Positions 1 through 64,000 of a stretch of DNA of 64,000 bases are shown in pieces (position 1 is the first letter of the stretch; each line of letters begins with the position of its first letter). This DNA comes from Norana najaformis (lineage: Eukaryota; Annelida; Clitellata; Crassiclitellata; Hormogastridae), in NCBI GenBank assembly GCA_964023275.1, contig OZ029918.1, positions 19,386,361 to 19,450,360 of the forward strand, written 5' to 3'. A program made the position numbers and the translations under genes. Below the pieces are notes generated by a model. That model saw only the letters and a program-made list of their open reading frames with translations, ran no database searches and was not told the DNA's origin.

Positions 1-681
1 ATTGAGAGATAAACAAAGAGTCTAATTCCAAATCAACCTCTTCTTTCTTCTATTTGTTTCTGGTTTTTTTTCTGAGTTCAGATTCCTTTTTCCCAAGAAC
101 AAATTTCAGATTTTCTATAATAACGTTAAGGACCATACTCCACTTCCAAAAGATTACAAAACCTTCGTGTTCAAACCATACTTCGTTCTCATCCTTTTAA
201 ACCAAAATATGACTCATATTTGCTTTCATTACCTTATCCTCAACCACTATTTGGCTGACCTTTGCCTCAGAAGCTTGAGGTTTTCTTTCACCAGTATTTC
301 TTGGACAGTTTCCTTTAGAGTGCTGATCAGAAGAACAAATGAAACAATGGTTTCTCAGATTTTCCTCCCATTTCCCCTTTGTTTGTTCCCAAAGTATCCC
401 TCATTCATTTTATATTAAACTTTGGAAAAATTAGGTTTCTTCTCAATCTCTTTCAATTTTTGAAAGGGCTTTCTTTTTTCATATTTTGATGTAAATTTTA
501 AGCAAGTGTCCTTGAAATTGAGGTTCTCAGACATGTTAATTGAAAAGATGTCTGTTATCTCAGCCAAACAAATCGGGTCAAACCCACCCTCACTCTCTTT
601 AGCCACAACATGGGACCTAATCACAAAGGACATATGTTCTTACAGTTTGTCTGCCACTCAAATCTTGGACTTTCTGGAATG
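1..681. other. Unassigned intronic or intergenic DNA
   Basis: AT-rich sequence with short open frames on both strands but no recognisable protein motif, repeat end or splice-bounded exon. Presumably intron of the NOA1 gene whose exons lie downstream. Confidence 0.4.
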
Positions 682-683
682 TA

Positions 684-1069
684 CACTGTGTCCGGAAAAA
701 TTCCAAGGCTTTACGGTAAATATGAAAATAATTAGTAAACATTAATCGATTTTTAAAATTCCAAAAACAGTTTAATCCTGAAATATATAATTACCAACAA
801 AATTCTTTGTAATTTATTAACGGCCCCCGTTTAAAATTACGTCACAGTGACGTATTTGAATTTTATATTTTGTAAAGAAAGTTGCTAGAAAAATGGCGTT
901 CAGCGAGGAAGACAAAATTGTTATAAAATTTTTACGCCAAAACAACAATTATAGTGCAAATAATATTTCAGGAAAAATTAAACTGTTTTTGGAATTTTAA
1001 AAATCGATTAATGTTTACTAATTATTTTCATATTTACCGTGAAGCCTTGGAATTTTTCCGGACACAGTG
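684..1069 (+). mobile_element. Tc1/mariner-type MITE with long terminal inverted repeats
   Basis: The ends are CACTGTGTCCGG and its reverse complement, each next to a TA dinucleotide (682-683 and 1070-1071), as expected for Tc1/mariner TA target duplication. The inverted repeats run roughly 110 bp inwards: 684 to about 790 mirrors about 956 to 1069. The unique centre of about 165 bp holds a transposase-like start codon (893). This looks like an internal deletion derivative of a mariner-class element. The family assignment is an inference from the TA target and the HTH-like peptide. Confidence 0.8.
893..1000 (+). pseudogene. N-terminal remnant of a mariner-like transposase
   Basis: The frame starts at an ATG in the centre of the MITE and reads MAFSEEDKIVIKFLRQNNNY before running into the right inverted repeat, where it stops after 35 codons. 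The acidic start followed by an amphipathic helix resembles the first helix of the helix-turn-helix found at the start of many Tc1/mariner transposases (known pattern). The DDE catalytic domain is absent. The likely history is that internal deletion removed everything between the first helix and the 3' inverted repeat. Assignment to mariner rests on the TA-flanked ends plus this short peptide, so it is moderate. Confidence 0.5.
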
Positions 1070-1099
1070 TATTAGCCTCCCTGGACTCGAGGTAAAATC

Positions 1100-1347
1100 T
1101 CAGATACGTAGCGAGCCTAGTTGCAAATTACACCCATGACTCAGCTGCATACTTCTCAGCTTCAACAAACTGTGCCCTATACTACTGTGGAGTTTTAAAA
1201 GATCATTCAGCAAAGAAGCCTTTAAATTTGCATATGTGCTGGATGTCTTACCAACTCTTAGTTTTCTCAGAGAAGAAAGGCGCCTCCGATTCAGGTGTAC
1301 TGACATTGCGCTCATTATAAGTGCTTTAAATAAATAAATAAATAAGA
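1100..1347 (+). mobile_element. LINE 3' end with AAAT-repeat tail
   Basis: A conserved 3' end (GATTCAGGTGTACTGACATT, then GTGCTTTAAATAAATAAATA) is shared with 37490-37555, 52690-52750 and, inverted, 61655-61720. Upstream frames resemble the C-terminal tail of CR1/L2-type reverse transcriptase proteins (a run like SFSKEAFKFAYV). It is a 5'-truncated fossil. Confidence 0.65.
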
Positions 1348-1440
1348 GAGCACATTTCAAATTGTCTGGAACCTGCTACTGTGCAAGCATGCTTGTTACA
1401 GACTCAAGATATAGAAAGATAATTCAACCTCTTCTGCAGG

Positions 1441-1645
1441 CATCTTATCATCATCAGTAATGTGACCCTCTCTGGAGCATTGCCGTTTCCACAATTCTCT
1501 GCCAACCGTCACGGTCCTGAACTTGCCTCCAGACTGTATGCAGCCTAAGGTTCAGCGGCTGAAGATCCGCCTCAACCATCCGGGTCCATGTGTGTCTTGG
1601 TTGTCCAACTGGCCTCTTCCGGGTCCTAGGAGGGCCAAGAAGCAA
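1441..1645 (-). mobile_element. LINE 3' end, RTE-like, with ATG-repeat tail
   Basis: The minus-strand frame contains RKRPVGQPRHTWTRMVEADL and ends in DRDGWQRIVETAMLQRG. This resembles the conserved C-terminus of endonuclease/reverse-transcriptase polyproteins (G-R/Q-P-R-x-x-W ... DR-x-x-W-R). A short GATGATGAT-like tail follows at 1441-1455. It is a 5'-truncated copy of about 200 bp. Confidence 0.65.
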
Positions 1646-1659
1646 GGCTCAGAGAGCCC

Positions 1660-2275
1660 TAGCATGGTCCTGTCTGCTATTGCTACATGCAAAGTGCCCA
1701 AACATCCAGAGTTGTCTTGTTTCAACCGTCTCCGAGATTGGCGACTGTTTTGTGTGTGTCTGTACATTTCTGCATTGGTTACATGAACAGAACTCGCAAG
1801 ATTCGCCATAGACAAATTTTCTTTTTGGTCTCTCTTTCCATTTCCTTCACTGCTTCATCTGTAACCGTCTTTATCATTGAAATTGTCAATCCAACATTCC
1901 TCTCTGCCATTCCATTTGCTCATTTTACATCCTTTCTTCCCTTATCATCGTGTTCTTTCTTTGCCCTTTCTTCTCTCTCTATCATCATTTGTGTCATTTC
2001 AACCATTGTCATCTCCTTTACCAATTTTTTAGGTGAAGAGCCCTCTTTAAAGCCTTTAGCCACCAGGCAAAGGTCAACTAGCTATTCCTTACCTAAATCT
2101 ACTACAGCTTGAACATCAGAGCCAGCCTAGACTAAAATTGTTTAACTATCTTTTCTTGTTGGGTCTCAACTTTACAACTGCCATAACTTTGACACTTTGA
2201 GACTATCTTACTTTCTCACATATATTCAAGTAAGTAAGTAAGTGTTACCTGTAATACCTTTGTTCATGGGTGGCT
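1660..2275. other. Unassigned sequence
   Basis: A pyrimidine-rich + strand from about 1815 to 2010. The 141-codon + frame at 1687-2112 is low complexity (many Ser, Phe, Leu) and shows no domain. I do not call it a gene. Confidence 0.35.
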
Positions 2276-2690
2276 CATCTCAGCCATGGATAAGTTCCCT
2301 TAGCCATAGATGAATTCTTTTAGCCATGGACAAGTTTCTTCAGCTATGGGTGAGTTGTTTCGGCCATGGATGAGTTCTTTCAGCCATGTATGATTGTTTC
2401 AGCCATGGTAGAGTTCTTTCAGTGGTGAGTGCTGGAGTCTGACCTGTGCCCACTGAATTTTAGACTACACTCAGCCGGGAGATGAGCCCAGAGTAGAGAT
2501 GGCTGGCAACACGTTGTGGAAATGGCAGCACTCCAAAGAAGGCATGCCACAGATGTTGATGACGATGAGTTCTTTCTGCTGTGGATGAGTTTTTTAGCTG
2601 TTGGATGAGTTCTTTTAGCCATGGATGGGTTAATTTAAGCCGCGGATGATTTCTTTTTGCCATGGACACATTCTTTTGAGCTTGTGAAGC
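2276..2690 (+). repeat. Degenerate minisatellite, unit about 24 bp
   Basis: Repeated units of the type CAGCCATGGATGAGTTCTTT occur about six times at 2276-2422 and about five times at 2560-2690. A non-repeat stretch of about 135 bp separates the two blocks. Units differ from each other at several positions, so the array is old. Confidence 0.75.
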
Positions 2691-3034
2691 CAGAACCAAC
2701 TGCCAGCAGTAGAGAGGGCTTTGTCTCTGGAGACCTGGTGGCATGTGTTTGCATCACCATTTTAACATAAAAGAACATTACACAATTAAATTTCAGCTGG
2801 ATGCTGTACATGGAAAGGTGCTTTTTAGAGGTTTCTAAAAGGTGCTGTTGAAATGTTGTGAAACATGGTTGACACACTGGCAGAGTGGATAATCAGTGGC
2901 CTTTCACATTGGTGATTGGGGTTCAGCTCTTGAGTTCATAAAAGATTCCACTACTAAACTGTCGAAATCTTGTTGGCCATCATCTTAGATAGGAGAGCCA
3001 CTTGTACATCCAAGTCACACAAGTGTGCATATAC

Positions 3035-3450
3035 AAGTACCACTTCTCTGGTACTGCCTTTAATGACATTCCACCTGTTACATACTTTCTTAATCACATT
3101 ATCCCTAAATACTCTCCAGTGGACTTCATACCTACATCACTCATTGTCTTGTGTTCTGATATTTCCTCCCATCTTATTGCACACTTGGCCAACTTGTCAT
3201 TTGCTGAAAGCTGCTTTCCATCATGTTTTAAATCAGCATCAGTTAAGCCTTTACTTAAAACCTGACCTAGACACCAAGAACCTTTCCAATTTTAGACCCA
3301 TCTCCAACCTCAATAACATTTCTAAGATTCTTAAATGTCTCTTCCTTACAAGGATTAAGCAACACGTTACTTCATCTCCTAATATCAGTCCTGTATACCA
3401 ATTGGCTTACCATGTCACTCGCAATATCTGTCTGATAAATTCATTCCTTT
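3035..3450 (+). mobile_element. CR1/L2-like LINE fragment (reverse transcriptase start)
   Basis: Frames encode CFPSCFKSASVKPLL and FRPISNLNNISKILKCLFL, matching the first conserved blocks of CR1/L2-type reverse transcriptase (xxFRPISNLxxxSKIxE). The coding line changes frame at least once. It resembles the LINE at 45330-46780. No 3' end is present. Confidence 0.75.
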
Positions 3451-3469
3451 AATTGTCTTTAAATGAGAT

Positions 3470-4560
3470 TACAAGTGTTCATCACAGCATTCTCATTTCT
3501 GTTATCTCCAGAAGCTTCCCCCCTTTCATCAGTGCGCAGACTTCTGCTCCATATATCATCACCAGTCTTATCATTGTTTTGTATATTTTCCTTTGAGTTG
3601 AACTGGCATTTTGATGTTGCATAATACACCCAGTAGGTCTTTCCATTTTTACCCAAGCTGTCTTAATCCTCTTCTTAACATCATGTTCGCATCCACCTTT
3701 AGCATTCATTATCGACTCAAGATATTTAAAGGTTTCTACTTGTTTCAATGTGTTTCCTGCGATGTCCTTGACCTCAGTGTAATGTAACAAGCATTTATGT
3801 AGCACCTTTCAAGCATCTCTTAAAAGCATTGGCTCATCCATTTTGGAAGAGACCATGGTCTCTGTTTTATGCATATTCATTTTAAGGCCCTCTGCCAATC
3901 AGTGAAATGCACTTGTATCTTTGTTGCTACATTGTCTGTTGCTATGAGGTCATCAGCATACAATATATCCCATGGTACTTCTCACATTTTCCGATATGGC
4001 ATCCAGTACTATGACGAAAAGGAGAGCACTCAGGCAGGATTCCTGATGTACACCCACTCGGATCTCAAATGTTACTGTGTTTCCTATATACTGCTCCTCA
4101 CTGAAGTTTGTGCAGCTTCGTATATGGATTTCACCAGTCGCACTATTTTCTGTGATAGTCCTACTCCCTTTTCCCTCAGACTCCAATATACGACCTCTCT
4201 TGGTACTCTATCAAAATAGCCTTCTCCAAATCAGCATTCCACAGAAGTCCAATATCTCTTGTTTGTTTCCTTCTAAAATTTTCTCCTGCCTGTCTCAATG
4301 TGAATATTGCATCCGTAGTGCCTCTACCCGGTCTAAAGTCAAACTGGTTACAATGTAGCTTGACCTGTTCCCTAATGTACCCTTCGATCTACCTTTCATA
4401 CACTTTCATTCAGTCCAACTTCCAACAGCTTAATTGCTCTGTAGTTACTACATTCCAATATATCTCCTTTTTGTTTATATGTTGCTACTACTTCACTTTC
4501 TTTCAGATCTTGTGGCAACCTTTCCTGTTTAATAAAGTTGTTTAAAGTCGTTTGGGCAGA
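3470..4560 (-). mobile_element. RTE-like LINE, C-terminal half (minus strand)
   Basis: The minus-strand frames carry VGVHQESCLSALLFVIVLDA (the RT block after the catalytic palm) and ETFKYLESIMNAKGGCEHDV, typical of the RTE/BovB-like group (FKYLGS ... DVxxRIxxAW). It is decayed, with several frame changes. It is probably the distal part of the same insertion as 7370-7975, separated by later insertions at about 4600-7360. Confidence 0.75.
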
Positions 4561-4639
4561 GAGACAGCCTATGCACCGGTTGCTTTTTGAAATTATATTG
4601 TGAATTAAGTTTAATTTTCATTGTTTCTGGTTTTAGCTA

Positions 4640-5391
4640 CCGTATTATCTCACCTATAGCGCACACTTTTTTCTGAATAAAATCTGCTCAAAGTCAGGGT
4701 GTGCAATGTGCTTAGGAAAAAAGTTCTTAGATGTTTTAGAAAACACCGATCATGCGGCATTAATGAAAGCAACATGTTGATGGCCTAAGTAAGAAATATC
4801 AATATTATCAGCCCTATTAATGTCATACAATACAATGGATTAGTAAATAATAAAACAAGTAGTCAATTCTTTGAATAGTAATTACATTAAAATTTTGCTT
4901 TAAATATATCGTACATGCATCATGGAAGACAAAGGCCTCTAACATGGTGCAGTAGCGAATTCGACGTTGGCAGCCATTTAGTCACATATTATTAGCAACT
5001 TGTGACGGCAAAAATGAAAATCATAATAAATTTCATTGTCTGAGAATGATGCGAGTGGATTTCGAAGGGCTCTAAACACTATTTGATGCTGAAAACTTCC
5101 TCAAATGTGACGAATTACGACAGGAGCCATTTTGTTTCCTTTCATAAAGCTCAGACTAGTTCACTTGCAGTGGCTTGCAGGGCAGACGAGGGCTATACCA
5201 GGCATAATGCGCTAAGACCGCATGTTGTATACTGCACTAGTTCGCTAGTCGGGCGTAAGCCGAACTTGGTCTGGGATTTGCAGTTATGCCCTGCAAATTA
5301 TACGCAGATACTAAGATTTTACATTAGGATAAATTTTGCAACTTGGGGTGCGCGTTTTGCACGAGTGCGCACTAGAGCCGAGATAATACGG
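4640..5391. mobile_element. Pogo/Tigger-like MITE, about 750 bp
   Basis: Ends read CCGTATTATCTCACCTATAG and, on the other strand, CCGTATTATCTCGGCTCTAG. Both are flanked by TA (4638-4639 and 5392-5393). The motif and TA target fit pogo-group non-autonomous elements. The interior has no convincing coding frame. Confidence 0.75.
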
Positions 5392-5579
5392 TAATAAAAG
5401 TATATAGTCATTAAGTTCACTAAAATTGTCTGGGTTTGAGATAAGTATCGCTTTTCAATTTCTTCTGTTTATATTTTGATGAAATTGTCTTTTATCGAAC
5501 ACACTTTATTATTGCTTAGTGTTGTTTACGCTGTTCTCGGCTGATGTTGGCTTTGTTCCTCCACTTCTCTAATTGTCCA

Positions 5580-7205
5580 AAGCTAAGTGTCGCAGAAGTC
5601 AGTTAGAGTGTTGTTGGTGCCACTCTCGCCTTCCCTCTGACTACAACAGGTTTAAGCAACAGTGCAAACTTGTGCACAAACTTGTATCATTGGCTAAATC
5701 TTGATATTTAACAAATTTAATTGCTGAAAGTTCTACATCACCGAAAACTTTGTGGATAGTTTTGAATAAGTTATTATATAGAGAGCAGTTAAATGTATCC
5801 TCTGCGGTATTCTCTGCTACCTATGAGATAGCCAGTAAATTTCTGGCCTTTTTTACTGATAAGGTTTCTGGTATAAGGTAGAAATTTGTTGGTTATTCGG
5901 TATGTGATAAAATTCTTCTTTCCATTTCTTCATCTCCAATCTTAGACTACTTTCAGCCAACAACTCTTGCAGAGGTTTGCAGACTCATTTTTTTCACCTG
6001 ACAAAAGTTCAGTCCTAGGCACCATTCCCACTTCTTTCCTAAAAGAATGTTTTGATGTCTTGGGTCCAGCCATTACATCAATTATCAATTTCTCATTGCT
6101 TGAGGGATCCTTCCAGTCTGCTTTTGCTCATGCCATAATTATCCTCTTCTAAAGAAACCTTCTCTCGACCCAGGTGACCTGTCTAATTACAGACCCATCT
6201 CAGCTTTAAATTTTATATCTAAAATTCTTGAACGGGTAGTTTTGAATCGTATGCAAGCTCACCTTTCTTCCAACCCACTAATCTCTCCATTTCAGTGTGC
6301 ATACCGCAACTTTCATTCAACAGAATCTGCCCTGCTTGCTGTTCATAACAACATCATGTGCTCCATGGATAAGGGTAAGGTGACAGCATTTGTTCTCCTT
6401 CATTTGCCTTTAGATACTGTTGACCATTCTCTCCTTTTGCATCACCTTCATGCACTTGTTTGGGGTTTCTGGTCCCGTCCTACATTGGTTTACTACTTAT
6501 CTCAGCCCTCGCACTCAATCAGTATATTTAAATGGACATTATTCAGCTAGTGCTTTGTGATGTTCTGCAGATTGCTGTACTTGGTCCTCTTTTGTTTACA
6601 TTATACACGACACCTCTAGGTATACTGCCAGACAGCCATTCACTGGGATATCATTTCTATGCTGATGATACCCAAATCTGCATTTCATCTTGTCACTCAT
6701 CTGTGCAGCTGTTGTCTGATGGCTTTGAGGGACCACGGTCTTGGATGGCAGCTAATACACTCTTCCTTAGCCCACTGAAGAGTGGATTTTGATTACTTGG
6801 CACTCCACAGCAACTTAAGAAGTTTGAATTACTTAAATCCTTACATTTGGGGTGACCCACTCATTGAGTTGACTGATGCTACTCGTGACTTGGGCGTTGT
6901 TTTTGATTCTACCGTGTCTCTCACAAAATATGTAAATGGTATTTGTAAGTCATCACACATGTACATTCGTGACATACGCAGAATTAGGCATTATGTCCCC
7001 ATGTCTTCTGGAATATGCTTAGCTAGCGCATCGATCTCCAGTCGCCTTGACTACTGTATCACAAAGTTAAACATGCAGAAACTACAGTGAGTTTAGCCCT
7101 CCTTGGCTAGAGCCATAACAAATACTTCAGCTTATAACCCCTGTGCTTAAATCTTTGCACTGGCTTTCTGTTCAGGAAAGGATTTGTTTCAAATTGTAAT
7201 TGTAA
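5580..7205 (+). mobile_element. CR1/L2-like LINE, reverse transcriptase region
   Basis: Frames in order: the endonuclease-RT linker (about 5640-5900), a block with FDVLGPAITSIINFSLLEGS, FQCAYRNFHSTESALLAVHN, then HFYADDTQICIS (palm YADD, about 6650-6690) and the C-terminal SRLDYC block near 7035-7060. The 3' end carries TTGTAA-type short repeats at 7190-7215. Several stops and frame changes are present, and the copy is 5' truncated. Confidence 0.8.
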
Positions 7206-7362
7206 TTGTCATTGTAATTTGAGATTTATAAAGCGCCTCTTAGAGGATAAACACAGCTGGACTGACCTGGATATTAACCTGATTGTGGCCTGGCTTTGGT
7301 GCGCCATCGGTTGATGCCTTGTGCATTAGACGCCGGTGCACTGGAAGTTGCTTATTATTATT
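7205..7362 (-). mobile_element. LINE 3' end fragment plus ATT microsatellite
   Basis: The + strand reads TTTATAAAGCGCCTCTTAGAGG, the reverse complement of the 3' terminus seen in LINE family B (about 22850-22890). It ends against a short ATT repeat at 7352-7370 that abuts the RTE fragment. Confidence 0.55.
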
Positions 7363-7369
7363 ATTATTA

Positions 7370-7975
7370 AAACGATGTATTGGCCATTCAATCCCGTCAT
7401 GTCCAAGTGCTTCAAACATTTCAGCAGTCATTCCAGATGGTCCCGATGCTTTGCTGTTTTTCATCTTTCAATTTGCTATTTCAATTTCTTTGCATGTAAT
7501 TTCGTTTTCCGGTTCTGCCACAGAGATGGCTTTCTCTAGTTCCTTCCTTGGATTTTCTTCATTTATTAGCTCATCAAAATATGTCTTCCATCTGGCTCTG
7601 AGTTAGAATTTTACCACCTTTATCTTTAATTATATTGCTCATGACTTGGGCATTGTACCTGTTTGCTTCTACTGTATGTGTTGCTTTTGCTATTTTATGT
7701 ATCTTTGCCTCTCCTTCTTTGGTGTTAAGTTCTTCATATATATGATGTAATGCCTTACTTTTGGCTATTGTCACAGCTTTCTTTGCTTGATTACACGTTA
7801 TCTTGTATGTTGCTTTTAGAGCATCTTCTTGCCGATCTGCCTGCCACTTTTTAAAGGTAGTCTTATTCTTTACCGCTGTCTGTACCTCCTCTGTCCACCA
7901 CCTGGTTTCTCGTTCTTGTCTCTTCTGATCTCTTGTTTTGCCGCATATCTTCTTTGCTGCCTCTGTCATACTTGT
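7370..7975 (-). mobile_element. RTE-like LINE, central part (minus strand)
   Basis: The 131-codon minus frame contains RWWTEEVQTAVKNKTTFKKW and ends near QSQMEDIF. The next frame has KNSKASGPSGMTAEMFEALG, matching the endonuclease-RT linker and first RT block (KxxKAxGPDGIxxE) of RTE-type elements. It is probably continuous with 3470-4560 before later insertions. Confidence 0.75.
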
Positions 7976-7979
7976 TTTC

Positions 7980-8480
7980 AGTTTATCCTATGTTACTTCA
8001 TGTGTTTACGCAAGCACTTCAATCTGTAGGCATTTCTTTTATCTGCCTTCAGTTTTCATGTTCTAATATGTTCTTTCTTTTTGTTTGGTCTTCTCTCTTT
8101 TCTGGTGCCGAATCTGCATTTATATATTTATGACCAGGCCTCTAGGCTGGCTGACTACTGCCTCTCCCGGTATCATCTTGCAATCTCGTATGTTTTTCCT
8201 GTCCTCCCATATGACCAACAAGTTACTGTCTTATGCTGATGCCTCTTAATTTGCAATGCATTGAACTGAAAAAATACAGTCATCTAACATGTAGCTTGTT
8301 GGGCTGTTAACCCAGAGAGTTCATATCTTCTGTTAGGACAAAAATATATTTAGATGTTGTTTTTAGCAGTTTACTGCAATCACTTTCATGATGGGAGTAT
8401 TGGACAGTGATGGAGGTAACTGATCACCTGCCAACATGTTTGTTTTAATGAGTTCTGATTTGGCTGACTTTTTACATCAG
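7980..8480. other. Unassigned intron sequence before NOA1 exon
   Basis: No recognised repeat end or motif, apart from the acceptor region TTTTTACATCAG at 8469-8480 just before the NOA1 exon. Confidence 0.4.
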
Positions 8481-8648
8481 GTACCACTCTGAACTTGCTG
8501 AAGTTTCCGATTGTTAATCCGAAATCTGCACTGCTGTACAAAAGAATGGAACGACTTAAGAGAGAGAAGTCTGCAACTGCTGAGGAGGAAAAGCTAAGAA
8601 GAAATGCTTTGAAAGCATCTGGTCACTGGCAGCATGCCACACTTATGG
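8481..8648 (+). CDS. NOA1: NOA1 exon carrying the G2 (PGTT) region
   Basis: This exon encodes (G)TTLNLLKFPIVNPKS followed by a lysine-rich helix and KASGHWQHATLM(G). It matches the NOA1/YqeH family of circularly permuted GTPases, which act in mitochondrial ribosome and respiratory-chain biogenesis (family knowledge). The GTT belongs to the conserved PGTT of G2 in the permuted order G4-G5-G1-G2-G3. The acceptor is CAG before 8481 and the donor is GTCAGT at 8649. The exon is 168 bp and enters and leaves in phase 1, which fits the next exon. The earlier exons with G4, G5 and G1 were not found, so they lie to the left of the window or are undetected. Confidence 0.85.
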
Positions 8649-8929
8649 GTCAGTGAAGCAGTTTGTCCACATAAGTCGATGAGATTTTTTAACACAGTCA
8701 GGCATTTGTGGTAGATTTTGTTAATGAACTTTTGTTTTTATTCCTTTTCACGTGAAAAACCTTGTTTTGACCTTCTGGGTTTTAAGTAAAAATATAAATT
8801 ATGTTTAGTTAATAAATTGCCACAAATGTCATTCATGATAATTTAGACTAATTAGTAAGCAAGTAAGTAAGACATCTGTTAACATGCTGTATGTCCATTG
8901 GCTGAGTGAGGAATCGTAGGCGTGAATGA
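8649..8929. other. Intron start, unassigned
   Basis: AT-rich intron sequence after the NOA1 donor. No repeat or motif recognised. Confidence 0.4.
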
Positions 8930-10590
8930 GTCACTTCAGTCACACAACAAAAGCAAGACGGTACGAATAGGTCTTAAACCGCTTTACAAAAAATCTAATG
9001 AGATGTTGTTGTGAGTAATATAAACAGGGAAACTGCTCCAGATGACTGATGCAGAATTGCTGAATCCGCATCTGGAGAATTCAGACCGATAGTCACGGAT
9101 GTCAGGAAGAGACAAACGGCTTTGTGTAGCTGAACGCAGAGATCTGGATGGCTGATAGCGCTGTAAGGACGATGACAGATAAGCAGGCTGATTGGTTGAG
9201 AGAGTCTTATGTTTAAGGAGCGCTGCCTTGTAAGTGATCCTGGAACTGACAGGCAGCCAGTGTAACTTTGCGAGTGTAGGAGTGACATGATCAAACCTGC
9301 AGATTCCTGTCACTAGTCGGGCTAGTGAGTTCTGGACTCGTTGCAGTTTGGCAATGTTGGGCTTTATAGTGCTGTACAATAGGGAATTACAGTAGTCGAG
9401 TTTTGCCCTCACTACACTACAAGCGACTGTTGTCATGAGTTCCGGTGACAACCACGATTGAATATGATGCATGGTTTTAATATGAAAATACGAAGCCTTG
9501 CAGACAACGGTGACATGCTGGTTGAATGTTAAGTGTCAAGTGTCATTCCGAAATTCTTAAATGTTCCTGATAGTGAGATGTCCGCGCCTGCAATGTTGAC
9601 TGTTTTTAGATCCACGATCGATTTTATTGATGAGGAAGTGCCAAGTACAATGACTTCAGACTTCTTTGATTTAGACACAGTCCGTTAGTTAGAAACCAGC
9701 AGCATACTGCTTCAGTACATCATGTTAGGTTACTGGTGTCAGAGTCAGTGTGATCAAGCACTATGTATAGTTGGGTGTCAGCAGCATACTGGTGGTGATT
9801 GATGCAGTGTGCGGAAATGACACCAGCAACTGGAGCCACATACAACATGAAAAGAATCGGGCCAAGAACCGACCCTTGTGGGACGCCGTATTCGCAGGTA
9901 GACGGCTGCAATCTTGATGATCCAATACTGACTTGTTGTGACCGGTCAGACAGGTAGCTATGGATCCAATCTAGTGCAACGCCACTGATGCCGAATGTCT
10001 TCTGCAGCCTAGGGACAAGTGTTTTGTCGATCGTGTCAAAGGCAGTGGAGAGGTCGAAGCCAATAAGTAGGGTGGGTTGTCGTCGTCCGGAAGCGGTGTA
10101 GACATCATCAAGGATCTTTTGTAAGGCTGTTTCAGTTGAGTGATGCCCACGGTAAGCTGACTGATGACTTTTGAAATTACCGGAGCTACTGACATGCGGC
10201 AATAGATGAGCCAGAAAGACAAGTTCCAAAATTTTTGACAATGTATGTAGATTTGAGATTGACCTATAGTTAGAAGGATCATCAGGGTCAAGGCCTCCTT
10301 CTTCAGCAAAGGTGTAACAGAGGCAGATCTGTAGCAGGCAGGAAACCTTCCGCAACTGTAAGACCAATTGCAGAGATGAACGATGATTGGAGTGCACACG
10401 TCAGCACATGACTTTAGCAAAGACGATGGGAAAGCATCCATTGGAGATGATTTTCCCAGTAAAGAAGACAGTAGCTTGAAAATTTCTACGCCATCCTCAG
10501 GTCTGAAGTGATCAAGATGTGTGCTGACTTAGTCCCTATCTGATGCAAGAGGGTCTATGGGTTGTCCGGAGAATTGCTTGGCAATTACTA
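8930..10590 (-). mobile_element. CR1/L2-like LINE, reverse transcriptase (minus strand)
   Basis: The 225-codon minus frame (10397 to 9720) contains SNYRSISNLHTLSKILELVF, FDLSTAFDTIDKTLVPRLQ, the catalytic GVPQGSVLGPILFMLY block and an altered palm motif, QYAADTQLY where YADD is usual. The C-terminal block (9472-8984) has SVVRAKLDYCNSLLYSTIKP and the LARLVTG, HWLPV features of CR1/L2 proteins. It is frameshifted at about 10320 and again between the two blocks. The endonuclease is missing. Confidence 0.85.
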
Positions 10591-10859
10591 ATTACAGTAC
10601 TTTATTGTCTAAAAATGCAGATCTTATAAATTTTCTAGTTAATTTAAAGTGTCTCGTAATAAGCATCTCCTGGTTACACATTGTCAAGATCACGTAGACC
10701 AGTCACATGCTGAGGCTGTTAACTAGAGGCACACAAACATGACTGTCAGTTCTTGTTGAGGCTGACAACAAATGTAAATATTACTTTTGTCAGTCTAAAT
10801 TAGTACTTCACAATTTACCATGTTTTGCCTATATATCCTGCACACAGGTCTAACTTATA

Positions 10860-11945
10860 CTCAAAATTCAAAATGTGTGCCCTCCTCCTCCACACCTACC
10901 ATTCTAACCTGCGGCGTCCCTCAAGGCTCAGTTCTGGGACCCCTTCTTTTCCTACTCTAAACTGCCGACATCCTACATATAATATCGAAGCACGGTCTGC
11001 ATGGTCATCTCTATGCCGACGACTCTCAAATCTACGGGTCATGTCGCCCTGATGACACTGATGTCCAGCACCTAAGGACCGTCTCCATGAGCTGCATCAG
11101 TGACATCGCTGACTGGATGAAATGCAATTGGTTCCAGCTGAATTCATCCAAGTCAGAATTTCTCTGGTGCTCATCTTCACGTAGGGTGGACAAATTAGAC
11201 GCTAGCCCTTTAGTCATTGGTGAATGTGTTGTTGAGCCAGCGACTTAGGTTCGTGATCTTGGCCTCCTACTCAACAGCGATCTCTCAATGACATCACACA
11301 TTACAGGACTTGTGAGGACCAGCTTTGCCATCCTGAGACAGCTAAGATTTGTCTCTTGGTCCCTCACAAAGGACGTAATTCGCCTACTTGTACAAAGTCT
11401 AGTCCTAAGTCGAATTGACTACTGCAACGTTGCCTTCGCTGGCTTGCCACAATGCAGAACCCTTCGGCTTTAGGCAATCATCAACGCCGCTGCTCGTCTG
11501 GCCTCTCGGACTAGCAAATCCGACCATTTCACACCCGTGCTTCAGGACCAATTTCAGGGGCTAAGGATCAGCGAACGCATTAAATTCAAACTTTGTCTTC
11601 TTACATACAAATGTCTGAACAACTGTGCACCACGCTATCTTGCAGACAGCATCAGGCTGCTATATGATGACCCCAACCAACTGCGACTGTGATCATCAAA
11701 CTCCGCCAATGTCTTTGTACCAGCAACTAAGACTAGAATGGGTGATCGGGCCTTTCGGGTCGCTGGTCCGCATGCCTGGAACAGCCTTCCGGCATCCATT
11801 CAGGAGTCCAAAAGTGTCAACCTCTTTAAAAATAAGTTGGAATTCTATTTACTTCATAACTCCTAGTTCTTGAGCTGACTTTTGACTTTGTAAAGCACCC
11901 GAGAAGTATCGTGCTACTAACGATGCTATATAAATTATCAATTAC
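10860..11945 (+). mobile_element. CR1/L2-like LINE, C-terminal RT region
   Basis: Frames in order: CGVPQGSVLGPLLF (near 10910-10960), LYADDSQIYGS (near 11010-11040), a SRIDYCNVAFAGLP block (11405-11450) and the Leu-rich tail, ending near CTATATAAATTATCAATTAC. Each block sits in a different frame or is separated by stops, so it is a decayed 5'-truncated copy. Confidence 0.8.
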
Positions 11946-12044
11946 ACCCATGCACTGTCTGTGGGCATATCAGTGGAAGTACCAAATGCGAATGCTCATG
12001 ACTCGCCAAGTCTCCCATTATAACAAAAGTAGCAAATGTATATG

Positions 12045-12330
12045 TCTATCATCATCATCATCATCATCGTGGGTAATTGTAAATGTAATTTGACATTTAT
12101 AAAGTGTCACTTCAAGAATAAACTCATCGGAAAAATAAACTCATCATGCTCCTGACCCAAAGCAGGAAAACCACTGTCAAACAAGTCAGTCTTCAGGCGC
12201 CTGCGGAACAGCGGAATTGACAAACTGAGGAGCTCGAGCCACATCTCTTAAGACAGGTTATTCCAGCTTCATGAGGTGGCTGACTGGTTTAACACTCGCT
12301 GACTTTCCTGTGAGGCACTTGCACAAACTG
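12045..12330 (-). mobile_element. LINE 3' end fragment (minus strand)
   Basis: An ATC microsatellite (12049-12068) is followed by TTTGACATTTATAAAGTGTC and a stretch that reads as the reverse complement of a LINE-B-like 3' terminus (compare 16010-16179 and 22780-22910). Non-coding remnant. Confidence 0.5.
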
Positions 12331-13985
12331 ATACTAGGTGTTAGCAGCATAAAATGTAGTCTAAACCTTAGTGCATGTGCTATTTGTCACTTTGCAGAGT
12401 TCCCTACTGCATCTAATTGAAAAGCACCTTTTACAGAATATGTAGCATTTCTCCAATATTCATATGCTTCTATGCTTATATGAATAAAATGTACGTATGT
12501 AGTTAAATCTATGTTTGGTGGTATTATGAATACTTGTGCTTAATTTAACATAAAAGCCAGCAGTTAGCTAGGATTAATGTTAAATTATTAGGTAGCATAG
12601 ATGGGTAGTATAACTATTACTGTTGACTGTGGAGAACAGTAGGACACTGTCTCATGGGTTCTACAAGAGCAGAGATTCAGCGGAGGATTTTGAATTAAAA
12701 CGGCTAGATCAAAGTTGTCTGCTCAACGTTGATGCGTTGCACACATCACCATTGCAGTTTCAGTTGAGAGTTGCGCTTCGACCATCAAGGATGAAGGATG
12801 TGTCAGTTATGAGGCGATTTTCCAACTCCATATCGTATCGACCATTGCGGTTTCAGTTCAATGGTTAAATGCTCTGTGAAGTTAGTTGTGCGAAGTTACG
12901 AGTATTTCGTGCAAGAGTTTTCAAAAACTAGTGCGATTTCACTAGTGGCAAACATTGACTTGGCAGAATTGGAATTGGCCTGAACCGTGCGTTGGTTGGC
13001 TTTGAAACGATGTAGATCTTCGAGTCATCATGAGTTTGACGTCAGATTCAATGATGGACTAAGTTATAAAGTGTATAACTGGAGAAACTATAGAATTTTT
13101 TCTGCAACTACAAGAGACTGTGAACTTCTTACTGTCCGCTTTGTACGCAACAAATTGTGAGTTTTATCATCGTTATGTCTTAGAGTGAGGGACATTGCTT
13201 TGCACGAGTAACTGGACATTCTCCATAACTTGATTGAGAGAATCAGCAATCACCTTATGATGCCTACAGCTCAAGCAAGAGGGAAATGCTAGCTGTCTTT
13301 GGAAGGGTAATGTACTTAGTAAGTCTAATTAAGACTATTATTGGCTTATAAGTAATAAATAAGGGACCTAAACAAGTATTGATAATTGTTTGACTTATTT
13401 ACTGTACATTAATCTAATTAACATTTTAATTATTAAATGTATTTTATATAAACCTATGAGCCATTTTTATGTGAACTGAAATGCATAGAGTCGATCATTA
13501 GACTCTATGATACATTATCTGTTGGAATAATCTTATAAAAGTAACTAGCTGGTAAGATCCAACCGGCTGATGACTCGATAGAAAGAATGCCGTTACAGTG
13601 TCTACAGCTGTATGTCATTATATATACAGCACCTACTAAGAACCCCTTTAAGGTGCTTGTCACAGTTCATATAAATTTTTCAGTTCAAATATCTGCACTC
13701 TGTGGATGGTCATGGTGCAAATTACACAGGTTGCTTATACCCTGTAATGGGTATAAGCAACCAGTGAAAGAAGTGTAGATTGTTGATCAACCTAATTTAA
13801 TGTGAGCTTATTTGCATAGAAAGGACAGTGGTTCCCATCCTTGAAGCAGATTAAGCAAGAGTACCTATAATTAGAGCCAGAATTAACATTCGCAAACTAT
13901 GTATGAGGGGCCCTTATCGTACTGCACATGGAATAATGAGATGCTGTTAAAGACAAGTTATGATCAAAATGTGGGATGTTGGGTC
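12331..13985. other. Unassigned intron sequence
   Basis: No recognised transposon protein or repeat end. An 81-codon + frame (12623-12868) contains two related CCATTGC(A/G)GTTTCAGTT stretches but no domain. A perfect hairpin lies at 13729-13762. Confidence 0.4.
13729..13762. repeat. Perfect 14-bp inverted repeat with 6-nt loop
   Basis: GGTTGCTTATACCC at 13729-13742 is the exact reverse complement of 13749-13762, with loop TGTAAT. The stem can be extended by three more pairs past one A-A mismatch. Confidence 0.9.
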
Positions 13986-13992
13986 AGTGTCA

Positions 13993-14620
13993 TATTATTA
14001 TTATTATTATTATTATTAAATAGACATTTATAACAGGTGCGGTAAACAACAGCCTCAAAGGCGCGTGCAACGACCCTAAAAAAGTAATATTGGGTAATAT
14101 CATGGTTTATAGGTCGGTAGGAATGCACAGAAATCTAGGCATACCTATTAAACGTGTAAGTTTTAAGCTTCTTTTTAAAACTTGTTATTGGAAGAGTGCT
14201 ATCTTTGATGCTAGTCGGTAAGGCATTCCACACTGGGGTAAGAATAACAGAATCCACAAGAGCCAATTGTAGTTTAAATCTTTGGAACTTTGAGATTTCA
14301 GATAGTGACAGAACGTAAGCAGGATCGACCAGGATCTGACGCAACCAGAATGCAGAACCTGGGTAGAGTCAACTGTGTGCTGACATTTGTAGGCAGTCAT
14401 AGCTAGTTTGTGGTCAACACTTTGTGGAAAAGACAGCCAATGTAATTGCTGCCTCATCAGATCTGACAAACTGGTTGAACTTGGCAGACAGAGTACGAGT
14501 ATCATATGCATCATGTATTGTAAATATAAATCCCAGAAAATTTTCAGTGCCATACAATAGCTGCATCAGGCAGACCATCTCATTATTGGCGCTACATCAA
14601 ACGAGGTCAAATTGCTGCTC
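13993..14620 (-). mobile_element. LINE 3' end (minus strand) with ATT tail
   Basis: The minus frame includes SKFQRFKLQLALVDSVILTP, VWNALPTSIKDS and SFKKKLKTYTFN, the usual C-terminus of CR1/L2-like ORF2 (xxWNxLPxxIxxSxxxxxFKxxLKTxLF). The tail is an ATT microsatellite at 13993-14020. Confidence 0.75.
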
Positions 14621-14684
14621 AAGTAAGTGTTCAAAGACATACACATCAGATAACTTTAATGCTGGGAAGTTTGAAAGCTATCTA

Positions 14685-15590
14685 CTGTATTTTCCGGACT
14701 ATAAGTCACACCTTAGTATAAGACACAGTGACACAAAAATGGCAAAATTTTTATGAAGGCAATACTTAGTTCGTATTGGTATACAGGACGCACCCACACA
14801 CAGATTTCTGGTATCAATGTGCGTAAGCCATTTGTTAACGATGGCTGTATATACGTGGTCATTATTAGCAAAAAAATTGCTCAAACATAGCTTTGTTGAA
14901 ATAAAATTACTTTTGCACTTTTCAATTAAAGATTTCCAGGATTTGTTGTTATTTGTGATTTGTTAGTAATTACTTGGTTCTTTAAGTAAATCCAGGCAGC
15001 TGAAGGCATCCAATGATAATATACTGAACGATAGTAAAGCAGTTATATGTATTCAGTAAATTTTCTGCCTCCCCAAAGCCCCTGTGTGGCCCAGCGCGCA
15101 TTCCTGACCTCCTCTTTTGCCACCCCTTCCAAGAAAGCCACCACGTAGGCTTGGCACTCCGCTTCTCTCAAGCCTTCCGCAGCACGGCGTAGGTAGTAGG
15201 ACACGGAGGGGGCGGAGGTTGCAGAGGTGAAGGTCACAGCAGAAATTGCAGGCCAGGTCGTAGGACACGGCAGAGGTGGGGGTTGCAAGGATGTGGCAGA
15301 GGGAAGCAGAGGGTGCAGGGGAAGGAGGGCTAGCAGCCAAGGGGCACTGCAAACTCTAGTGGTTGGTATGGACGCCATCTGCAAGCCAAGTACTGCTTTC
15401 GCTATGTATATTCCACTTTTGATACATGTGATTTACTTTAATTTAAATCATTATTAGATTGGTCTTTGCCGACTATATATAACTACTTCGAAAAATTTGT
15501 AAGATTTCCGCACATAAGTTACACCGTTAAATAAGATGCAGCCCTAGAAGTTCATATAAGAAACTGCGACTTACTGTATGGAAAACACAG
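14685..15590. mobile_element. Pogo/Tigger-like MITE with GC-rich core
   Basis: The left end is CTGTATTTTCCGGACTATAA and the right end, on the other strand, is CTGTGTTTTCCATACAGTAA. Both abut TA (14683-14684 and 15591-15592). The terminal motif with ATAAGTC-type subterminal repeats is one I recognise from pogo-group MITEs in many animals. The core at about 15060-15360 is markedly GC-rich and G-strand skewed, unlike its surroundings. No transposase domain is visible. Confidence 0.75.
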
Positions 15591-16009
15591 TAATGTTTGT
15601 TCAGTTGTTCATTAAATTGACAACATGCATCTGTGGTACACTATGCACATCACTTTAGGAAATTTGCTTTATACAAAAATACATAGTACTTACATATAGT
15701 TACCACAAGAATTTTCTTTATGCCACTTTCTGTGACTTTAAGACGTGTACATTTCTGTCTTAAACTAAAGATTGTTGGGTTCTGCAGAAGGCCTTTGTTT
15801 TGCCTACCTTTTCATTTTTATAGATTAGTTCTTTATACACGGAATTTGCTAGGTAATTCTTGACTTCTGCTGCGACCAAGTCTGTGTTTCGGAGTTCTCG
15901 ATTCCATGACAGATTTCATGTGTTTCTAATGGTGTTTTGGTTAGATGTGATCGAAAAGTGATTGCCAATCTGGACCAGTCCACCTTTAAAGTGTGGATAT
16001 GTTTCACTT

Positions 16010-16179
16010 CGTAATCGTAGTCATAAATTTGTAAAGCGCCTCTTCAAGGTAGCCTCATCAGAGGCGCTCCCTGCCCATCCCAGAACTGGGGAATAATACG
16101 GTCTTCAAGCGCTTATGGAAGAGAGAGGGGGAGAGGGAGAGACGCTCCCATCGAAGGTCGGCAGGTAGCCATAGTTATG
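16010..16179 (-). mobile_element. 3' end of LINE family B (separated from its body)
   Basis: The reverse complement aligns with the 3' end of the + LINE-B copy at 22740-22890: CCGACC, the CT-rich run, TTGAAGACCGT, TATTCCCCA, GGGAGCGCCTCTGATGAG and CGCTTTA. It continues the minus-strand LINE-B body that stops at 19112, so LINE A (16180-19108) was inserted between the two parts. Confidence 0.75.
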
Positions 16180-16467
16180 CTCACAATGGATCACCTGGTC
16201 TACAGTTTGCTTCATGGAATGTGCCCTCACTTTCAGACAAATTTGCCTATGTCTCAGACTGAACAGGAATCTCATATGGATCTGTTGGTGATTACCGAGA
16301 GTTGACGTATTGGCTCGGATGATGTTGCAGTTCTCCGGGCTGCACCTCCGGGTTTTTCCATCTTTTACCGGCCAAGGGCCTCTGGTCTTGGAGGACAGTC
16401 AACCTGTGGTGGTGGAATTGTTGTTTAGTATCATTCAGCTCCGCGTATCTCTTTAATACACCTTGAC

Positions 16468-17151
16468 ATGGAATTAACTACCTTTGAGGCTCTGTGTCTT
16501 AGCATTCCCACTACACATGGTTCTGTTACTGTTTTAGCCGTCTACAGACCTGGCTCTACAGCTCTTACCAGTACATTTTTTGAAGAGTTTGCTTCTGTTC
16601 TTGAAAGCATTGCCACTAGAAATAGTCAACTTGTCATCCTCGGTGACTTCAATATTCACCTTGAGAAACCGTCTCTTCCTTCCACAGAGCGTCTTCTTGA
16701 TTTAATGAATCAATTTGGCCTGTATCAACATATTAAAGAACCTACACACCTTCACGGAGGCATCTTGGACTTAGTTATTACTCGTGATGACTGCTCTCTT
16801 CACGACATCCGAATTCATCCACCTGTCGCTTCGGATCATGCATTGATCGAATTTGGACTTCCTCATCTTCATCTGCTCCCTATTCACACGTTACGTTTTA
16901 TGCGGGGATGGATATCATTGAATCGGCAGGAGTTTGCAGAGGTGCTCCGCAGAACTCCTCTTTGTGCTGATCCCCGTACACATGATGTCTTGTCCATTGA
17001 TGAACTATTCAACTTATACTTGACTACTATGACTGATCTTTTGGATAAGATACTTCCTCCGCGGTTCGTCAAATCCAGGCATCGTCCTCTCGCTGCCTGG
17101 TTCGATGGTGACTGTCGTCGACTTTGCAGGCAGACACGTTGTTTGGAGTGA
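16468..17151 (+). pseudogene. LINE-A endonuclease domain, truncated
   Basis: The frame shows the apurinic-like endonuclease (APE) signature NSQLVILGDFNIHLEKPS and the active-site block HPPVASDHALIEFGLPH. The N-terminal catalytic block with the expected VITESWH is present upstream at about 16285-16310 but in a frame broken by stops. The ATG at 16468 is simply the first Met in the open stretch, not a native start. The frame ends at a TGA where copy 2 reads CGA-like coding sequence (FCRTRDP), so the domain is dead in this copy. Confidence 0.8.
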
Positions 17152-17312
17152 CATTTCCGTCGTACAAGGGACCCTATCCATCGCTCGGAATGGATCGCAC
17201 AACTGAGATCTCTCTATCGTCTCTACCGATGGAAGAAAGCTGAATACTGGGAGATGAAAGTCACCCATCACGAAAAGGACCAAAGCGACTTTGTTCATCT
17301 ATTTCAGGTCTA

Positions 17313-18017
17313 TTGGGTCGCTCTTCTTGTTCTTCTGGTATGCCATCATTCACCGCTAGTGACTTTCTTACCTTCCTAACCAAGAAGATTCAGGGTCATT
17401 GTACAGCTACTGCGGGGTCTCCGCTTCCGCAATTCTCCGTTACTGGATCCGTCTTCGATGCCTTTGGTCCGATATCGGAGTCGGAACTATGCCAGATTAT
17501 TCGATTATCTAATACGAAGTCATGTGAACTTGATCCTCTTCCACCATTTGTTATTTTGGACATTTTAGATGTTTTGTTACCATATCTATTGTTCATATTT
17601 AATAGATCTCTTCTGGAGGGGCATCTCCCTGAATCACAAAAGCGGGCTATCATTTTCCCATCTCTTAAAAAACCTAATCTTGATCCTAATGACCTTCATA
17701 ATTATCGCCTATTTCTTTCCAAAACTCTTGAGAGACTTGTTCCCCTTCAATTGTTACCCTGTGTTGAAGATTCAGGACTTATGCCTCCTGGTCAGTCTGG
17801 TTTTAGGCGTCATCACTCTGCTGGATCGGTTCTTTTGTCACTCCTTTCGGACATTTATTCAGCCATTGATCAGTCTCACATTACCCTCCTTGCACTCTAT
17901 GATGTCTCTGCTGCCTTTGACACGGTTGATCGTAATATTTTGTTACGCCGTCTTGAGCTATCTTTTGGCCTCTATGGTGCTCCTCTTCACTGGTTTCTTT
18001 CTTATCTTAGCGGTTGA
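17313..18017 (+). pseudogene. LINE-A reverse transcriptase, first half
   Basis: The 234-codon frame holds LKKPNLDPNDLHNYRLFLSK, SGFRRHHSAGSVLLSLLSDI and VSAAFDTVDRNILLRRLELS, the fingers and first palm blocks of a CR1/L2-like RT. The usual RPISNL after NYR is missing, leaving NYR joined to LFLSK, which looks like an in-frame deletion. The frame stops at TGA after LSYLSG. The remaining RT blocks resume at 18024. Copy 2 shares both the deletion and the stop. Confidence 0.8.
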
Positions 18018-18023
18018 ACACAG

Positions 18024-18551
18024 ATGGTTATTCTCGGAGACTCCCATACATCCTGGGTTAAAGTTGATATTGGTGTTCCCCAGGGCTTGGTTCTTGATCA
18101 TCTTTTATACATTTTGTATACTGCTGATATCCCTTCCCTCTTTACTAAACACTTGGCTGTTGGTCATTTGTATGCGGATGACGTCCAGGCTTTTGTTCAG
18201 GGACTTCCATCTGCGCAGCTTGCTCTTGTTGGTAAGATTGATACCCTGACTCATGATATTCAACATTGGATGTCCTGCAATCGTCTTTGCCTTAATCCTG
18301 CTAAGACTCAGTTGATCTGGTTTGGTTCTAAATACCCTCTCGCTCAGATTGACTACTCTTGCTTATCTGAAGCTTTCCCCTATTTTATGTTTTCGTCTAG
18401 TGTTTGTAACCTGGGCTTTATACTTGACTGTAACCTTATCTTCGCAAACCATGTCTCTAGTTTTGACTCGGTCTTGTTACTATCAATTAAGGTGCTTAAG
18501 AGTTATTCGTCGTTCTGTTTCTTCCTCTGTCTTTATTACTGTGATTCATAA
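18024..18551 (+). pseudogene. LINE-A reverse transcriptase, palm with YADD
   Basis: The frame continues the RT directly after the in-frame TGA: WVKVDIGVPQGLVLDHLLYI and then HLYADDVQAFVQGLPSAQLA, which supplies the catalytic YADD. NPAKTQLIWFGSKYPLAQID follows and then the C-terminal block, which loses frame near 18540. The Met at 18024 is probably internal to the ancestral protein. Confidence 0.8.
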
Positions 18552-19111
18552 CATGATCTGCTGTTGCATTGATTACTGAAACTCTGAACTTGCTGGTTTG
18601 CCTAAGTATCGGCTGTTCTTGCTTCAATCGGTACTAAATTCTGCGGCCAGGTTAATATGACATCTTTCCCGTTTCTCTCATATCTCAGATTACATCATTC
18701 AGCATCTTCATTGGCTCCCTATCCTCTCTTGAATTCAGTTTAAACTATTGGTAATTACTCTGGTAATTAGAGCTTGCATGGTCAGGCTCCAAAATATCTT
18801 TGTGATCTAATTTGGCCTCCACACTCTAGTACCTCATCCCGTCACGTTCTCTAGATCGTCTGGATCTATTTGTTCCTCGTGTTAGGTCCTCATTTGCTTA
18901 GCAGAGGGCTTTTGCTGTTATTGGCCCATCTCTGTGGAATGAACTTCCGCTATAGTTTCTTGCATGGGTCACTGTTGGTGATAGAGATCAGTAAGCTCGT
19001 TGTTTAAAGACGTTCTTATTTCCCAGGGGCTCTCATGCTGGAAGCGCCTCTGAGTAGTTTGTTCTGTAAGAAGTGCTGTATAAGTTATCAAATACAATAC
19101 AATACAATAAG

Positions 19112-22010
19112 CAGGGCCAGCAATAGCAAAGCTGTGGCGCTGAGGGGTGGCAGTTCGATCTAGAGGGATGGTGGGATCACCCTGAACCAACGAACGCAGT
19201 GGTCTGCAGCCAGGAAGAGAAGAATGGCAATGCAGAGCTCCCTTAGATATAACGGAGCACAACCAACAAGACAGTTCCGCATGAGGGTCAAGATTTTGAA
19301 GAGGATACGCTCCCGTATTGGGACCCAATGGAACTGTGCCAGCATAAATGAAGAAATGTGGCCGAACTTAGGAATGCCACCAATCTGGCGAACTGCAGCA
19401 TTCAAGACAGACTGGAGTTGTGCAGTGTAGCAGGATCCTAATCCTACGAGGACAGCATTGCCAAAATCTATTCTCGAGCAGATGAATGCATGGACCAGGG
19501 TAGTTGCGGCCTCGGTCATGAGGGAGCGTCGAATGGTGCAAATTTGCCGTAGATGATAAATGCAAGAGCGACAGACATTCTTTATGTGCTCTTGTAAAGT
19601 GGGTTCTTGGTCCAGAGTCACTCCCAGGTTGCATACTGAAGAGGAAAAGGAGACATGGGGAAAAGATAAGGATAAGCTCATCTTATCAATCTTTGAAAGT
19701 TGGACAGAACCGCCGAGCCAGATAAATTGGGTCTTGTTAGGATTTAGGTGATTAGATTTCAGCCAAGCCTCAAGTACCCTCCGAACCAGTGAAATCGCCT
19801 CAGCAGCTGGGCCCTGGGTGTAAGCCTGGGTGTTGTCAGCATATTGGTGGGACACCACCCCTGTTGAGAACAGGATCAGACTCAGGTCAGATGTGTAGAG
19901 AATGAAAAGGAGTGGAGCCAATACTGAGCCCTGTGGAAATCTCATTGTTACCGGGGACCACCTAGAGCACGTAGAACTGAAAATGACAAATTGAGAGCGA
20001 CCAGATATGACCAAATGAGGAGAACCAAGAGAGAGCAGGGCCAGAGATGCTGAATGACCTCTCAAGTCGCTTCAGGAGAATACTGTGATTGACAGTGTTG
20101 AAGGCAGCACTAATATCAAAGAGGGCGAGAAGGGTCACATGCCCCCGGTCAAAAGCCCCTAAAGTATCTGAGAGGATGCAGGTAATAACTGATTCAGTTG
20201 AGTGAGGTCTTCGGAAGCCCGATTGTTGGCTGGGTAGGAGGGAGTTAGCCTCAAGGTATTGCATAAGTTGCATTGACACGTGTTTTTCAACCAATTTTGA
20301 TAGGAAGGATAAATTTGAGATGGGACGATAGTTGGACATATTGTTTATGTCTAGGCGTTTGAGGGAAAGAAAAACAATGGCCCATTTCTGAGAGGTTGGG
20401 AGGGAACCCTCGCCCAAGGAAGCATTAAACATTAAGTGTAAGAAAGGTAGTAAAACATCCACAAATTCCTTTAGAAGAAACGGCGGCATGGAGTCCAGTT
20501 CACAAGATTTCGATGGCTGTGTTAGCAGCAGCTGGCATAAACCCTCCATGCAGATTGGTTGAAAGATCGGCTTATGGCAGTCGGTTGGGGGGAAGAGTGG
20601 AGGAGAGGCACCTTCAGTAGAGAGGCCGACTGATTCCAGTTTGTCTTGGGTAAAAACCAGGTAGTCGTCAGCTGTGAATGACGGATGAGATGGTGTAGGT
20701 CTTGATGTTGTGCGCCTGAGGAGCTTGGAGAGCAACGTCCATAATTGGCGTGGGTTAGATTTTTCACGTTCAATTAGATCCTTCCAGTATCGCATCTCTC
20801 TCTGAACTCACCATGCATCTGGCACAGTCGATGATTCCAGATGTTGCGATCAGTTGGGCTGCACATACGTCTGAAGCGGCATTCAAGTCGTCTTACATCT
20901 CGTCGAAGGCTCCGGCTAGCATCGTTGTACCATGGTGAGAGGGGTCTCTGACAGGTCCTGATGGTTTGGAGGGGGAGAAGACGATCTATCAGGGAGCAGA
21001 TGGTGGTGTCATAGATCGCAAATAATTCTTTAGGGGTGTGTTGCTCCAGAGTCGATAGATCACTCAGTAGTGGACTACTCATCAGGCCAGCTCAAAAGGC
21101 CTCCCAGTCCAGGCCCCTCTAGCCCCAGCAGGATCTTATTGCAAAGACTGGTTGCGAATGGAAGTGAGGTGTCGTGAAAGTAATGAGGCCATGGTCCGAC
21201 ATGAAAGGAGGCTCTACCTGGAGGTCTTGTTATTATCGCGTTGAGCCAGCCGCTCAACTTGTGTGTAGGCTTGGTGACATGTTGGGTCAAGCCAAACTGG
21301 TACAGTAAATTATTGAGACGAAGTACTTCCGGAGAGTCACTGTCCTCGACGTGACCGTTTAGGTCACTGGTGATGACAAGTTGACAGTTGTACAGTAAGT
21401 AGCATATAATTCTAGTAGAGAGGCAAACTCTGAGATGAACGTCGACAAGAGCTGGGAAGAGCCTGGACGGTAGATGGTGAGGAGGACGAAAGGACCATGC
21501 GACATTGAGCAAGTCAGGCAGAGAGACTATAAGGTGGTTGGTGTGATGGGAAGGGGATTAATTTTAGTCTTTAGGGAGTCTTTGAAGTATACGACTATAC
21601 CCCCATGATTCTGTACTGGAGCCATTCTCTGCAAAGAAGACGATCAAGGGAGGTCATAGTAAGAGTAGCCCTGTGGAGCAGTGCGACGGACTGGAACATC
21701 AGCAGATGACGAGTGCCATGTCTCTGTAACGGCAAGGATGTCCAGATCTTTAGCCACGATGGAATTAGCGACCTTCATGAACTTGCTGCACAAAGACTGG
21801 ACATTCCATGTGGCCAGCCTGTGACCGGCAGAGAGGAAGTATCGATCAGTGGTGTAGTCGGCCGAGGGAACAGATCCAGAAGTGTCCTGTGGGGATCTGT
21901 ACATGGAGGAGGACGGGAGGAGGGAACTGTGCTGGGCGCCAACGAGCGAATTGTAGTCGGACACTTGATCTCAAGGTGGCGGATTGCCATAGATATAATC
22001 GGCAGCGGCG
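19112..22010 (-). mobile_element. LINE family B, endonuclease plus RT (minus strand)
   Basis: The minus-strand order is endonuclease (HRLATWNVQSLCSKFMKVAN and ILAVTETWHSSSADVP at 21964-21644; QLVITSDLNGHVEDSDSP near 21370), linker, RT first half (20795-19962; KLVEKHVSMQLMQYLEANSL, LFDISAAFNTVNHSILLKRL) and RT second half (20065-19160; FPQGSVLAPLLFILYTSDLS, HQYADNTQAYTQGPAAEAIS). The palm motif is YADN instead of YADD. Several frame changes make it non-functional. Its own 3' end lies at 16010-16179 across the inserted LINE A. Confidence 0.85.
19962..20795 (-). pseudogene. LINE-B reverse transcriptase, first half
   Basis: An open frame of 277 codons. It starts in the linker (RRTTSRPTPSHPSFTADDYL), runs through SNYRPISNLSFLSKLVEKHV (RT block 1), SGFRRPHSTESVITCILSDT (block 2) and ISAAFNTVNHSILLKRLERS (block 3), and loses frame at the block before FPQGSVL. 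The overlapping frame 20065-19160 takes over. Family: CR1/L2-like. The Met used is the first in the open frame rather than a native start. Confidence 0.8.
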
Positions 22011-22029
22011 GAGGCTGTTTCTGTGACCC

Positions 22030-22910
22030 TCAGGTTGCTCCATGCATCGGCGGCACTCGAGGCCTGTCTAAAATCCAACCATCTTCGCTTGAACCCCAGC
22101 AAAACCCAGTTCATCTGGCTTGGTGGTCCCATCCAACTCTCAAAGATTGACATGGCAAATTTATCCCTGCTCTTTCCTCATGTCTCTTTTCATTCCTCGG
22201 TGCGTAACCTGGGAGTGACCCTGGATCGGGAGCTCACGTTGCGGGAGCACATAAATAATGTCTGCCTTACCTGTTTTTACCACCTTCGCCAAATACGCAC
22301 TATCCGACGCTCCCTTTCAACCCGGGCCTCCATCACTCTAGTCCACGCATTTATCTGCTCCAGAATTGACTTTGGAAACATGGTTTTGCAGGTCGTGGAC
22401 CCTCCTCCCTCTCCCAACTTCAGTCTGTCCTAAATGCTGCAGCTCGCTTGATTGGCAGCATTCCTAAGTTTGGCCATATCTCCTTATTTATGCTGGAAAA
22501 ACTCCACTGGCTTCCAATCCGAGAACGCATCCAGTTCAAAATTCTGGCCCTTGTGTGCAGCTGCCTTGTTGGCAGTGCACATATTTATCTAAGGGAGCTC
22601 TGTGTCCCTGTTTCTTCTGTCCCTGGCCGCCGACTGCTGCGATCGGCAGTCCAGGGAGACCTGGTAGTTCCTACGGCTCGCACTACTACTGCACAGCGTC
22701 GCAGCTTCGCCGTTGTTGGCCCTGCCTCATGGAACAACCTGCCTGGTGACCTTAGGTGGGAATTCCTCTCTCTCCCTCCCTCTCTATTCTGCAAGCATTT
22801 GAAGACCGTGTTATTCCCCATTAGTCATGGGAAATTGGGCCGGGAGCGCCTCTGATGAGTTTTGTCTTGAAGTGGCGCTTTATAAGTATTTGATTACGAT
22901 TACGAATTGA
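22030..22910 (+). mobile_element. LINE family B, 3' part (plus strand)
   Basis: Encodes LKSNHLRLNPSKTQFIWLGG, SLLFPHVSFHSSVRNLGVTL and HISLFMLEKLHWLPIRERIQ, parallel to the minus-strand LINE-B copy. It ends with GGGAGCGCCTCTGATGAG, then CGCTTTATAAGT and a TGATTACGATTACG tail (about 22890-22905). It starts head to head with the minus-strand LINE B at about 22010-22030. It is 5' truncated, with one frame break near 22395-22450. Confidence 0.85.
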
Positions 22911-23485
22911 AAGAGTACCTTGCGTACACGGCAAGGAACAGAGAGGTCCAGTCACTTGAATGGGCATAACTCCAATGACGTATACAACTGAATGAAGGGA
23001 GTGTCCTTCTGCTCCATAATTGATGAACTTCGATTTAACTTCGATAGGTATATAAGAAATAATGCAAAATTTGCCCGGAAAACAGAGACGAGGATCATGA
23101 GTAGATGGCTGAAACATTGGTAGACTCGAAAAACAGTAAACTTCCATAGAAATAGTGCAAAACCAGTTAGAAATACACAAGAGCAAACAGCCAGCAACCA
23201 CATGCCTAAGCGCATGCACAAGACTTGCAAATGTCGAGCCTCAAAGCTATGTATGCTGTCTGCGACTGGGACTGTATGACATGTGAAAGAGAGATTATGA
23301 ATGCACTGGCTGTCTGCTAGAAGTATAAATTGTCAAGAATTAAATCACAAATACTTTTGCCCATAACAAGATAGCAGTGTGGTCTTTCAAAGTAATGGAC
23401 AGAATTATCTGGTAGCAGGCTACAGAGCAAGTGCCTTTACTTCGGACAGCCTATTTCTGTGAGCTTTCTTGCCACACTGACTGAC
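22911..23485. other. Unassigned intron sequence
   Basis: Short frames on both strands (a 132-codon minus frame at 23219-22821 runs into the LINE-B tail) without recognisable domains. No repeat ends seen. Confidence 0.35.
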
Positions 23486-23489
23486 ATTA

Positions 23490-23990
23490 CTTGTACACTA
23501 CTGTATTTCAGCATGGCCCTCTTAACCTGCAGTTCTATCACATGTGGTGGCAGTGACTTTGGCTCCCAACGACCTCAGGTAAATGGGACTGCACTGTGTT
23601 ATGGCCACATTGCATTCATTTGCATTGGCTGCCTATTGAACAAAGTATCCTGTTTAAAATCTGTAATATAGTTCACAAAGTATTACATTTAAAGCAGCTA
23701 CCCTAAATCTGTTTCATGCATACCCCTCATGCTAACAAATATTGCACCTGATCAGTGAACACTGTGACTCTCCTTGTGCCTCACACCATGATGGTGTTAG
23801 GTTCTTGGTGGCCGCTTAAGAGCTTTGGGATTTGCTGCCCAGTTCTGTTCGTTCCATCAGTTCTTTCATTCTGACCTGTCAGAATTTGACCTGGCTTCTC
23901 CAAAGATTTTTGATAATGATTTCACTTGAAGCAACCATTATTTGATGCCTTGTGCATTATGATAACAGCGCCATAGAAGTCATTTGATTT
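23490..23990 (+). mobile_element. Old CR1/L2-like LINE 3' end
   Basis: Broken frames give HIAFICIGCLLNKVSCLKSV and LGFAAQFCSFHQFFHSDLS-like stretches, which align in pattern with the C-terminus of L2-type ORF2 (HWLPIxxRIxFKI ... LWxxLPxxxRxxxSxxxF). The end GCGCCATAGAAGTCATTTGA is followed by TTTGATT-type repeats at about 23975-24000. Confidence 0.5.
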
Positions 23991-24129
23991 GATTAAATTG
24001 GATTTTATGCCACTCATATGATTAGTTATTGGTTATTACATATGCATATTTTATGTTGCACTTGTGTATTTTCTATCATTTGTTCAGTGATCAACTCATC
24101 CTGTGAATGGTTTGTTATGTCTTTTGAAG

Positions 24130-24368
24130 GCCGCATAGGAACAAGCCTTTCAACTCCAAGAGAATTTGCCATTGATGAGAAATTGTCTAAGTATTCAGGA
24201 TTTGTTGTTCCAAGTTACACTTTTAACGATACAGACTCAGGAAACTTGAAACAACATTTGGGGGAAGAAGGTCTAATTGAAGAGTTGAACCCCAAAGTGC
24301 AGCCATATGATGACTCTATGTTCAAATACTGGTGCCACGACACTCCTGGGCTCATTAATCCAGAACAG
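24130..24368 (+). CDS. NOA1: NOA1 exon carrying the G3 (DTPG) motif
   Basis: The exon encodes (G)RIGTSLSTPREFAIDEKLS and ends in YWCHDTPGLINPEQ. DTPG is the G3 Walker-B-type motif of NOA1/YqeH GTPases. In vertebrate NOA1 the equivalent is WFYDTPG, so Cys-His replace Phe-Tyr here. The acceptor is TTGAAG before 24130 and the donor is GTTTCT at 24369. The length of 239 bp plus one base from the previous exon makes 80 codons, and the exon leaves in phase 0. The preceding intron is about 15.5 kb and filled with transposons. Identification is from remembered family sequence and is strong because four exons line up in order. Confidence 0.88.
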
Positions 24369-24639
24369 GTTTCTGCTTTTCTTCTGATTGTTACTACTGG
24401 GAAGATGTATGTGTATCACGCATAACATCACTGTCACAATTTACATATACTTTGTGTGTGCATATATAATATGTACATATATACACGTGCGCGCACATGT
24501 ATGACTCACCAATACCATACTTAACATTTCTGATGGCTTGGACAATTTTTTGAGGTCTCTCAGGGTCCCCAAATTTCTAAAAATTTCAGCTGGCAGTGAT
24601 CTGTGATGAAGGCCTCATGCTGTAATTCGCATTTATTAA
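24369..24639. other. Intron start with AT/GT microsatellite
   Basis: Contains alternating ATAT/CATG and GCGC runs at about 24455-24505. No gene. Confidence 0.5.
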
Positions 24640-24950
24640 AGAGTTAGATATTCCTTAAGCTTGCAATGGTTCATCTGAGACTGTATGCCATGGAATCTTC
24701 TGAAAATGGAAATCTCTGGTCTAGTTGATGGTCCTAAACAGATATCAAAGGCATCTGCCAGAAAAACCTCAAACATATGATGTCTGCAGGCTATCCACAA
24801 CAAATCTGTCCAACAGCTGACTCCAGCAGAGTGTGTGTTCCATTCATTCTGCCTGTGTTTGATGAGATGGTGTCTAAGCCCAAACCTAGTACATGGAATT
24901 CGATCTGCTTGGAGGTCCAAAATTGGAACTCCAAGCATGTTTTGGTTTTG
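24640..24950 (-). pseudogene. Fragment of an unplaced DDE-like transposase (SNTG/ACRHH family)
   Basis: Minus-strand frames show LDTISSNTGRMNGTHTLLES and then LLWIACRHHMFEVFLADAFD and GPSTRPEISIFRRF, with one frame change between them. I recognise this order (FDTTxSNTG, GACxLLE, ACRHHxxE, GPS-G-PEI) from a multicopy family of uncharacterised proteins in cnidarians and arthropods that look like transposases. I do not know a family name. The same family has a longer copy at 42880-45141. Joined at about 24950 to LINE sequence on the same strand. Confidence 0.6.
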
Positions 24951-26060
24951 GAACTGGTTGATACGGACAGACTGAGTGCGAGGGTGCAGGTAAGAAGCAA
25001 ACATATGGAGAGCAGGACTGGAAAGACCAAATCGATGTTCGAGGCGATGAAGGAGTATGTTGTGTTCAGCAGTATCAAAAGTAGCAGATGGGTCAAGGAA
25101 AATAAGAGCAGTTACTTTACCTTGGTCCATGGAGTTGATTATGTGATTGTGAACGGCAAGTAATGCAGTTTCAGTGGAATGGTATTTGTGGTAGACAGAT
25201 TGGAAGGGAAGGTACAGGTTGTGCAATGAAAGGTGATTACTTAGATGATTAGCAACTACTTTCTCCAGAATTTTTGAAATAAAATTGAGAGTAGAGATTG
25301 GGCAATAGTTTGATGATTCATCTGGAGAAAGAGATGGCTTTTTCAGAAGAGGGTAAACCACTGCATGAGCGAAACTGATGGGGAAGCAGCCTTCACCAAG
25401 AGATAAGTTGACATTGGGTGTAATGATTGGGCCCAAGACATTGAAGCCTTCCTTTAGAAGGGCAGTAGGAATAACATGCAAGGTACATTGTTTATCAGAA
25501 GATGAAAAAATGAGATTACGAATCTCAGTCAGAGTTGTTGGTTGGAATAGACTGAGACTCAGTGGAGGAGATTTAGAATACAATAGGCCATTGGATGTAG
25601 GATGTTATAAAACTTAAGTCTCAGGGTCGAGATCATTTCAGAAAAAATTGTAGGAACCTCTCAGCAAGGGAAGAATGTGATGTGGAGCTAAGTAGTATAA
25701 TGCATTTGTCATGATGTAAACTCTTGTTCATTGCATTCCATAATAACCTTGGAGAACAGGAGCTCTCAGAGACAAGTCGAGACAAGTAGGTGGATTTGGC
25801 TGCTAAGACAAATTTATGGACAATGTGACATTGGCGCCTAAATTTGACGAGATGAAAAGGTAAATGGGTGCATCACCAACACCTATCAAATTGTATGTAC
25901 TTGTCTGAAACAAACTTCCTGAGTTTGGGGCTAGAACAGAAAATGAATGCCAGTTCAGAACCTTCCTTTTCCTTGAATGAATGTGATTCAGGCAGTCAGC
26001 CATGTCAATAAAGTTGATAGGTAAAGCTTTCAGATTTGGCATCCAGTCAAGGTAAGAAGG
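24951..26060 (-). mobile_element. CR1/L2-like LINE, linker and RT start (minus strand)
   Basis: The minus frame (25583 downwards) contains LTEIRNLIFSSSDKQCTLHV, SNYCPISTLNFISKILEKVV, YHKYHSTETALLAVHNHIIN and FASYLHPRTQSVRINQFQN, the first RT blocks through the block before the palm. The linker lies at 25640-25800 (KSTYLSRLVSESSCSPRLLW). The palm is missing: the copy breaks off at the transposase fragment at 24950. Similar to the LINE at 5580-7205. Confidence 0.8.
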
Positions 26061-26086
26061 AGAGACGGAATCTATAAAGTTTTAAA

Positions 26087-26162
26087 CTTATTCGCTGCTC
26101 TAATTGAAGCCATTACAAGATTTGCTTATTCGCTGCTCTAATTGAAGCCATTACAAGATTTG
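26087..26162 (+). repeat. Perfect 38-bp tandem duplication
   Basis: The 38 bases at 26087-26124 are repeated exactly at 26125-26162 (unit begins CTTATTCGCTGCTCTAATTG). Probably a recent replication slip. Confidence 0.9.
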
Positions 26163-26198
26163 AAAACTTTGATTTCAGATTTATACTTTGGAATTTAA

Positions 26199-26985
26199 CC
26201 CCTTTACCGTGAACCCCGAGTTAACTCGTCCAGCAGGAACCCATTGTGCAGCGTGGACCCCGAGTTAACTCGTCCGCACGATATGCATCTATTCACTCAC
26301 CGTGTATGCCGAATAAACTGGTCCTAATGGCAATAGCAAAATATAATAGTGCTTTACGATTAAAATAACGGCTTTCCATATTATAAATTAGGTCATACGC
26401 TGGGCGGGCCAACTAAATAAAATGATATAATTCACACTAAAAACGGCTGGTCGCAAGAGTGGTTTATCTAACGAAGAAATACATCGTTTATTAGTTGAAA
26501 GTGACGATAGTTTGCCCCATGAGAGTGACTGTTGATAGCTAACTAAGTTCTAGTTCTAGTAACATTGTTGTGTGAGAAAATGATGACAGTGTTGATAGCT
26601 AGAAAACCGTTCAGTAGGCCTAGGACAGCAGTTCGCCGTCTGCGTGATCAAGAGATGAAATCGGGCCACGTCAACGCTTAGCATTTAGGCCTATAAGAAC
26701 ACCTAGAACGCGTGTTTCAGTTGCTGACATGACGGATCCAGTGGAAAATTGAACTGTACTGGTCCACAAAACCATTGATTGAGACTCCTTATCTTCGGAA
26801 GATAATACTTTCAAAAAATTATTATATGTTGACTTTTATGTTTCTCAGAGCAAAGAAAGACTTCTGGAATATTACAATTAGAAATACGAGTCTTCCTTAA
26901 TCACATGCATTATTTTTGAAGAATACCTAAAAATAAATGCACATGTGTGGAAAGAATTGAAAAAAATTATTCCACGGTAAAGGGG
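26199..26985. mobile_element. TTAA-flanked MITE with palindromic subterminal repeats
   Basis: Flanked by TTAA on both sides (26195-26198 and 26986-26989), with ends CCCCTTTACCGTG and CACGGTAAAGGGG. Subterminal ACCCCGAGTTAACTCGTCC occurs twice near the left end. The TTAA target and CCC-type ends point to the piggyBac superfamily (family knowledge). No transposase frame. A relative lies at 49763-50405. Confidence 0.85.
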
Positions 26986-27059
26986 TTAATGATGGCTCTG
27001 GCCAAACAGTTTTGAACTTTCTTATTTCGAGTTATACTACTCTCATGTAATCTAATCTT

Positions 27060-28050
27060 AGAACTTCTGTAACACCATCATAATAATGCACTAGGCATCA
27101 AACAACAGCATCCCAATGCAGAATCACAATCCAGCCAAAACCTAGGGTCAGTTCAATGAGACAGAAAGGCAGATAAGGAAGATAAGTACGCTGAAACTAA
27201 AATGTCGTAAGTTGAAAACATAAAGATACCAATGACAGAGCAGGGCGAACAGGTTGTGTACTTGCATTCCAGAACCTTGAACAAAGAACAGAAAGAGCCC
27301 TGCTGTGAAGTGCAGTATTCTCTAAAGGTATGGCAAGAGAAAGGCAATCAGAAAACCTAATGGAGCGATGATGGGTGTGAGAGGTAAGCATACTCTGAAG
27401 GTACTGGGGTTGAACATAATACACTGTCTTTACTTTTTATATTCTTTAAATCACCAGTTTTGAAATTAGTTCTGTGTTCCACATGGAACCAATGCAGTGA
27501 TTTAAGAACTGACCAATGTGATCATATTTAGAAGAATATGAAATAACTCTAGCCATTGAGTTCTGAACTCTGCAACTTTGACAAATTTGATTTTGTGACA
27601 CCAAACGGAAGGGAGCTACAATAATCAAGACAGCTGGAAACAAGTGCATTATCCAGCAATGCTGATATAGTTAGAGGAAAATATCATCTAATTCTATGCA
27701 TGTCTTGAATGTGAATATGAGATGATTTACCAGTCGTCAAGTTACACTTTGAGACATCTATGAGGAGGGAGTTGCAGTGACTTAAATCAGGGTATTGGCT
27801 CTGGTGGTCAGAAAAGGTGACATGTTGCGCTGTTCCTGCAGATGTCCTGAATGTAACAGATGGCAGACCTGCATACCAAGTTAGTATTTTCTGACATAAA
27901 CAGGGCAGAATATTATGGTGTTGAATTGATTTATCCAACACTGTTTTCACTGATTGCATGCAGTTAAGAAGGTTTTTAACCATTTGCTTAGCTCTTCTGT
28001 AGCTTTTCTGTTTTATCAGTGATGGTTCTGATTGCATGCATCCTTGTCTA
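27060..28050 (-). mobile_element. Old LINE 3' region (minus strand)
   Basis: Minus frames include CRVQNSMARVISYSSKYDHI and FNASTQPVRPALSLV-like stretches, plus SDHQSQYPDLSHCNSLLIDV. These correspond to the RVQNxxARxI ... blocks of the C-terminal CR1/L2 protein. The 3' terminus at 27060-27180 resembles 58975-59115 (GACAGAAAGGCAGATAAGGA). Heavily decayed. Confidence 0.6.
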
Positions 28051-28106
28051 AGTTAGCTGTTATGGTCATCTGGTAGATTTGCTTGTTAATGCTTTCTTTT
28101 TCTTAG

Positions 28107-28238
28107 GTGATCAACCTTCTGAACCCAGAAGAATTGTCAGTTGTTTTACCGACTAAACTCTTGAAACCAAGGACATTTGTTATGAAGCCAAGTCAGGCCA
28201 TGTTTGTTTCTGGTCTTGGAAGGATTGACTATAGACAG
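28107..28238 (+). CDS. NOA1: NOA1 exon after the GTPase core
   Basis: The exon encodes VINLLNPEELSVVLPTKLL, KPRTFVMKPSQAMFVSGLG and RIDYRQ, 44 codons with clean phase 0 at both ends. It matches the NOA1 segment that follows DTPG (LL-x-E-E-x-x-x-V-L-P-T ... P-R-T-F-x-x-K-P ... G-R-I-D). The acceptor TTCTTAG ends at 28106 and the donor is GTGATT at 28239. The intron from the previous exon is 3.7 kb. Together with neighbouring exons it gives a continuous NOA1 reading frame. Confidence 0.9.
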
Positions 28239-29680
28239 GTGATTCTTTCTCTTGCTAAGTTGCTCTCAGTAACAAGAGTCTTTGGAAAGGATTTCTGCTT
28301 ATACAGTTCCTGGCAGAACCTCTTAAAGGCAATAGTGCAACTGAAAGAAACATTCTCTTCTTTCTGTAGGAGATTTTCATGTGAAAAGAAAAGATTTTCT
28401 CTGTGCAGAGGATTTTCACATGATGTATTGAAGATTGAATACCCAGTGCTTTGAGTAGACTGATGATTGTCCTGTTACCAAATTGTCCCATCTGTTGTTG
28501 ACAGCTGGGACATCTTTAAAGCCCCAAGTAAAATGAGGCTTCCTATGTATGCATTATCTGAACACTTAATGTAGCATATTTTAAGTACATCTCATAGATG
28601 CTGACATTAGATGCATCCTTGTGATGTGAGTTTTGATATAATGCTGTTTCAGTGAAGCCTTAGAATAAAACTTAATTATAGAGCAGCCACTTGGATAATG
28701 ATCTCACTTCCACAGGTATTGCTAAAATAAACATCAACATAGTTTATTGAATGAGTCACTGGTTCAAAAATGTTTATTCAAATTGTTGAATTGAAATCTT
28801 TGTGCACCTGATTGATGGATGTTCACTTTGTAATGTGGAGGTTGCAAAAATGAGCTTTTTTAGGTATTTCGGCTAAAGCCTAAACGCAAAATGGCAGTCC
28901 AACAACTGGACAACCTTTCTGTTTGGGTTACATGGCTTGACAACAAATTGTTAATTTGATATGACACACCAGGATTTGAAGCCAGATGCAGAGATAAAAG
29001 GCAAACGAATAAGCAGTCTCCTTTTGAACTTTCTTTGTGACTCTGTTTTGATGGCTGTCCTATTTTGTGAATCATAAATAGCTTCCATAATACTGTTTAT
29101 CCAAGAATTGAGCTTATTTAAGAATTGAGCCTTCATATGTTCGTAGCCTTTGCTCACTGTCCTCCTTTAGCCTTCCAGCCACCATTGGGGACAGGAAACA
29201 TTGAATGACGTAAACTCCTGTTTTAAACAAAAACAATGGCAGCATGACAGAATTAATGTATGGCTTGTTATTTGTCTATTTCGTAATGTTTTATTAAGAA
29301 TAATTCATAGTAATTCTTCCATAAAGTTCATTTACATTCATAGGATGAAACAATTTAAATACCTTACTTAAAAGGCCAACAAATTAAGACATGTAGTAAA
29401 GTTTAATCTCCGTTCCCCAAGATGAGATTCTTCATTTCAGTTTTCTTCCAAGTCCTCCAACAGAAAAATGGATACGTTTCCACCCCTCACACAGCAGTGT
29501 GGTTTTCTCTGAGTCCTTCAACGTAGAGAGAGCAAAATGGCAATCCCTCAATACCGCGTTGGATTACCACTCGGTAGACAAGTAGTTATTCCGTTCTTTC
29601 AATGAATGTTCAATAGAAAGTTCCACAATTCAACGACCAAACTCAAAGATGAGTTGGTCCACATTTCAGGAGCAAAGACC
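28239..29680. other. Unassigned intron sequence
   Basis: Short frames only. A 68-codon minus frame (29157-28951) has no recognised domain. Two related ATTTTC-AC-TG(A/C) stretches lie at 28370-28425. No repeat ends recognised. Confidence 0.35.
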
Positions 29681-29689
29681 TGTTCGGAC

Positions 29690-30235
29690 ACAACGATCTA
29701 AGTTTCTTCAGTTCACTATGACTTGCAATGAACCTCCATCATCCGATTTCAGCATTAATCTCGACAGCATTAATCTTTGCTCAACCCGCTCTTCTTCTGC
29801 CCTAACACTTCTCCACCTTCCCGTTACCTCATCCTTAAAATTTGGTAATCGCTCCATAGCCATAGCTGCCCCACCACTCAGGAATAAACCCCCCCCGGAA
29901 CTGCGACAGTTTTCTGATCCATCATACAAACTCATCGATGCTCCACCACTTGCAATTTCTGCATCGGCCTTTTACTCAAAGCTGAAAACATTCCTCTTTC
30001 ACAGATCCTATCCTGACACCCCTTCTTCATCTTATCTCTCTCTCCTCTCCAACCCCAAACACCAAACCCATAGCTGCCATGCTGTCTCTCCGTCTGACTT
30101 TTGGATCTTGACCTGGAACCAAACCCTTTTGCCTATCGCTATTGTTTTGACTGAGTGCCTGTGAATAAGCTGGTCCCCACAACGTGGCTTTCGTTGGGCA
30201 CTGTAGAAATTTCGGAATTATGATTACTTCGATCA
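29690..30235 (+). mobile_element. CR1/L2-like LINE 3' end
   Basis: The + frame 29649-30164 includes HLPVTSSLKFGNRSIAIAAP, PLRNKPPPELRQFSDPSYKL and PLAISASAFYSKLKTFLFHR, the standard C-terminus of a CR1/L2-type ORF2. The usual W of LWN is R here. The non-coding 3' end (CTTTCGTTGGGCACTGTAGA, then GATTA repeats) recurs at 31645-31700. Confidence 0.8.
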
Positions 30236-30239
30236 GTAA

Positions 30240-31620
30240 GAATTTAATGCTGCTCCTTGCAGCTAAGACTTGCTTCAACTCACCTTATACGGCAGCTTAG
30301 TGCAGTCAAATCGACCGAATAGACATCAAACTTTGAGAATAACAAGGCGTCCGAAACAGCCAGTGCATCTGGTACCTTTCGTAAAGACTCTAGAATTTCA
30401 ACCGTTTCACACTTAAATCTTTTGCATAAAGATCATCTGCCGAATGATGTCAGAATTTTCAAATTCTTCACTGTCATGCTCGGCGTTGCAGTTTCAACGG
30501 TTTGAACAATTGTCTGGCGAACTATGGCTGCCTTTCAACTTCGCTTTGTCACAATAAAACTGGCCTCATTGAACAGCGGATTTCAGTGGGCTTAGTCAAT
30601 ACACAGGAAATCCCCAGTAAAACATCCATAAATTAGCTAAACTTCTCTATTTAACTATTTACTTATACTATTGCTGACCGGCCTAAGATTACACTAAATC
30701 TAATCATTCTTAACTAATTCGTAAAAAATTACGACAACTAGTCAGTTTGAGCTAAATGTAGTCAAGTAAATATGTACAAAATTACAATGCGCATTCGCAC
30801 TACAGTAAGTGATAAGACTTTAGACTGTATTTGTTCAGGTATTTTAAGTCCGTGTAGTGATTTTAGCATTCAACACTCATGTCTGAGTGGAGTCACTTGA
30901 AAATCAAGTCCTGATCATCTACAGTTACAGTAAAATTGAAATGTCAAATTTAACTTGTCACTGATAACAAGTTTTCAGTAAACAAGTTTGCTGTGCCTGT
31001 AAACAGCTCACTGCAAATGACTTTATTTCTGTATTAATTAAGCACCATCATCTAATGACAAAGCTTGACTCGATGGGGCTGAGCAGTTGTGGGTGAAGGA
31101 TTTACTTAGGATCTCCACACAGGTAACAAATGCATTTATTACTTACTTATTTAATAGCTATCTCGGGGAGGCTCAGGCCCACACACAGTAACATTCCATA
31201 GCAAGCACTCAAACTAAACATAGCATGTGTTGCTTATTTTTTGTCACCCACAACTGCATACAGATTGATAACAGCAAACCTAATGCTCTACTAAATTTAT
31301 CATATGACATTTGTTTCAGAAATACATTCCTTAATGCATTAACAGATAGAAATGTGAAAAACAGAAACACAGAGATGCAATAGATTACATCATGTATTAT
31401 CATTCACAAAATGTAGAGAGATCATAAAAATCCTTGGTTAAAGCCTCTGAATATGTTGCCAAGGTTATTTTCCTGTAGTGATAAATTAATCTGAATATGT
31501 TGCCAGTATTATATGCACTTTTTTACATGGTATTTATATTCTAACTAAGGTTAACAGTGCTATACGCTTACCCAACTTTATGAAGCAATTTACACAAGAA
31601 TAGAAGAAATTTAGAAAAAC
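30240..31620. other. Unassigned intron sequence
   Basis: AT-rich DNA with no recognised protein or repeat end. Confidence 0.35.
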
Positions 31621-31621
31621 T

Positions 31622-31700
31622 CACTATATTGTGAATAAGCTGGTTTCCGCAACTTAGCTTTCGTTGGGCACTGTAGAAATCTTGAGATTACGATTACGAT
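31622..31700 (+). mobile_element. Short LINE 3' tail
   Basis: Matches the 3' end at 30160-30225 (GAATAAGCTGGT, CTTTCGTTGGGCACTGTAGA) and ends in GATTACGATTACGA. It is an extremely 5'-truncated copy of about 75 bp. Confidence 0.7.
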
Positions 31701-32134
31701 GTTGTGTGAAACCACTGAAGATCCCAATAAAATTTCAGGTCGTTCCATGCTATGCTTTTCAACAATCATCATCATATTCATGCTGCAGCATGTGCATATT
31801 GTCTTGTGATGCCTAGTATCATAACGCTAGAACATCATCTTATCGTCAAAAATAATATAGTCTTTATACACTTAACCCAATACAGACGTGTAGGTAGTGA
31901 TTGGTAGTGTAGGTGTTACGACGAGATGGTAGTAATTGGTAGTGGGCATGTACTATTATCTAGACCACTCTCAGCCTATTGCAGACATTATATTTTTGAA
32001 ACCTTACATCAGTTAGGCCAAGATATTATAATTAAGCACAGAAATAAGAGGAAGGTAATTTTAGAATTCGGTCATAAACATGAAAATCGACCAATCAAAT
32101 CGGACATTTAAATCATGAATTTAAATAACCCAAA

Positions 32135-32356
32135 ATGGCGGCATGTTGTTGTTGTGGCCTTACTGACGACGAAATTCGGCAAATTCTTGATGAATTTGCA
32201 TCAGATGATGACAGTTTTGACTCATCTGACAATAAAAACCTGTCTCTTGCTACCAGTGAAGAAGATAAAGTGGTTTTGGCTAAAGAACATTCTGACATTG
32301 ACTCCGAATTAGACGGCTACATGCTAGCGGACCGTCAAACTGGGTCAGGCGGATGA
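32135..32356 (+). pseudogene. PiggyBac transposase N-terminal remnant
   Basis: A 73-codon frame beginning MAACCCCGLTDDEIRQILDE, followed by an acidic Asp/Ser stretch (EFASDDDSFDSSDN). An LTDEEI-type helix plus an acidic region is typical for the start of piggyBac transposases. The DDBD core is absent. The next recognisable coding part is the C-terminal Cys block past the hAT element. The equivalent region in the inverted copy is at about 39480-39620 on the minus strand, also decayed. Confidence 0.6.
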
Positions 32357-32531
32357 CTTGGGCGAGATAGACAGGACTGAACAAGTAGCAGATTTTCCCA
32401 TTTGACCCCTAACTGTTCCATTTACAAGCGTCTGTGGCGGACCAGCCCCTGATGCACCATTTTTGAAATTTTTCTAACTGCTTTTGGATAAGCTGTTTTG
32501 ATGTGCTAGTTGAACAGACCAGGCCTGCATG

Positions 32532-35103
32532 CAATGTTCCCTCTAAGGTTTGCTGGTTTGTGTGCAAAATCATAAACTCGTGTGCAAAACTTTACAGTGT
32601 CAAATTTTTTTGTGCAAAAATTTTGCGGCAGAAATAAAACCATCAAGACAGAAGAATAATTTTAAAGAAACTGGTTTTTATTAGTGAATAATTTTATTAT
32701 CATTATTTATGTCTTACTAGTCATCAGATATCAGCTGTAGATACAATTCGTCGTCCTTTGCAGCTCTTCCAGAAAGAATAAACTTCGTCCAAATTAACTG
32801 TCTGTCCTGATGTTAAATAAAGTTTGATCCTGATGAGGTTATCCAGGTGGTCGACTTCTAAACGATTTCTGGTCTTTGTTTTAATCTGATTCATCAAACT
32901 AAACCCTCTCTCACAATCAGCACTGGACGCCTGGAAGGTAGCACAAATGTCCAACAGCTGAGATAAGTCAGTAAACTGCTCCTGCTGCCTTATATAACCA
33001 ATCATGTCTTCAAAATTCTTTAGTGCACCTGTTGCCAACTTCTCACTAACAATTAATTTAAAGTCCACATACTGAGCAATCAAATTCTTCTTAAAAACCG
33101 GTTCTGGCTTGTTTAGCAAAGTGCTATATCTTGCTGCCAATATTTCAAGTTTGTCTGATCCAAATGAGAAATTCTTCAAATTTTCAGAAGCAGCAAAGGA
33201 ATCTTTATCAAAAACAGACCATTCACCGAGTTCATCATCAGGAAATCTACTGCTAAAGTGATCACAAACCCGTTCTATAAAACGGACCACGGCAGTTGTG
33301 CCAACAGGAGATGCATATGATGTCATTAAGTTATTGACTTCTTCTGAGAAGTGAATGGTGTCACCAAGATACTGCGATCGAAGTTTCATTATTTTTGCTT
33401 TGGTAAACTGGAACGCCTCTACAGTTGTCAGGTTACTTCTCTGAAGACGTCGACACAATTCTGCCAGTTCTCCTAGCACGTCATTCAGAATAGTGATGGC
33501 AACACGATACTCGGGTTTGGTTAACTTATCTAAGCAGTATTTATGGACAGGGTCGTTGTCTTCTTCAACCTGTTCCCTGCAGTACTGAATCAACATATCA
33601 TAGTTCCTCACTAAGGCTCTCACTGTGAAATCTTTAGAAAGCCACCTGACTTCATTTAGTGGCCTGAATGAAACTGAATCATGTTCTGCTGCCTGGCAAA
33701 GTTCCTGAAACTTTGATTTCTTCACAGAAGACCGACTGAATATAGTGTAGACTGTTCGTAATAGGGTTTCAATGTCTTTCATTAAAGAGACATGTTTCCA
33801 TGCGTCATCAAGTCCTAAATCCTCTCTATGTGCAACACAGTGCTGCTCAAGCAAATGTGGGATAGATCGTCGAAGTTGTGCAGCAACACCATTATACTTT
33901 CCAAGCATTACAGAAGCCCCGTCTGATGTAAACATTACCATTTTGCCCAAGTCAAGATTGTTCTGTTGGTAAAATTGTGTAATGGCCGCTACAATAGCTA
34001 TACTGGTACGTTCTGTCAGCTTTAGAATCCCAGCAAACATAGTACAGTATGTTGTATCCTCTGCTTTTCTAAATTTCACATAAAGAATTAACATTTTGCT
34101 CACGGAAATGTCTGTGCTTTCATCGATTATGAGAGTGTGGAAAGATGATCTGCGCCAATCATTTAACATTTCCTTTTGTATCACAGAATTTATGCATTCC
34201 ATAAATTCAAAAGCATAATTTTTGCTTCTCCAAGTTTCCGGAATTTTAACATATTTTTCAATGTGATTATGGATCTCCTGAACTGACAGCATCGAGGAAT
34301 TTAATTTTATGGCAAGGAGAACGTTATCGATTAGAATTTTTACTTCATCACCGTCGGCTGATTTTCTTTCAGACAACTCAATTCTGTTCTCTCTGTCTTC
34401 ATGGGTTTCACTCAACAAGGTCCTGATTGTTCCCCGACGCTGACTGCGTAACGTATCAACAGATTTTACGTGAACTTTTTGCAGCAAATGACGTTTCAAA
34501 TAGTCCAGTTTCCATTCATCCCATTGCTTTCCGAAAGCCAAATCGCAGTGGGCATTCGCTCGCTTGCAGACGGCGCAGACAACTTCACAGTTCTCAGGAT
34601 TGTACTTAAAAATATCTCCCAGAATTGTGCGCTGCTTACCGGATGAATCTGGCATGTCGGCTTGTACATATTCCTGCAGCCACTCTTCCTTAAATCTTAA
34701 ACAGACCTTCTTCGCATGTTTATCGTTTCCGCTTTCTTCAAAACCGCGTTTCGACATTTTACTAACAATAGGTATCGCTTTACAGAAACAATTTATTATG
34801 TAAATGTAAATTATTTTATAATTGTGATCGACTTCCCTCACTGCGAATCTCCACGAAAAGAACAGGAAACGGAAGTCAATACTGATAGGTGACATGCGCA
34901 AACTGGCGAAGCGGTAAAAGAAACTTTTATAGCACTATCATCGAGGTCTTACAGTCTCAATGCAGACCTTATTACAATTTGTTACATGAGCAAAATAAAA
35001 AATTTATATAACTGATTCTTTTGCGCGGCAGATGAAAACTTTTGCGCGGCAGGAATATTTCTTCTGCGCGGCCGTGCAATCGCGCAGCTTAGAGGGAACG
35101 TTG
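32532..35103 (-). mobile_element. Apparently whole hAT transposon
   Basis: The ends CAATGTTCCCTCTAAG and, on the other strand, CAACGTTCCCTCTAAG form a 16-bp terminal inverted repeat with one mismatch. The 8-bp CCTGCATG is duplicated on both sides (32524-32531 and 35104-35111). Subterminal GTGCAAAA and GCGCGGCA short repeats flank the gene. The inverted piggyBac copy at 39220-39245 shows the site without an insert. Length is 2572 bp, with one uninterrupted transposase gene, so it may be young. Confidence 0.93.
32724..34757 (-). CDS. hAT transposase (677 aa)
   Basis: Cut-and-paste DDE transposase of the hAT superfamily, close in pattern to the ZBED5/ZNF862/C17orf113-like group. From the Met at 34757 (MSKRGFEESGNDKHAKKVCL) it has, in order: a BED-like zinc finger near residues 60-110 (CEVVCAVC ... 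HLLQKVH), the first catalytic Asp in SFHTLIIDESTDIS, the second in FTSDGASVMLGKYNG, a CxxH motif (QHCVAHRE), an alpha-helical insertion, and the C-terminal dimerisation/RNase-H segment with the catalytic Glu (ASSADCERGFSLMNQ, RNRLEVDHLDNLIRIKL). The open frame extends 48 codons upstream, but those are hydrophobic and low complexity. The MSKRG start with AAA before the ATG fits family members better. No internal stop. The promoter would lie at 34760-35100. All hallmark residues are visible, so activity is plausible. Confidence 0.9.
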   Translation of the reverse strand: MSKRGFEESGNDKHAKKVCLRFKEEWLQEYVQADMPDSSGKQRTILGDIFKYNPENCEVVCAVCKRANAHCDLAFGKQWDEWKLDYLKRHLLQKVHVKSVDTLRSQRRGTIRTLLSETHEDRENRIELSERKSADGDEVKILIDNVLLAIKLNSSMLSVQEIHNHIEKYVKIPETWRSKNYAFEFMECINSVIQKEMLNDWRRSSFHTLIIDESTDISVSKMLILYVKFRKAEDTTYCTMFAGILKLTERTSIAIVAAITQFYQQNNLDLGKMVMFTSDGASVMLGKYNGVAAQLRRSIPHLLEQHCVAHREDLGLDDAWKHVSLMKDIETLLRTVYTIFSRSSVKKSKFQELCQAAEHDSVSFRPLNEVRWLSKDFTVRALVRNYDMLIQYCREQVEEDNDPVHKYCLDKLTKPEYRVAITILNDVLGELAELCRRLQRSNLTTVEAFQFTKAKIMKLRSQYLGDTIHFSEEVNNLMTSYASPVGTTAVVRFIERVCDHFSSRFPDDELGEWSVFDKDSFAASENLKNFSFGSDKLEILAARYSTLLNKPEPVFKKNLIAQYVDFKLIVSEKLATGALKNFEDMIGYIRQQEQFTDLSQLLDICATFQASSADCERGFSLMNQIKTKTRNRLEVDHLDNLIRIKLYLTSGQTVNLDEVYSFWKSCKGRRIVSTADI

Positions 35104-35679
35104 CCTGCATGGTGAGCAGAGTAGGTCAAATGCACAGAAGGCAGGTAAACCCCACAGAATAAAATGGAAACCTACTTCTCCTCTAGCATCTTATGTTTTA
35201 GAGAACAAGATCAAGAATCCCAAAGGCTGCCCCAAGAAGACTCAATATGAATGTGAAGCATGTAAAGTTGCTTTGCGCAAAGTTTTATGCTTCAACATTT
35301 GCAACGAGCAAAATCAGATAGTGGTTCTGTGGAGTGTAAGGAAGGTAAGCAATATAGCACATCGATACAACTGTTAAATTTCCATTCTAAATTGTCGTCT
35401 TAGAACTGTTCAGTCCAGTCTATTGAGAAAGAGGAGTCGATTCAGGAGGCTTCATCCATCTTCAAGGTGACCATCCAGTGCACTCAGGCATTCATAAAAA
35501 TGGCCCTTTTGAGAGCTACCAAATATTTGAAAAGGAAACAAATGTCAGTGTGTTTGCCTCTCTGTGTGCTTGGCTTATTGTAATGTTACTGTTGTTGTCC
35601 TGTTGGTGTGCATGCTGCAGTGTTTTTGATGTCGTGGTTGTATTACTATGTATGTGTTTGGGAGGTGATAGGGTGAGTA

Positions 35680-36245
35680 GGCAACTTTGAGTGCTCCAAA
35701 ATTTTTGTATCAAAAACTGAACAGAAGGATTGAAAGAGGAAATAAAATGCTATAGAATGATGTTAACCTCAAGTCTGTGTGTCAAAGATTGACCAAGATC
35801 TGATAAGTTAGAAATTTTTTACTTTTCAGATGTTTTCTTATATTTCCTTCAATTTGTACGACTTCATCTTACATACTAAAAATACTGTATCTCCTTCATT
35901 TATGAAAATATTTTCAAAATTCTTGTGAGGTTTTGTCTGATATTGATTTCTGCATGAATTTTGTGCTGACACTACATATGTTGTTGCTGAAAATATTTTT
36001 CCATAGGAGCCTGAACTTGAAAAAAGTTTTAAACATGGGGTGGGGTATGATTTGGGGCAACTTTGGGTATCCCAAAATTTTTTTGTACCAAAAACTAGAC
36101 AGGTGGATGGGAAGAGGAGATAAAATGCTAAAGATTGATGGTAACCTCATGTCTGTAGGTGAAGAACTGACTGAGATACAACAAGTTGAAAACTATTTAA
36201 TTAATAGGCGTTTTCCGGTAAAATTGCTCGTCGTCAGGGCCTAGG
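35680..36245 (+). repeat. Two tandem units of about 300 bp in piggyBac copy 1
   Basis: The units at about 35680-35990 and 36020-36245 share GGCAACTTTG, CCAAAATTTTTGTA, AGAGGA(A/G)ATAAAATGCTA and the GGTAACCTCA-like block. They match, inverted, three units at 37865-38640 in copy 2. Confidence 0.7.
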
Positions 36246-36744
36246 CAGAAAAATTTCTCTCGTCGGTTAAGGGTTAAGCTACAAGTTTTGGAATTTGATG
36301 CCTTAGACATAATTTTAATTCTGAAATTAAAATTTTCAGAAATAAACACTCACGGAGTGTTTCAACAATTTTGAAAGAAAGGAAAATCAAATTGTCTGAT
36401 TACATAGACATTGATTATCATATCCAGTGACTTTAGTTTACGAGAATTGCTCAATTCAGGTGCATAAATCAGCAAGCCTACAAGTTATTTTTTATTGCAG
36501 TTTCAACAGAACTGGTTTTTGAACAATCATGACTTGGAACCTGAGTCACCGAGTCAAATTTGAGTCCCAGACTTCAAGTCCAAGTCATAATAGCCTGAGT
36601 TCGAGTCCAAGTCCAGAAAAAAGGTCTCGAATTCTATGTGACTGACAACCACATGTCTAACCATCTCTGCTTGTGTGATCATCTTAATCATCTGACTGAT
36701 CATGACCAAGTACCCTTATTCATGTTACTGTTTTCTCTCATTAA

Positions 36745-36821
36745 CCCCTTCCCTGGGGACAACATATATATATGTGTGTTAGCATATGTGACATATATAC
36801 GTGTCGTCCCCAGAAAAAGGG
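36745..36821. mobile_element. Tiny TTAA-flanked palindromic MITE
   Basis: TTAA at 36741-36744 and 36822-36825. The ends CCCCTTCCCTGGGGAC and GTCCCCAGAAAAAGGG are complementary with small gaps, enclosing ATAT-rich sequence. 77 bp. A piggyBac-type target, probably the smallest non-autonomous derivative here. Confidence 0.7.
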
Positions 36822-37041
36822 TTAATATTGAGTATTACAGTTTACTAATGACTAATGCCTGATACATTTCTTCGAATGTTAATGGTGCAACAAAATTTTA
36901 TTATTGAGTTGAAGCATGAAAAGATTACATAATCCTTTTCTTGCAAAATCGTTTTAATAACTTTTTTTATGTTGAAATGGATGCATTTACAGTGAATCTA
37001 CATTTAGCTTTCTCTCATGTTATGGTTCCCTTTTTTGACAG

Positions 37042-37158
37042 GGTGATGTGTCTATCTACTTCACCGTTTTTGCATCCGACAGGGTTCCAGTCCATGTGAT
37101 CAACAAGGACAAGGCTGATATCTTCTATGCAGCTAATATTGGAACTCCAGCTATGGGG
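37042..37158 (+). CDS. NOA1: NOA1 exon, C-terminal domain
   Basis: The exon encodes GDVSIYFTVFASDRVPVHVI and NKDKADIFYAANIGTPAMG, 39 codons in phase 0 at both ends. It aligns with the NOA1 block reading (Q)-x-x-x-WFTVVAS-x-x-x-PVH-x-x-x-x-x-AD. The acceptor TTTTGACAG ends at 37041 and the donor is GTATTT at 37159. The intron from the previous exon is 8.8 kb. The last exons, which in vertebrate NOA1 include a PMG...FPPL segment, were not found in the remaining 26.8 kb, so they lie to the right of the window or are too diverged for me to see. Confidence 0.88.
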
Positions 37159-37489
37159 GTATTTATGAAAAGACATAGATTTGTTACTTTGACCTAATGA
37201 GACCCATTCAAGTGGTGGCAGCATGTTATCTCTAGTCTACAATATTATATGTACAAGGAATGATTCTTGCCCAGTAAATACCATAATCAGTGTAGTCATT
37301 TTATGCTTACTTTTATTATAAATTTTGAAATTCTTAATTCATTTAATGACTTTGTTTTAATTATTTTGATGTAATCCAACTTAGAGTGTGCCTTTGTGAA
37401 TTACCTGGAAAGTATTTCTTCTTGGCTTTGTTGCCTTTTTATTTGCTTGCCCTGGCTTATGCATGATTTCGTCTTGGCCCCCTAGCGAA

Positions 37490-37555
37490 TATGCATTAGA
37501 TTCAGGTGTACTGACATTGCACATATTATAAATGCTTTAATAAATAAATAATTAA
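37490..37555 (+). mobile_element. Short LINE 3' tail (AAAT type)
   Basis: GATTCAGGTGTACTGACATT followed by GCTTTAATAAATAAATAA, as in 1290-1347. A severely truncated copy. Confidence 0.65.
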
Positions 37556-37798
37556 TACAAATAAAAATGAATTCTAATTCATGTTTGTCTTTGTGACAGT
37601 ATTGCGTACTGTGTAGTAGAGATAGTTTAGCACACGGGTCTTGGGAGCAAAGGGTTAATGTTAGCGGCCTTAAGCGGATCACAAGTAAATGAACTCCATG
37701 CTGTCTATCACTCACCAGCTCTGCTTTTCCTTGCAAGAGATGTTCTTACAGGCGTAAATGTAAAGATTCTATGAAGCCTTGTTGGAGGGATTAATTAG

Positions 37799-39866
37799 CC
37801 CAATGCTTACGAGAGAATTATTTCGGCCTTGTCCCTGACGACGAGCGATTTTACCGTAAAACGCCCTTTTAATTAGTTTTCAACTTTTGATATCTCAGTC
37901 AGTTCTTGACCTACAGAACTGAGGTCAGTGTCGTTCTTTAGCATTTTATCTCCTCTTCCCATTCCTCTGTCTAGTTTTGATGCAAAAATTTTGGGCCACC
38001 CAAAGTGACCCCAAACTGTACCCACCTTATATTTTTTTACTTTTTTCATGTTCAAGTCCCTATAGAAAATTTTTTTCGCTGACAACATATGTAGTGTCTG
38101 CACAAAAACTGTGCAGAAATAAATAACGGACAAAACCCTAAAGCAATTTTGAAAATATTTTTAAGAAAATACCTGAAAAGTAAGAAATTTTTAACTTATC
38201 AGCTCTTGGTCACTTTTGACATACAGGCTTGTGGGTAACATCATTCTTTAGCATTTGATTACCTCTTTCCATCCTTCTTTCTGGTTTTTGTTGCAAAAAT
38301 TGATGTACAAAGTTGACCCAAACTGTACCCTACTCATTTTTTTACTTTTGCTTGTTCGAGCCCCTATAGAAATAAATACTAGACAAAACCCAAAAGAAAT
38401 TTTGCAAATATTTTCATAAATGAAGGAAATACAGTATTTTTAGTACGTAGACCGTAGTCTTAAAAATCAAAGGATATAGTATAAGAAAATGCCTGAAAAG
38501 TAAGAAATTTGTAACTTACCAGATTTTTTACATTTAGACTTGAGGTTAACATTATTCTTTAGCATTATATCTCCTCTTTCAATCCTTCTTTCCAGTTTTT
38601 GATAGAAAATTTTTGGGGTACTCAAAGTTGCCTACCCACCCCACCACCTCCCAAACACATGCAATACAACCACAATATCAAAAACACTGCAGCATGTACA
38701 ACCACAGGGCAACAACAGAAGCATTATGACAAGCCTGGCACATAGAGAGGCACACAGCCTGACATTTCCTTTTCAAATATTTGGTGGCTCTGAAAAGAGC
38801 TGTTTTGTTGAATGCTTGAGTGTGCTGGATCGATAGTGGATGGTCACCTTGAAGACGGCTGAAGCTTCCTGGATCAACTCCTCTTTCTCAACGGACTGGA
38901 CTAAGCAGTTCTGAGAAGACAATTTAGAATATAAATTTGAACAGTTGTTTTGATGTACTATACTGCTTACCTTCTTTATACACCACAGGCATTTATTTAG
39001 TACCACGGCACTGGTTCATGAAACCACTATCTGATTTTGCTCGTGGTAAATGTAGAAGCATCTCACTTTGCACAAAGCAATTTTGCGTGCTTCACATTCA
39101 TATTGTGTATTCTTGGGGCAGTCTTGGGAGGCTTGATCTTATTCTCTGAACATAAATGCAAGAGAAGTAGGGTTCCATTTTGTTCTGGGGAGTTTACCTG
39201 CCGGCTGTGCACCTGACCTACTCTGCTCAGCATACAGATTGGTCTGTTCAGCTAGCACAAACTTATCTAAAAACAGTGAGAAAAGTTTTAAAATGGTGCA
39301 CCACAGATGCCTGTAAATGGAACAGTTGGGGTGAAACTGGAAACTCTGGTATCTCTTCAGTCTAGTCAGTCTTGCCCAAGTCATCAGCTTCCAATCTGCC
39401 TGGCCCAGTTTTCACATTCTGATAGCATGTGAACTTAATCTGATAGCATGTGAACTTGGTGTCGATGTCAGAATGTTCTTCAGCCAAAGCCACTTCATCC
39501 TTCTCATTGGATGCACCAGACAGTTTTCATTGTCAGATGAGTCGAAACTGTCATCATCTGATGCCATTCATCAAGCATTTGCCAAATTTTGCCGTATGTA
39601 AGTCCATGCTGCAATGCCATATTGGGTTATTTAAATGTAGGATGCAACCTATTAATTTTCATGTTTATGACCCAATTCTAAAAATATCTTCCACTTATTT
39701 CTGTGGTTAATTATATTATCTTGGCCTAAATGATCTAGGGTTAAAAAAATACAGCATCTGTGACAGACTGAGACCCGTATAGATAATAGTACATGCGCAC
39801 TACCTTTTACTGCATGCTTGTCATCGCCTCTGTTGTACACTCCAGTGCATACTCATCTGTATTGGG
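37799..39866 (-). mobile_element. PiggyBac-like element copy 2, inverted
   Basis: The right boundary TTAA is at 39867-39870. The left boundary is TTAG (37795-37798), read as a mutated TTAA. On the minus strand the 5' end CCCAATACAGATG parallels copy 1, the N-terminal region lies at about 39480-39700, the Cys-block remnant near 39060-39110, and three tandem units at 37865-38640. About 2.07 kb. No catalytic core. It is in inverted orientation to 31876-36273, with NOA1 exon 4 between them. Confidence 0.78.
37865..38640 (-). repeat. Three tandem units of about 270-300 bp in piggyBac copy 2
   Basis: Each unit carries CATTCTTTAGCATTT-like, CTCCTCTT/TTTCC, CCTTCTTTC-(C/T)-GTTTTTG and CCCCTATAGAA segments. 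The units begin at about 37865, 38205 and 38515, the last partial. Copy 1 has two. Confidence 0.7.
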
Positions 39867-39870
39867 TTAA

Positions 39871-40260
39871 ATAAGTAAGTCGTGGAATGCTAACAGGCAA
39901 TAAAATTTTGTAGTAGTGGTGCAGACCATTGTCCACGTGGGTTGACCAGAAGGGTTACCTGGACATCACAGAGGTCGCCCCAATAAGACAAGATGAACAG
40001 TAGTCGTAAATAAAGTCATTTATTTGATGTACACACAACAAAGGCAATCATATTTTCTCTCGACTATCTTTCTACTTAGATTGATACAACTTATTTTATG
40101 TGCTATCTTTGTCTTTTTCTCGCTGCGCATTATTTAGTCACCAGTGAGTGGTTATAGGCCTACTGACTTAACTTGATGACAAGGAAACAAAGTCTGCCTG
40201 CCTACTGACTAACCAATTTTTTCACTTCTCAAGTCATATGCTTTTGTCATTCGCTGGTCT
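39871..40260. other. Unassigned sequence
   Basis: No recognised gene or repeat end between the piggyBac copy and the long inverted repeat that begins near 40260. Confidence 0.4.
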
Positions 40261-41194
40261 TTGTCTGTCCATCAGTATGTTAACCATATTGAGTCATAAT
40301 TATTTTAAAAGCTCAACATTTAAAAGTCCGGTTTAATTTTACATCATGACGTCAAAAGTCCAAATTATTTTATGTTTTTAAGGAAAAACATCATGTTGTA
40401 CTTTTTATAACATTTTCTAGTAATTAAGCTAGAAAAGCACTTCTACCTTCAAAGTGTTTACAAATGTGTCCTGTTTTATGTGTGTAATTCTGTTTTATGA
40501 ACAAATATTGGGTATTCCTGCTTTTATCCTGAACTATAGGCACTTGCAGTTTTTTATTTAAGTGAAAACACTGTGTGATGAAGTTTTTAAATTTAAAAAA
40601 TAATGGCAGTAGCTGTGTTAAGAATAAGGCAATGAACAATTTTTAAATCGGATAATAAGTGACCCCAAAAATAAAAAAGAAATCCACACGCCCTTGTAAC
40701 CTCCAAATTTGCATTTTAATAATAATTGCATGATTTAGCCACTTGAAAGCGGTACAGATTTCTGGTATTCTAGTTATTCAGCTGTGGGTGGGGGTTGTAA
40801 TAAAGTTCCCATGCCTAATGTCCATTTCCAAGAGGTGATTACTGACTCATAATTATGGATGTTAAGCTATATTACATGCACAGTTTAAACACATTTATAT
40901 GTAACATACTCTGTTATTTGAACATAAATAAACATTATAATGTTTCTGAATATATATGTATATATATGTATATATATATAAGGTAATGGTAGGCATACAA
41001 AGGCAGAACCAGTAGCAGCTGAAATAAGTCTTTAGGCATACAGGCTAACTAGGCTTTTAGTAGACCTTCCTTTGCGGATCTGACCAGCCCCTCCACAGAA
41101 TTGTTATGCCACTTGGTAGAACTGTAAAGACTATTAACTTGTTTATATTAGCAGAAGATCCAGTTGTCTCAACCTGCATGTATTTGTATATGGA
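40260..41194 (+). repeat. Unclassified repeat, plus-oriented copy
   Basis: Matches the reverse complement of 60330-62090 in several long stretches: 40320-40660 with 61770-62060, 40840-40960 with 61265-61400, and 40980-41170 with 60360-60500. It contains a TATA/GTATATA microsatellite at about 40950-40982. It continues after the LINE insert at 42563. No coding frame recognised, so its class is unknown. Confidence 0.65.
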
Positions 41195-41208
41195 GTAGAT
41201 TGGCCCTA

Positions 41209-42548
41209 TGGAGGAATGGAAGAAGTCAATTCTAATTGTTCTTCACAAGAAAGGAAGTGCACTCGAATGTAATAATTCTAGAACTATCGCACTGATAAGT
41301 CACCTTGGCAAAGTATTGATGATGATACTAACAGAGAGACTTTAGAAGTCAGATTGAAGAACATCTTGCAGACGAACAGGCGGGATTTAGAAGAGATAGA
41401 AGTACTGTACAACAGATACTAGCACTGAGACTGATAGGAGAAAAAGCCAGAAGAAAGAACAAGAAAATCTATAACTGCTTTGTAGACTTCAAAAAGGCTT
41501 TCAATAGCATAGATCAAAGCGTAACATGAGCGGTCTTGGAATCGTATGGCGTGGATAGTAAATTGACCCCTCTACTGAAGAAAACCAAATACAATGCAAA
41601 GGCAGCGGTCAGAGTGTGTGGCGAAACTGGAGTTTGGTTTGACACTAGCAGAGGTACAAGAGAGGGTGATCCAGTATCACCAAGTGTTTTCATCACACTT
41701 CTAGAAAGAGCACTGGACAAGATCAAGGAAAATGATGGAGTATCGGTCAGCAGCATGAAGATCAATAATCTTTGCTTTGCTGATGATATTGACCTGATTG
41801 GAGAAGATGAACAATGCTTGGAGCACAGTGCAAATACTGAACAAAGAAGGAAAGAGATATGACCTTAACATAAATTTTGATAAAACAAACAATGGCATTT
41901 GGGAAAAAGAATTTAACAAAGAAGATGGTCGTGGACGGCATTCAGTTGGAAAATGTTGAAAAGTTTACATACCTTGGATGCAATATGACATATGACTTGG
42001 ACAGCAGGAAAGAAATACTAGTCAGAATTGCAAAGGCGACAGCAACACTGAAAGCTATGGATAAAATCTGGAAAAGCAAAGCTGGAGACAAAACTGAGCG
42101 TTCTGAAAACATGTGTTTTCAGTAGCATGTTATATGGATGTGAGGCTTGGGTAATAACGAAAGATGTTGAAAGAAGGATACTGGCCTTTGAGAACAATTG
42201 CTATAGGAAGATTATGAAAATAGGATGAACACAAAAGGTGAGCAGTGCAGACCTATACAGACGGATACTTCTCAAAGAGAACTTGATGCAGAAGGTAATT
42301 TAGAGGAAACTGGGATTATTTGATCACATGTGCAGAATGAGCAATGATAGGAATATCAAGATATTGGTGTTCGGAATGATGGATGGACCAAAAAAGAGGA
42401 CGACCCCACAAAGAATGGGTAGACGAATGGTGTGGAACATCACTCCAGGAGCTGAGCCACGCCACACTGGAAAGACATCAGTGGAAGAACATAGTGAAAA
42501 TGGCATCGGACACCTACGGGCGTTGTACCCATGGTTTATGATGATGAT
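41209..42548 (+). mobile_element. RTE-like LINE with 14-bp target duplication
   Basis: Flanked by GTAGATTGGCCCTA at 41195-41208 and 42549-42562. Frames encode QAGFRRDRSTVQQILALRLI, NCFVDFKKAFNSID, GTREGDPVSPSVFITLLERA, LCFADDIDLIGEDEQ (palm FADD) and VEKFTYLGCNMTYDLDSRKE. The C-terminus (GRPHKEWVDEW-like, then YGRCTHG-like) sits near 42390-42530 and the tail is ATGATGATG. 5' truncated before the RT, with several frame breaks. The C-terminal pattern is that of endonuclease-RT elements common in marine invertebrates. Confidence 0.88.
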
Positions 42549-42562
42549 GTAGATTGGCCCTA

Positions 42563-42879
42563 ATTTTCTCATTTTCGAAATTTGTGACTCTCACCCTCTC
42601 TAATGGTTTCATGTTACTAAGAAACATTTTGTGTAAAATTAGAAGCAGATCGATCTGCATTTAAAGGTTGCTTATGGGGGCCAGAGTTCACTATGTAATC
42701 GGCATGGTATGAACTTTCATAAACTCTTATGCACAGTGCACGTGGCTGTTTTGCACATAGTTCTTTGCACACGAGTCCTTTGCATAACGCACAGTTGCAC
42801 AACTGTCGCTTTGTACATAGGACTTTTGCACACGCGACCAACTTCCTATATAAGACGGTAAAGTAGCCATAACAGATGA
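42563..42879. other. Continuation of the unclassified repeat, then unique sequence
   Basis: 42563-42600 continues the 40260-41194 repeat across the LINE (partner near 60240-60290). The rest contains repeated TTTGCACA(C/T) words at 42750-42840 and no gene. Confidence 0.45.
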
Positions 42880-45141
42880 GATGATTGTCCACTCACTGAG
42901 AGACAATCTGAGCCAAAGAAGACAGTTGAAGCCGATGCTCACCTACCGAGAACGGTTGGAGCAGCAGACGAAGAAGACAATCGGAACAGAAGAAGATGAA
43001 CAGAGCAGAAGAAGACGGTCAGAGACAACACTCACCTACCGAGAACGGTTGGAGCAGCAGACAAAGGGGACTGTTTGAGCTGAAGAAGATGGCAATGCCG
43101 TTGCAAGATTACTTAGTTAGCCCTGCAGAAGGGATAGACGGAAGTAAACTACCATCAAAGAAGCAGGTCCTTGGCCATTTTATGCATCACCACAGTGTAC
43201 TGAAAGAGGATATGCGAATGGCAGTGATCCACACCATACAGCTAGTTGAAAATTTCTGGTCCCACACTAGAATTCCAACCAAACATTGCCAACACTCGAT
43301 CAAAAGGCTAGAGCAACTATTCTATGAATGGCAGAGGCTGAAGAAGAACAAGAGTCGTCAGTCCCAGACTCAAACAGTCAAAGAAAGTACATATTTAGGC
43401 AGGAATGGGGACTGTTTGACAGTGCGCATGCTAATGTCACGGAGCTCATAGAGAACCAAGAAGACAAGCTCTTCCTTGAATCACAATGGGAAAAGGGACG
43501 AGCGGGCTGCATGACAGGAGTCGACAAGGCGCTGCTCCAACAAGAGATGGAGAAAGAGGAGACACTGCAAAAGAGGCGACAGCGATCCCGACTTCAGAAA
43601 GATGCCCTTTTGGAGAAAGTTATGGTGGAGAGCAGTCCTGTCTTGGAAGAAAGTCAGTGTGAATGTGAAGATCAAGATCCACGTCCCAGTATGAGTACTG
43701 CTAACCCGCCACGAATACGAGGACACCAAAGTGTTATATCACCAGAACTGGCAGCTATGCTTGATCGAAATGGACTGAGTGACAGGGTCGCCATGATGAT
43801 GGTCTTTGAAGCATCTAGGGCTCACGGACAAGATCCAGAAGCACTTGCACTTAACAGGTCAACAATCCAGTGTCTCCGTTGAAGGAACCGAAAAGCAGCA
43901 TTTCTGCTGGTATTGTTCAGGCATTCAAGCTAAACACAATCCTGACAGTCCACTGGGATAGCAAGCTGATGTCTGATTTGACAGGGAAAGAGAAAATGCA
44001 TAGGCTACCTATTTTGGTTTCAGTGATGGGGAGAAGAAACTGTTGGCAATTCTAAAGATACCCGTAGGAACTGGCCAAGCTGAGCACAACAGAATATGAG
44101 AATGGGACCTGGAAGGCTTGGTCTGGGGCATGTGTCTTGACACAACCAGTTCTAGCACTGGGCGACTATTAGGTGGCTGCGTCATTCTGGACCAGCTACT
44201 GGGCCAGCTGTTGACACCGTATCATGGACCTTGTATTGGCTGCCACCTTTGAAGTATGTATAGGGCCTAGCCAAGGACCAGAAATCCTCATCTTCAAATG
44301 GTTTCAAGAGTAATTGGTCATCTGTCAACAAAGAAAGATACAATGATGCCTTATCCGATGATTTCGCCTCACCTGAGCTCATCAATGTCCGAGCTGAAGT
44401 CATTGTATTCTGTGAGCAGCAGCTGCAGGATCAACTACCCCATGAAGACTATCTCGAACTACTCCAACTAATGCTTGTTTTTTGGGAAGAGTGCCAAATC
44501 AAGGGACAAACTTAATGAGTGTTTCGAAAAGGCCTTGGCCAGATCATTTGTAGTGCAGTAGATTGATAATGGTCTAGTTTGTCAACCGATGTCAGCAAGT
44601 TGAGTGGGTCATTACCGTGTGCAGGCTGATGATTTCTGTGCCGCTGAATATGGTCTAAGTTAGCTTCCAGCCTCCATGTGTTCAGTAGTTGACTCGTTGT
44701 GTAAATCAACTCCATCCCTTAAGAAAGTTAATGATTTTTGGAAAAGTCCACTGCTTTAAGACTGCATATTGCCTAATTAATATTTGTAATAGAGTAGCCA
44801 AGAAACAAGTCCGAATTATTTACATAAAACAGCGGATAATGTAGAAATGCTTTATGGTGTTTACCTTTAGAATTGTCCTCTTCCAAAGTTCATTTTTATG
44901 ACGAAAAGTTGTTCAAACTGTAAATTTCACGATTTTTAAACTGATTAACATGTTTTCTTGCCGCACACCAAAAGAAATCATCATATGAAATATATTAGTA
45001 TTCGAACAAATGTTTTGAAACAATCCAGTGTTTTCCTACATTTTGCTTTATTGACTCCAGAGTCAATCTAGTGAAGTCTGGTAACAGACTCCAGCACCTA
45101 CCCAGTGAAATCCGGTAATGGACTTTAGAGGTTTAACGTCC
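42880..45141 (+). pseudogene. Decayed transposase gene, SNTG/ACRHH family, with 3' region
   Basis: Open stretches in order: a tandemly repeated TYRERLEQQTK segment (42940-43075), MRMAVIHTIQLVENFWSHTR, WGLFDSAHANVTELIENQED, a basic coiled-coil-like stretch (QKRRQRSRLQKDALLEK), SPELAAMLDRNGLSDRVAMM (43740-43800), VHWDSKLMSDLTGKEKMHRL (about 43950-44005), a degenerate LDTTSSSTGRLLGG and LPHEDYLELLQLMLVFWEEC (near 44440). These match, in order, a multicopy uncharacterised family I know from cnidarians and arthropods and regard as transposases (HWD and DTT as candidate catalytic Asp). Frame breaks are scattered and the ACRHH block is missing. The 3' part from 44518 is repeated inverted at 49428-50660. 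Confidence 0.6.
43328..43882 (+). pseudogene. Longest open part of the SNTG-family transposase
   Basis: 184 codons. They contain KYIFRQEWGLFDSAHANVTE, an acidic and basic helical stretch (QEMEKEETLQKRRQRSRLQK), a Ser/Pro/Cys linker (ECEDQDPRPSMSTANPPRIR), then SPELAAMLDRNGLSDRVAMM and ALALNRSTIQCLR. The region precedes the HWDSKL catalytic-like block of the family. The Met at 43328 is in the middle of the ancestral protein, because the overlapping frame 42996-43451 carries the upstream part. No function is known to me beyond presumed transposition. Confidence 0.5.
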
Positions 45142-45325
45142 TCATTCGCCTTAGTCAGTTCATCATCTGCATGCACCTTCAAATCAGTACCTTTGACACA
45201 CCAAGGCTTAGTCACCTTACCTTAAATTTAGTCAGGCCAAAGTGCACTGCCACTGCTATAAAAGTAATTTTTTTAAAATAAGTTTACAGGTCACAAATTC
45301 TTTAGTGATAGAAATGTTTTGAGTG
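45142..45325. other. Unassigned sequence
   Basis: Short spacer between the inverted-repeat arm and the LINE. Nothing recognised. Confidence 0.4.
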
Positions 45326-45329
45326 GATT

Positions 45330-46780
45330 GCAACATTTTCACAGGGTGTCTTAGAATTTGTGTTTGGAGTCTGACCCAAGGACATCTGCGAGGGCTTCCC
45401 TGAGCTGTATTATTCTAATATGAACAAACTCAACAAGTGGCATCATGCAGAAATGCTCTGCATATTCTTATGTGACTGGTACCATTCGACAGATCGCCAT
45501 CATCAATCACTCTTGCTGACATTTACCATCCTCCTCGCCCAGTCAATGAATTCTACAATGACCTCATGACACTGATATCATCTGTTTATCTGGTAAAAAC
45601 TTCTGCTCTGTGGAGATCTGAACTGCCCTTGGTCTGATGGACATATCAATAATAATCTGGCTGATATCTTCTCTACCTATGGCCTTTACCAGTACTTTGC
45701 TGTACTGACTCAAGGAGAAAACCTCATTGATGTCCTAGCTACTGATGATCAGACCACAGTCTGATATCCAGAGATAGAGACGCTGGTCTCGTATTAGGTC
45801 ACAAGCTTATACTATGTAAATTCATGACCTCTTGCCACCACCAACCTGTGAGGAACATATTTCATAACATCAAGGCTATAGATCACATACAGTTCTTTCA
45901 GTTGCTTGTTGATTGTTCACTGCATCTGCAAACACTGCAGACAATTTTGCCAAACAGCTGAAGAGAAATGTAATCTGCCCATATTCGCACTTGCTATCGG
46001 TGACCTTCTAAACCAGTCATTAGGTGGTCTTCTTCAGAGGCAATAGTTGATGGGAGAGAATGTTGCTGACTAGAGTGCAGATGGAAAAGTTCAGGCTTTG
46101 AGGAGAACAGACATCATTACCGTCATCAGTGCCACCTTACAAATAAGCTCATAATTCTAGGAGCCTTTACTACTGCGGCCAGCTTGAAAGTGGTCCAAAC
46201 CCTTGGGACTAATGGCTTATCTCCCAGCATCTTCTGCATTTAAAAGATGCTATTAACTGCCAATTCTCAGAACTAGAGAACCAGAATCTATGTTCTGACT
46301 TTGCTTCATTTGTTTTTAAAAAACAAAATCAACTATATGAAATATAAAATTACTGTTAAAATTACTCAGTGCACTGCTAATTGAAGACTGAATGATATAC
46401 TGCTTGATTCTGTATTTTCTGGCACTGCCTTAATAACATACCACCTGTAACCTACTTTGAAGTCCTCTCTTTCTTAATAAAACTGTCCCTAAATCCTCTC
46501 TGATGGACTTCCTGTCTACACCACTCATTGCTTCTAGTTCTGATTTTTTTCTGCTACCTTGCTACTTGGCCCTCTTGTTTTTGACAAAGGCTGTTTTCCA
46601 TCATGTTTCAAATTTGCCTTAGTCATGCCTTTACTTGAAAACCTGACTTGGGTGCTAAAAACCTCTCAAATTTTGGACCAATCTCCGACCTCGGTGACAG
46701 TTCTAAGATTCTTGAATGTCTCTTCTTATGCAGATTAAGAAACATGTTACCATGTTGTCCAGACTATAATCCTCAAAATA
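45330..46780 (+). mobile_element. CR1/L2-like LINE, endonuclease to RT start
   Basis: Broken frames show endonuclease traces (CGDLN-like GTAGAG region near 45620; LADIFSTYGLYQYF near 45660-45700; QGENLIDVLATDDQTTV at 45715-45760) and the RT start (near 46590-46720), parallel to 3035-3450. It is one of the oldest copies in the window, with many stops and frame changes, and it ends before the RT palm. Confidence 0.65.
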
Positions 46781-46899
46781 CTATTAAAAAATTCGGACTA
46801 TCATGATATGTAATTTGAAATTTTGTTTTGGAATGGCAGCAATTTTACAATAAATTGTTGAGTGTTTTGTTTTCTTTGTTTTGATTTTCCGTTTTCAGG

Positions 46900-49420
46900 T
46901 ACTCTGAGGTTATGGTTGCGTGTATGGCAGTCTGTATATGAGTGAAGTGGTAGGGTCATTCCGTGTCAGTTTTAGCATATGTTCTCCACCTCAGCATCTC
47001 AAATTTTGATCATTTGGCCTATATGTAGATAAATATATATCATGAAGGTCTGAATCGTTTTATACCTTATACCAGTTTATGAAATATTAGGTTTACTACA
47101 CACATGAGGTTGCCCGATTTTCAGTGCCACAGCAAATTACATGTTTTTACAATATGTTAGCTAGGAGTTGAGATGGAAAGGTTTTGGAAGTTAACTGAAG
47201 AAGCTGGCTGAGAATTTCCAGAATTATGAAAAGTTAAAGGAACAGTTGTTGAGAAGATTCAGATTAACTGAAGGTGGTTATAGAAAGAAATTTAAGCAAA
47301 GTCATATAGAGGAAGAAGAAACTCTATCACAGTTTGTGAACAGAGTCTGGTGTTACCTGAAACAATGGCTTCAGATGGCAGGATTTGAAGATAGTTTTGG
47401 GGGACTGGAAACTTTTTTGCTGAAGGACCAGTTCTTTATAATGTGTCCCAATGAACTGAGAACTCGTGAACTTTATAACATGTCCCAATGAATTTTCATT
47501 AAGGAAAGAGGTAAACTTGGACTGAGTGAGATGTAGAAACTGAGGGTAATAAGTGGACTCTTAAATCAAAGCCTGAGGAAGTAGGGCTCAGAGATGTTCA
47601 GAAAGAACACAGTAATAAAAACAAGGAAAAGTTTAGGGGCCCTTTTTACAAATAGAGGAGAGATGAAAAGAATTATCAACACAAGTCAGGTTTAAAAAAT
47701 TAATGAAATTTTGGAAGCAGACAGAGAACACGACTCTGGAGAGGGATGAAGATTAACCTGTTAGGGATGCAGATGGTCATAGGAAGTCCAACTGTCCAAA
47801 AAGGGATAAAGGTGCCAAACCACATACAGTGTTGTCAGTTAGCAGAGAAGAGAGTTCAGAAGAGTATATGGAGTGCAAAGGTAATGCAAGGTTGATAGAT
47901 GAGAGATGTGAAAGGGGTCTATTGTGGTAGTGTTGTGATGTCTGGGTATTGTATGGGACCAGATGGGAAAGGAACAGAATTGGTCTACAGACGATGCAAA
48001 ATGAATACATAAGTGAAGTATTAGTGGATGGACCGAGAGTGAGATGCTTGGTGCGATTCAAGTGCAACTTACTGTGTAGTGAAAGAAAATTTGGTTAGAT
48101 CTCCACAGTTTACAGGGCAGAAATGTAATCTGTACATTTGCTGATAGCTCAAAGAAGAAATTTCCAACAGCTTACATAAATGTTAAGAGTAAATATTACA
48201 CAAGGTATGTTGACGCTGTTCTGATGAGAAATCCAATTCAAGAAGTACGTGATCATAATGGTAAGAAAAGTTTAGGTAAAAGAGGCCTATTGAAAAGTGA
48301 ACAAGAGAGTGACACTGATACAACAGTTGTGTACCTAATGTATCAGGCAGTAAAACGACTCAAGCTTGTTGTTATGGAGATAGGACATGTCGTCATGAAT
48401 GTCACAAATAAAGCGGCCAATATGAAATACAGTGAGCCAAAAGCAGGTCAAGGAGAGGTATTGGCTGGATGTGAAACACGAAAATCAGACACAAATCAAG
48501 AAGATTGAAAGGAAAGAAAGACCCTTGAAATTGAAGAAATTGCCAGATTTGAATATCTCAACAGAAGAGATGGTAAATTGCAGAGAGAAGATGAGACACT
48601 GACAAAGTGTTGGAAACTGATGGATCAGTGTGAAGATGAGAACTGAGATGAAACGAAGGTTCTGTGTAAGCCAAGAAAAGAATAATTGTGTAATAAATGT
48701 AAGCAGGACATTAAACAATCTGTGTTGAGCAGTATTGTATGCCAAAGGTTGAATGAGGAACAGTTGAGAAATGCTAAAACCGATGATGTGTCATAAATAA
48801 TACTAAATATAGATGTGAGACCGATTGTGTTGATAGTCTAATATTGACACCTGTATTAAATCTGGAAAATAGTACAGCAGAAGCGAAAGTGCGAGACCAT
48901 GTAGACGGATGGCAGAGCCAGTCTTCAACACCGAGGGAGCAACCAGAGTTGAACTGTACTTCTGGAGAGCTTACAGAATTATTAAGAGAACAGAGTGGAG
49001 CAAAGTGCAAAAAAATGGCTAGAGTTAAGAAAAAGGATATTACTTCTGTGGAGGCAAGTAGTGATGTTTGTGAAATGGGTACAAGACATGTGTTGTGGTG
49101 AGTGAACAGAGGAATTCTAAAGTGGAAAGGGTGAATGAATGTGACATAGACCATGTGTTACTGGATCCTGGAGGGTTCATGGAGAATGTACCTCATATAA
49201 AGGGGAAAAGAAAGTTTGATGGACAAAAAGCAGTGCCATGCCGTCATAAGTTGATATAGATTTTGGCATTGGGGAAGAGGTAAGAAGGTTGAGGATGCCA
49301 TGGTGACATGAAGACATAGTTTGAGATGTGGGGTGGAAAGGAATGAGATGGATGGCTGATTACCTAAGTAGAGGCATAGACTAAGACTAAGTAATGTAGT
49401 ATATGCAGTGATTAGTTTGT
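46900..49420 (+). mobile_element. Ty3/Gypsy-like LTR retrotransposon fossil, broken
   Basis: A decayed internal region with, in order, a Gag-like segment (47220-47500), a zinc-knuckle-like basic part (about 47770-47820), a protease-like stretch (about 48015-48120) and a short motif of the kind found after RNase H (about 49325-49375). I did not recognise a reverse transcriptase or integrase core, and no pair of LTRs could be defined, so both borders are approximate. Broken, with well over ten breaks, hence old. A second fragment lies at 62812-63060. Confidence 0.6.
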
Positions 49421-49427
49421 TGAGTTG

Positions 49428-50660
49428 AACCTGTAAAGTCCATTACCAGATTTCACTGGTTCATTTGTAGGTGCTGGAGTCTGCTATCAGATTTCACCAG
49501 ATTGGCACTGGAGTCGATAAGGAAAAATGCCAGAAAACACCAGATTGTTTTAAAGCATTTGTTCAAATACTAATATGTTTCATAGATGATTTCTTTTGGT
49601 GTGTGGTCAGAAATCATGTTAATCCATTTAAATATCATAAAATTTGCAGTTTTGAACAACTTTTAGTCAAAAATGAACTCTGAACTATGCATCCTTACGA
49701 TTTCGGCAGTTTTGCATCATAAATAAGGCCTTGCTTCTTGGCTACTCTATTATAAATATTAACCCCTTTAGCGTGGATCCCGAGTATACTCGGGGTGGGG
49801 AATCCGTTCCCATAGCGTGGATCCCGAGTTATCTCGGGTAGGGATAGTATTCACCACCCAGTAGGCGTGGAGCCCGGATAAACTCGGAAAAACGTCAGAA
49901 GGCCCTGGCTGTTGTGCAGGGGAAGTCACAGAATATGCTGTAGTAGCCCTATAGCAGCCTGGACCTAGTTACATCATCACTGGCGGCTGCTAGCCGGCTG
50001 CCCCCGGCGCCGTATTGTAGGTCAAAATGGCAGGTCGCTTGATGTTGGACTGTGTCCTGTCCTGCGCTTTGAAATTTATCACACCAAGTTCAATTATTGA
50101 CATATATTGCGACTGCTAGATTCCTATCATAAGTCTATATTCTGTCTGGTGTTGGCCAAAAATTTTGACATGCCTTGGTGCTTCTTCTATTGTTTGTCTG
50201 CCAAAAATGTGCGGAAAATTTATTTTCAAGTGAAAAAAAAACAAAACAAAAATTTTTTTTGATGATGGTAAAATGCACGAAATCTTTTAAGATTATTTCC
50301 AGAAAAATCATAGCATCATTATAACAACAATATCTGGAAAACAATTTTTGAAAAAAATTCCACCCTAGCAGAGAGTTAAAAAAAAATTATTCCACGCTAA
50401 AGGGGTTAATTAAGCAATATACGGTCATGAAGCAGTGGAATTTTCAAAAATTGTGTAAAATTATGTTTTACACAACGAATTGACTATTGCAGTCTGGCTG
50501 CAACTTAGACCCTAGTCGGCGGCTGAGAAGTTGTCAGCCTGCCCACGGTAATGACCCACTGAGATTGCTGACGTCGGTTGACAAACTGGACTGTTATCAA
50601 TCTACTGCACTAAAAAATAATATGGCCAAAGCTATTTCAACTGGGAGTTGTTAAGATTGA
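49428..50660 (-). repeat. Inverted copy of the SNTG-element 3' end, with MITE inside
   Basis: The reverse complement matches 44518-45141 throughout: GTGCAGTAGATTGATAA, GTTTGTCAACCGA, GTCATTACCGTG, TTCGTTGTGTAAA, CACTGCTT, AGAGTAGCCAAGAA and CTCCAGCACCTA. The TTAA MITE 49763-50405 interrupts it, and the uninterrupted TTAA is visible in the partner at 44777-44780. Most likely a second, 3'-only copy of the same transposon in opposite orientation. Confidence 0.8.
49763..50405. mobile_element. TTAA-flanked MITE, relative of 26199-26985
   Basis: TTAA at 49759-49762 and 50406-50409. Ends CCCCTTTAGCGTGGATCC and, at the other end, TTATTCCACGCTAAAGGGG. Three subterminal units GCGTGGA(T/G)CCCG with palindromic cores CCCGAGTATACTCGGG, CCCGAGTTATCTCGGG and a degenerate third. 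643 bp, no transposase. Confidence 0.88.
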
Positions 50661-50829
50661 CAGATTAAATTCAGCATATTTGTACCTCAAAAATAGTTTA
50701 TTGCCTTTAATGCCCCAAGCCCTTGCCTAGAAGTATTGATCGACATATTACCCAAGCCAGTTCAAATGGCTATTTTTGACGCATGTCTTATTCAAACTCT
50801 GTGTCTTTCTTGGTTTTAATATTATGTTT

Positions 50830-50960
50830 ACTCATAGTAAATAGAAGGACAAGTGTGCCGAGTCCCTAGTTTTAACACAGTGGTGGAAATGTCATTATTT
50901 GCTCACATACGCTAGGTAGCAGTAGTGGTTGATGATGTTCCTGTTAGCAAATAATGCACT
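50830..50960 (+). repeat. Short unclassified repeat with inverted partner
   Basis: GGACAAGTGTGCC, GTCATTATTTGCT and CGCTAGGTAGCAGT-like parts match the reverse complement of 59830-59955 (GGCACACTTGTCC in the + sense there). Class unknown. Confidence 0.45.
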
Positions 50961-51235
50961 GTTTACTTACAAGAAAATTGTTTCTATATTTTCCTTGTAA
51001 ATTTAATTTTCAGTTGTTAGGGATTCCACACATAAGTGTTTGTAATATTTAGCAATCTTATGGGTGCGTAATAAATTTAAATTATAGCAGATATTGTGAG
51101 TTTGATGCTAGTTTACGTTGAGCAATAAAGGGTGTGCATAGGGGCCACAACACCCTTTGCTTTAAAAATTGGTTCATTTGTATGATTAAAAGTTCTCTTA
51201 AACTATCCAAATAATTTTGTATTGTATATTATTAA
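50961..51235. other. Unassigned sequence
   Basis: AT-rich. No recognised gene or repeat end. Confidence 0.35.
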
Positions 51236-51362
51236 GTAAACGGAGGGCAGACGGAGAATGACCCTTGAGGAGATGGCCGGGAAACGAGATTTGTGGAGGG
51301 GTGTCATAGAGAAATCAACGTCTGGATCCAGTCCAGAGATGATTACATGACATGACATGATA
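51236..51362 (+). mobile_element. LINE 3' end with TGACA tail
   Basis: Encodes EEMAGKRDLWRGVIEKSTSG, the C-terminus of an RTE-like endonuclease-RT protein (AG-x-R-x-x-W-R-x-x-V), then a GACATGACATGACAT tail at 51346-51362. It is a 5'-truncated short copy. Confidence 0.6.
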
Positions 51363-51743
51363 TTATTAAGTACTGAGTATATGTCAATATAAGATATGAG
51401 TATTTTTAGGCATAAGTGGACATTTATGCCTAAAAATACTCATATGAAGCTTCTAATCACTTTGGGTCGAAGCTCACTCTTGTATTCATCAAATATAGTG
51501 TAATCTATTGACTTCAATAGGCCTTTTGTCATAATGCACAAGAGATCAATCGATAATCGTTGGCCTGACATCGACCTGGTATTGAAAGTGATCAAACACT
51601 TCCATGAGCCGAATCCCTAACATAGGTTTTGTGTGTTTTGGGGGAAATTGCATTATATTACATCTATGATTTTATCATGAAGATAATTATTTTAAAAATC
51701 ATTTACTATATTTAAAGAAGTTGTATATGTATGTGCAGCTGTC

Positions 51744-52905
51744 TTGATGTCAAATGCCAGAAACAGCCACTGTTTTGTTCCTGGGTGCAAAACTGGTTAC
51801 AAAATATCCATGAAGATCCAAAAGTTAAATATGCAATATGCTGATGATACTCAGCTCTACGTTGCTTCCTCAGCTAAAACTGAACTTGAACACTGTTTGT
51901 CCTCTCTTCACACTTGGTTCTGCTTTAATGATCTTGCAATCAATCCAGATAAGTCAGAGGCAGTTCTTTTCACAACTCACCGGCATATGCAGTCTTTCAC
52001 TTTGCATTCTTCTATTGACCTTGCAGGAACCAAAATCCCATTATCAGACAAAATCAGAACTCTTGGTGTCAACCCTTGACAACTTGCTCGCTATGACTTC
52101 ACACGTATCTTCAATTTGCAGGTCTTGTTTCTTCCATATCAAGGCATTTCGTCACATCAGAAATTCTCTGACTAATGACATGGCTAAAACAGTGGCATGT
52201 GAACTTGTTAGTTCTCGATTAGACTATGCAAATGCAGTGTGATACGGTATATCTTCTCTTAATGTAAAAAAGCTCCAGCGGGTTCAAAACTCTTTCTAGG
52301 GTTGTTACATGTTCTTCTTCATCAAATGCATTAGATCGCTTTCGTAAACTTCACTGGCTTCCTGTTGAGTGGCGTATTAAGTTTAAAATTGCATGCTTGA
52401 CTTTTAAGGCTCAGAACACTGGCCTTCTATCATATCTTAATACTTTGCTGACTCCATATCGCCCTTCCAGATTCTTGCGTTCTTGTGATACTGGTTTGTT
52501 GCAAGAATCTAGGTTCAGAACAACCGTAGGATCACGTGCCTTTAACTGTTGTGCTCACGCATTTGGAATCGTCTACCACAAAATACCCGACTTGCAGCTC
52601 GCTATCATCTTTTAAATCACTTGTTTAGACTCACTATTTCATCTTGGTTTTTGCATGACTCCATCTTGGCCCCTAGCAAACATACATCCGCGCCTCAGAT
52701 TCAGGTTTACTGACATTGTGCGCGTTACAAGTGCTTTAAATAAATAAAATAAAATAAATAAATGCAGCCTTTTTATGCCATCTGCCAAAAGCCTTCAACT
52801 GTGGAACAAGGCTATGCCATGTGCCATCAGGCAGTTGAGTCGCAAGGATCATGTTTGTGAGTTACACTTCCATCCATAGCTTGTTATTTGTGAATATAAA
52901 TTTAC
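51744..52905 (+). pseudogene. THAP zinc-finger coding sequence split by a LINE
   Basis: Left part: SNARNSHCFVPGCKTGYKIS (51747-51806) gives the first C-x4-C pair of a THAP C2CH finger. Right part, after the LINE: SLFMPSAKSLQLWNKAMPCA and SRKDHVCELHFHP (about 52758-52866) give the conserved Pro, Trp, the C-x2-H pair and HF-P. THAP domains bind DNA and occur at the N-terminus of P-element-type transposases and host factors (family knowledge). The stretch continues after a TAG as LVICEYKFT, which fits the end of a THAP domain. The left and right parts do not share a simple frame. No transposase body follows, only LINE A. Confidence 0.7.
51827..52750 (+). mobile_element. CR1/L2-like LINE fragment inserted in the THAP finger
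   Basis: Starts right at the RT palm (MQYADDTQLYVASSAKTELE), continues through FTTHRHMQSFTLHSSIDLAG, MAKTVACELVSSRLDYANAV and the C-terminal block, and ends with GTTTACTGACATTGTGCGCG and an AAATAAA-type tail (52733-52752). The flanks AAATATGCA (left, about 51825) and AATGCA (right, about 52751) may be a short target duplication. 5' truncated, with several frame breaks. Confidence 0.78.
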
Positions 52906-53327
52906 GGCGGGCAGTGCTACCATCATTCATGTGATGCGCTTGTCGTCTAAACATGCCAGTTGAGAGCTCCGTTGTTTTTTTGTTTTTTTGTAGTTTTTAG
53001 CGTCGTTATTTTATAGTTTTCGTCTAGATTCGAGTGTATTGTTCGTCTCATTTGTTTTAAACAGTTCTTCCGCAGAATCTTTGCTTGTCTGTGTTGGATT
53101 GGAATAACTTTGGTTTGCGAATTCTACTTCACGACCGTCATGTTGCATCTTCAGTACAGATCACGTGACTTCTAACGGTTTTTCACTCAAACAAAGTCAA
53201 TTATCTGGTCGTAATGGGCGTCTTGTCAGGCCCTTTATCAACTCAAAGAGCTTTTATTAGCTTATTATAGCTACTCCTCCATTGTGATAATTTGCTGTAT
53301 AACGGATAAAATGAATCAGTAATCACT

Positions 53328-54578
53328 ATGGAACGTATCAGTTACACGTCTGATCAACTTAATACAAGATCATTTGTCCTGCGACCATCTTGTACACTAA
53401 GAAAGAGACTGTTCAAACTTCACATCTGGTGCCCAGCTGTAAATCGCATTTCCACCTCCTCCAAAGATAATGTTATGGACTCTGAAACTCCTATTTCTGC
53501 TCCACTGAAGAAACTTATTGTTAATAACAAGAAACTACAAAGCCATGCCTGTGTTCACAATGGATCACCTGGTCTACGGTTTGCTTCGTGGAATGCGCTC
53601 TCACTTTCGGACAAATATGCCTATGTCTCGGAGACTATACAGGAGTCTCATATGGATTCATTGGTGATAACCGAGAGCTGGCATATTGGCTCGGATGATG
53701 TTGCAGTGCTCCGGGCTACACCCCCGGGTTTTTCCATCTTCGACCGGCCAAGAGCCTCTGGTCTTGGAGGTCAGTCAACCCGTGGTGGTGGAATTGTTGT
53801 TTATTATCGTTTGGCTCTGCGTACCTCTTTAATACAGCTCAACATGGATTTAACTACCTTTGAAGCTCTATGCCTTAGCATTGCCACTACACATGGTTCT
53901 GTTACTGTTTTAGCCGTCTACAGACCTGGCTCTACAGCTCTTACCAGTACATTTTTTGAAGAGTTTGCCTCTGTTCTTGAAAGCATTGCCACTAGAAATA
54001 GTCAACTTGTCATCCTCGGTGACTTCAATATTCACCTTGAGAAACCGTCTCTTCCTTCCACAGAGCGTCTTCTTGATTTAATGAATCAATTTGGCCTGTG
54101 TCAACATATTAAAGAACCTACACACCTTCACGGAGGCATCTTGGACTTAGTTATTACTCGTGATGACTGCTCTCTTCACGACATCCGAATTCATCCACCT
54201 GTCGCTTCGGATCATGCATTGATCGAATTTGGACTTCCTCATCTTCATCTGCTCCCTATTCACACTTTGCGTCATATACGAGGATGGAGATCATTGAATC
54301 GGCAGGAGTTTGCAGAGGCCCTCCGCAGAACTCTTCTTTGTGCTGATCCCCGTACACATTATGTCTTGTCGATTGATGAACTATTCAACTTATACTCGAC
54401 TACTATGACTGATCTCTTGGATAAGTTACTTCCTCTGCGGTTCGTCGAATCCAGGCATCGTCCTCTCGCTGTCTGGTTCGATGGTGACTGTCGTCGACTT
54501 CGCAGGCAGACGTGTTGTTTGGAGCGACGTTTCTGTCGTACAAGGGACCCTGTACGTCACTCGGAATGGATCGCTTAA
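53328..54578 (+). CDS. LINE-A endonuclease ORF (416 aa), nearly intact
   Basis: The N-terminal 65 residues are basic and unassigned (FVLRPSCTLRKRLFKLHIWC). The APE-like endonuclease then runs from about residue 80: LRFASWNALSLSDKYAYVSE, SLVITESWHIGSDDVAVLRA (catalytic Glu in TESWH), VLAVYRPGSTALTSTF, LVILGDFNIHLEKPS (Asp/Asn), DLVITRDD and PPVASDHALIEF (catalytic Asp-His). It stops at TAA after SEWIA, where copy 1 reads CAA, so the link to the RT frame (54630) is lost in this copy. The Met at 53328 has no obvious competitor and lies just after the leader. Cuts DNA at target for reverse transcription (family knowledge). Confidence 0.8.
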   Translation: MERISYTSDQLNTRSFVLRPSCTLRKRLFKLHIWCPAVNRISTSSKDNVMDSETPISAPLKKLIVNNKKLQSHACVHNGSPGLRFASWNALSLSDKYAYVSETIQESHMDSLVITESWHIGSDDVAVLRATPPGFSIFDRPRASGLGGQSTRGGGIVVYYRLALRTSLIQLNMDLTTFEALCLSIATTHGSVTVLAVYRPGSTALTSTFFEEFASVLESIATRNSQLVILGDFNIHLEKPSLPSTERLLDLMNQFGLCQHIKEPTHLHGGILDLVITRDDCSLHDIRIHPPVASDHALIEFGLPHLHLLPIHTLRHIRGWRSLNRQEFAEALRRTLLCADPRTHYVLSIDELFNLYSTTMTDLLDKLLPLRFVESRHRPLAVWFDGDCRRLRRQTCCLERRFCRTRDPVRHSEWIA

Positions 54579-54629
54579 CTGAGATCTCTCCATCGTCGAT
54601 ACCGACAGAAGGAAGCTGAATACTGGGAG

Positions 54630-55625
54630 ATGAAAGTCACCCGTCACAAAAAAGACCCAAAGCTTCAATGGTCATCTATTTCGGGTCTAGAGGGTCGCTT
54701 TTCTCGTTCGTCTGGTACGCCGTCATTCACTGCTAGTGACTTTCTTACCTTCCAAACTGAGAAGATTCAGGGTCTTTGTGCAGCTACTGTGGGGTCTCCG
54801 CCTCCGCAGTTCTCCGTTACTGGATCCATCTTCGATGCCTTTGGTCCGATATCGGAGTCGGAACTATGCCAGATTATTTGGTTATCTAATACAAAGTCAT
54901 GTGAACTTGATCCTCTTCCTCCATTTGTTGTTTTGGACATTTTAGATGTTTTGTTACCATATCTGTTGTTCATATTTAATAGATCTCTTCTGGAGGGGCA
55001 TCTCCCTGAATCACAAAAGCGGGCTATCATTTTCCCATCTCTTAAAAAACCTAATCTTGATCCTAATGACCTTCATAATTATCGCCTATTTCTTTCCAAA
55101 ACTCTTGAGAGACTTGTTCCCCTTCAATTGTTACCCTGTGTTGAAGATTCAGGACTTATGCCTCCTGGTCAGTCTGGTTTTAGGCGTCATCACTCTGCTG
55201 GATCGGTTCTTTGTCACTCCTTTCGGACATTTATTCAGCCATTGATCAGTCTCACATTACCCTCCTTGCACTCTATGATGTCTCTGCTGCCTTTGACACG
55301 GTTGATCATAATATTTTGTTACGCCGTCTTGAGCTATCTTTTGGCCTCTATGGTGCTCCTCTTCACTGGTTTCTTTCTTATCTTAGCGGTTGAACACAGA
55401 TGGTTATTCTCGGAGACTCCCATACATCCTGGGTTAAAGTTGATATTGGTGTTCCCCAGGGCTTGGTCCTTGATCATCTTTTATACATTTTGTATACTGC
55501 TGATATCCCTTCCCTCTTTACTAAACACTTGGCTGTTGGTCATTTGTATGCGGATGACGTCCAGGCTTTTGTTCAGGGACTTCCATCTGCGCAGCTTGCT
55601 CTTGTTGGTAAGATTGATACCCTGA
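54630..55625 (+). pseudogene. LINE-A reverse transcriptase, copy 2
   Basis: The frame carries PSFTASDFLTFQTEKIQGLC, LLEGHLPESQKRAIIFPSLK, LDPNDLHNYRLFLSKTLERL and SGFRRHHSAGSVL, then shifts frame at about 55211 where one T is missing relative to copy 1. The correct RT continues at 55211-55393 (VSAAFDTVDHNILLRRLELS) and, after the TGA shared with copy 1, at 55400-55927 (GVPQGLVLDHLLYILYTADI, HLYADDVQAFVQG). Not functional as it stands. Confidence 0.8.
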
Positions 55626-56438
55626 CTCATGATATTCAACATTGGATGTCCTGCAATCGTCTTTGCCTTAATCCTGCTAAGACTCAGTTGATCTGGTTTG
55701 GTTCTAAATACCCTCTCGCTCAGATTGACTACTCTTGCTTATCTGAAGCTTTCCCCTATTTTATGTTTTCGTCTAGTGTTTGTAACCTGGGCTTTATACT
55801 TGACTGTAACCTTATCTTCGCAAACCATGTCTCTAGTTTTGACTCGGTCTTGTTACTATCAATTAAGGCGCTTAAGAGTTATTCGTCGTTCTGTTTCTTC
55901 CTCTGTCTTTATTACTGTGATTCATAACATGATCTGCTGTTGCATTGATTACTGAAACTCTGTACTTGCTGGTTTGCCTAAGTATCGGCTGTCCTTGCTT
56001 CAATCGGTACTAAATTCTGCGGCCAGGTTAATATGACATCTTTCCCGTTTCTCTCATATCTCAGATTACATCATTCAGCATCTTCATTGGCTCCCTATCC
56101 TCTCTTGAATTCAGTTTAAACTATTGGTAATTACTCTGGTAACACTGGTCAACATAGAAATCGTTACTGACTGGAAAAGGCCCTAATGTGTAGCATCTTG
56201 GTGTGCTGAATACGAATATAACCATAAAATTTTTTTATTGGCTCTCGTTTTGAAAATATTTCATATAGTTCATTTTTTATGTTTCACCATGTAAATTTAT
56301 GCAGTAGGACTGCGACAATATCCTAAATAAGTCTAGAATGATGTAATATTCCACCTCATTGCATAATCCCATCATGGACACATCATGCACAGTTGATTAC
56401 GTCATTTTCTGATGCAATGTAAAACTACAGCCAGTCGG

Positions 56439-56479
56439 CTGCTGACGTAAGATGACGTCAGCAGTGTACTATATAAAGC
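56439..56479 (+). promoter_or_regulatory. CRE-like palindrome plus TATA box
   Basis: CTGCTGACGT at 56439-56448 is the exact reverse complement of ACGTCAGCAG at 56455-56464, spaced by 6 bp, so two TGACGT(A/C)A ATF/CREB-like sites face each other. CTATATAAAGC follows at 56469-56479. The ATG of the 563-aa gene is 114 bp downstream of the TATA box, as expected for an element with its own RNA polymerase II promoter. Confidence 0.65.
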
Positions 56480-56592
56480 GAGTCGGAACGTTTGAGCATT
56501 TACAATATTACAGACTTTGTGCGAGACAGTTTAAGTTACTGTTTTATAAAACTATTATTACTTTATCCATGTAGATACAATACAGAACAGTA

Positions 56593-58284
56593 ATGCCTCG
56601 GAAGTGCGTAAATACTGTGGACAACTTTTGTTACATTTGTGGGGAAGTGACATTTGCCAACCAGAAGAAAAGTATCACTTATCAAGTCAAGAAGGCATAT
56701 CATGCTTACTTCGAATGCAAGGTTGGTGACCAAGACAAGCCATGGGCCCCGCATATATGCTGTGCTACATGTACAACACAGCTTTCACAGTGGTTGAATG
56801 GCAAAAGACCATCAATGCCGTTTGCAGTTCCCATGGTGTGGAGAGAGCAAAGCAACCACGTAGATGACTGTTACTTCTGCTTGGTTCCTCCTCTTTCCGG
56901 TGGAATAACGAAGCAAAAGAAGTCGACAATAGTCTACCCAAACATTCCGTCAGCATTGAGACCAGTTCCACATGGTGATGGACTTCCTATTCCAGAACCT
57001 CCAGCAGAATATATTTTCCTTGATTCATCTGATGAGGACAAGGGTGAGCCGACATGTTCTTCTCCTGGTCCGTCAGCGTGCAGTGATCCCGATTTTCACT
57101 GTGGTGCATCATCAACCCCACACAGAATAACACAGGAAGAACTAAATGACCTTGTTCGTGATTTGGACTTATCCAAAAACAAGGCAGAATTGCTAGGATC
57201 AAGACTCCAACAATGGAATCTTCTAGAAGAAGATGTCACAATTACTTCATATAGAAAGCGCCATCAGCAGTTGGAACCTTTCTTTATGAAGGAAGGTAAT
57301 CTGGTATTCTGTTCCAATATTGACGACCTCATGAATGCCTTACAGATCACTCATGACCCACAAGAATGGAGACTCTTTGTAGACTCTTCAACACTGAGTC
57401 TTAAGGCTGTGCTTTTGCACAATGGAAACCGTCTTCCATCTATTCCATCAGCGCATGCTGTCCACATGAAAGAGACATACGATAACCTAAAACAGCTACT
57501 GCATTCCATTGACTATAACAGGTACAAATGGCACCTGTGTGGTGATTTGAAGGTAGTTGCCATTTTAATGGGACTGCAGCAAGGATATACAAAATATATG
57601 TGTTTCTTGTGTGAGTGGGATAGCCGAGCAAGAGAGTTGCACTACGTGCGGAAGGAATGGACTCCCAGACAAAACATGGCAGTTGGACAGAAGAATATCC
57701 AGCACCCAGCTCTGGTCGAGGCTCACGAAATCCTACTACCACCCCTTCACATCAAACTAGGTTTGGTGAAGAACTTCATGAAAGCCATGGACCGCACTTC
57801 ACCAGCTTTCCGATACCTGCATGAAAAATTCCCTCGACTCAGCGAAGCAAAGATTAAAGAGGGAGTTTTTGTGGGTCCTCAGATTAGAGAACTCTTCAAA
57901 GATGACCGCTTCAACAACTTGCTGGAGGGTGATGCGAAACAAGCATGGAATGCTTTTCATCTAGTGTCTACAGACTTTCTGGGGAATGTTAGGGCAGAAA
58001 ACTACAAGGAACTAGTAGAAGACATGCTCAAGCAGTACCAGAAATTTTGCTGCAATATGTCTCTGAAGATGCATTTCCTTCATTCCCATCTGGATTTCTT
58101 CCCTGACAACTGTGGTATGGTTAGTGACGAACATGGCGAACGTTTTCATCAAGATATCGCAACAATGGAGCAAAGGTACCAGGGAAAATGGTCCACTACA
58201 ATGTTGGCTGACTACTGCTGGACACTCCGCAGAGATGCTCCCGAACAGCTGTACAAGAGACAGGCAAAAAAATCTAAGAACTAG
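56593..58284 (+). CDS. 563-aa Cys-rich protein of an uncharacterised mobile family
   Basis: Intronless, no internal stop; the ATG at 56593 follows the TATA box by about 114 bp. Visible parts: an N-terminal zinc-finger-like array (residues 12-97: FCYICGEVTF, FECKVGDQDKPWAPHICCAT, DDCYFCLVPP), a Pro/Ser/Asp-rich linker (about 110-180), EELNDLVRDLDLSKNKAELL, a core with RLFVDSSTLSLKAVLLHNGN, WHLCGDLKVVAILMGLQQGY and CFLCEWDSR, then LPPLHIKLGLVKNFMKAMD, an AKIKEGVFVGPQIRELF segment, HFLHSHLDFFPDNCG and SDEHGERFHQDIATMEQRYQ near the C-terminus. I recall near-identical architectures among unnamed multicopy proteins of many invertebrates. No functional name is known to me. The D ... D ... CxxC ... 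H ... E order could be an RNase-H-type transposase core with a zinc insertion; this is inference. Confidence 0.8.
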   Translation: MPRKCVNTVDNFCYICGEVTFANQKKSITYQVKKAYHAYFECKVGDQDKPWAPHICCATCTTQLSQWLNGKRPSMPFAVPMVWREQSNHVDDCYFCLVPPLSGGITKQKKSTIVYPNIPSALRPVPHGDGLPIPEPPAEYIFLDSSDEDKGEPTCSSPGPSACSDPDFHCGASSTPHRITQEELNDLVRDLDLSKNKAELLGSRLQQWNLLEEDVTITSYRKRHQQLEPFFMKEGNLVFCSNIDDLMNALQITHDPQEWRLFVDSSTLSLKAVLLHNGNRLPSIPSAHAVHMKETYDNLKQLLHSIDYNRYKWHLCGDLKVVAILMGLQQGYTKYMCFLCEWDSRARELHYVRKEWTPRQNMAVGQKNIQHPALVEAHEILLPPLHIKLGLVKNFMKAMDRTSPAFRYLHEKFPRLSEAKIKEGVFVGPQIRELFKDDRFNNLLEGDAKQAWNAFHLVSTDFLGNVRAENYKELVEDMLKQYQKFCCNMSLKMHFLHSHLDFFPDNCGMVSDEHGERFHQDIATMEQRYQGKWSTTMLADYCWTLRRDAPEQLYKRQAKKSKN

Positions 58285-58759
58285 TCTATGACCTGGTTTT
58301 TACAAATATTAACTGTAAGTGTATCACTATTGGCATGCATTGTGCGATATAAAATTACTTCATTTCAGATTCAGTTTAAACTATTGGTAATTACTCTGGT
58401 AATTAGAGCTTGCATGGTCAGGCTCCAAAATATCTTTGTGATCTTATTCGGCCTCCACACTCTAGTACCTCATCCCGTCCTTTACGTTCTTTAGATCGTC
58501 TGGATCTATTTGTTCCTCGTGTTAGGTCCTCATTTGCTTAGCAGAGGGCTTTTGCTGTTATTGGCCCATCTCTGTGGAATGAACTTCCGCTATAGTTTCT
58601 TGCATGGGTCACTGTTGGTGATAGAGATCAGTAAGCTCGTTGTTTAAAGACGTTCTTATTTCCCAGGGGCTTTCACGCTGGAAGCGCCACTGAGTAGTTT
58701 GTTCTGTAAGAAGCGCTATATAAGTTATCAAATACAAATACAAAATACAAATACAAAGC

Positions 58760-58905
58760 CTCTGCTACATCTGGATGCAGAACTATGTGTTTTTCCAATT
58801 CTTCCAAACTATTTAAGCCAGAAAATGAAGCCACCATGACGAAATCTCCATATTTTATCTGGTCACTTGAGTACACTGGCATGTTAAAGAAATGAATCAA
58901 ACTGC
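58760..58905 (-). pseudogene. Unrecognised protein-like fragment cut by LINE A
   Basis: The minus frame reads MIHFFNMPVYSSDQIKYGDF, VMVASFSGLNSLEELEKHIV and LHPDVAEAL up to the LINE-A tail, where it turns into tail repeat (LYLYF). The composition is protein-like and without low complexity, unlike most short frames here. I do not recognise the family. It may be an exon or another transposon gene disrupted by LINE A. The continuation beyond the LINE (left of 52960, minus strand) was not found. Confidence 0.35.
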
Positions 58906-58974
58906 AAAATCATCACAGTTCACTAGGCAACACAGGAAGAGGACAAAACTGTGTTGAGATGTTGCAAACGAAAT

Positions 58975-59115
58975 CTTATTAATCTTATAATTTCTATAGT
59001 GCCATTATAATGTCGCACTAGTCATCAGTCAATTGCTCTGCAAAACAGATCCGCAATTTAGTCAGTTCCAAGGATCAGTCCAATGAAACAGAAAGGCAGC
59101 CTAAGAAAGATAAGC
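58975..59115 (-). mobile_element. LINE 3' end fragment (minus strand)
   Basis: CATTATAATG-CGCACTAG and CAATGAAACAGAAAGGCAGC followed by AAGAAAGATAAG match 27060-27190, the 3' end of the older LINE. Confidence 0.55.
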
Positions 59116-59429
59116 ATGCTGGAAAATGTCTTTTTTCTTGGTATCACTATTTTCATTCTTGATTTGTCTTTGCAATTGTTTCGTATAGTTGTATATATTC
59201 TGTTGGCCATTGATTATAAGAATTGGCTGGGTAGTAATATTGTTAGTTACAGTATTTGTGTGATTGCAGTTTAAAAGCTTCTTCATTTGACAAATCATTT
59301 ATTCAGAATTTGAGCAACTTCACTTATTTTCTGTTGATCATAGATTTGAATAAAGAGTTTAGAAGATGTAAGGAATGTCTTATGATTTCATATGATTTCT
59401 TCCACTGATAAGCATGTGTGATGTATAGA

Positions 59430-59700
59430 TGTTGGTATGAATTGAATATGTTGTGTATATATGTGCAAATGGATGGATGTAGGCCCTATACATCCATTAT
59501 GTAGGTCTATATATGCATGTTTTGGTACAGGTATATATGATTGTATGTATGTATGCATTCATGTGTGTAATGTATAAATATATATATGCATGCATGTATG
59601 TAGTTAGTTAGTTATGTAGGTCTATGATATATGTATGTATGTATATATGTATGTATGTATATATGTATGCATATATGTATGTATGTATGTATGAGTACCC
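59430..59700 (+). repeat. TATG/ATGT microsatellite block
   Basis: Repeated ATGTATGTATGT and TATATATGTATG words, densest at 59630-59690, with interruptions. Simple sequence only. Confidence 0.9.
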
Positions 59701-59829
59701 TAAAGGCCAATGTATGTGATTGTGCACATGATACTGATGTATTTGAATATTTAATCTGAAGTATAAATTATAAAACATTTTGTCTTGTCCATTGTCACTA
59801 TTTACTAGACTTTTTCATTGCTGAACAGC

Positions 59830-59955
59830 AGCAACAGTAATAATATGACACCCCAACATCGTTGTGCACTGTCACCACCTAGCGAGTGTCAGCAAAAATG
59901 GACCATGAAATAATTGAGAGTGGGCACACTTGTCCTATTCACTATGGTATTTGCT
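59830..59955 (-). repeat. Inverted partner of the 50830-50960 repeat
   Basis: Shares GGCACACTTGTCC (reverse complement of GGACAAGTGTGCC) and the CACCTAGCGA block with 50830-50960. Confidence 0.45.
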
Positions 59956-60529
59956 ATATAACAATTTATATATAATATATATAGGACTCGTTAAAAATTA
60001 TGTTTGTGTATAGGTTGTGTATGCATATATGTATTTATTTATATATTATATATGCACACATGCAATGGAAAATTGTTGATCTTGTATCATCAGAAGACAT
60101 GAGCAATGAGCTTTTCCAGTTGCCACATGATCCTATTCTCAGAAAATATTCCTGAGCTGGTAGCTCACCTCTTTGTTGTTTTGATCTGGCTTACCACTGG
60201 GACTGAACTTCAAGAAATTGACCTGATTTTTGGCTAGGCCTGGCATTGTTTGAAATTTTGGGGGTTAAGATTAAGTCAGAGTGAGGTCCCTATTATTTAC
60301 TTGCGCATGTAGACAACTTCATGTAAGTACCTGGATCTTCTGCTGATATGGAATTGTTAGTCTTTCCAGTTCTACCAAGTGGCATAACAATTCTGTGGAG
60401 GGGCTGCTCAGATCTGCAAAAGAGGACCTGCTCAGAGCCTAGCTGATCTGTATGCCTAATGTCTTATTCGAGCTGCTACTAGTTATTATTTTTACAAAAA
60501 ATTTTAACGCACACAAAGTCACACAGAAA

Positions 60530-61200
60530 TGTGAATTGGAAGTGTGGTTAGTCAGTCACCAGGTGAAGATTGAGATATCCAGATGTTTGAAAGTCAGTGA
60601 GAAATAGCGAGTTTTCAGGCATTTCTTGAAGGAAGAAAAGGAATTTGAGCTTTGAAGAAACATTGGTAGTTGATTCCATTCCTTCGAGGCAATGGTATGG
60701 AATGCATGAGAACCCAGGGCAGTTTTGCATTGTGGCTCAGCCAAGAGACCCGTACCTGAAGATCATAGGCTGCGAGGAGGAATGTAAGGAGAGACTATTG
60801 ATTGAAGGTAGGTAAGAGTGCTCATGGTAAGAGTTTTATTGGTCAGACAGGTTAGTTTAAATCTCCGGAATTCCACGGGAAGCCAGTGCAGCTGGCTTAA
60901 TAGAGCTAAGGAATTTGTACAAGAAGGTGCATGCAGCACCATATAAGTCCAGGAGTTTTGGATCCATTGAAGTCTTGAGTTCAAGATCTGAGATACCTGT
61001 ACAAACCGAATTGGCATAATCAGTGCAAGAGCAAACTTGAGAACAGACTACTGTTTGCGCCATGTCTTTGGTAAGAGCAAACCTGATGTGATGTAATGCC
61101 CAGATATGATAGAAACAAGATCTGTAGAGGTTTGTTATGTGGGGTTGAAATATGAGATTGCTGTCCAAATTTACCTCATGTGTTTTGACCATGTTCAGCC
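60530..61200 (-). mobile_element. CR1/L2-like LINE C-terminal part (minus strand)
   Basis: Minus frames: VNLDSNLIFQPHITNLYRSC, ALTKDMAQTVVCSQVCSCTD-YANSV, then LHAPSCTNSLALLSQLHWLP and EFRRFKLTCLTNKTLTMSTL, and finally NQLPMFLQSSNSFSSFKKCL near 60600-60690. These are the standard C-terminal ORF2 blocks in order. Three or more frame changes. 5' truncated. Confidence 0.75.
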
Positions 61201-61654
61201 TTGTTCAAAGCTCAATGTCTTATGTTATATGTAAAGACAGAAACATTAATAAAGTTTATTTATTTATATGCAACATAATATATGTTTTATATATGTATTG
61301 TGTATATAATATAGCTTTGCATCTCTAATTATGAGTCAGGTATTATTACCCCTTGGAAATGAACCATATAGGCAACAGACTCATAGATGACTTTATTACA
61401 TCCCCACCCACAGCTGAATAACTAGAATCCCCGTGTTTACTGTGCAAAACGATCTTCCCTCCAAAATGAACTCCAAGTGAGGCAGAGCCAAAGTCATGAA
61501 AAACCAGAGAGTCGTAAAGCTTTCAAGATGCCAGGTTGCAGCATTATCATTAAAATGCAAAATTGGAGGTTATGAGAGCGTATCGAATTTTTTGATTTTT
61601 GGGGTCATTTATTATCCAATTTTAAAAAATTTTCCCTGCCTTATTTATTTTATT

Positions 61655-61720
61655 TTTTTATTTAAAGCACTTGTAATGCGCGCAATGTCAGTAAACCTGA
61701 ATCTGAGGCGTTGTAAAGCT
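61655..61720 (-). mobile_element. Short LINE 3' tail (AAAT type, minus strand)
   Basis: On the + strand TTTATTTAAAGCACTTGTAA, then GCAATGTCAGTAAACCTGAA, the reverse complement of the 52690-52745 3' end. Confidence 0.7.
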
Positions 61721-62090
61721 CCATGTGTAAGATCCATTGTAAATTCAGTATTAAATTCCTGACATAGCTATTATCATTGTTTTAAAATTTAAAAAAACTT
61801 CATCACAGTGTTTTCCTTAAATAAAAAACTGTGTCAATAGTTTTAGGATAAGAGCAGGAATTCTCAATATTTGTTCATGAAATAGATTTGTACACATAAA
61901 AGTGGACACATTTGTGAACATTTTGATGCTATAAGCATTTTTCTAGCTTTATTATTGGCAGAGTTATAAAAAGTACAAGATGATGATGTTTTACCGCAAA
62001 AACGAAATAATTCAGACTTTTGACATCGTGATGTAAAATTAAACTACTTTACAGGCTGGGCTTTAAAATTATTTCAGACTCAATAGGGTT

Positions 62091-62811
62091 AACTTCTTAA
62101 GTGTGTGTTAATATTTAAGAGAGTAGGTAAGGAGTAAGATGCTTGAACACATTACTGCAAATTACTGGAGAAAACTGAAAATTTGTGCCAAATTTTAAGT
62201 TGTGGAGGCTTAGATGTAGCGATTCTCCTTTATTATGCACTAATTCTTATATAGTTGCATAATTAAGCAATGTGTATATATACAGTAGCAATAAGAGGCT
62301 ATGTGCAGTGTTGGCTTGTGTGTGGCTAGGGTATAAGCATTTCTATATATATATATATAAATAATAAAATGAATAGGTTGGCCAGCATTTAATTAAACTT
62401 ATATATCTTATTTAAACATAGTCAACATTGCTGAGTGATAATAATAAGATGATTATGGGAGAGAACTTTGCCCTGGTACTGACTGCGATGAAAAGCAGTG
62501 AACCAGCATATGGATTTTTGAAGTCAATGGTTGTATGCTGTGGTTGTCTGCTTCCCAAGATGATTGATGGTGAAAGGGCAATGAATTTGAGCTGGCAAAG
62601 TACAGTTCTGCGGAAGACAAACAAGGAGGTTGGATATCTCATCTTCATCTGCAAACTCCAAATCTAGTTGAACTGACTGAGATCAACAGTTTTATTCGAT
62701 CGTCGAAAAGATTTGTTAAAGAATGTAATGCAGAGTGAAGTCTCTGCATGTTTACTTTGAAAACAGGCTTCGAGTCATTTTAGCAAAGTGTCTTAGAGTA
62801 CAGACTGCCAT
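62091..62811. other. Unassigned sequence
   Basis: A TA microsatellite at 62345-62362. The 79-codon + frame at 62428-62667 has several Cys but no domain I recognise. No repeat ends. Confidence 0.35.
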
Positions 62812-63060
62812 ACAGTGAGCCAAAAGTATGTCAAGGAGAGATGTTGGCTGGATGTGAAACACGAAAATCAGACACAAATTAAGACGATTGAAAGGAAAGA
62901 AAGGCCCTTGAAATTGAAGAAATTGCCAGATTTGAATATCTCCACAGAAGAGATGATAAAATGCAGAGAGAAGATGAGACACTGACAAGGTGTTGGAAAC
63001 TGATGGATCAATGTAAAGATGAGAACTGAGATGAAATGAAGATGAGATGAGATGAACTGT
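62812..63060 (+). mobile_element. Second Ty3/Gypsy-like fossil fragment, broken
   Basis: Aligns closely by eye with 48428-48660 of the larger Gypsy-like fossil. Only about 250 bp, without any complete domain or LTR. Broken and old. Confidence 0.6.
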
Positions 63061-63785
63061 TGCATCTTGAGCAGCAAGGTGCTTGAAAATTGAACTTAAG
63101 TTGACAGTATCATCATCAAATTGTTTGCAGTTGAAACCACAGAAGTAGTCGAAAGTGAACTACAGAAGAAAGATTTGGTGAAATGTCATCAAAACAGCAT
63201 ATTGAACGCCAAGAATGAGGCAGTCACCTTCCATTTTGTTTGGTATGAACACTGTCATCGTCGAACTGGGGTAAAGTAAACTGAAATGTGTAATCTCTAC
63301 AAGGTAATACCTTCTAAAGTAAAGAGACGGTGACCTTGCCAGCCTAAGTGGAAGGTTGTAATTAATTTAGAATTTTTTAATTTACTAATTAATGCTGGCC
63401 ATAGGTAAGATAACTTAACTAGATTTTAGAGTGAATGCTAGTACATACATTAAAACTTGATAGATGACTAACGAGCTCATTGATGTATTACTGCACAATG
63501 CATTCAAGCAGCTTCACCCCTTAATGAGTGATGTTTTGTAATTGAGTAATGATCAGCAGTAGATTCCCGTAAGACTCACAGAGCATATGCACCTTTTATA
63601 ATTAGAAGAGAGTAAAAGGGGTCACCACACTCGTTAAGAACTGATTAAGGGTTTTGTTGGTTATTAGCAAACAGAATGAGATATAATCTCAAATATGGAG
63701 CAACCGTCTACATTCTACAAACTACTTTCTCACTCAATCATCGCCACATCATCAGCCACAATGGATACTTCTTCCCTCATTCATA
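63061..63785. other. Unassigned sequence
   Basis: No recognised gene, repeat end or exon with matching phase. Confidence 0.35.
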
Positions 63786-63789
63786 TGTT

Positions 63790-64000
63790 TATTCATTAAT
63801 TGATTTATATAGTACCCCTCCAAGATACCTAATCAGAGGCGCTTCCAGCCCAGCCCTGGTGAGAAAAGAACAGCTTTCAAGTGTTTATGGAAGGAGCATG
63901 CAGCATCAGGTTAAAAGGTTAAAAGGACATGCACATCTAGACCGAGGCCATTCCAGGTGCAAGGCCCAACCACTTAAAAGGCATGATGTTGTGTGTGCAA
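63790..64000 (-). mobile_element. LINE 3' end running off the window (minus strand)
   Basis: The + strand reads GATTTATATAGTACCCCTCC, then AATCAGAGGCGCTTCCAG, the reverse complement of a LINE-B-like 3' terminus (GCGCCTCTGAT ... TATAAAT). Further right the minus frame gives an HLEWPRS-like run, as in the C-terminal LINE block. The body continues beyond 64000. Confidence 0.6.

Follow-up and report, generated by a model that had tools for sequence, protein, structure and literature searches.

A compact one-gene insertion with a 34-bp target duplication and an empty site in a LINE of Norana najaformis

The window, i.e., the whole 64-kb stretch of DNA that was analysed, contains two copies of a LINE, referred to here as LINE-A. 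The second copy is interrupted by a unit that carries a single gene and is flanked by exact direct repeats, and the first copy has the corresponding site in an empty state. The features that define the insertion and its target are the following:

16167-19107, + strand: LINE-A copy 1, uninterrupted (self-comparison of the window and alignment)
18733-18766, + strand: empty site in LINE-A copy 1, with the same 34 bp present once (unbroken homology)
53541-56142, + strand: LINE-A copy 2 left of the insert, the part matching copy 1, including the left 34-bp copy (self-comparison and alignment)
56109-56142, + strand: left copy of the 34-bp target duplication (exact repeat)
56143-58368, + strand: inserted unit of 2226 bp, lying between the exact 34-bp repeats and missing from LINE-A copy 1
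58369-58402, + strand: right copy of the 34-bp target duplication (exact repeat)
58369-58750, + strand: LINE-A copy 2 right of the insert, running into a AAATACAAATACA array at 58730-58757 (self-comparison)

The direct repeats around the insert are identical at all positions (34/34) and are spaced by 2226 bp. With the insert removed, the alignment of LINE-A copy 2 to copy 1 spans 2940 columns, of which 128 are mismatched (4.4%), and its five gap runs all lie away from the insertion point. As the 34 bp are present once in copy 1 and the alignment is gapless at that position, the insert is placed to the base, the duplication itself aside. The sequence-only reading, according to which the exact repeats and the empty site fix the borders, is thus confirmed. 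The pair was also compared with other exact direct repeats in the window with a minimum length of 14 bp and a spacing of 80-12000 bp, low complexity being excluded and the flanks being less than 50% alike. It is the longest of the 16 pairs obtained, the runner-up measuring 24 bp, and a chance repeat was rejected on that basis. This next longest pair (30187-30210 and 31657-31680, 1446 bp apart) was considered as a second such insertion, and is taken, from reading by eye rather than from an alignment, as a piece of a longer imperfect direct repeat. Besides these, the window contains a dispersed repeat pair (48427-48658 and 62810-63041) that is 94% identical over 232 bp.

LINE-A copy 2 has an endonuclease domain in an ORF at 53328-54578. 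When another LINE in the window is used as reference, three in-frame stops and one frame change are found to be common to both LINE-A copies, which indicates that LINE-A was copied from an already defective master. Presumably, this copying took place in trans. Copy 2 has one extra frame change that is absent from copy 1. The insert is located in the last part of the LINE-A reverse-transcriptase frame, in the same orientation. LINE-A ends in a microsatellite tail and the insert has none. The self-comparison of the window at E 1e-20 did not yield a third LINE-A copy over the insertion site, and a tblastn search of phages with a LINE-A reading frame gave no match.

Within the inserted unit, the following elements were recognized:

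56143-56592, + strand: upstream segment of 450 bp, 35% GC, inside the insert (composition)
56453-56460, + strand: TGACGTCA, which we take to be an ATF/CREB-type site (motif scan)
56470-56478, + strand: TATATAAAG, a TATA-like box (motif scan)
56593-58284, + strand: ORF of 563 aa, intact, intronless and without a recognized family (ORF list, database searches and shuffles)
58285-58368, + strand: 3' segment of 84 bp, 31% GC (sequence without AATAAA or tail)

The ORF (44% GC) covers 76% of the unit and is intact from end to end, in agreement with the earlier description of an intronless, uninterrupted gene of 563 aa. The longest open frame in the insert counts 569 codons, and none of 300 dinucleotide shuffles exceeded 177. 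The promoter-like region that had been claimed for the insert is found as well, in the form of TGACGTCA and TATATAAAG upstream of the ORF. This predicted module lies 310-336 bp inward of the left end, and 327 bp precede the TATA-like box. The ordered pair is unique in the window on both strands, TGACGTCA by itself occurring three times, and 20000 shuffles of the upstream segment reproduced it in 9 cases, an optimistic figure as the pair was chosen after reading.

The ends of the unit were described from the start as devoid of terminal inverted repeats, LTRs, poly(A) and microsatellite tail, and the end comparisons bear this out. Comparison of the outermost 60 bp on either side gave no shared run of 6 bp, whether inverted or direct, no LTRs are present, and neither poly(A) nor a microsatellite is found at the right border. 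A sense AATAAA is missing from the insert, and its one ATTAAA lies within the ORF. There is no LINE-like 3' end either, as similarity of the insert to LINE-A or to other window repeats does not rise above chance. Structured ends were rejected, since the 3' 84 nt (z 0.76) and the 5' 120 nt (z 1.53) do not fold more stably than shuffles; the 3' end of LINE-A gives z -0.50. A Pol III promoter was rejected too: the four sense B-box-like sites have two mismatches each, and none occurs in antisense. For the suggestion that the gene is multicopy, nothing speaks within the 64-kb window, in which the best other DNA match measures 21 bp (E 0.01) and the best other protein match has E 0.64.

The 563-aa protein does not match any Pfam family at E up to 10 when searched as a whole, transposase, integrase and nuclease families included. 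Searching Pfam with four fragments resulted in two single matches at chance level (E 0.13 and 0.14). The protein has no match in NCBIfam, PDB, phages or plasmids, and PHROGs returned one chance-level match (E 0.3). Each pattern scan of contigs relied on a single degenerate motif or on a small set of exact 8-residue patterns, which distant relatives would escape. Of the scans of viral contigs, three were without match and three gave 4, 15 and 1 matching stretches; on prokaryote genome contigs, one scan was without match and one gave 16 stretches. None of these stretches comes from a relative. Among the matches listed in a search of titles and abstract openings of open-licence literature, neither this protein nor a similarly built animal element with a 34-bp duplication is described. 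Three N-terminal CxxC pairs (C13/C16, C57/C60 and C93/C96) suggest zinc binding. D264, D318 and E513/E516 sit in strings that, in our reading, recall RNase-H-like transposases, and a hidden DDE core made up of D264, D318 and E513 or E516 might be imagined. AlphaFold2, run without alignment, reached a mean pLDDT of 37.9 for the whole protein and of 39.4 for residues 239-563. We assume that arthropods and fishes commonly have relatives of the protein, encoded by multicopy genes without introns.

The private change per LINE-A copy amounts to approximately 2.2%. For a neutral insertion as old as the LINE-A copy, the probability of an ORF without disabling change would be approximately 0.04, and that of an identical 34-bp pair approximately 0.22. 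The unit is probably younger than LINE-A copy 2, or under selection. Dating the insert from the decay of LINE-A is weakened by the stops that are common to both copies.

A hAT-type transposon in the same window (32532-35103, with an intact ORF of 723 aa) served as a control for the known element classes. Its hAT-like gene (32724-34895) matches DUF4371 and Dimer_Tnp_hAT in Pfam, of which only Dimer_Tnp_hAT is above the cut-off. The element has inverted repeats (11/12) at 32532 and 35103 and an exact 8-bp duplication, CCTGCATG (32524-32531 and 35104-35111). A diverged copy of the host repeat near 39240 on the - strand lacks the element, and the joined hAT flanks can be aligned to it across the insertion point. 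The end search that recovered this transposon asked for 10/12 inverted bases and 7/8 duplicated bases. A looser search of the insert (9/12, duplication not required) found nothing at its ends. The best inverted 12-mer pair in its outer 100 bp (10/12) is situated 82 bp (left) and 91 bp (right) inside, and was equalled by 13 of 60 random stretches. Cut-and-paste transposons produce short, fixed target duplications of 2-10 bp, and no animal transposase is known to us whose staggered cut reaches this width. A cut-and-paste (DDE) transposon was rejected for the insert in view of the missing inverted repeats and the 34-bp duplication. The insert resembles such elements in that it has a single gene, measures 2-3 kb and was moved as DNA, if our inference of a DNA step is right, but differs in lacking inverted repeats, a short duplication and a transposase match, all three of which the hAT element has. 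An LTR retrotransposon or endogenous retrovirus was rejected as the insert has no long terminal repeats. Helitrons leave no target duplication and have 5' TC and 3' CTRR ends; a Helitron was rejected because of the 34-bp duplication and the ends CA... and ...TTTCAG. Site-specific recombination on a shared core was likewise dismissed, the insert ends being no more similar to the 34 bp than shuffled sequence is (p 0.16 and 0.48).

The reading that we prefer, tentatively and with somewhat less than even confidence, is that a self-contained one-gene DNA unit entered the dead LINE-A copy via breaks 34 nt apart. Two nicks at that distance would have cut the already dead LINE-A copy. The unit, consisting of a promoter-bearing upstream region, the intronless 563-aa gene and a short 3' segment, would then have been inserted at the break, and fill-in of the overhangs would have given rise to the 34-bp duplication. 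Such a unit would move repeatedly, most simply helped by its own cysteine-rich protein, a help at which we can only guess. The position of the promoter-like module well inside the unit points to DNA, and not processed mRNA, as the inserted form. Insertion at the DNA level would account both for the module travelling with the gene and for the missing tail. Also in its favour are the exact duplication with its intact empty site, the tight construction of the unit, the lack of a sense AATAAA and of a LINE-A 3' end at the right border, a target outside the L1 rule and the full RTE rule, and a unit that is probably young or else under selection. Against it stand the single copy with end points seen once, the lack of a match to transposases, integrases or nucleases, and a promoter module that was chosen post hoc and is predicted from sequence. 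That the unit represents an unrecognized class of animal mobile elements, with a promoter, a single intronless gene that encodes a cysteine-rich protein, no terminal repeats and a dedicated wide-stagger cut duplicating approximately 34 bp, is a doubtful further step, and rather improbable as matters stand.

The strongest rival is tailless retroposition in trans, a possible account that we nevertheless consider unlikely. A LINE reverse transcriptase would have copied a long RNA begun upstream of the TATA-like box, and internal priming would have left the copy tailless between 34-bp repeats. Target-primed reverse transcription typically yields target duplications that vary in length, and the gene of the insert is intronless. 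At the right border, the insert ends in ATTTCAG and the target begins with ATTCAG, which hints weakly at priming by sequence match. The exact 34 bp also lie within the ranges screened in published studies, 8-35 nt and 10-49 nt, a range fit in which a single copy cannot show length variation. Tailless retropseudogenes were screened for TSDs of 8-35 nt, with targets complementary to the RNA (PMC5322556), and 5'-truncated L1 copies in HeLa assays are mentioned as having TSDs of extreme length. The insert is like these retropseudogenes in having no tail and a perfect target duplication inside the 8-35 nt range; it differs in that those derive from RNAs, mostly small, whereas the insert has a promoter-like module inside its left end and misfits the L1 target rule (PMC5322556).

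Several points argue against such retroposition. The RNA would have to begin 327 bp or further ahead of the TGACGTCA-TATA module, the only one present. TSDs of full-length L1 peak at 14-16 bp, in a study that collected only 5-30 bp (PMC2912911, PMC13295347 and PMC3296678 jointly provide the data on L1 TSDs, the RTE rule and Drosophila filler DNA). The target site reads CTCTTGA/ATTCAG in sense and GCTCTAA/TTACCAG in antisense. It does not fit the L1 rule (TT/AAAA) in either orientation, and follows the RTE rule (Tn-TA) only in part: read in sense, it has the first base A, but not the T before it or the stretch of T (rules as published, including PMC5322556). In therians and a lizard, tailless copies have been linked to a relaxed activity of L1, and none was found in chicken or platypus (PMC5322556); no L1 is shown here. 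In addition, the microsatellite tail of LINE-A is missing from the insert, and the insert ends come no closer to the duplication than shuffled sequence does (p 0.16 and 0.48, as given above). A plain mRNA retrocopy, the second part of the earlier proposal of a new mobile element or an mRNA-like retrocopy, is disfavoured by the 327 bp upstream of the TATA-like box together with the missing tail. A copy of an mRNA begun approximately 30 bp past the TATA box would not contain the module. As tailless retrocopies exist, the lack of a tail is not fatal to a LINE-mediated retrocopy.

An improbable second rival, which should nonetheless be weighed, is a one-off DNA event. Either a staggered double-strand break was repaired with filler DNA that came from a different locus, or an excised circle was inserted, a whole gene being carried along by chance. 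In Arabidopsis, flanking repeats of more than 30 bp were found for 18 of 126 moved genes and for 2 of 102 unmoved ones, in 13 of the 18 cases the repeat also stood at the empty orthologous site, and one row of the moved-gene table has a 34-bp direct repeat (PMC2869330). The insert shares with these cases the movement of a whole gene and a flanking repeat of more than 30 bp that stands once at the empty site, in LINE-A copy 1. It differs from them in that the Arabidopsis repeat is in several cases also present at the donor and the genes mostly belong to known host families, whereas the gene of the insert is without known family (PMC2869330). Filler DNA with flanking direct repeats has been described in Drosophila introns as well, although not above control (19/77 vs. 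26/100). On the other side, a fragment taken at random would seldom consist of just a promoter, an intact gene and 84 bp, and circle insertion by homology wants the 34 bp or something similar at the donor, of which the insert's own ends show no sign.

A secondary empty site, i.e., loss of the unit from copy 1 by recombination between the 34-bp repeats after it had belonged to the LINE-A master, is very improbable: both copies do come from one defective master, with common stops and frame change, and a preintegration-like state through recombination between long TSDs is discussed for HERV-K (PMC5488345), but the unit breaks LINE-A near the end of the reverse-transcriptase frame, brings its own promoter-like module, and its exact loss from copy 1 is less simple than a single gain in copy 2.

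The sequence-only argument that a 34-bp duplication is foreign to all common DNA transposons has less force than it seems to have, as long flanking repeats have been published for moved Arabidopsis genes and TSDs of 8-35 nt were screened for retroposed copies. There are HERV-K insertions with TSDs of 111 and 250 bp (PMC5488345). They are comparable to the insert in their abnormally long target duplication, revealed by the preintegration site, but they have LTRs and the insert has none. Long duplications per se are already known from HERV-K, moved genes and tailless retrocopies, and 34 bp alone is not new. What is unusual is the combination of a compact, intact single gene with a predicted promoter, no known family and none of the known end structures. 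With one copy in the window, the unit is not callable a new class. If its end points recur, it would be a mobile element of a kind that repeat finders tend to miss, as these seek inverted repeats, LTRs or tails, and the 563-aa protein might represent a novel type of integration enzyme. With its borders set by an exact empty site within the window, the insertion allows a direct test of this question.

The borders of the insert are splice-site-like, with CTG/GTAA on the left (56136-56142) and ACTTCATTTCAG/ on the right (58357-58368). In principle, the insert may be removable by splicing from a LINE-A transcript, and the likeness of the borders may equally be due to chance.
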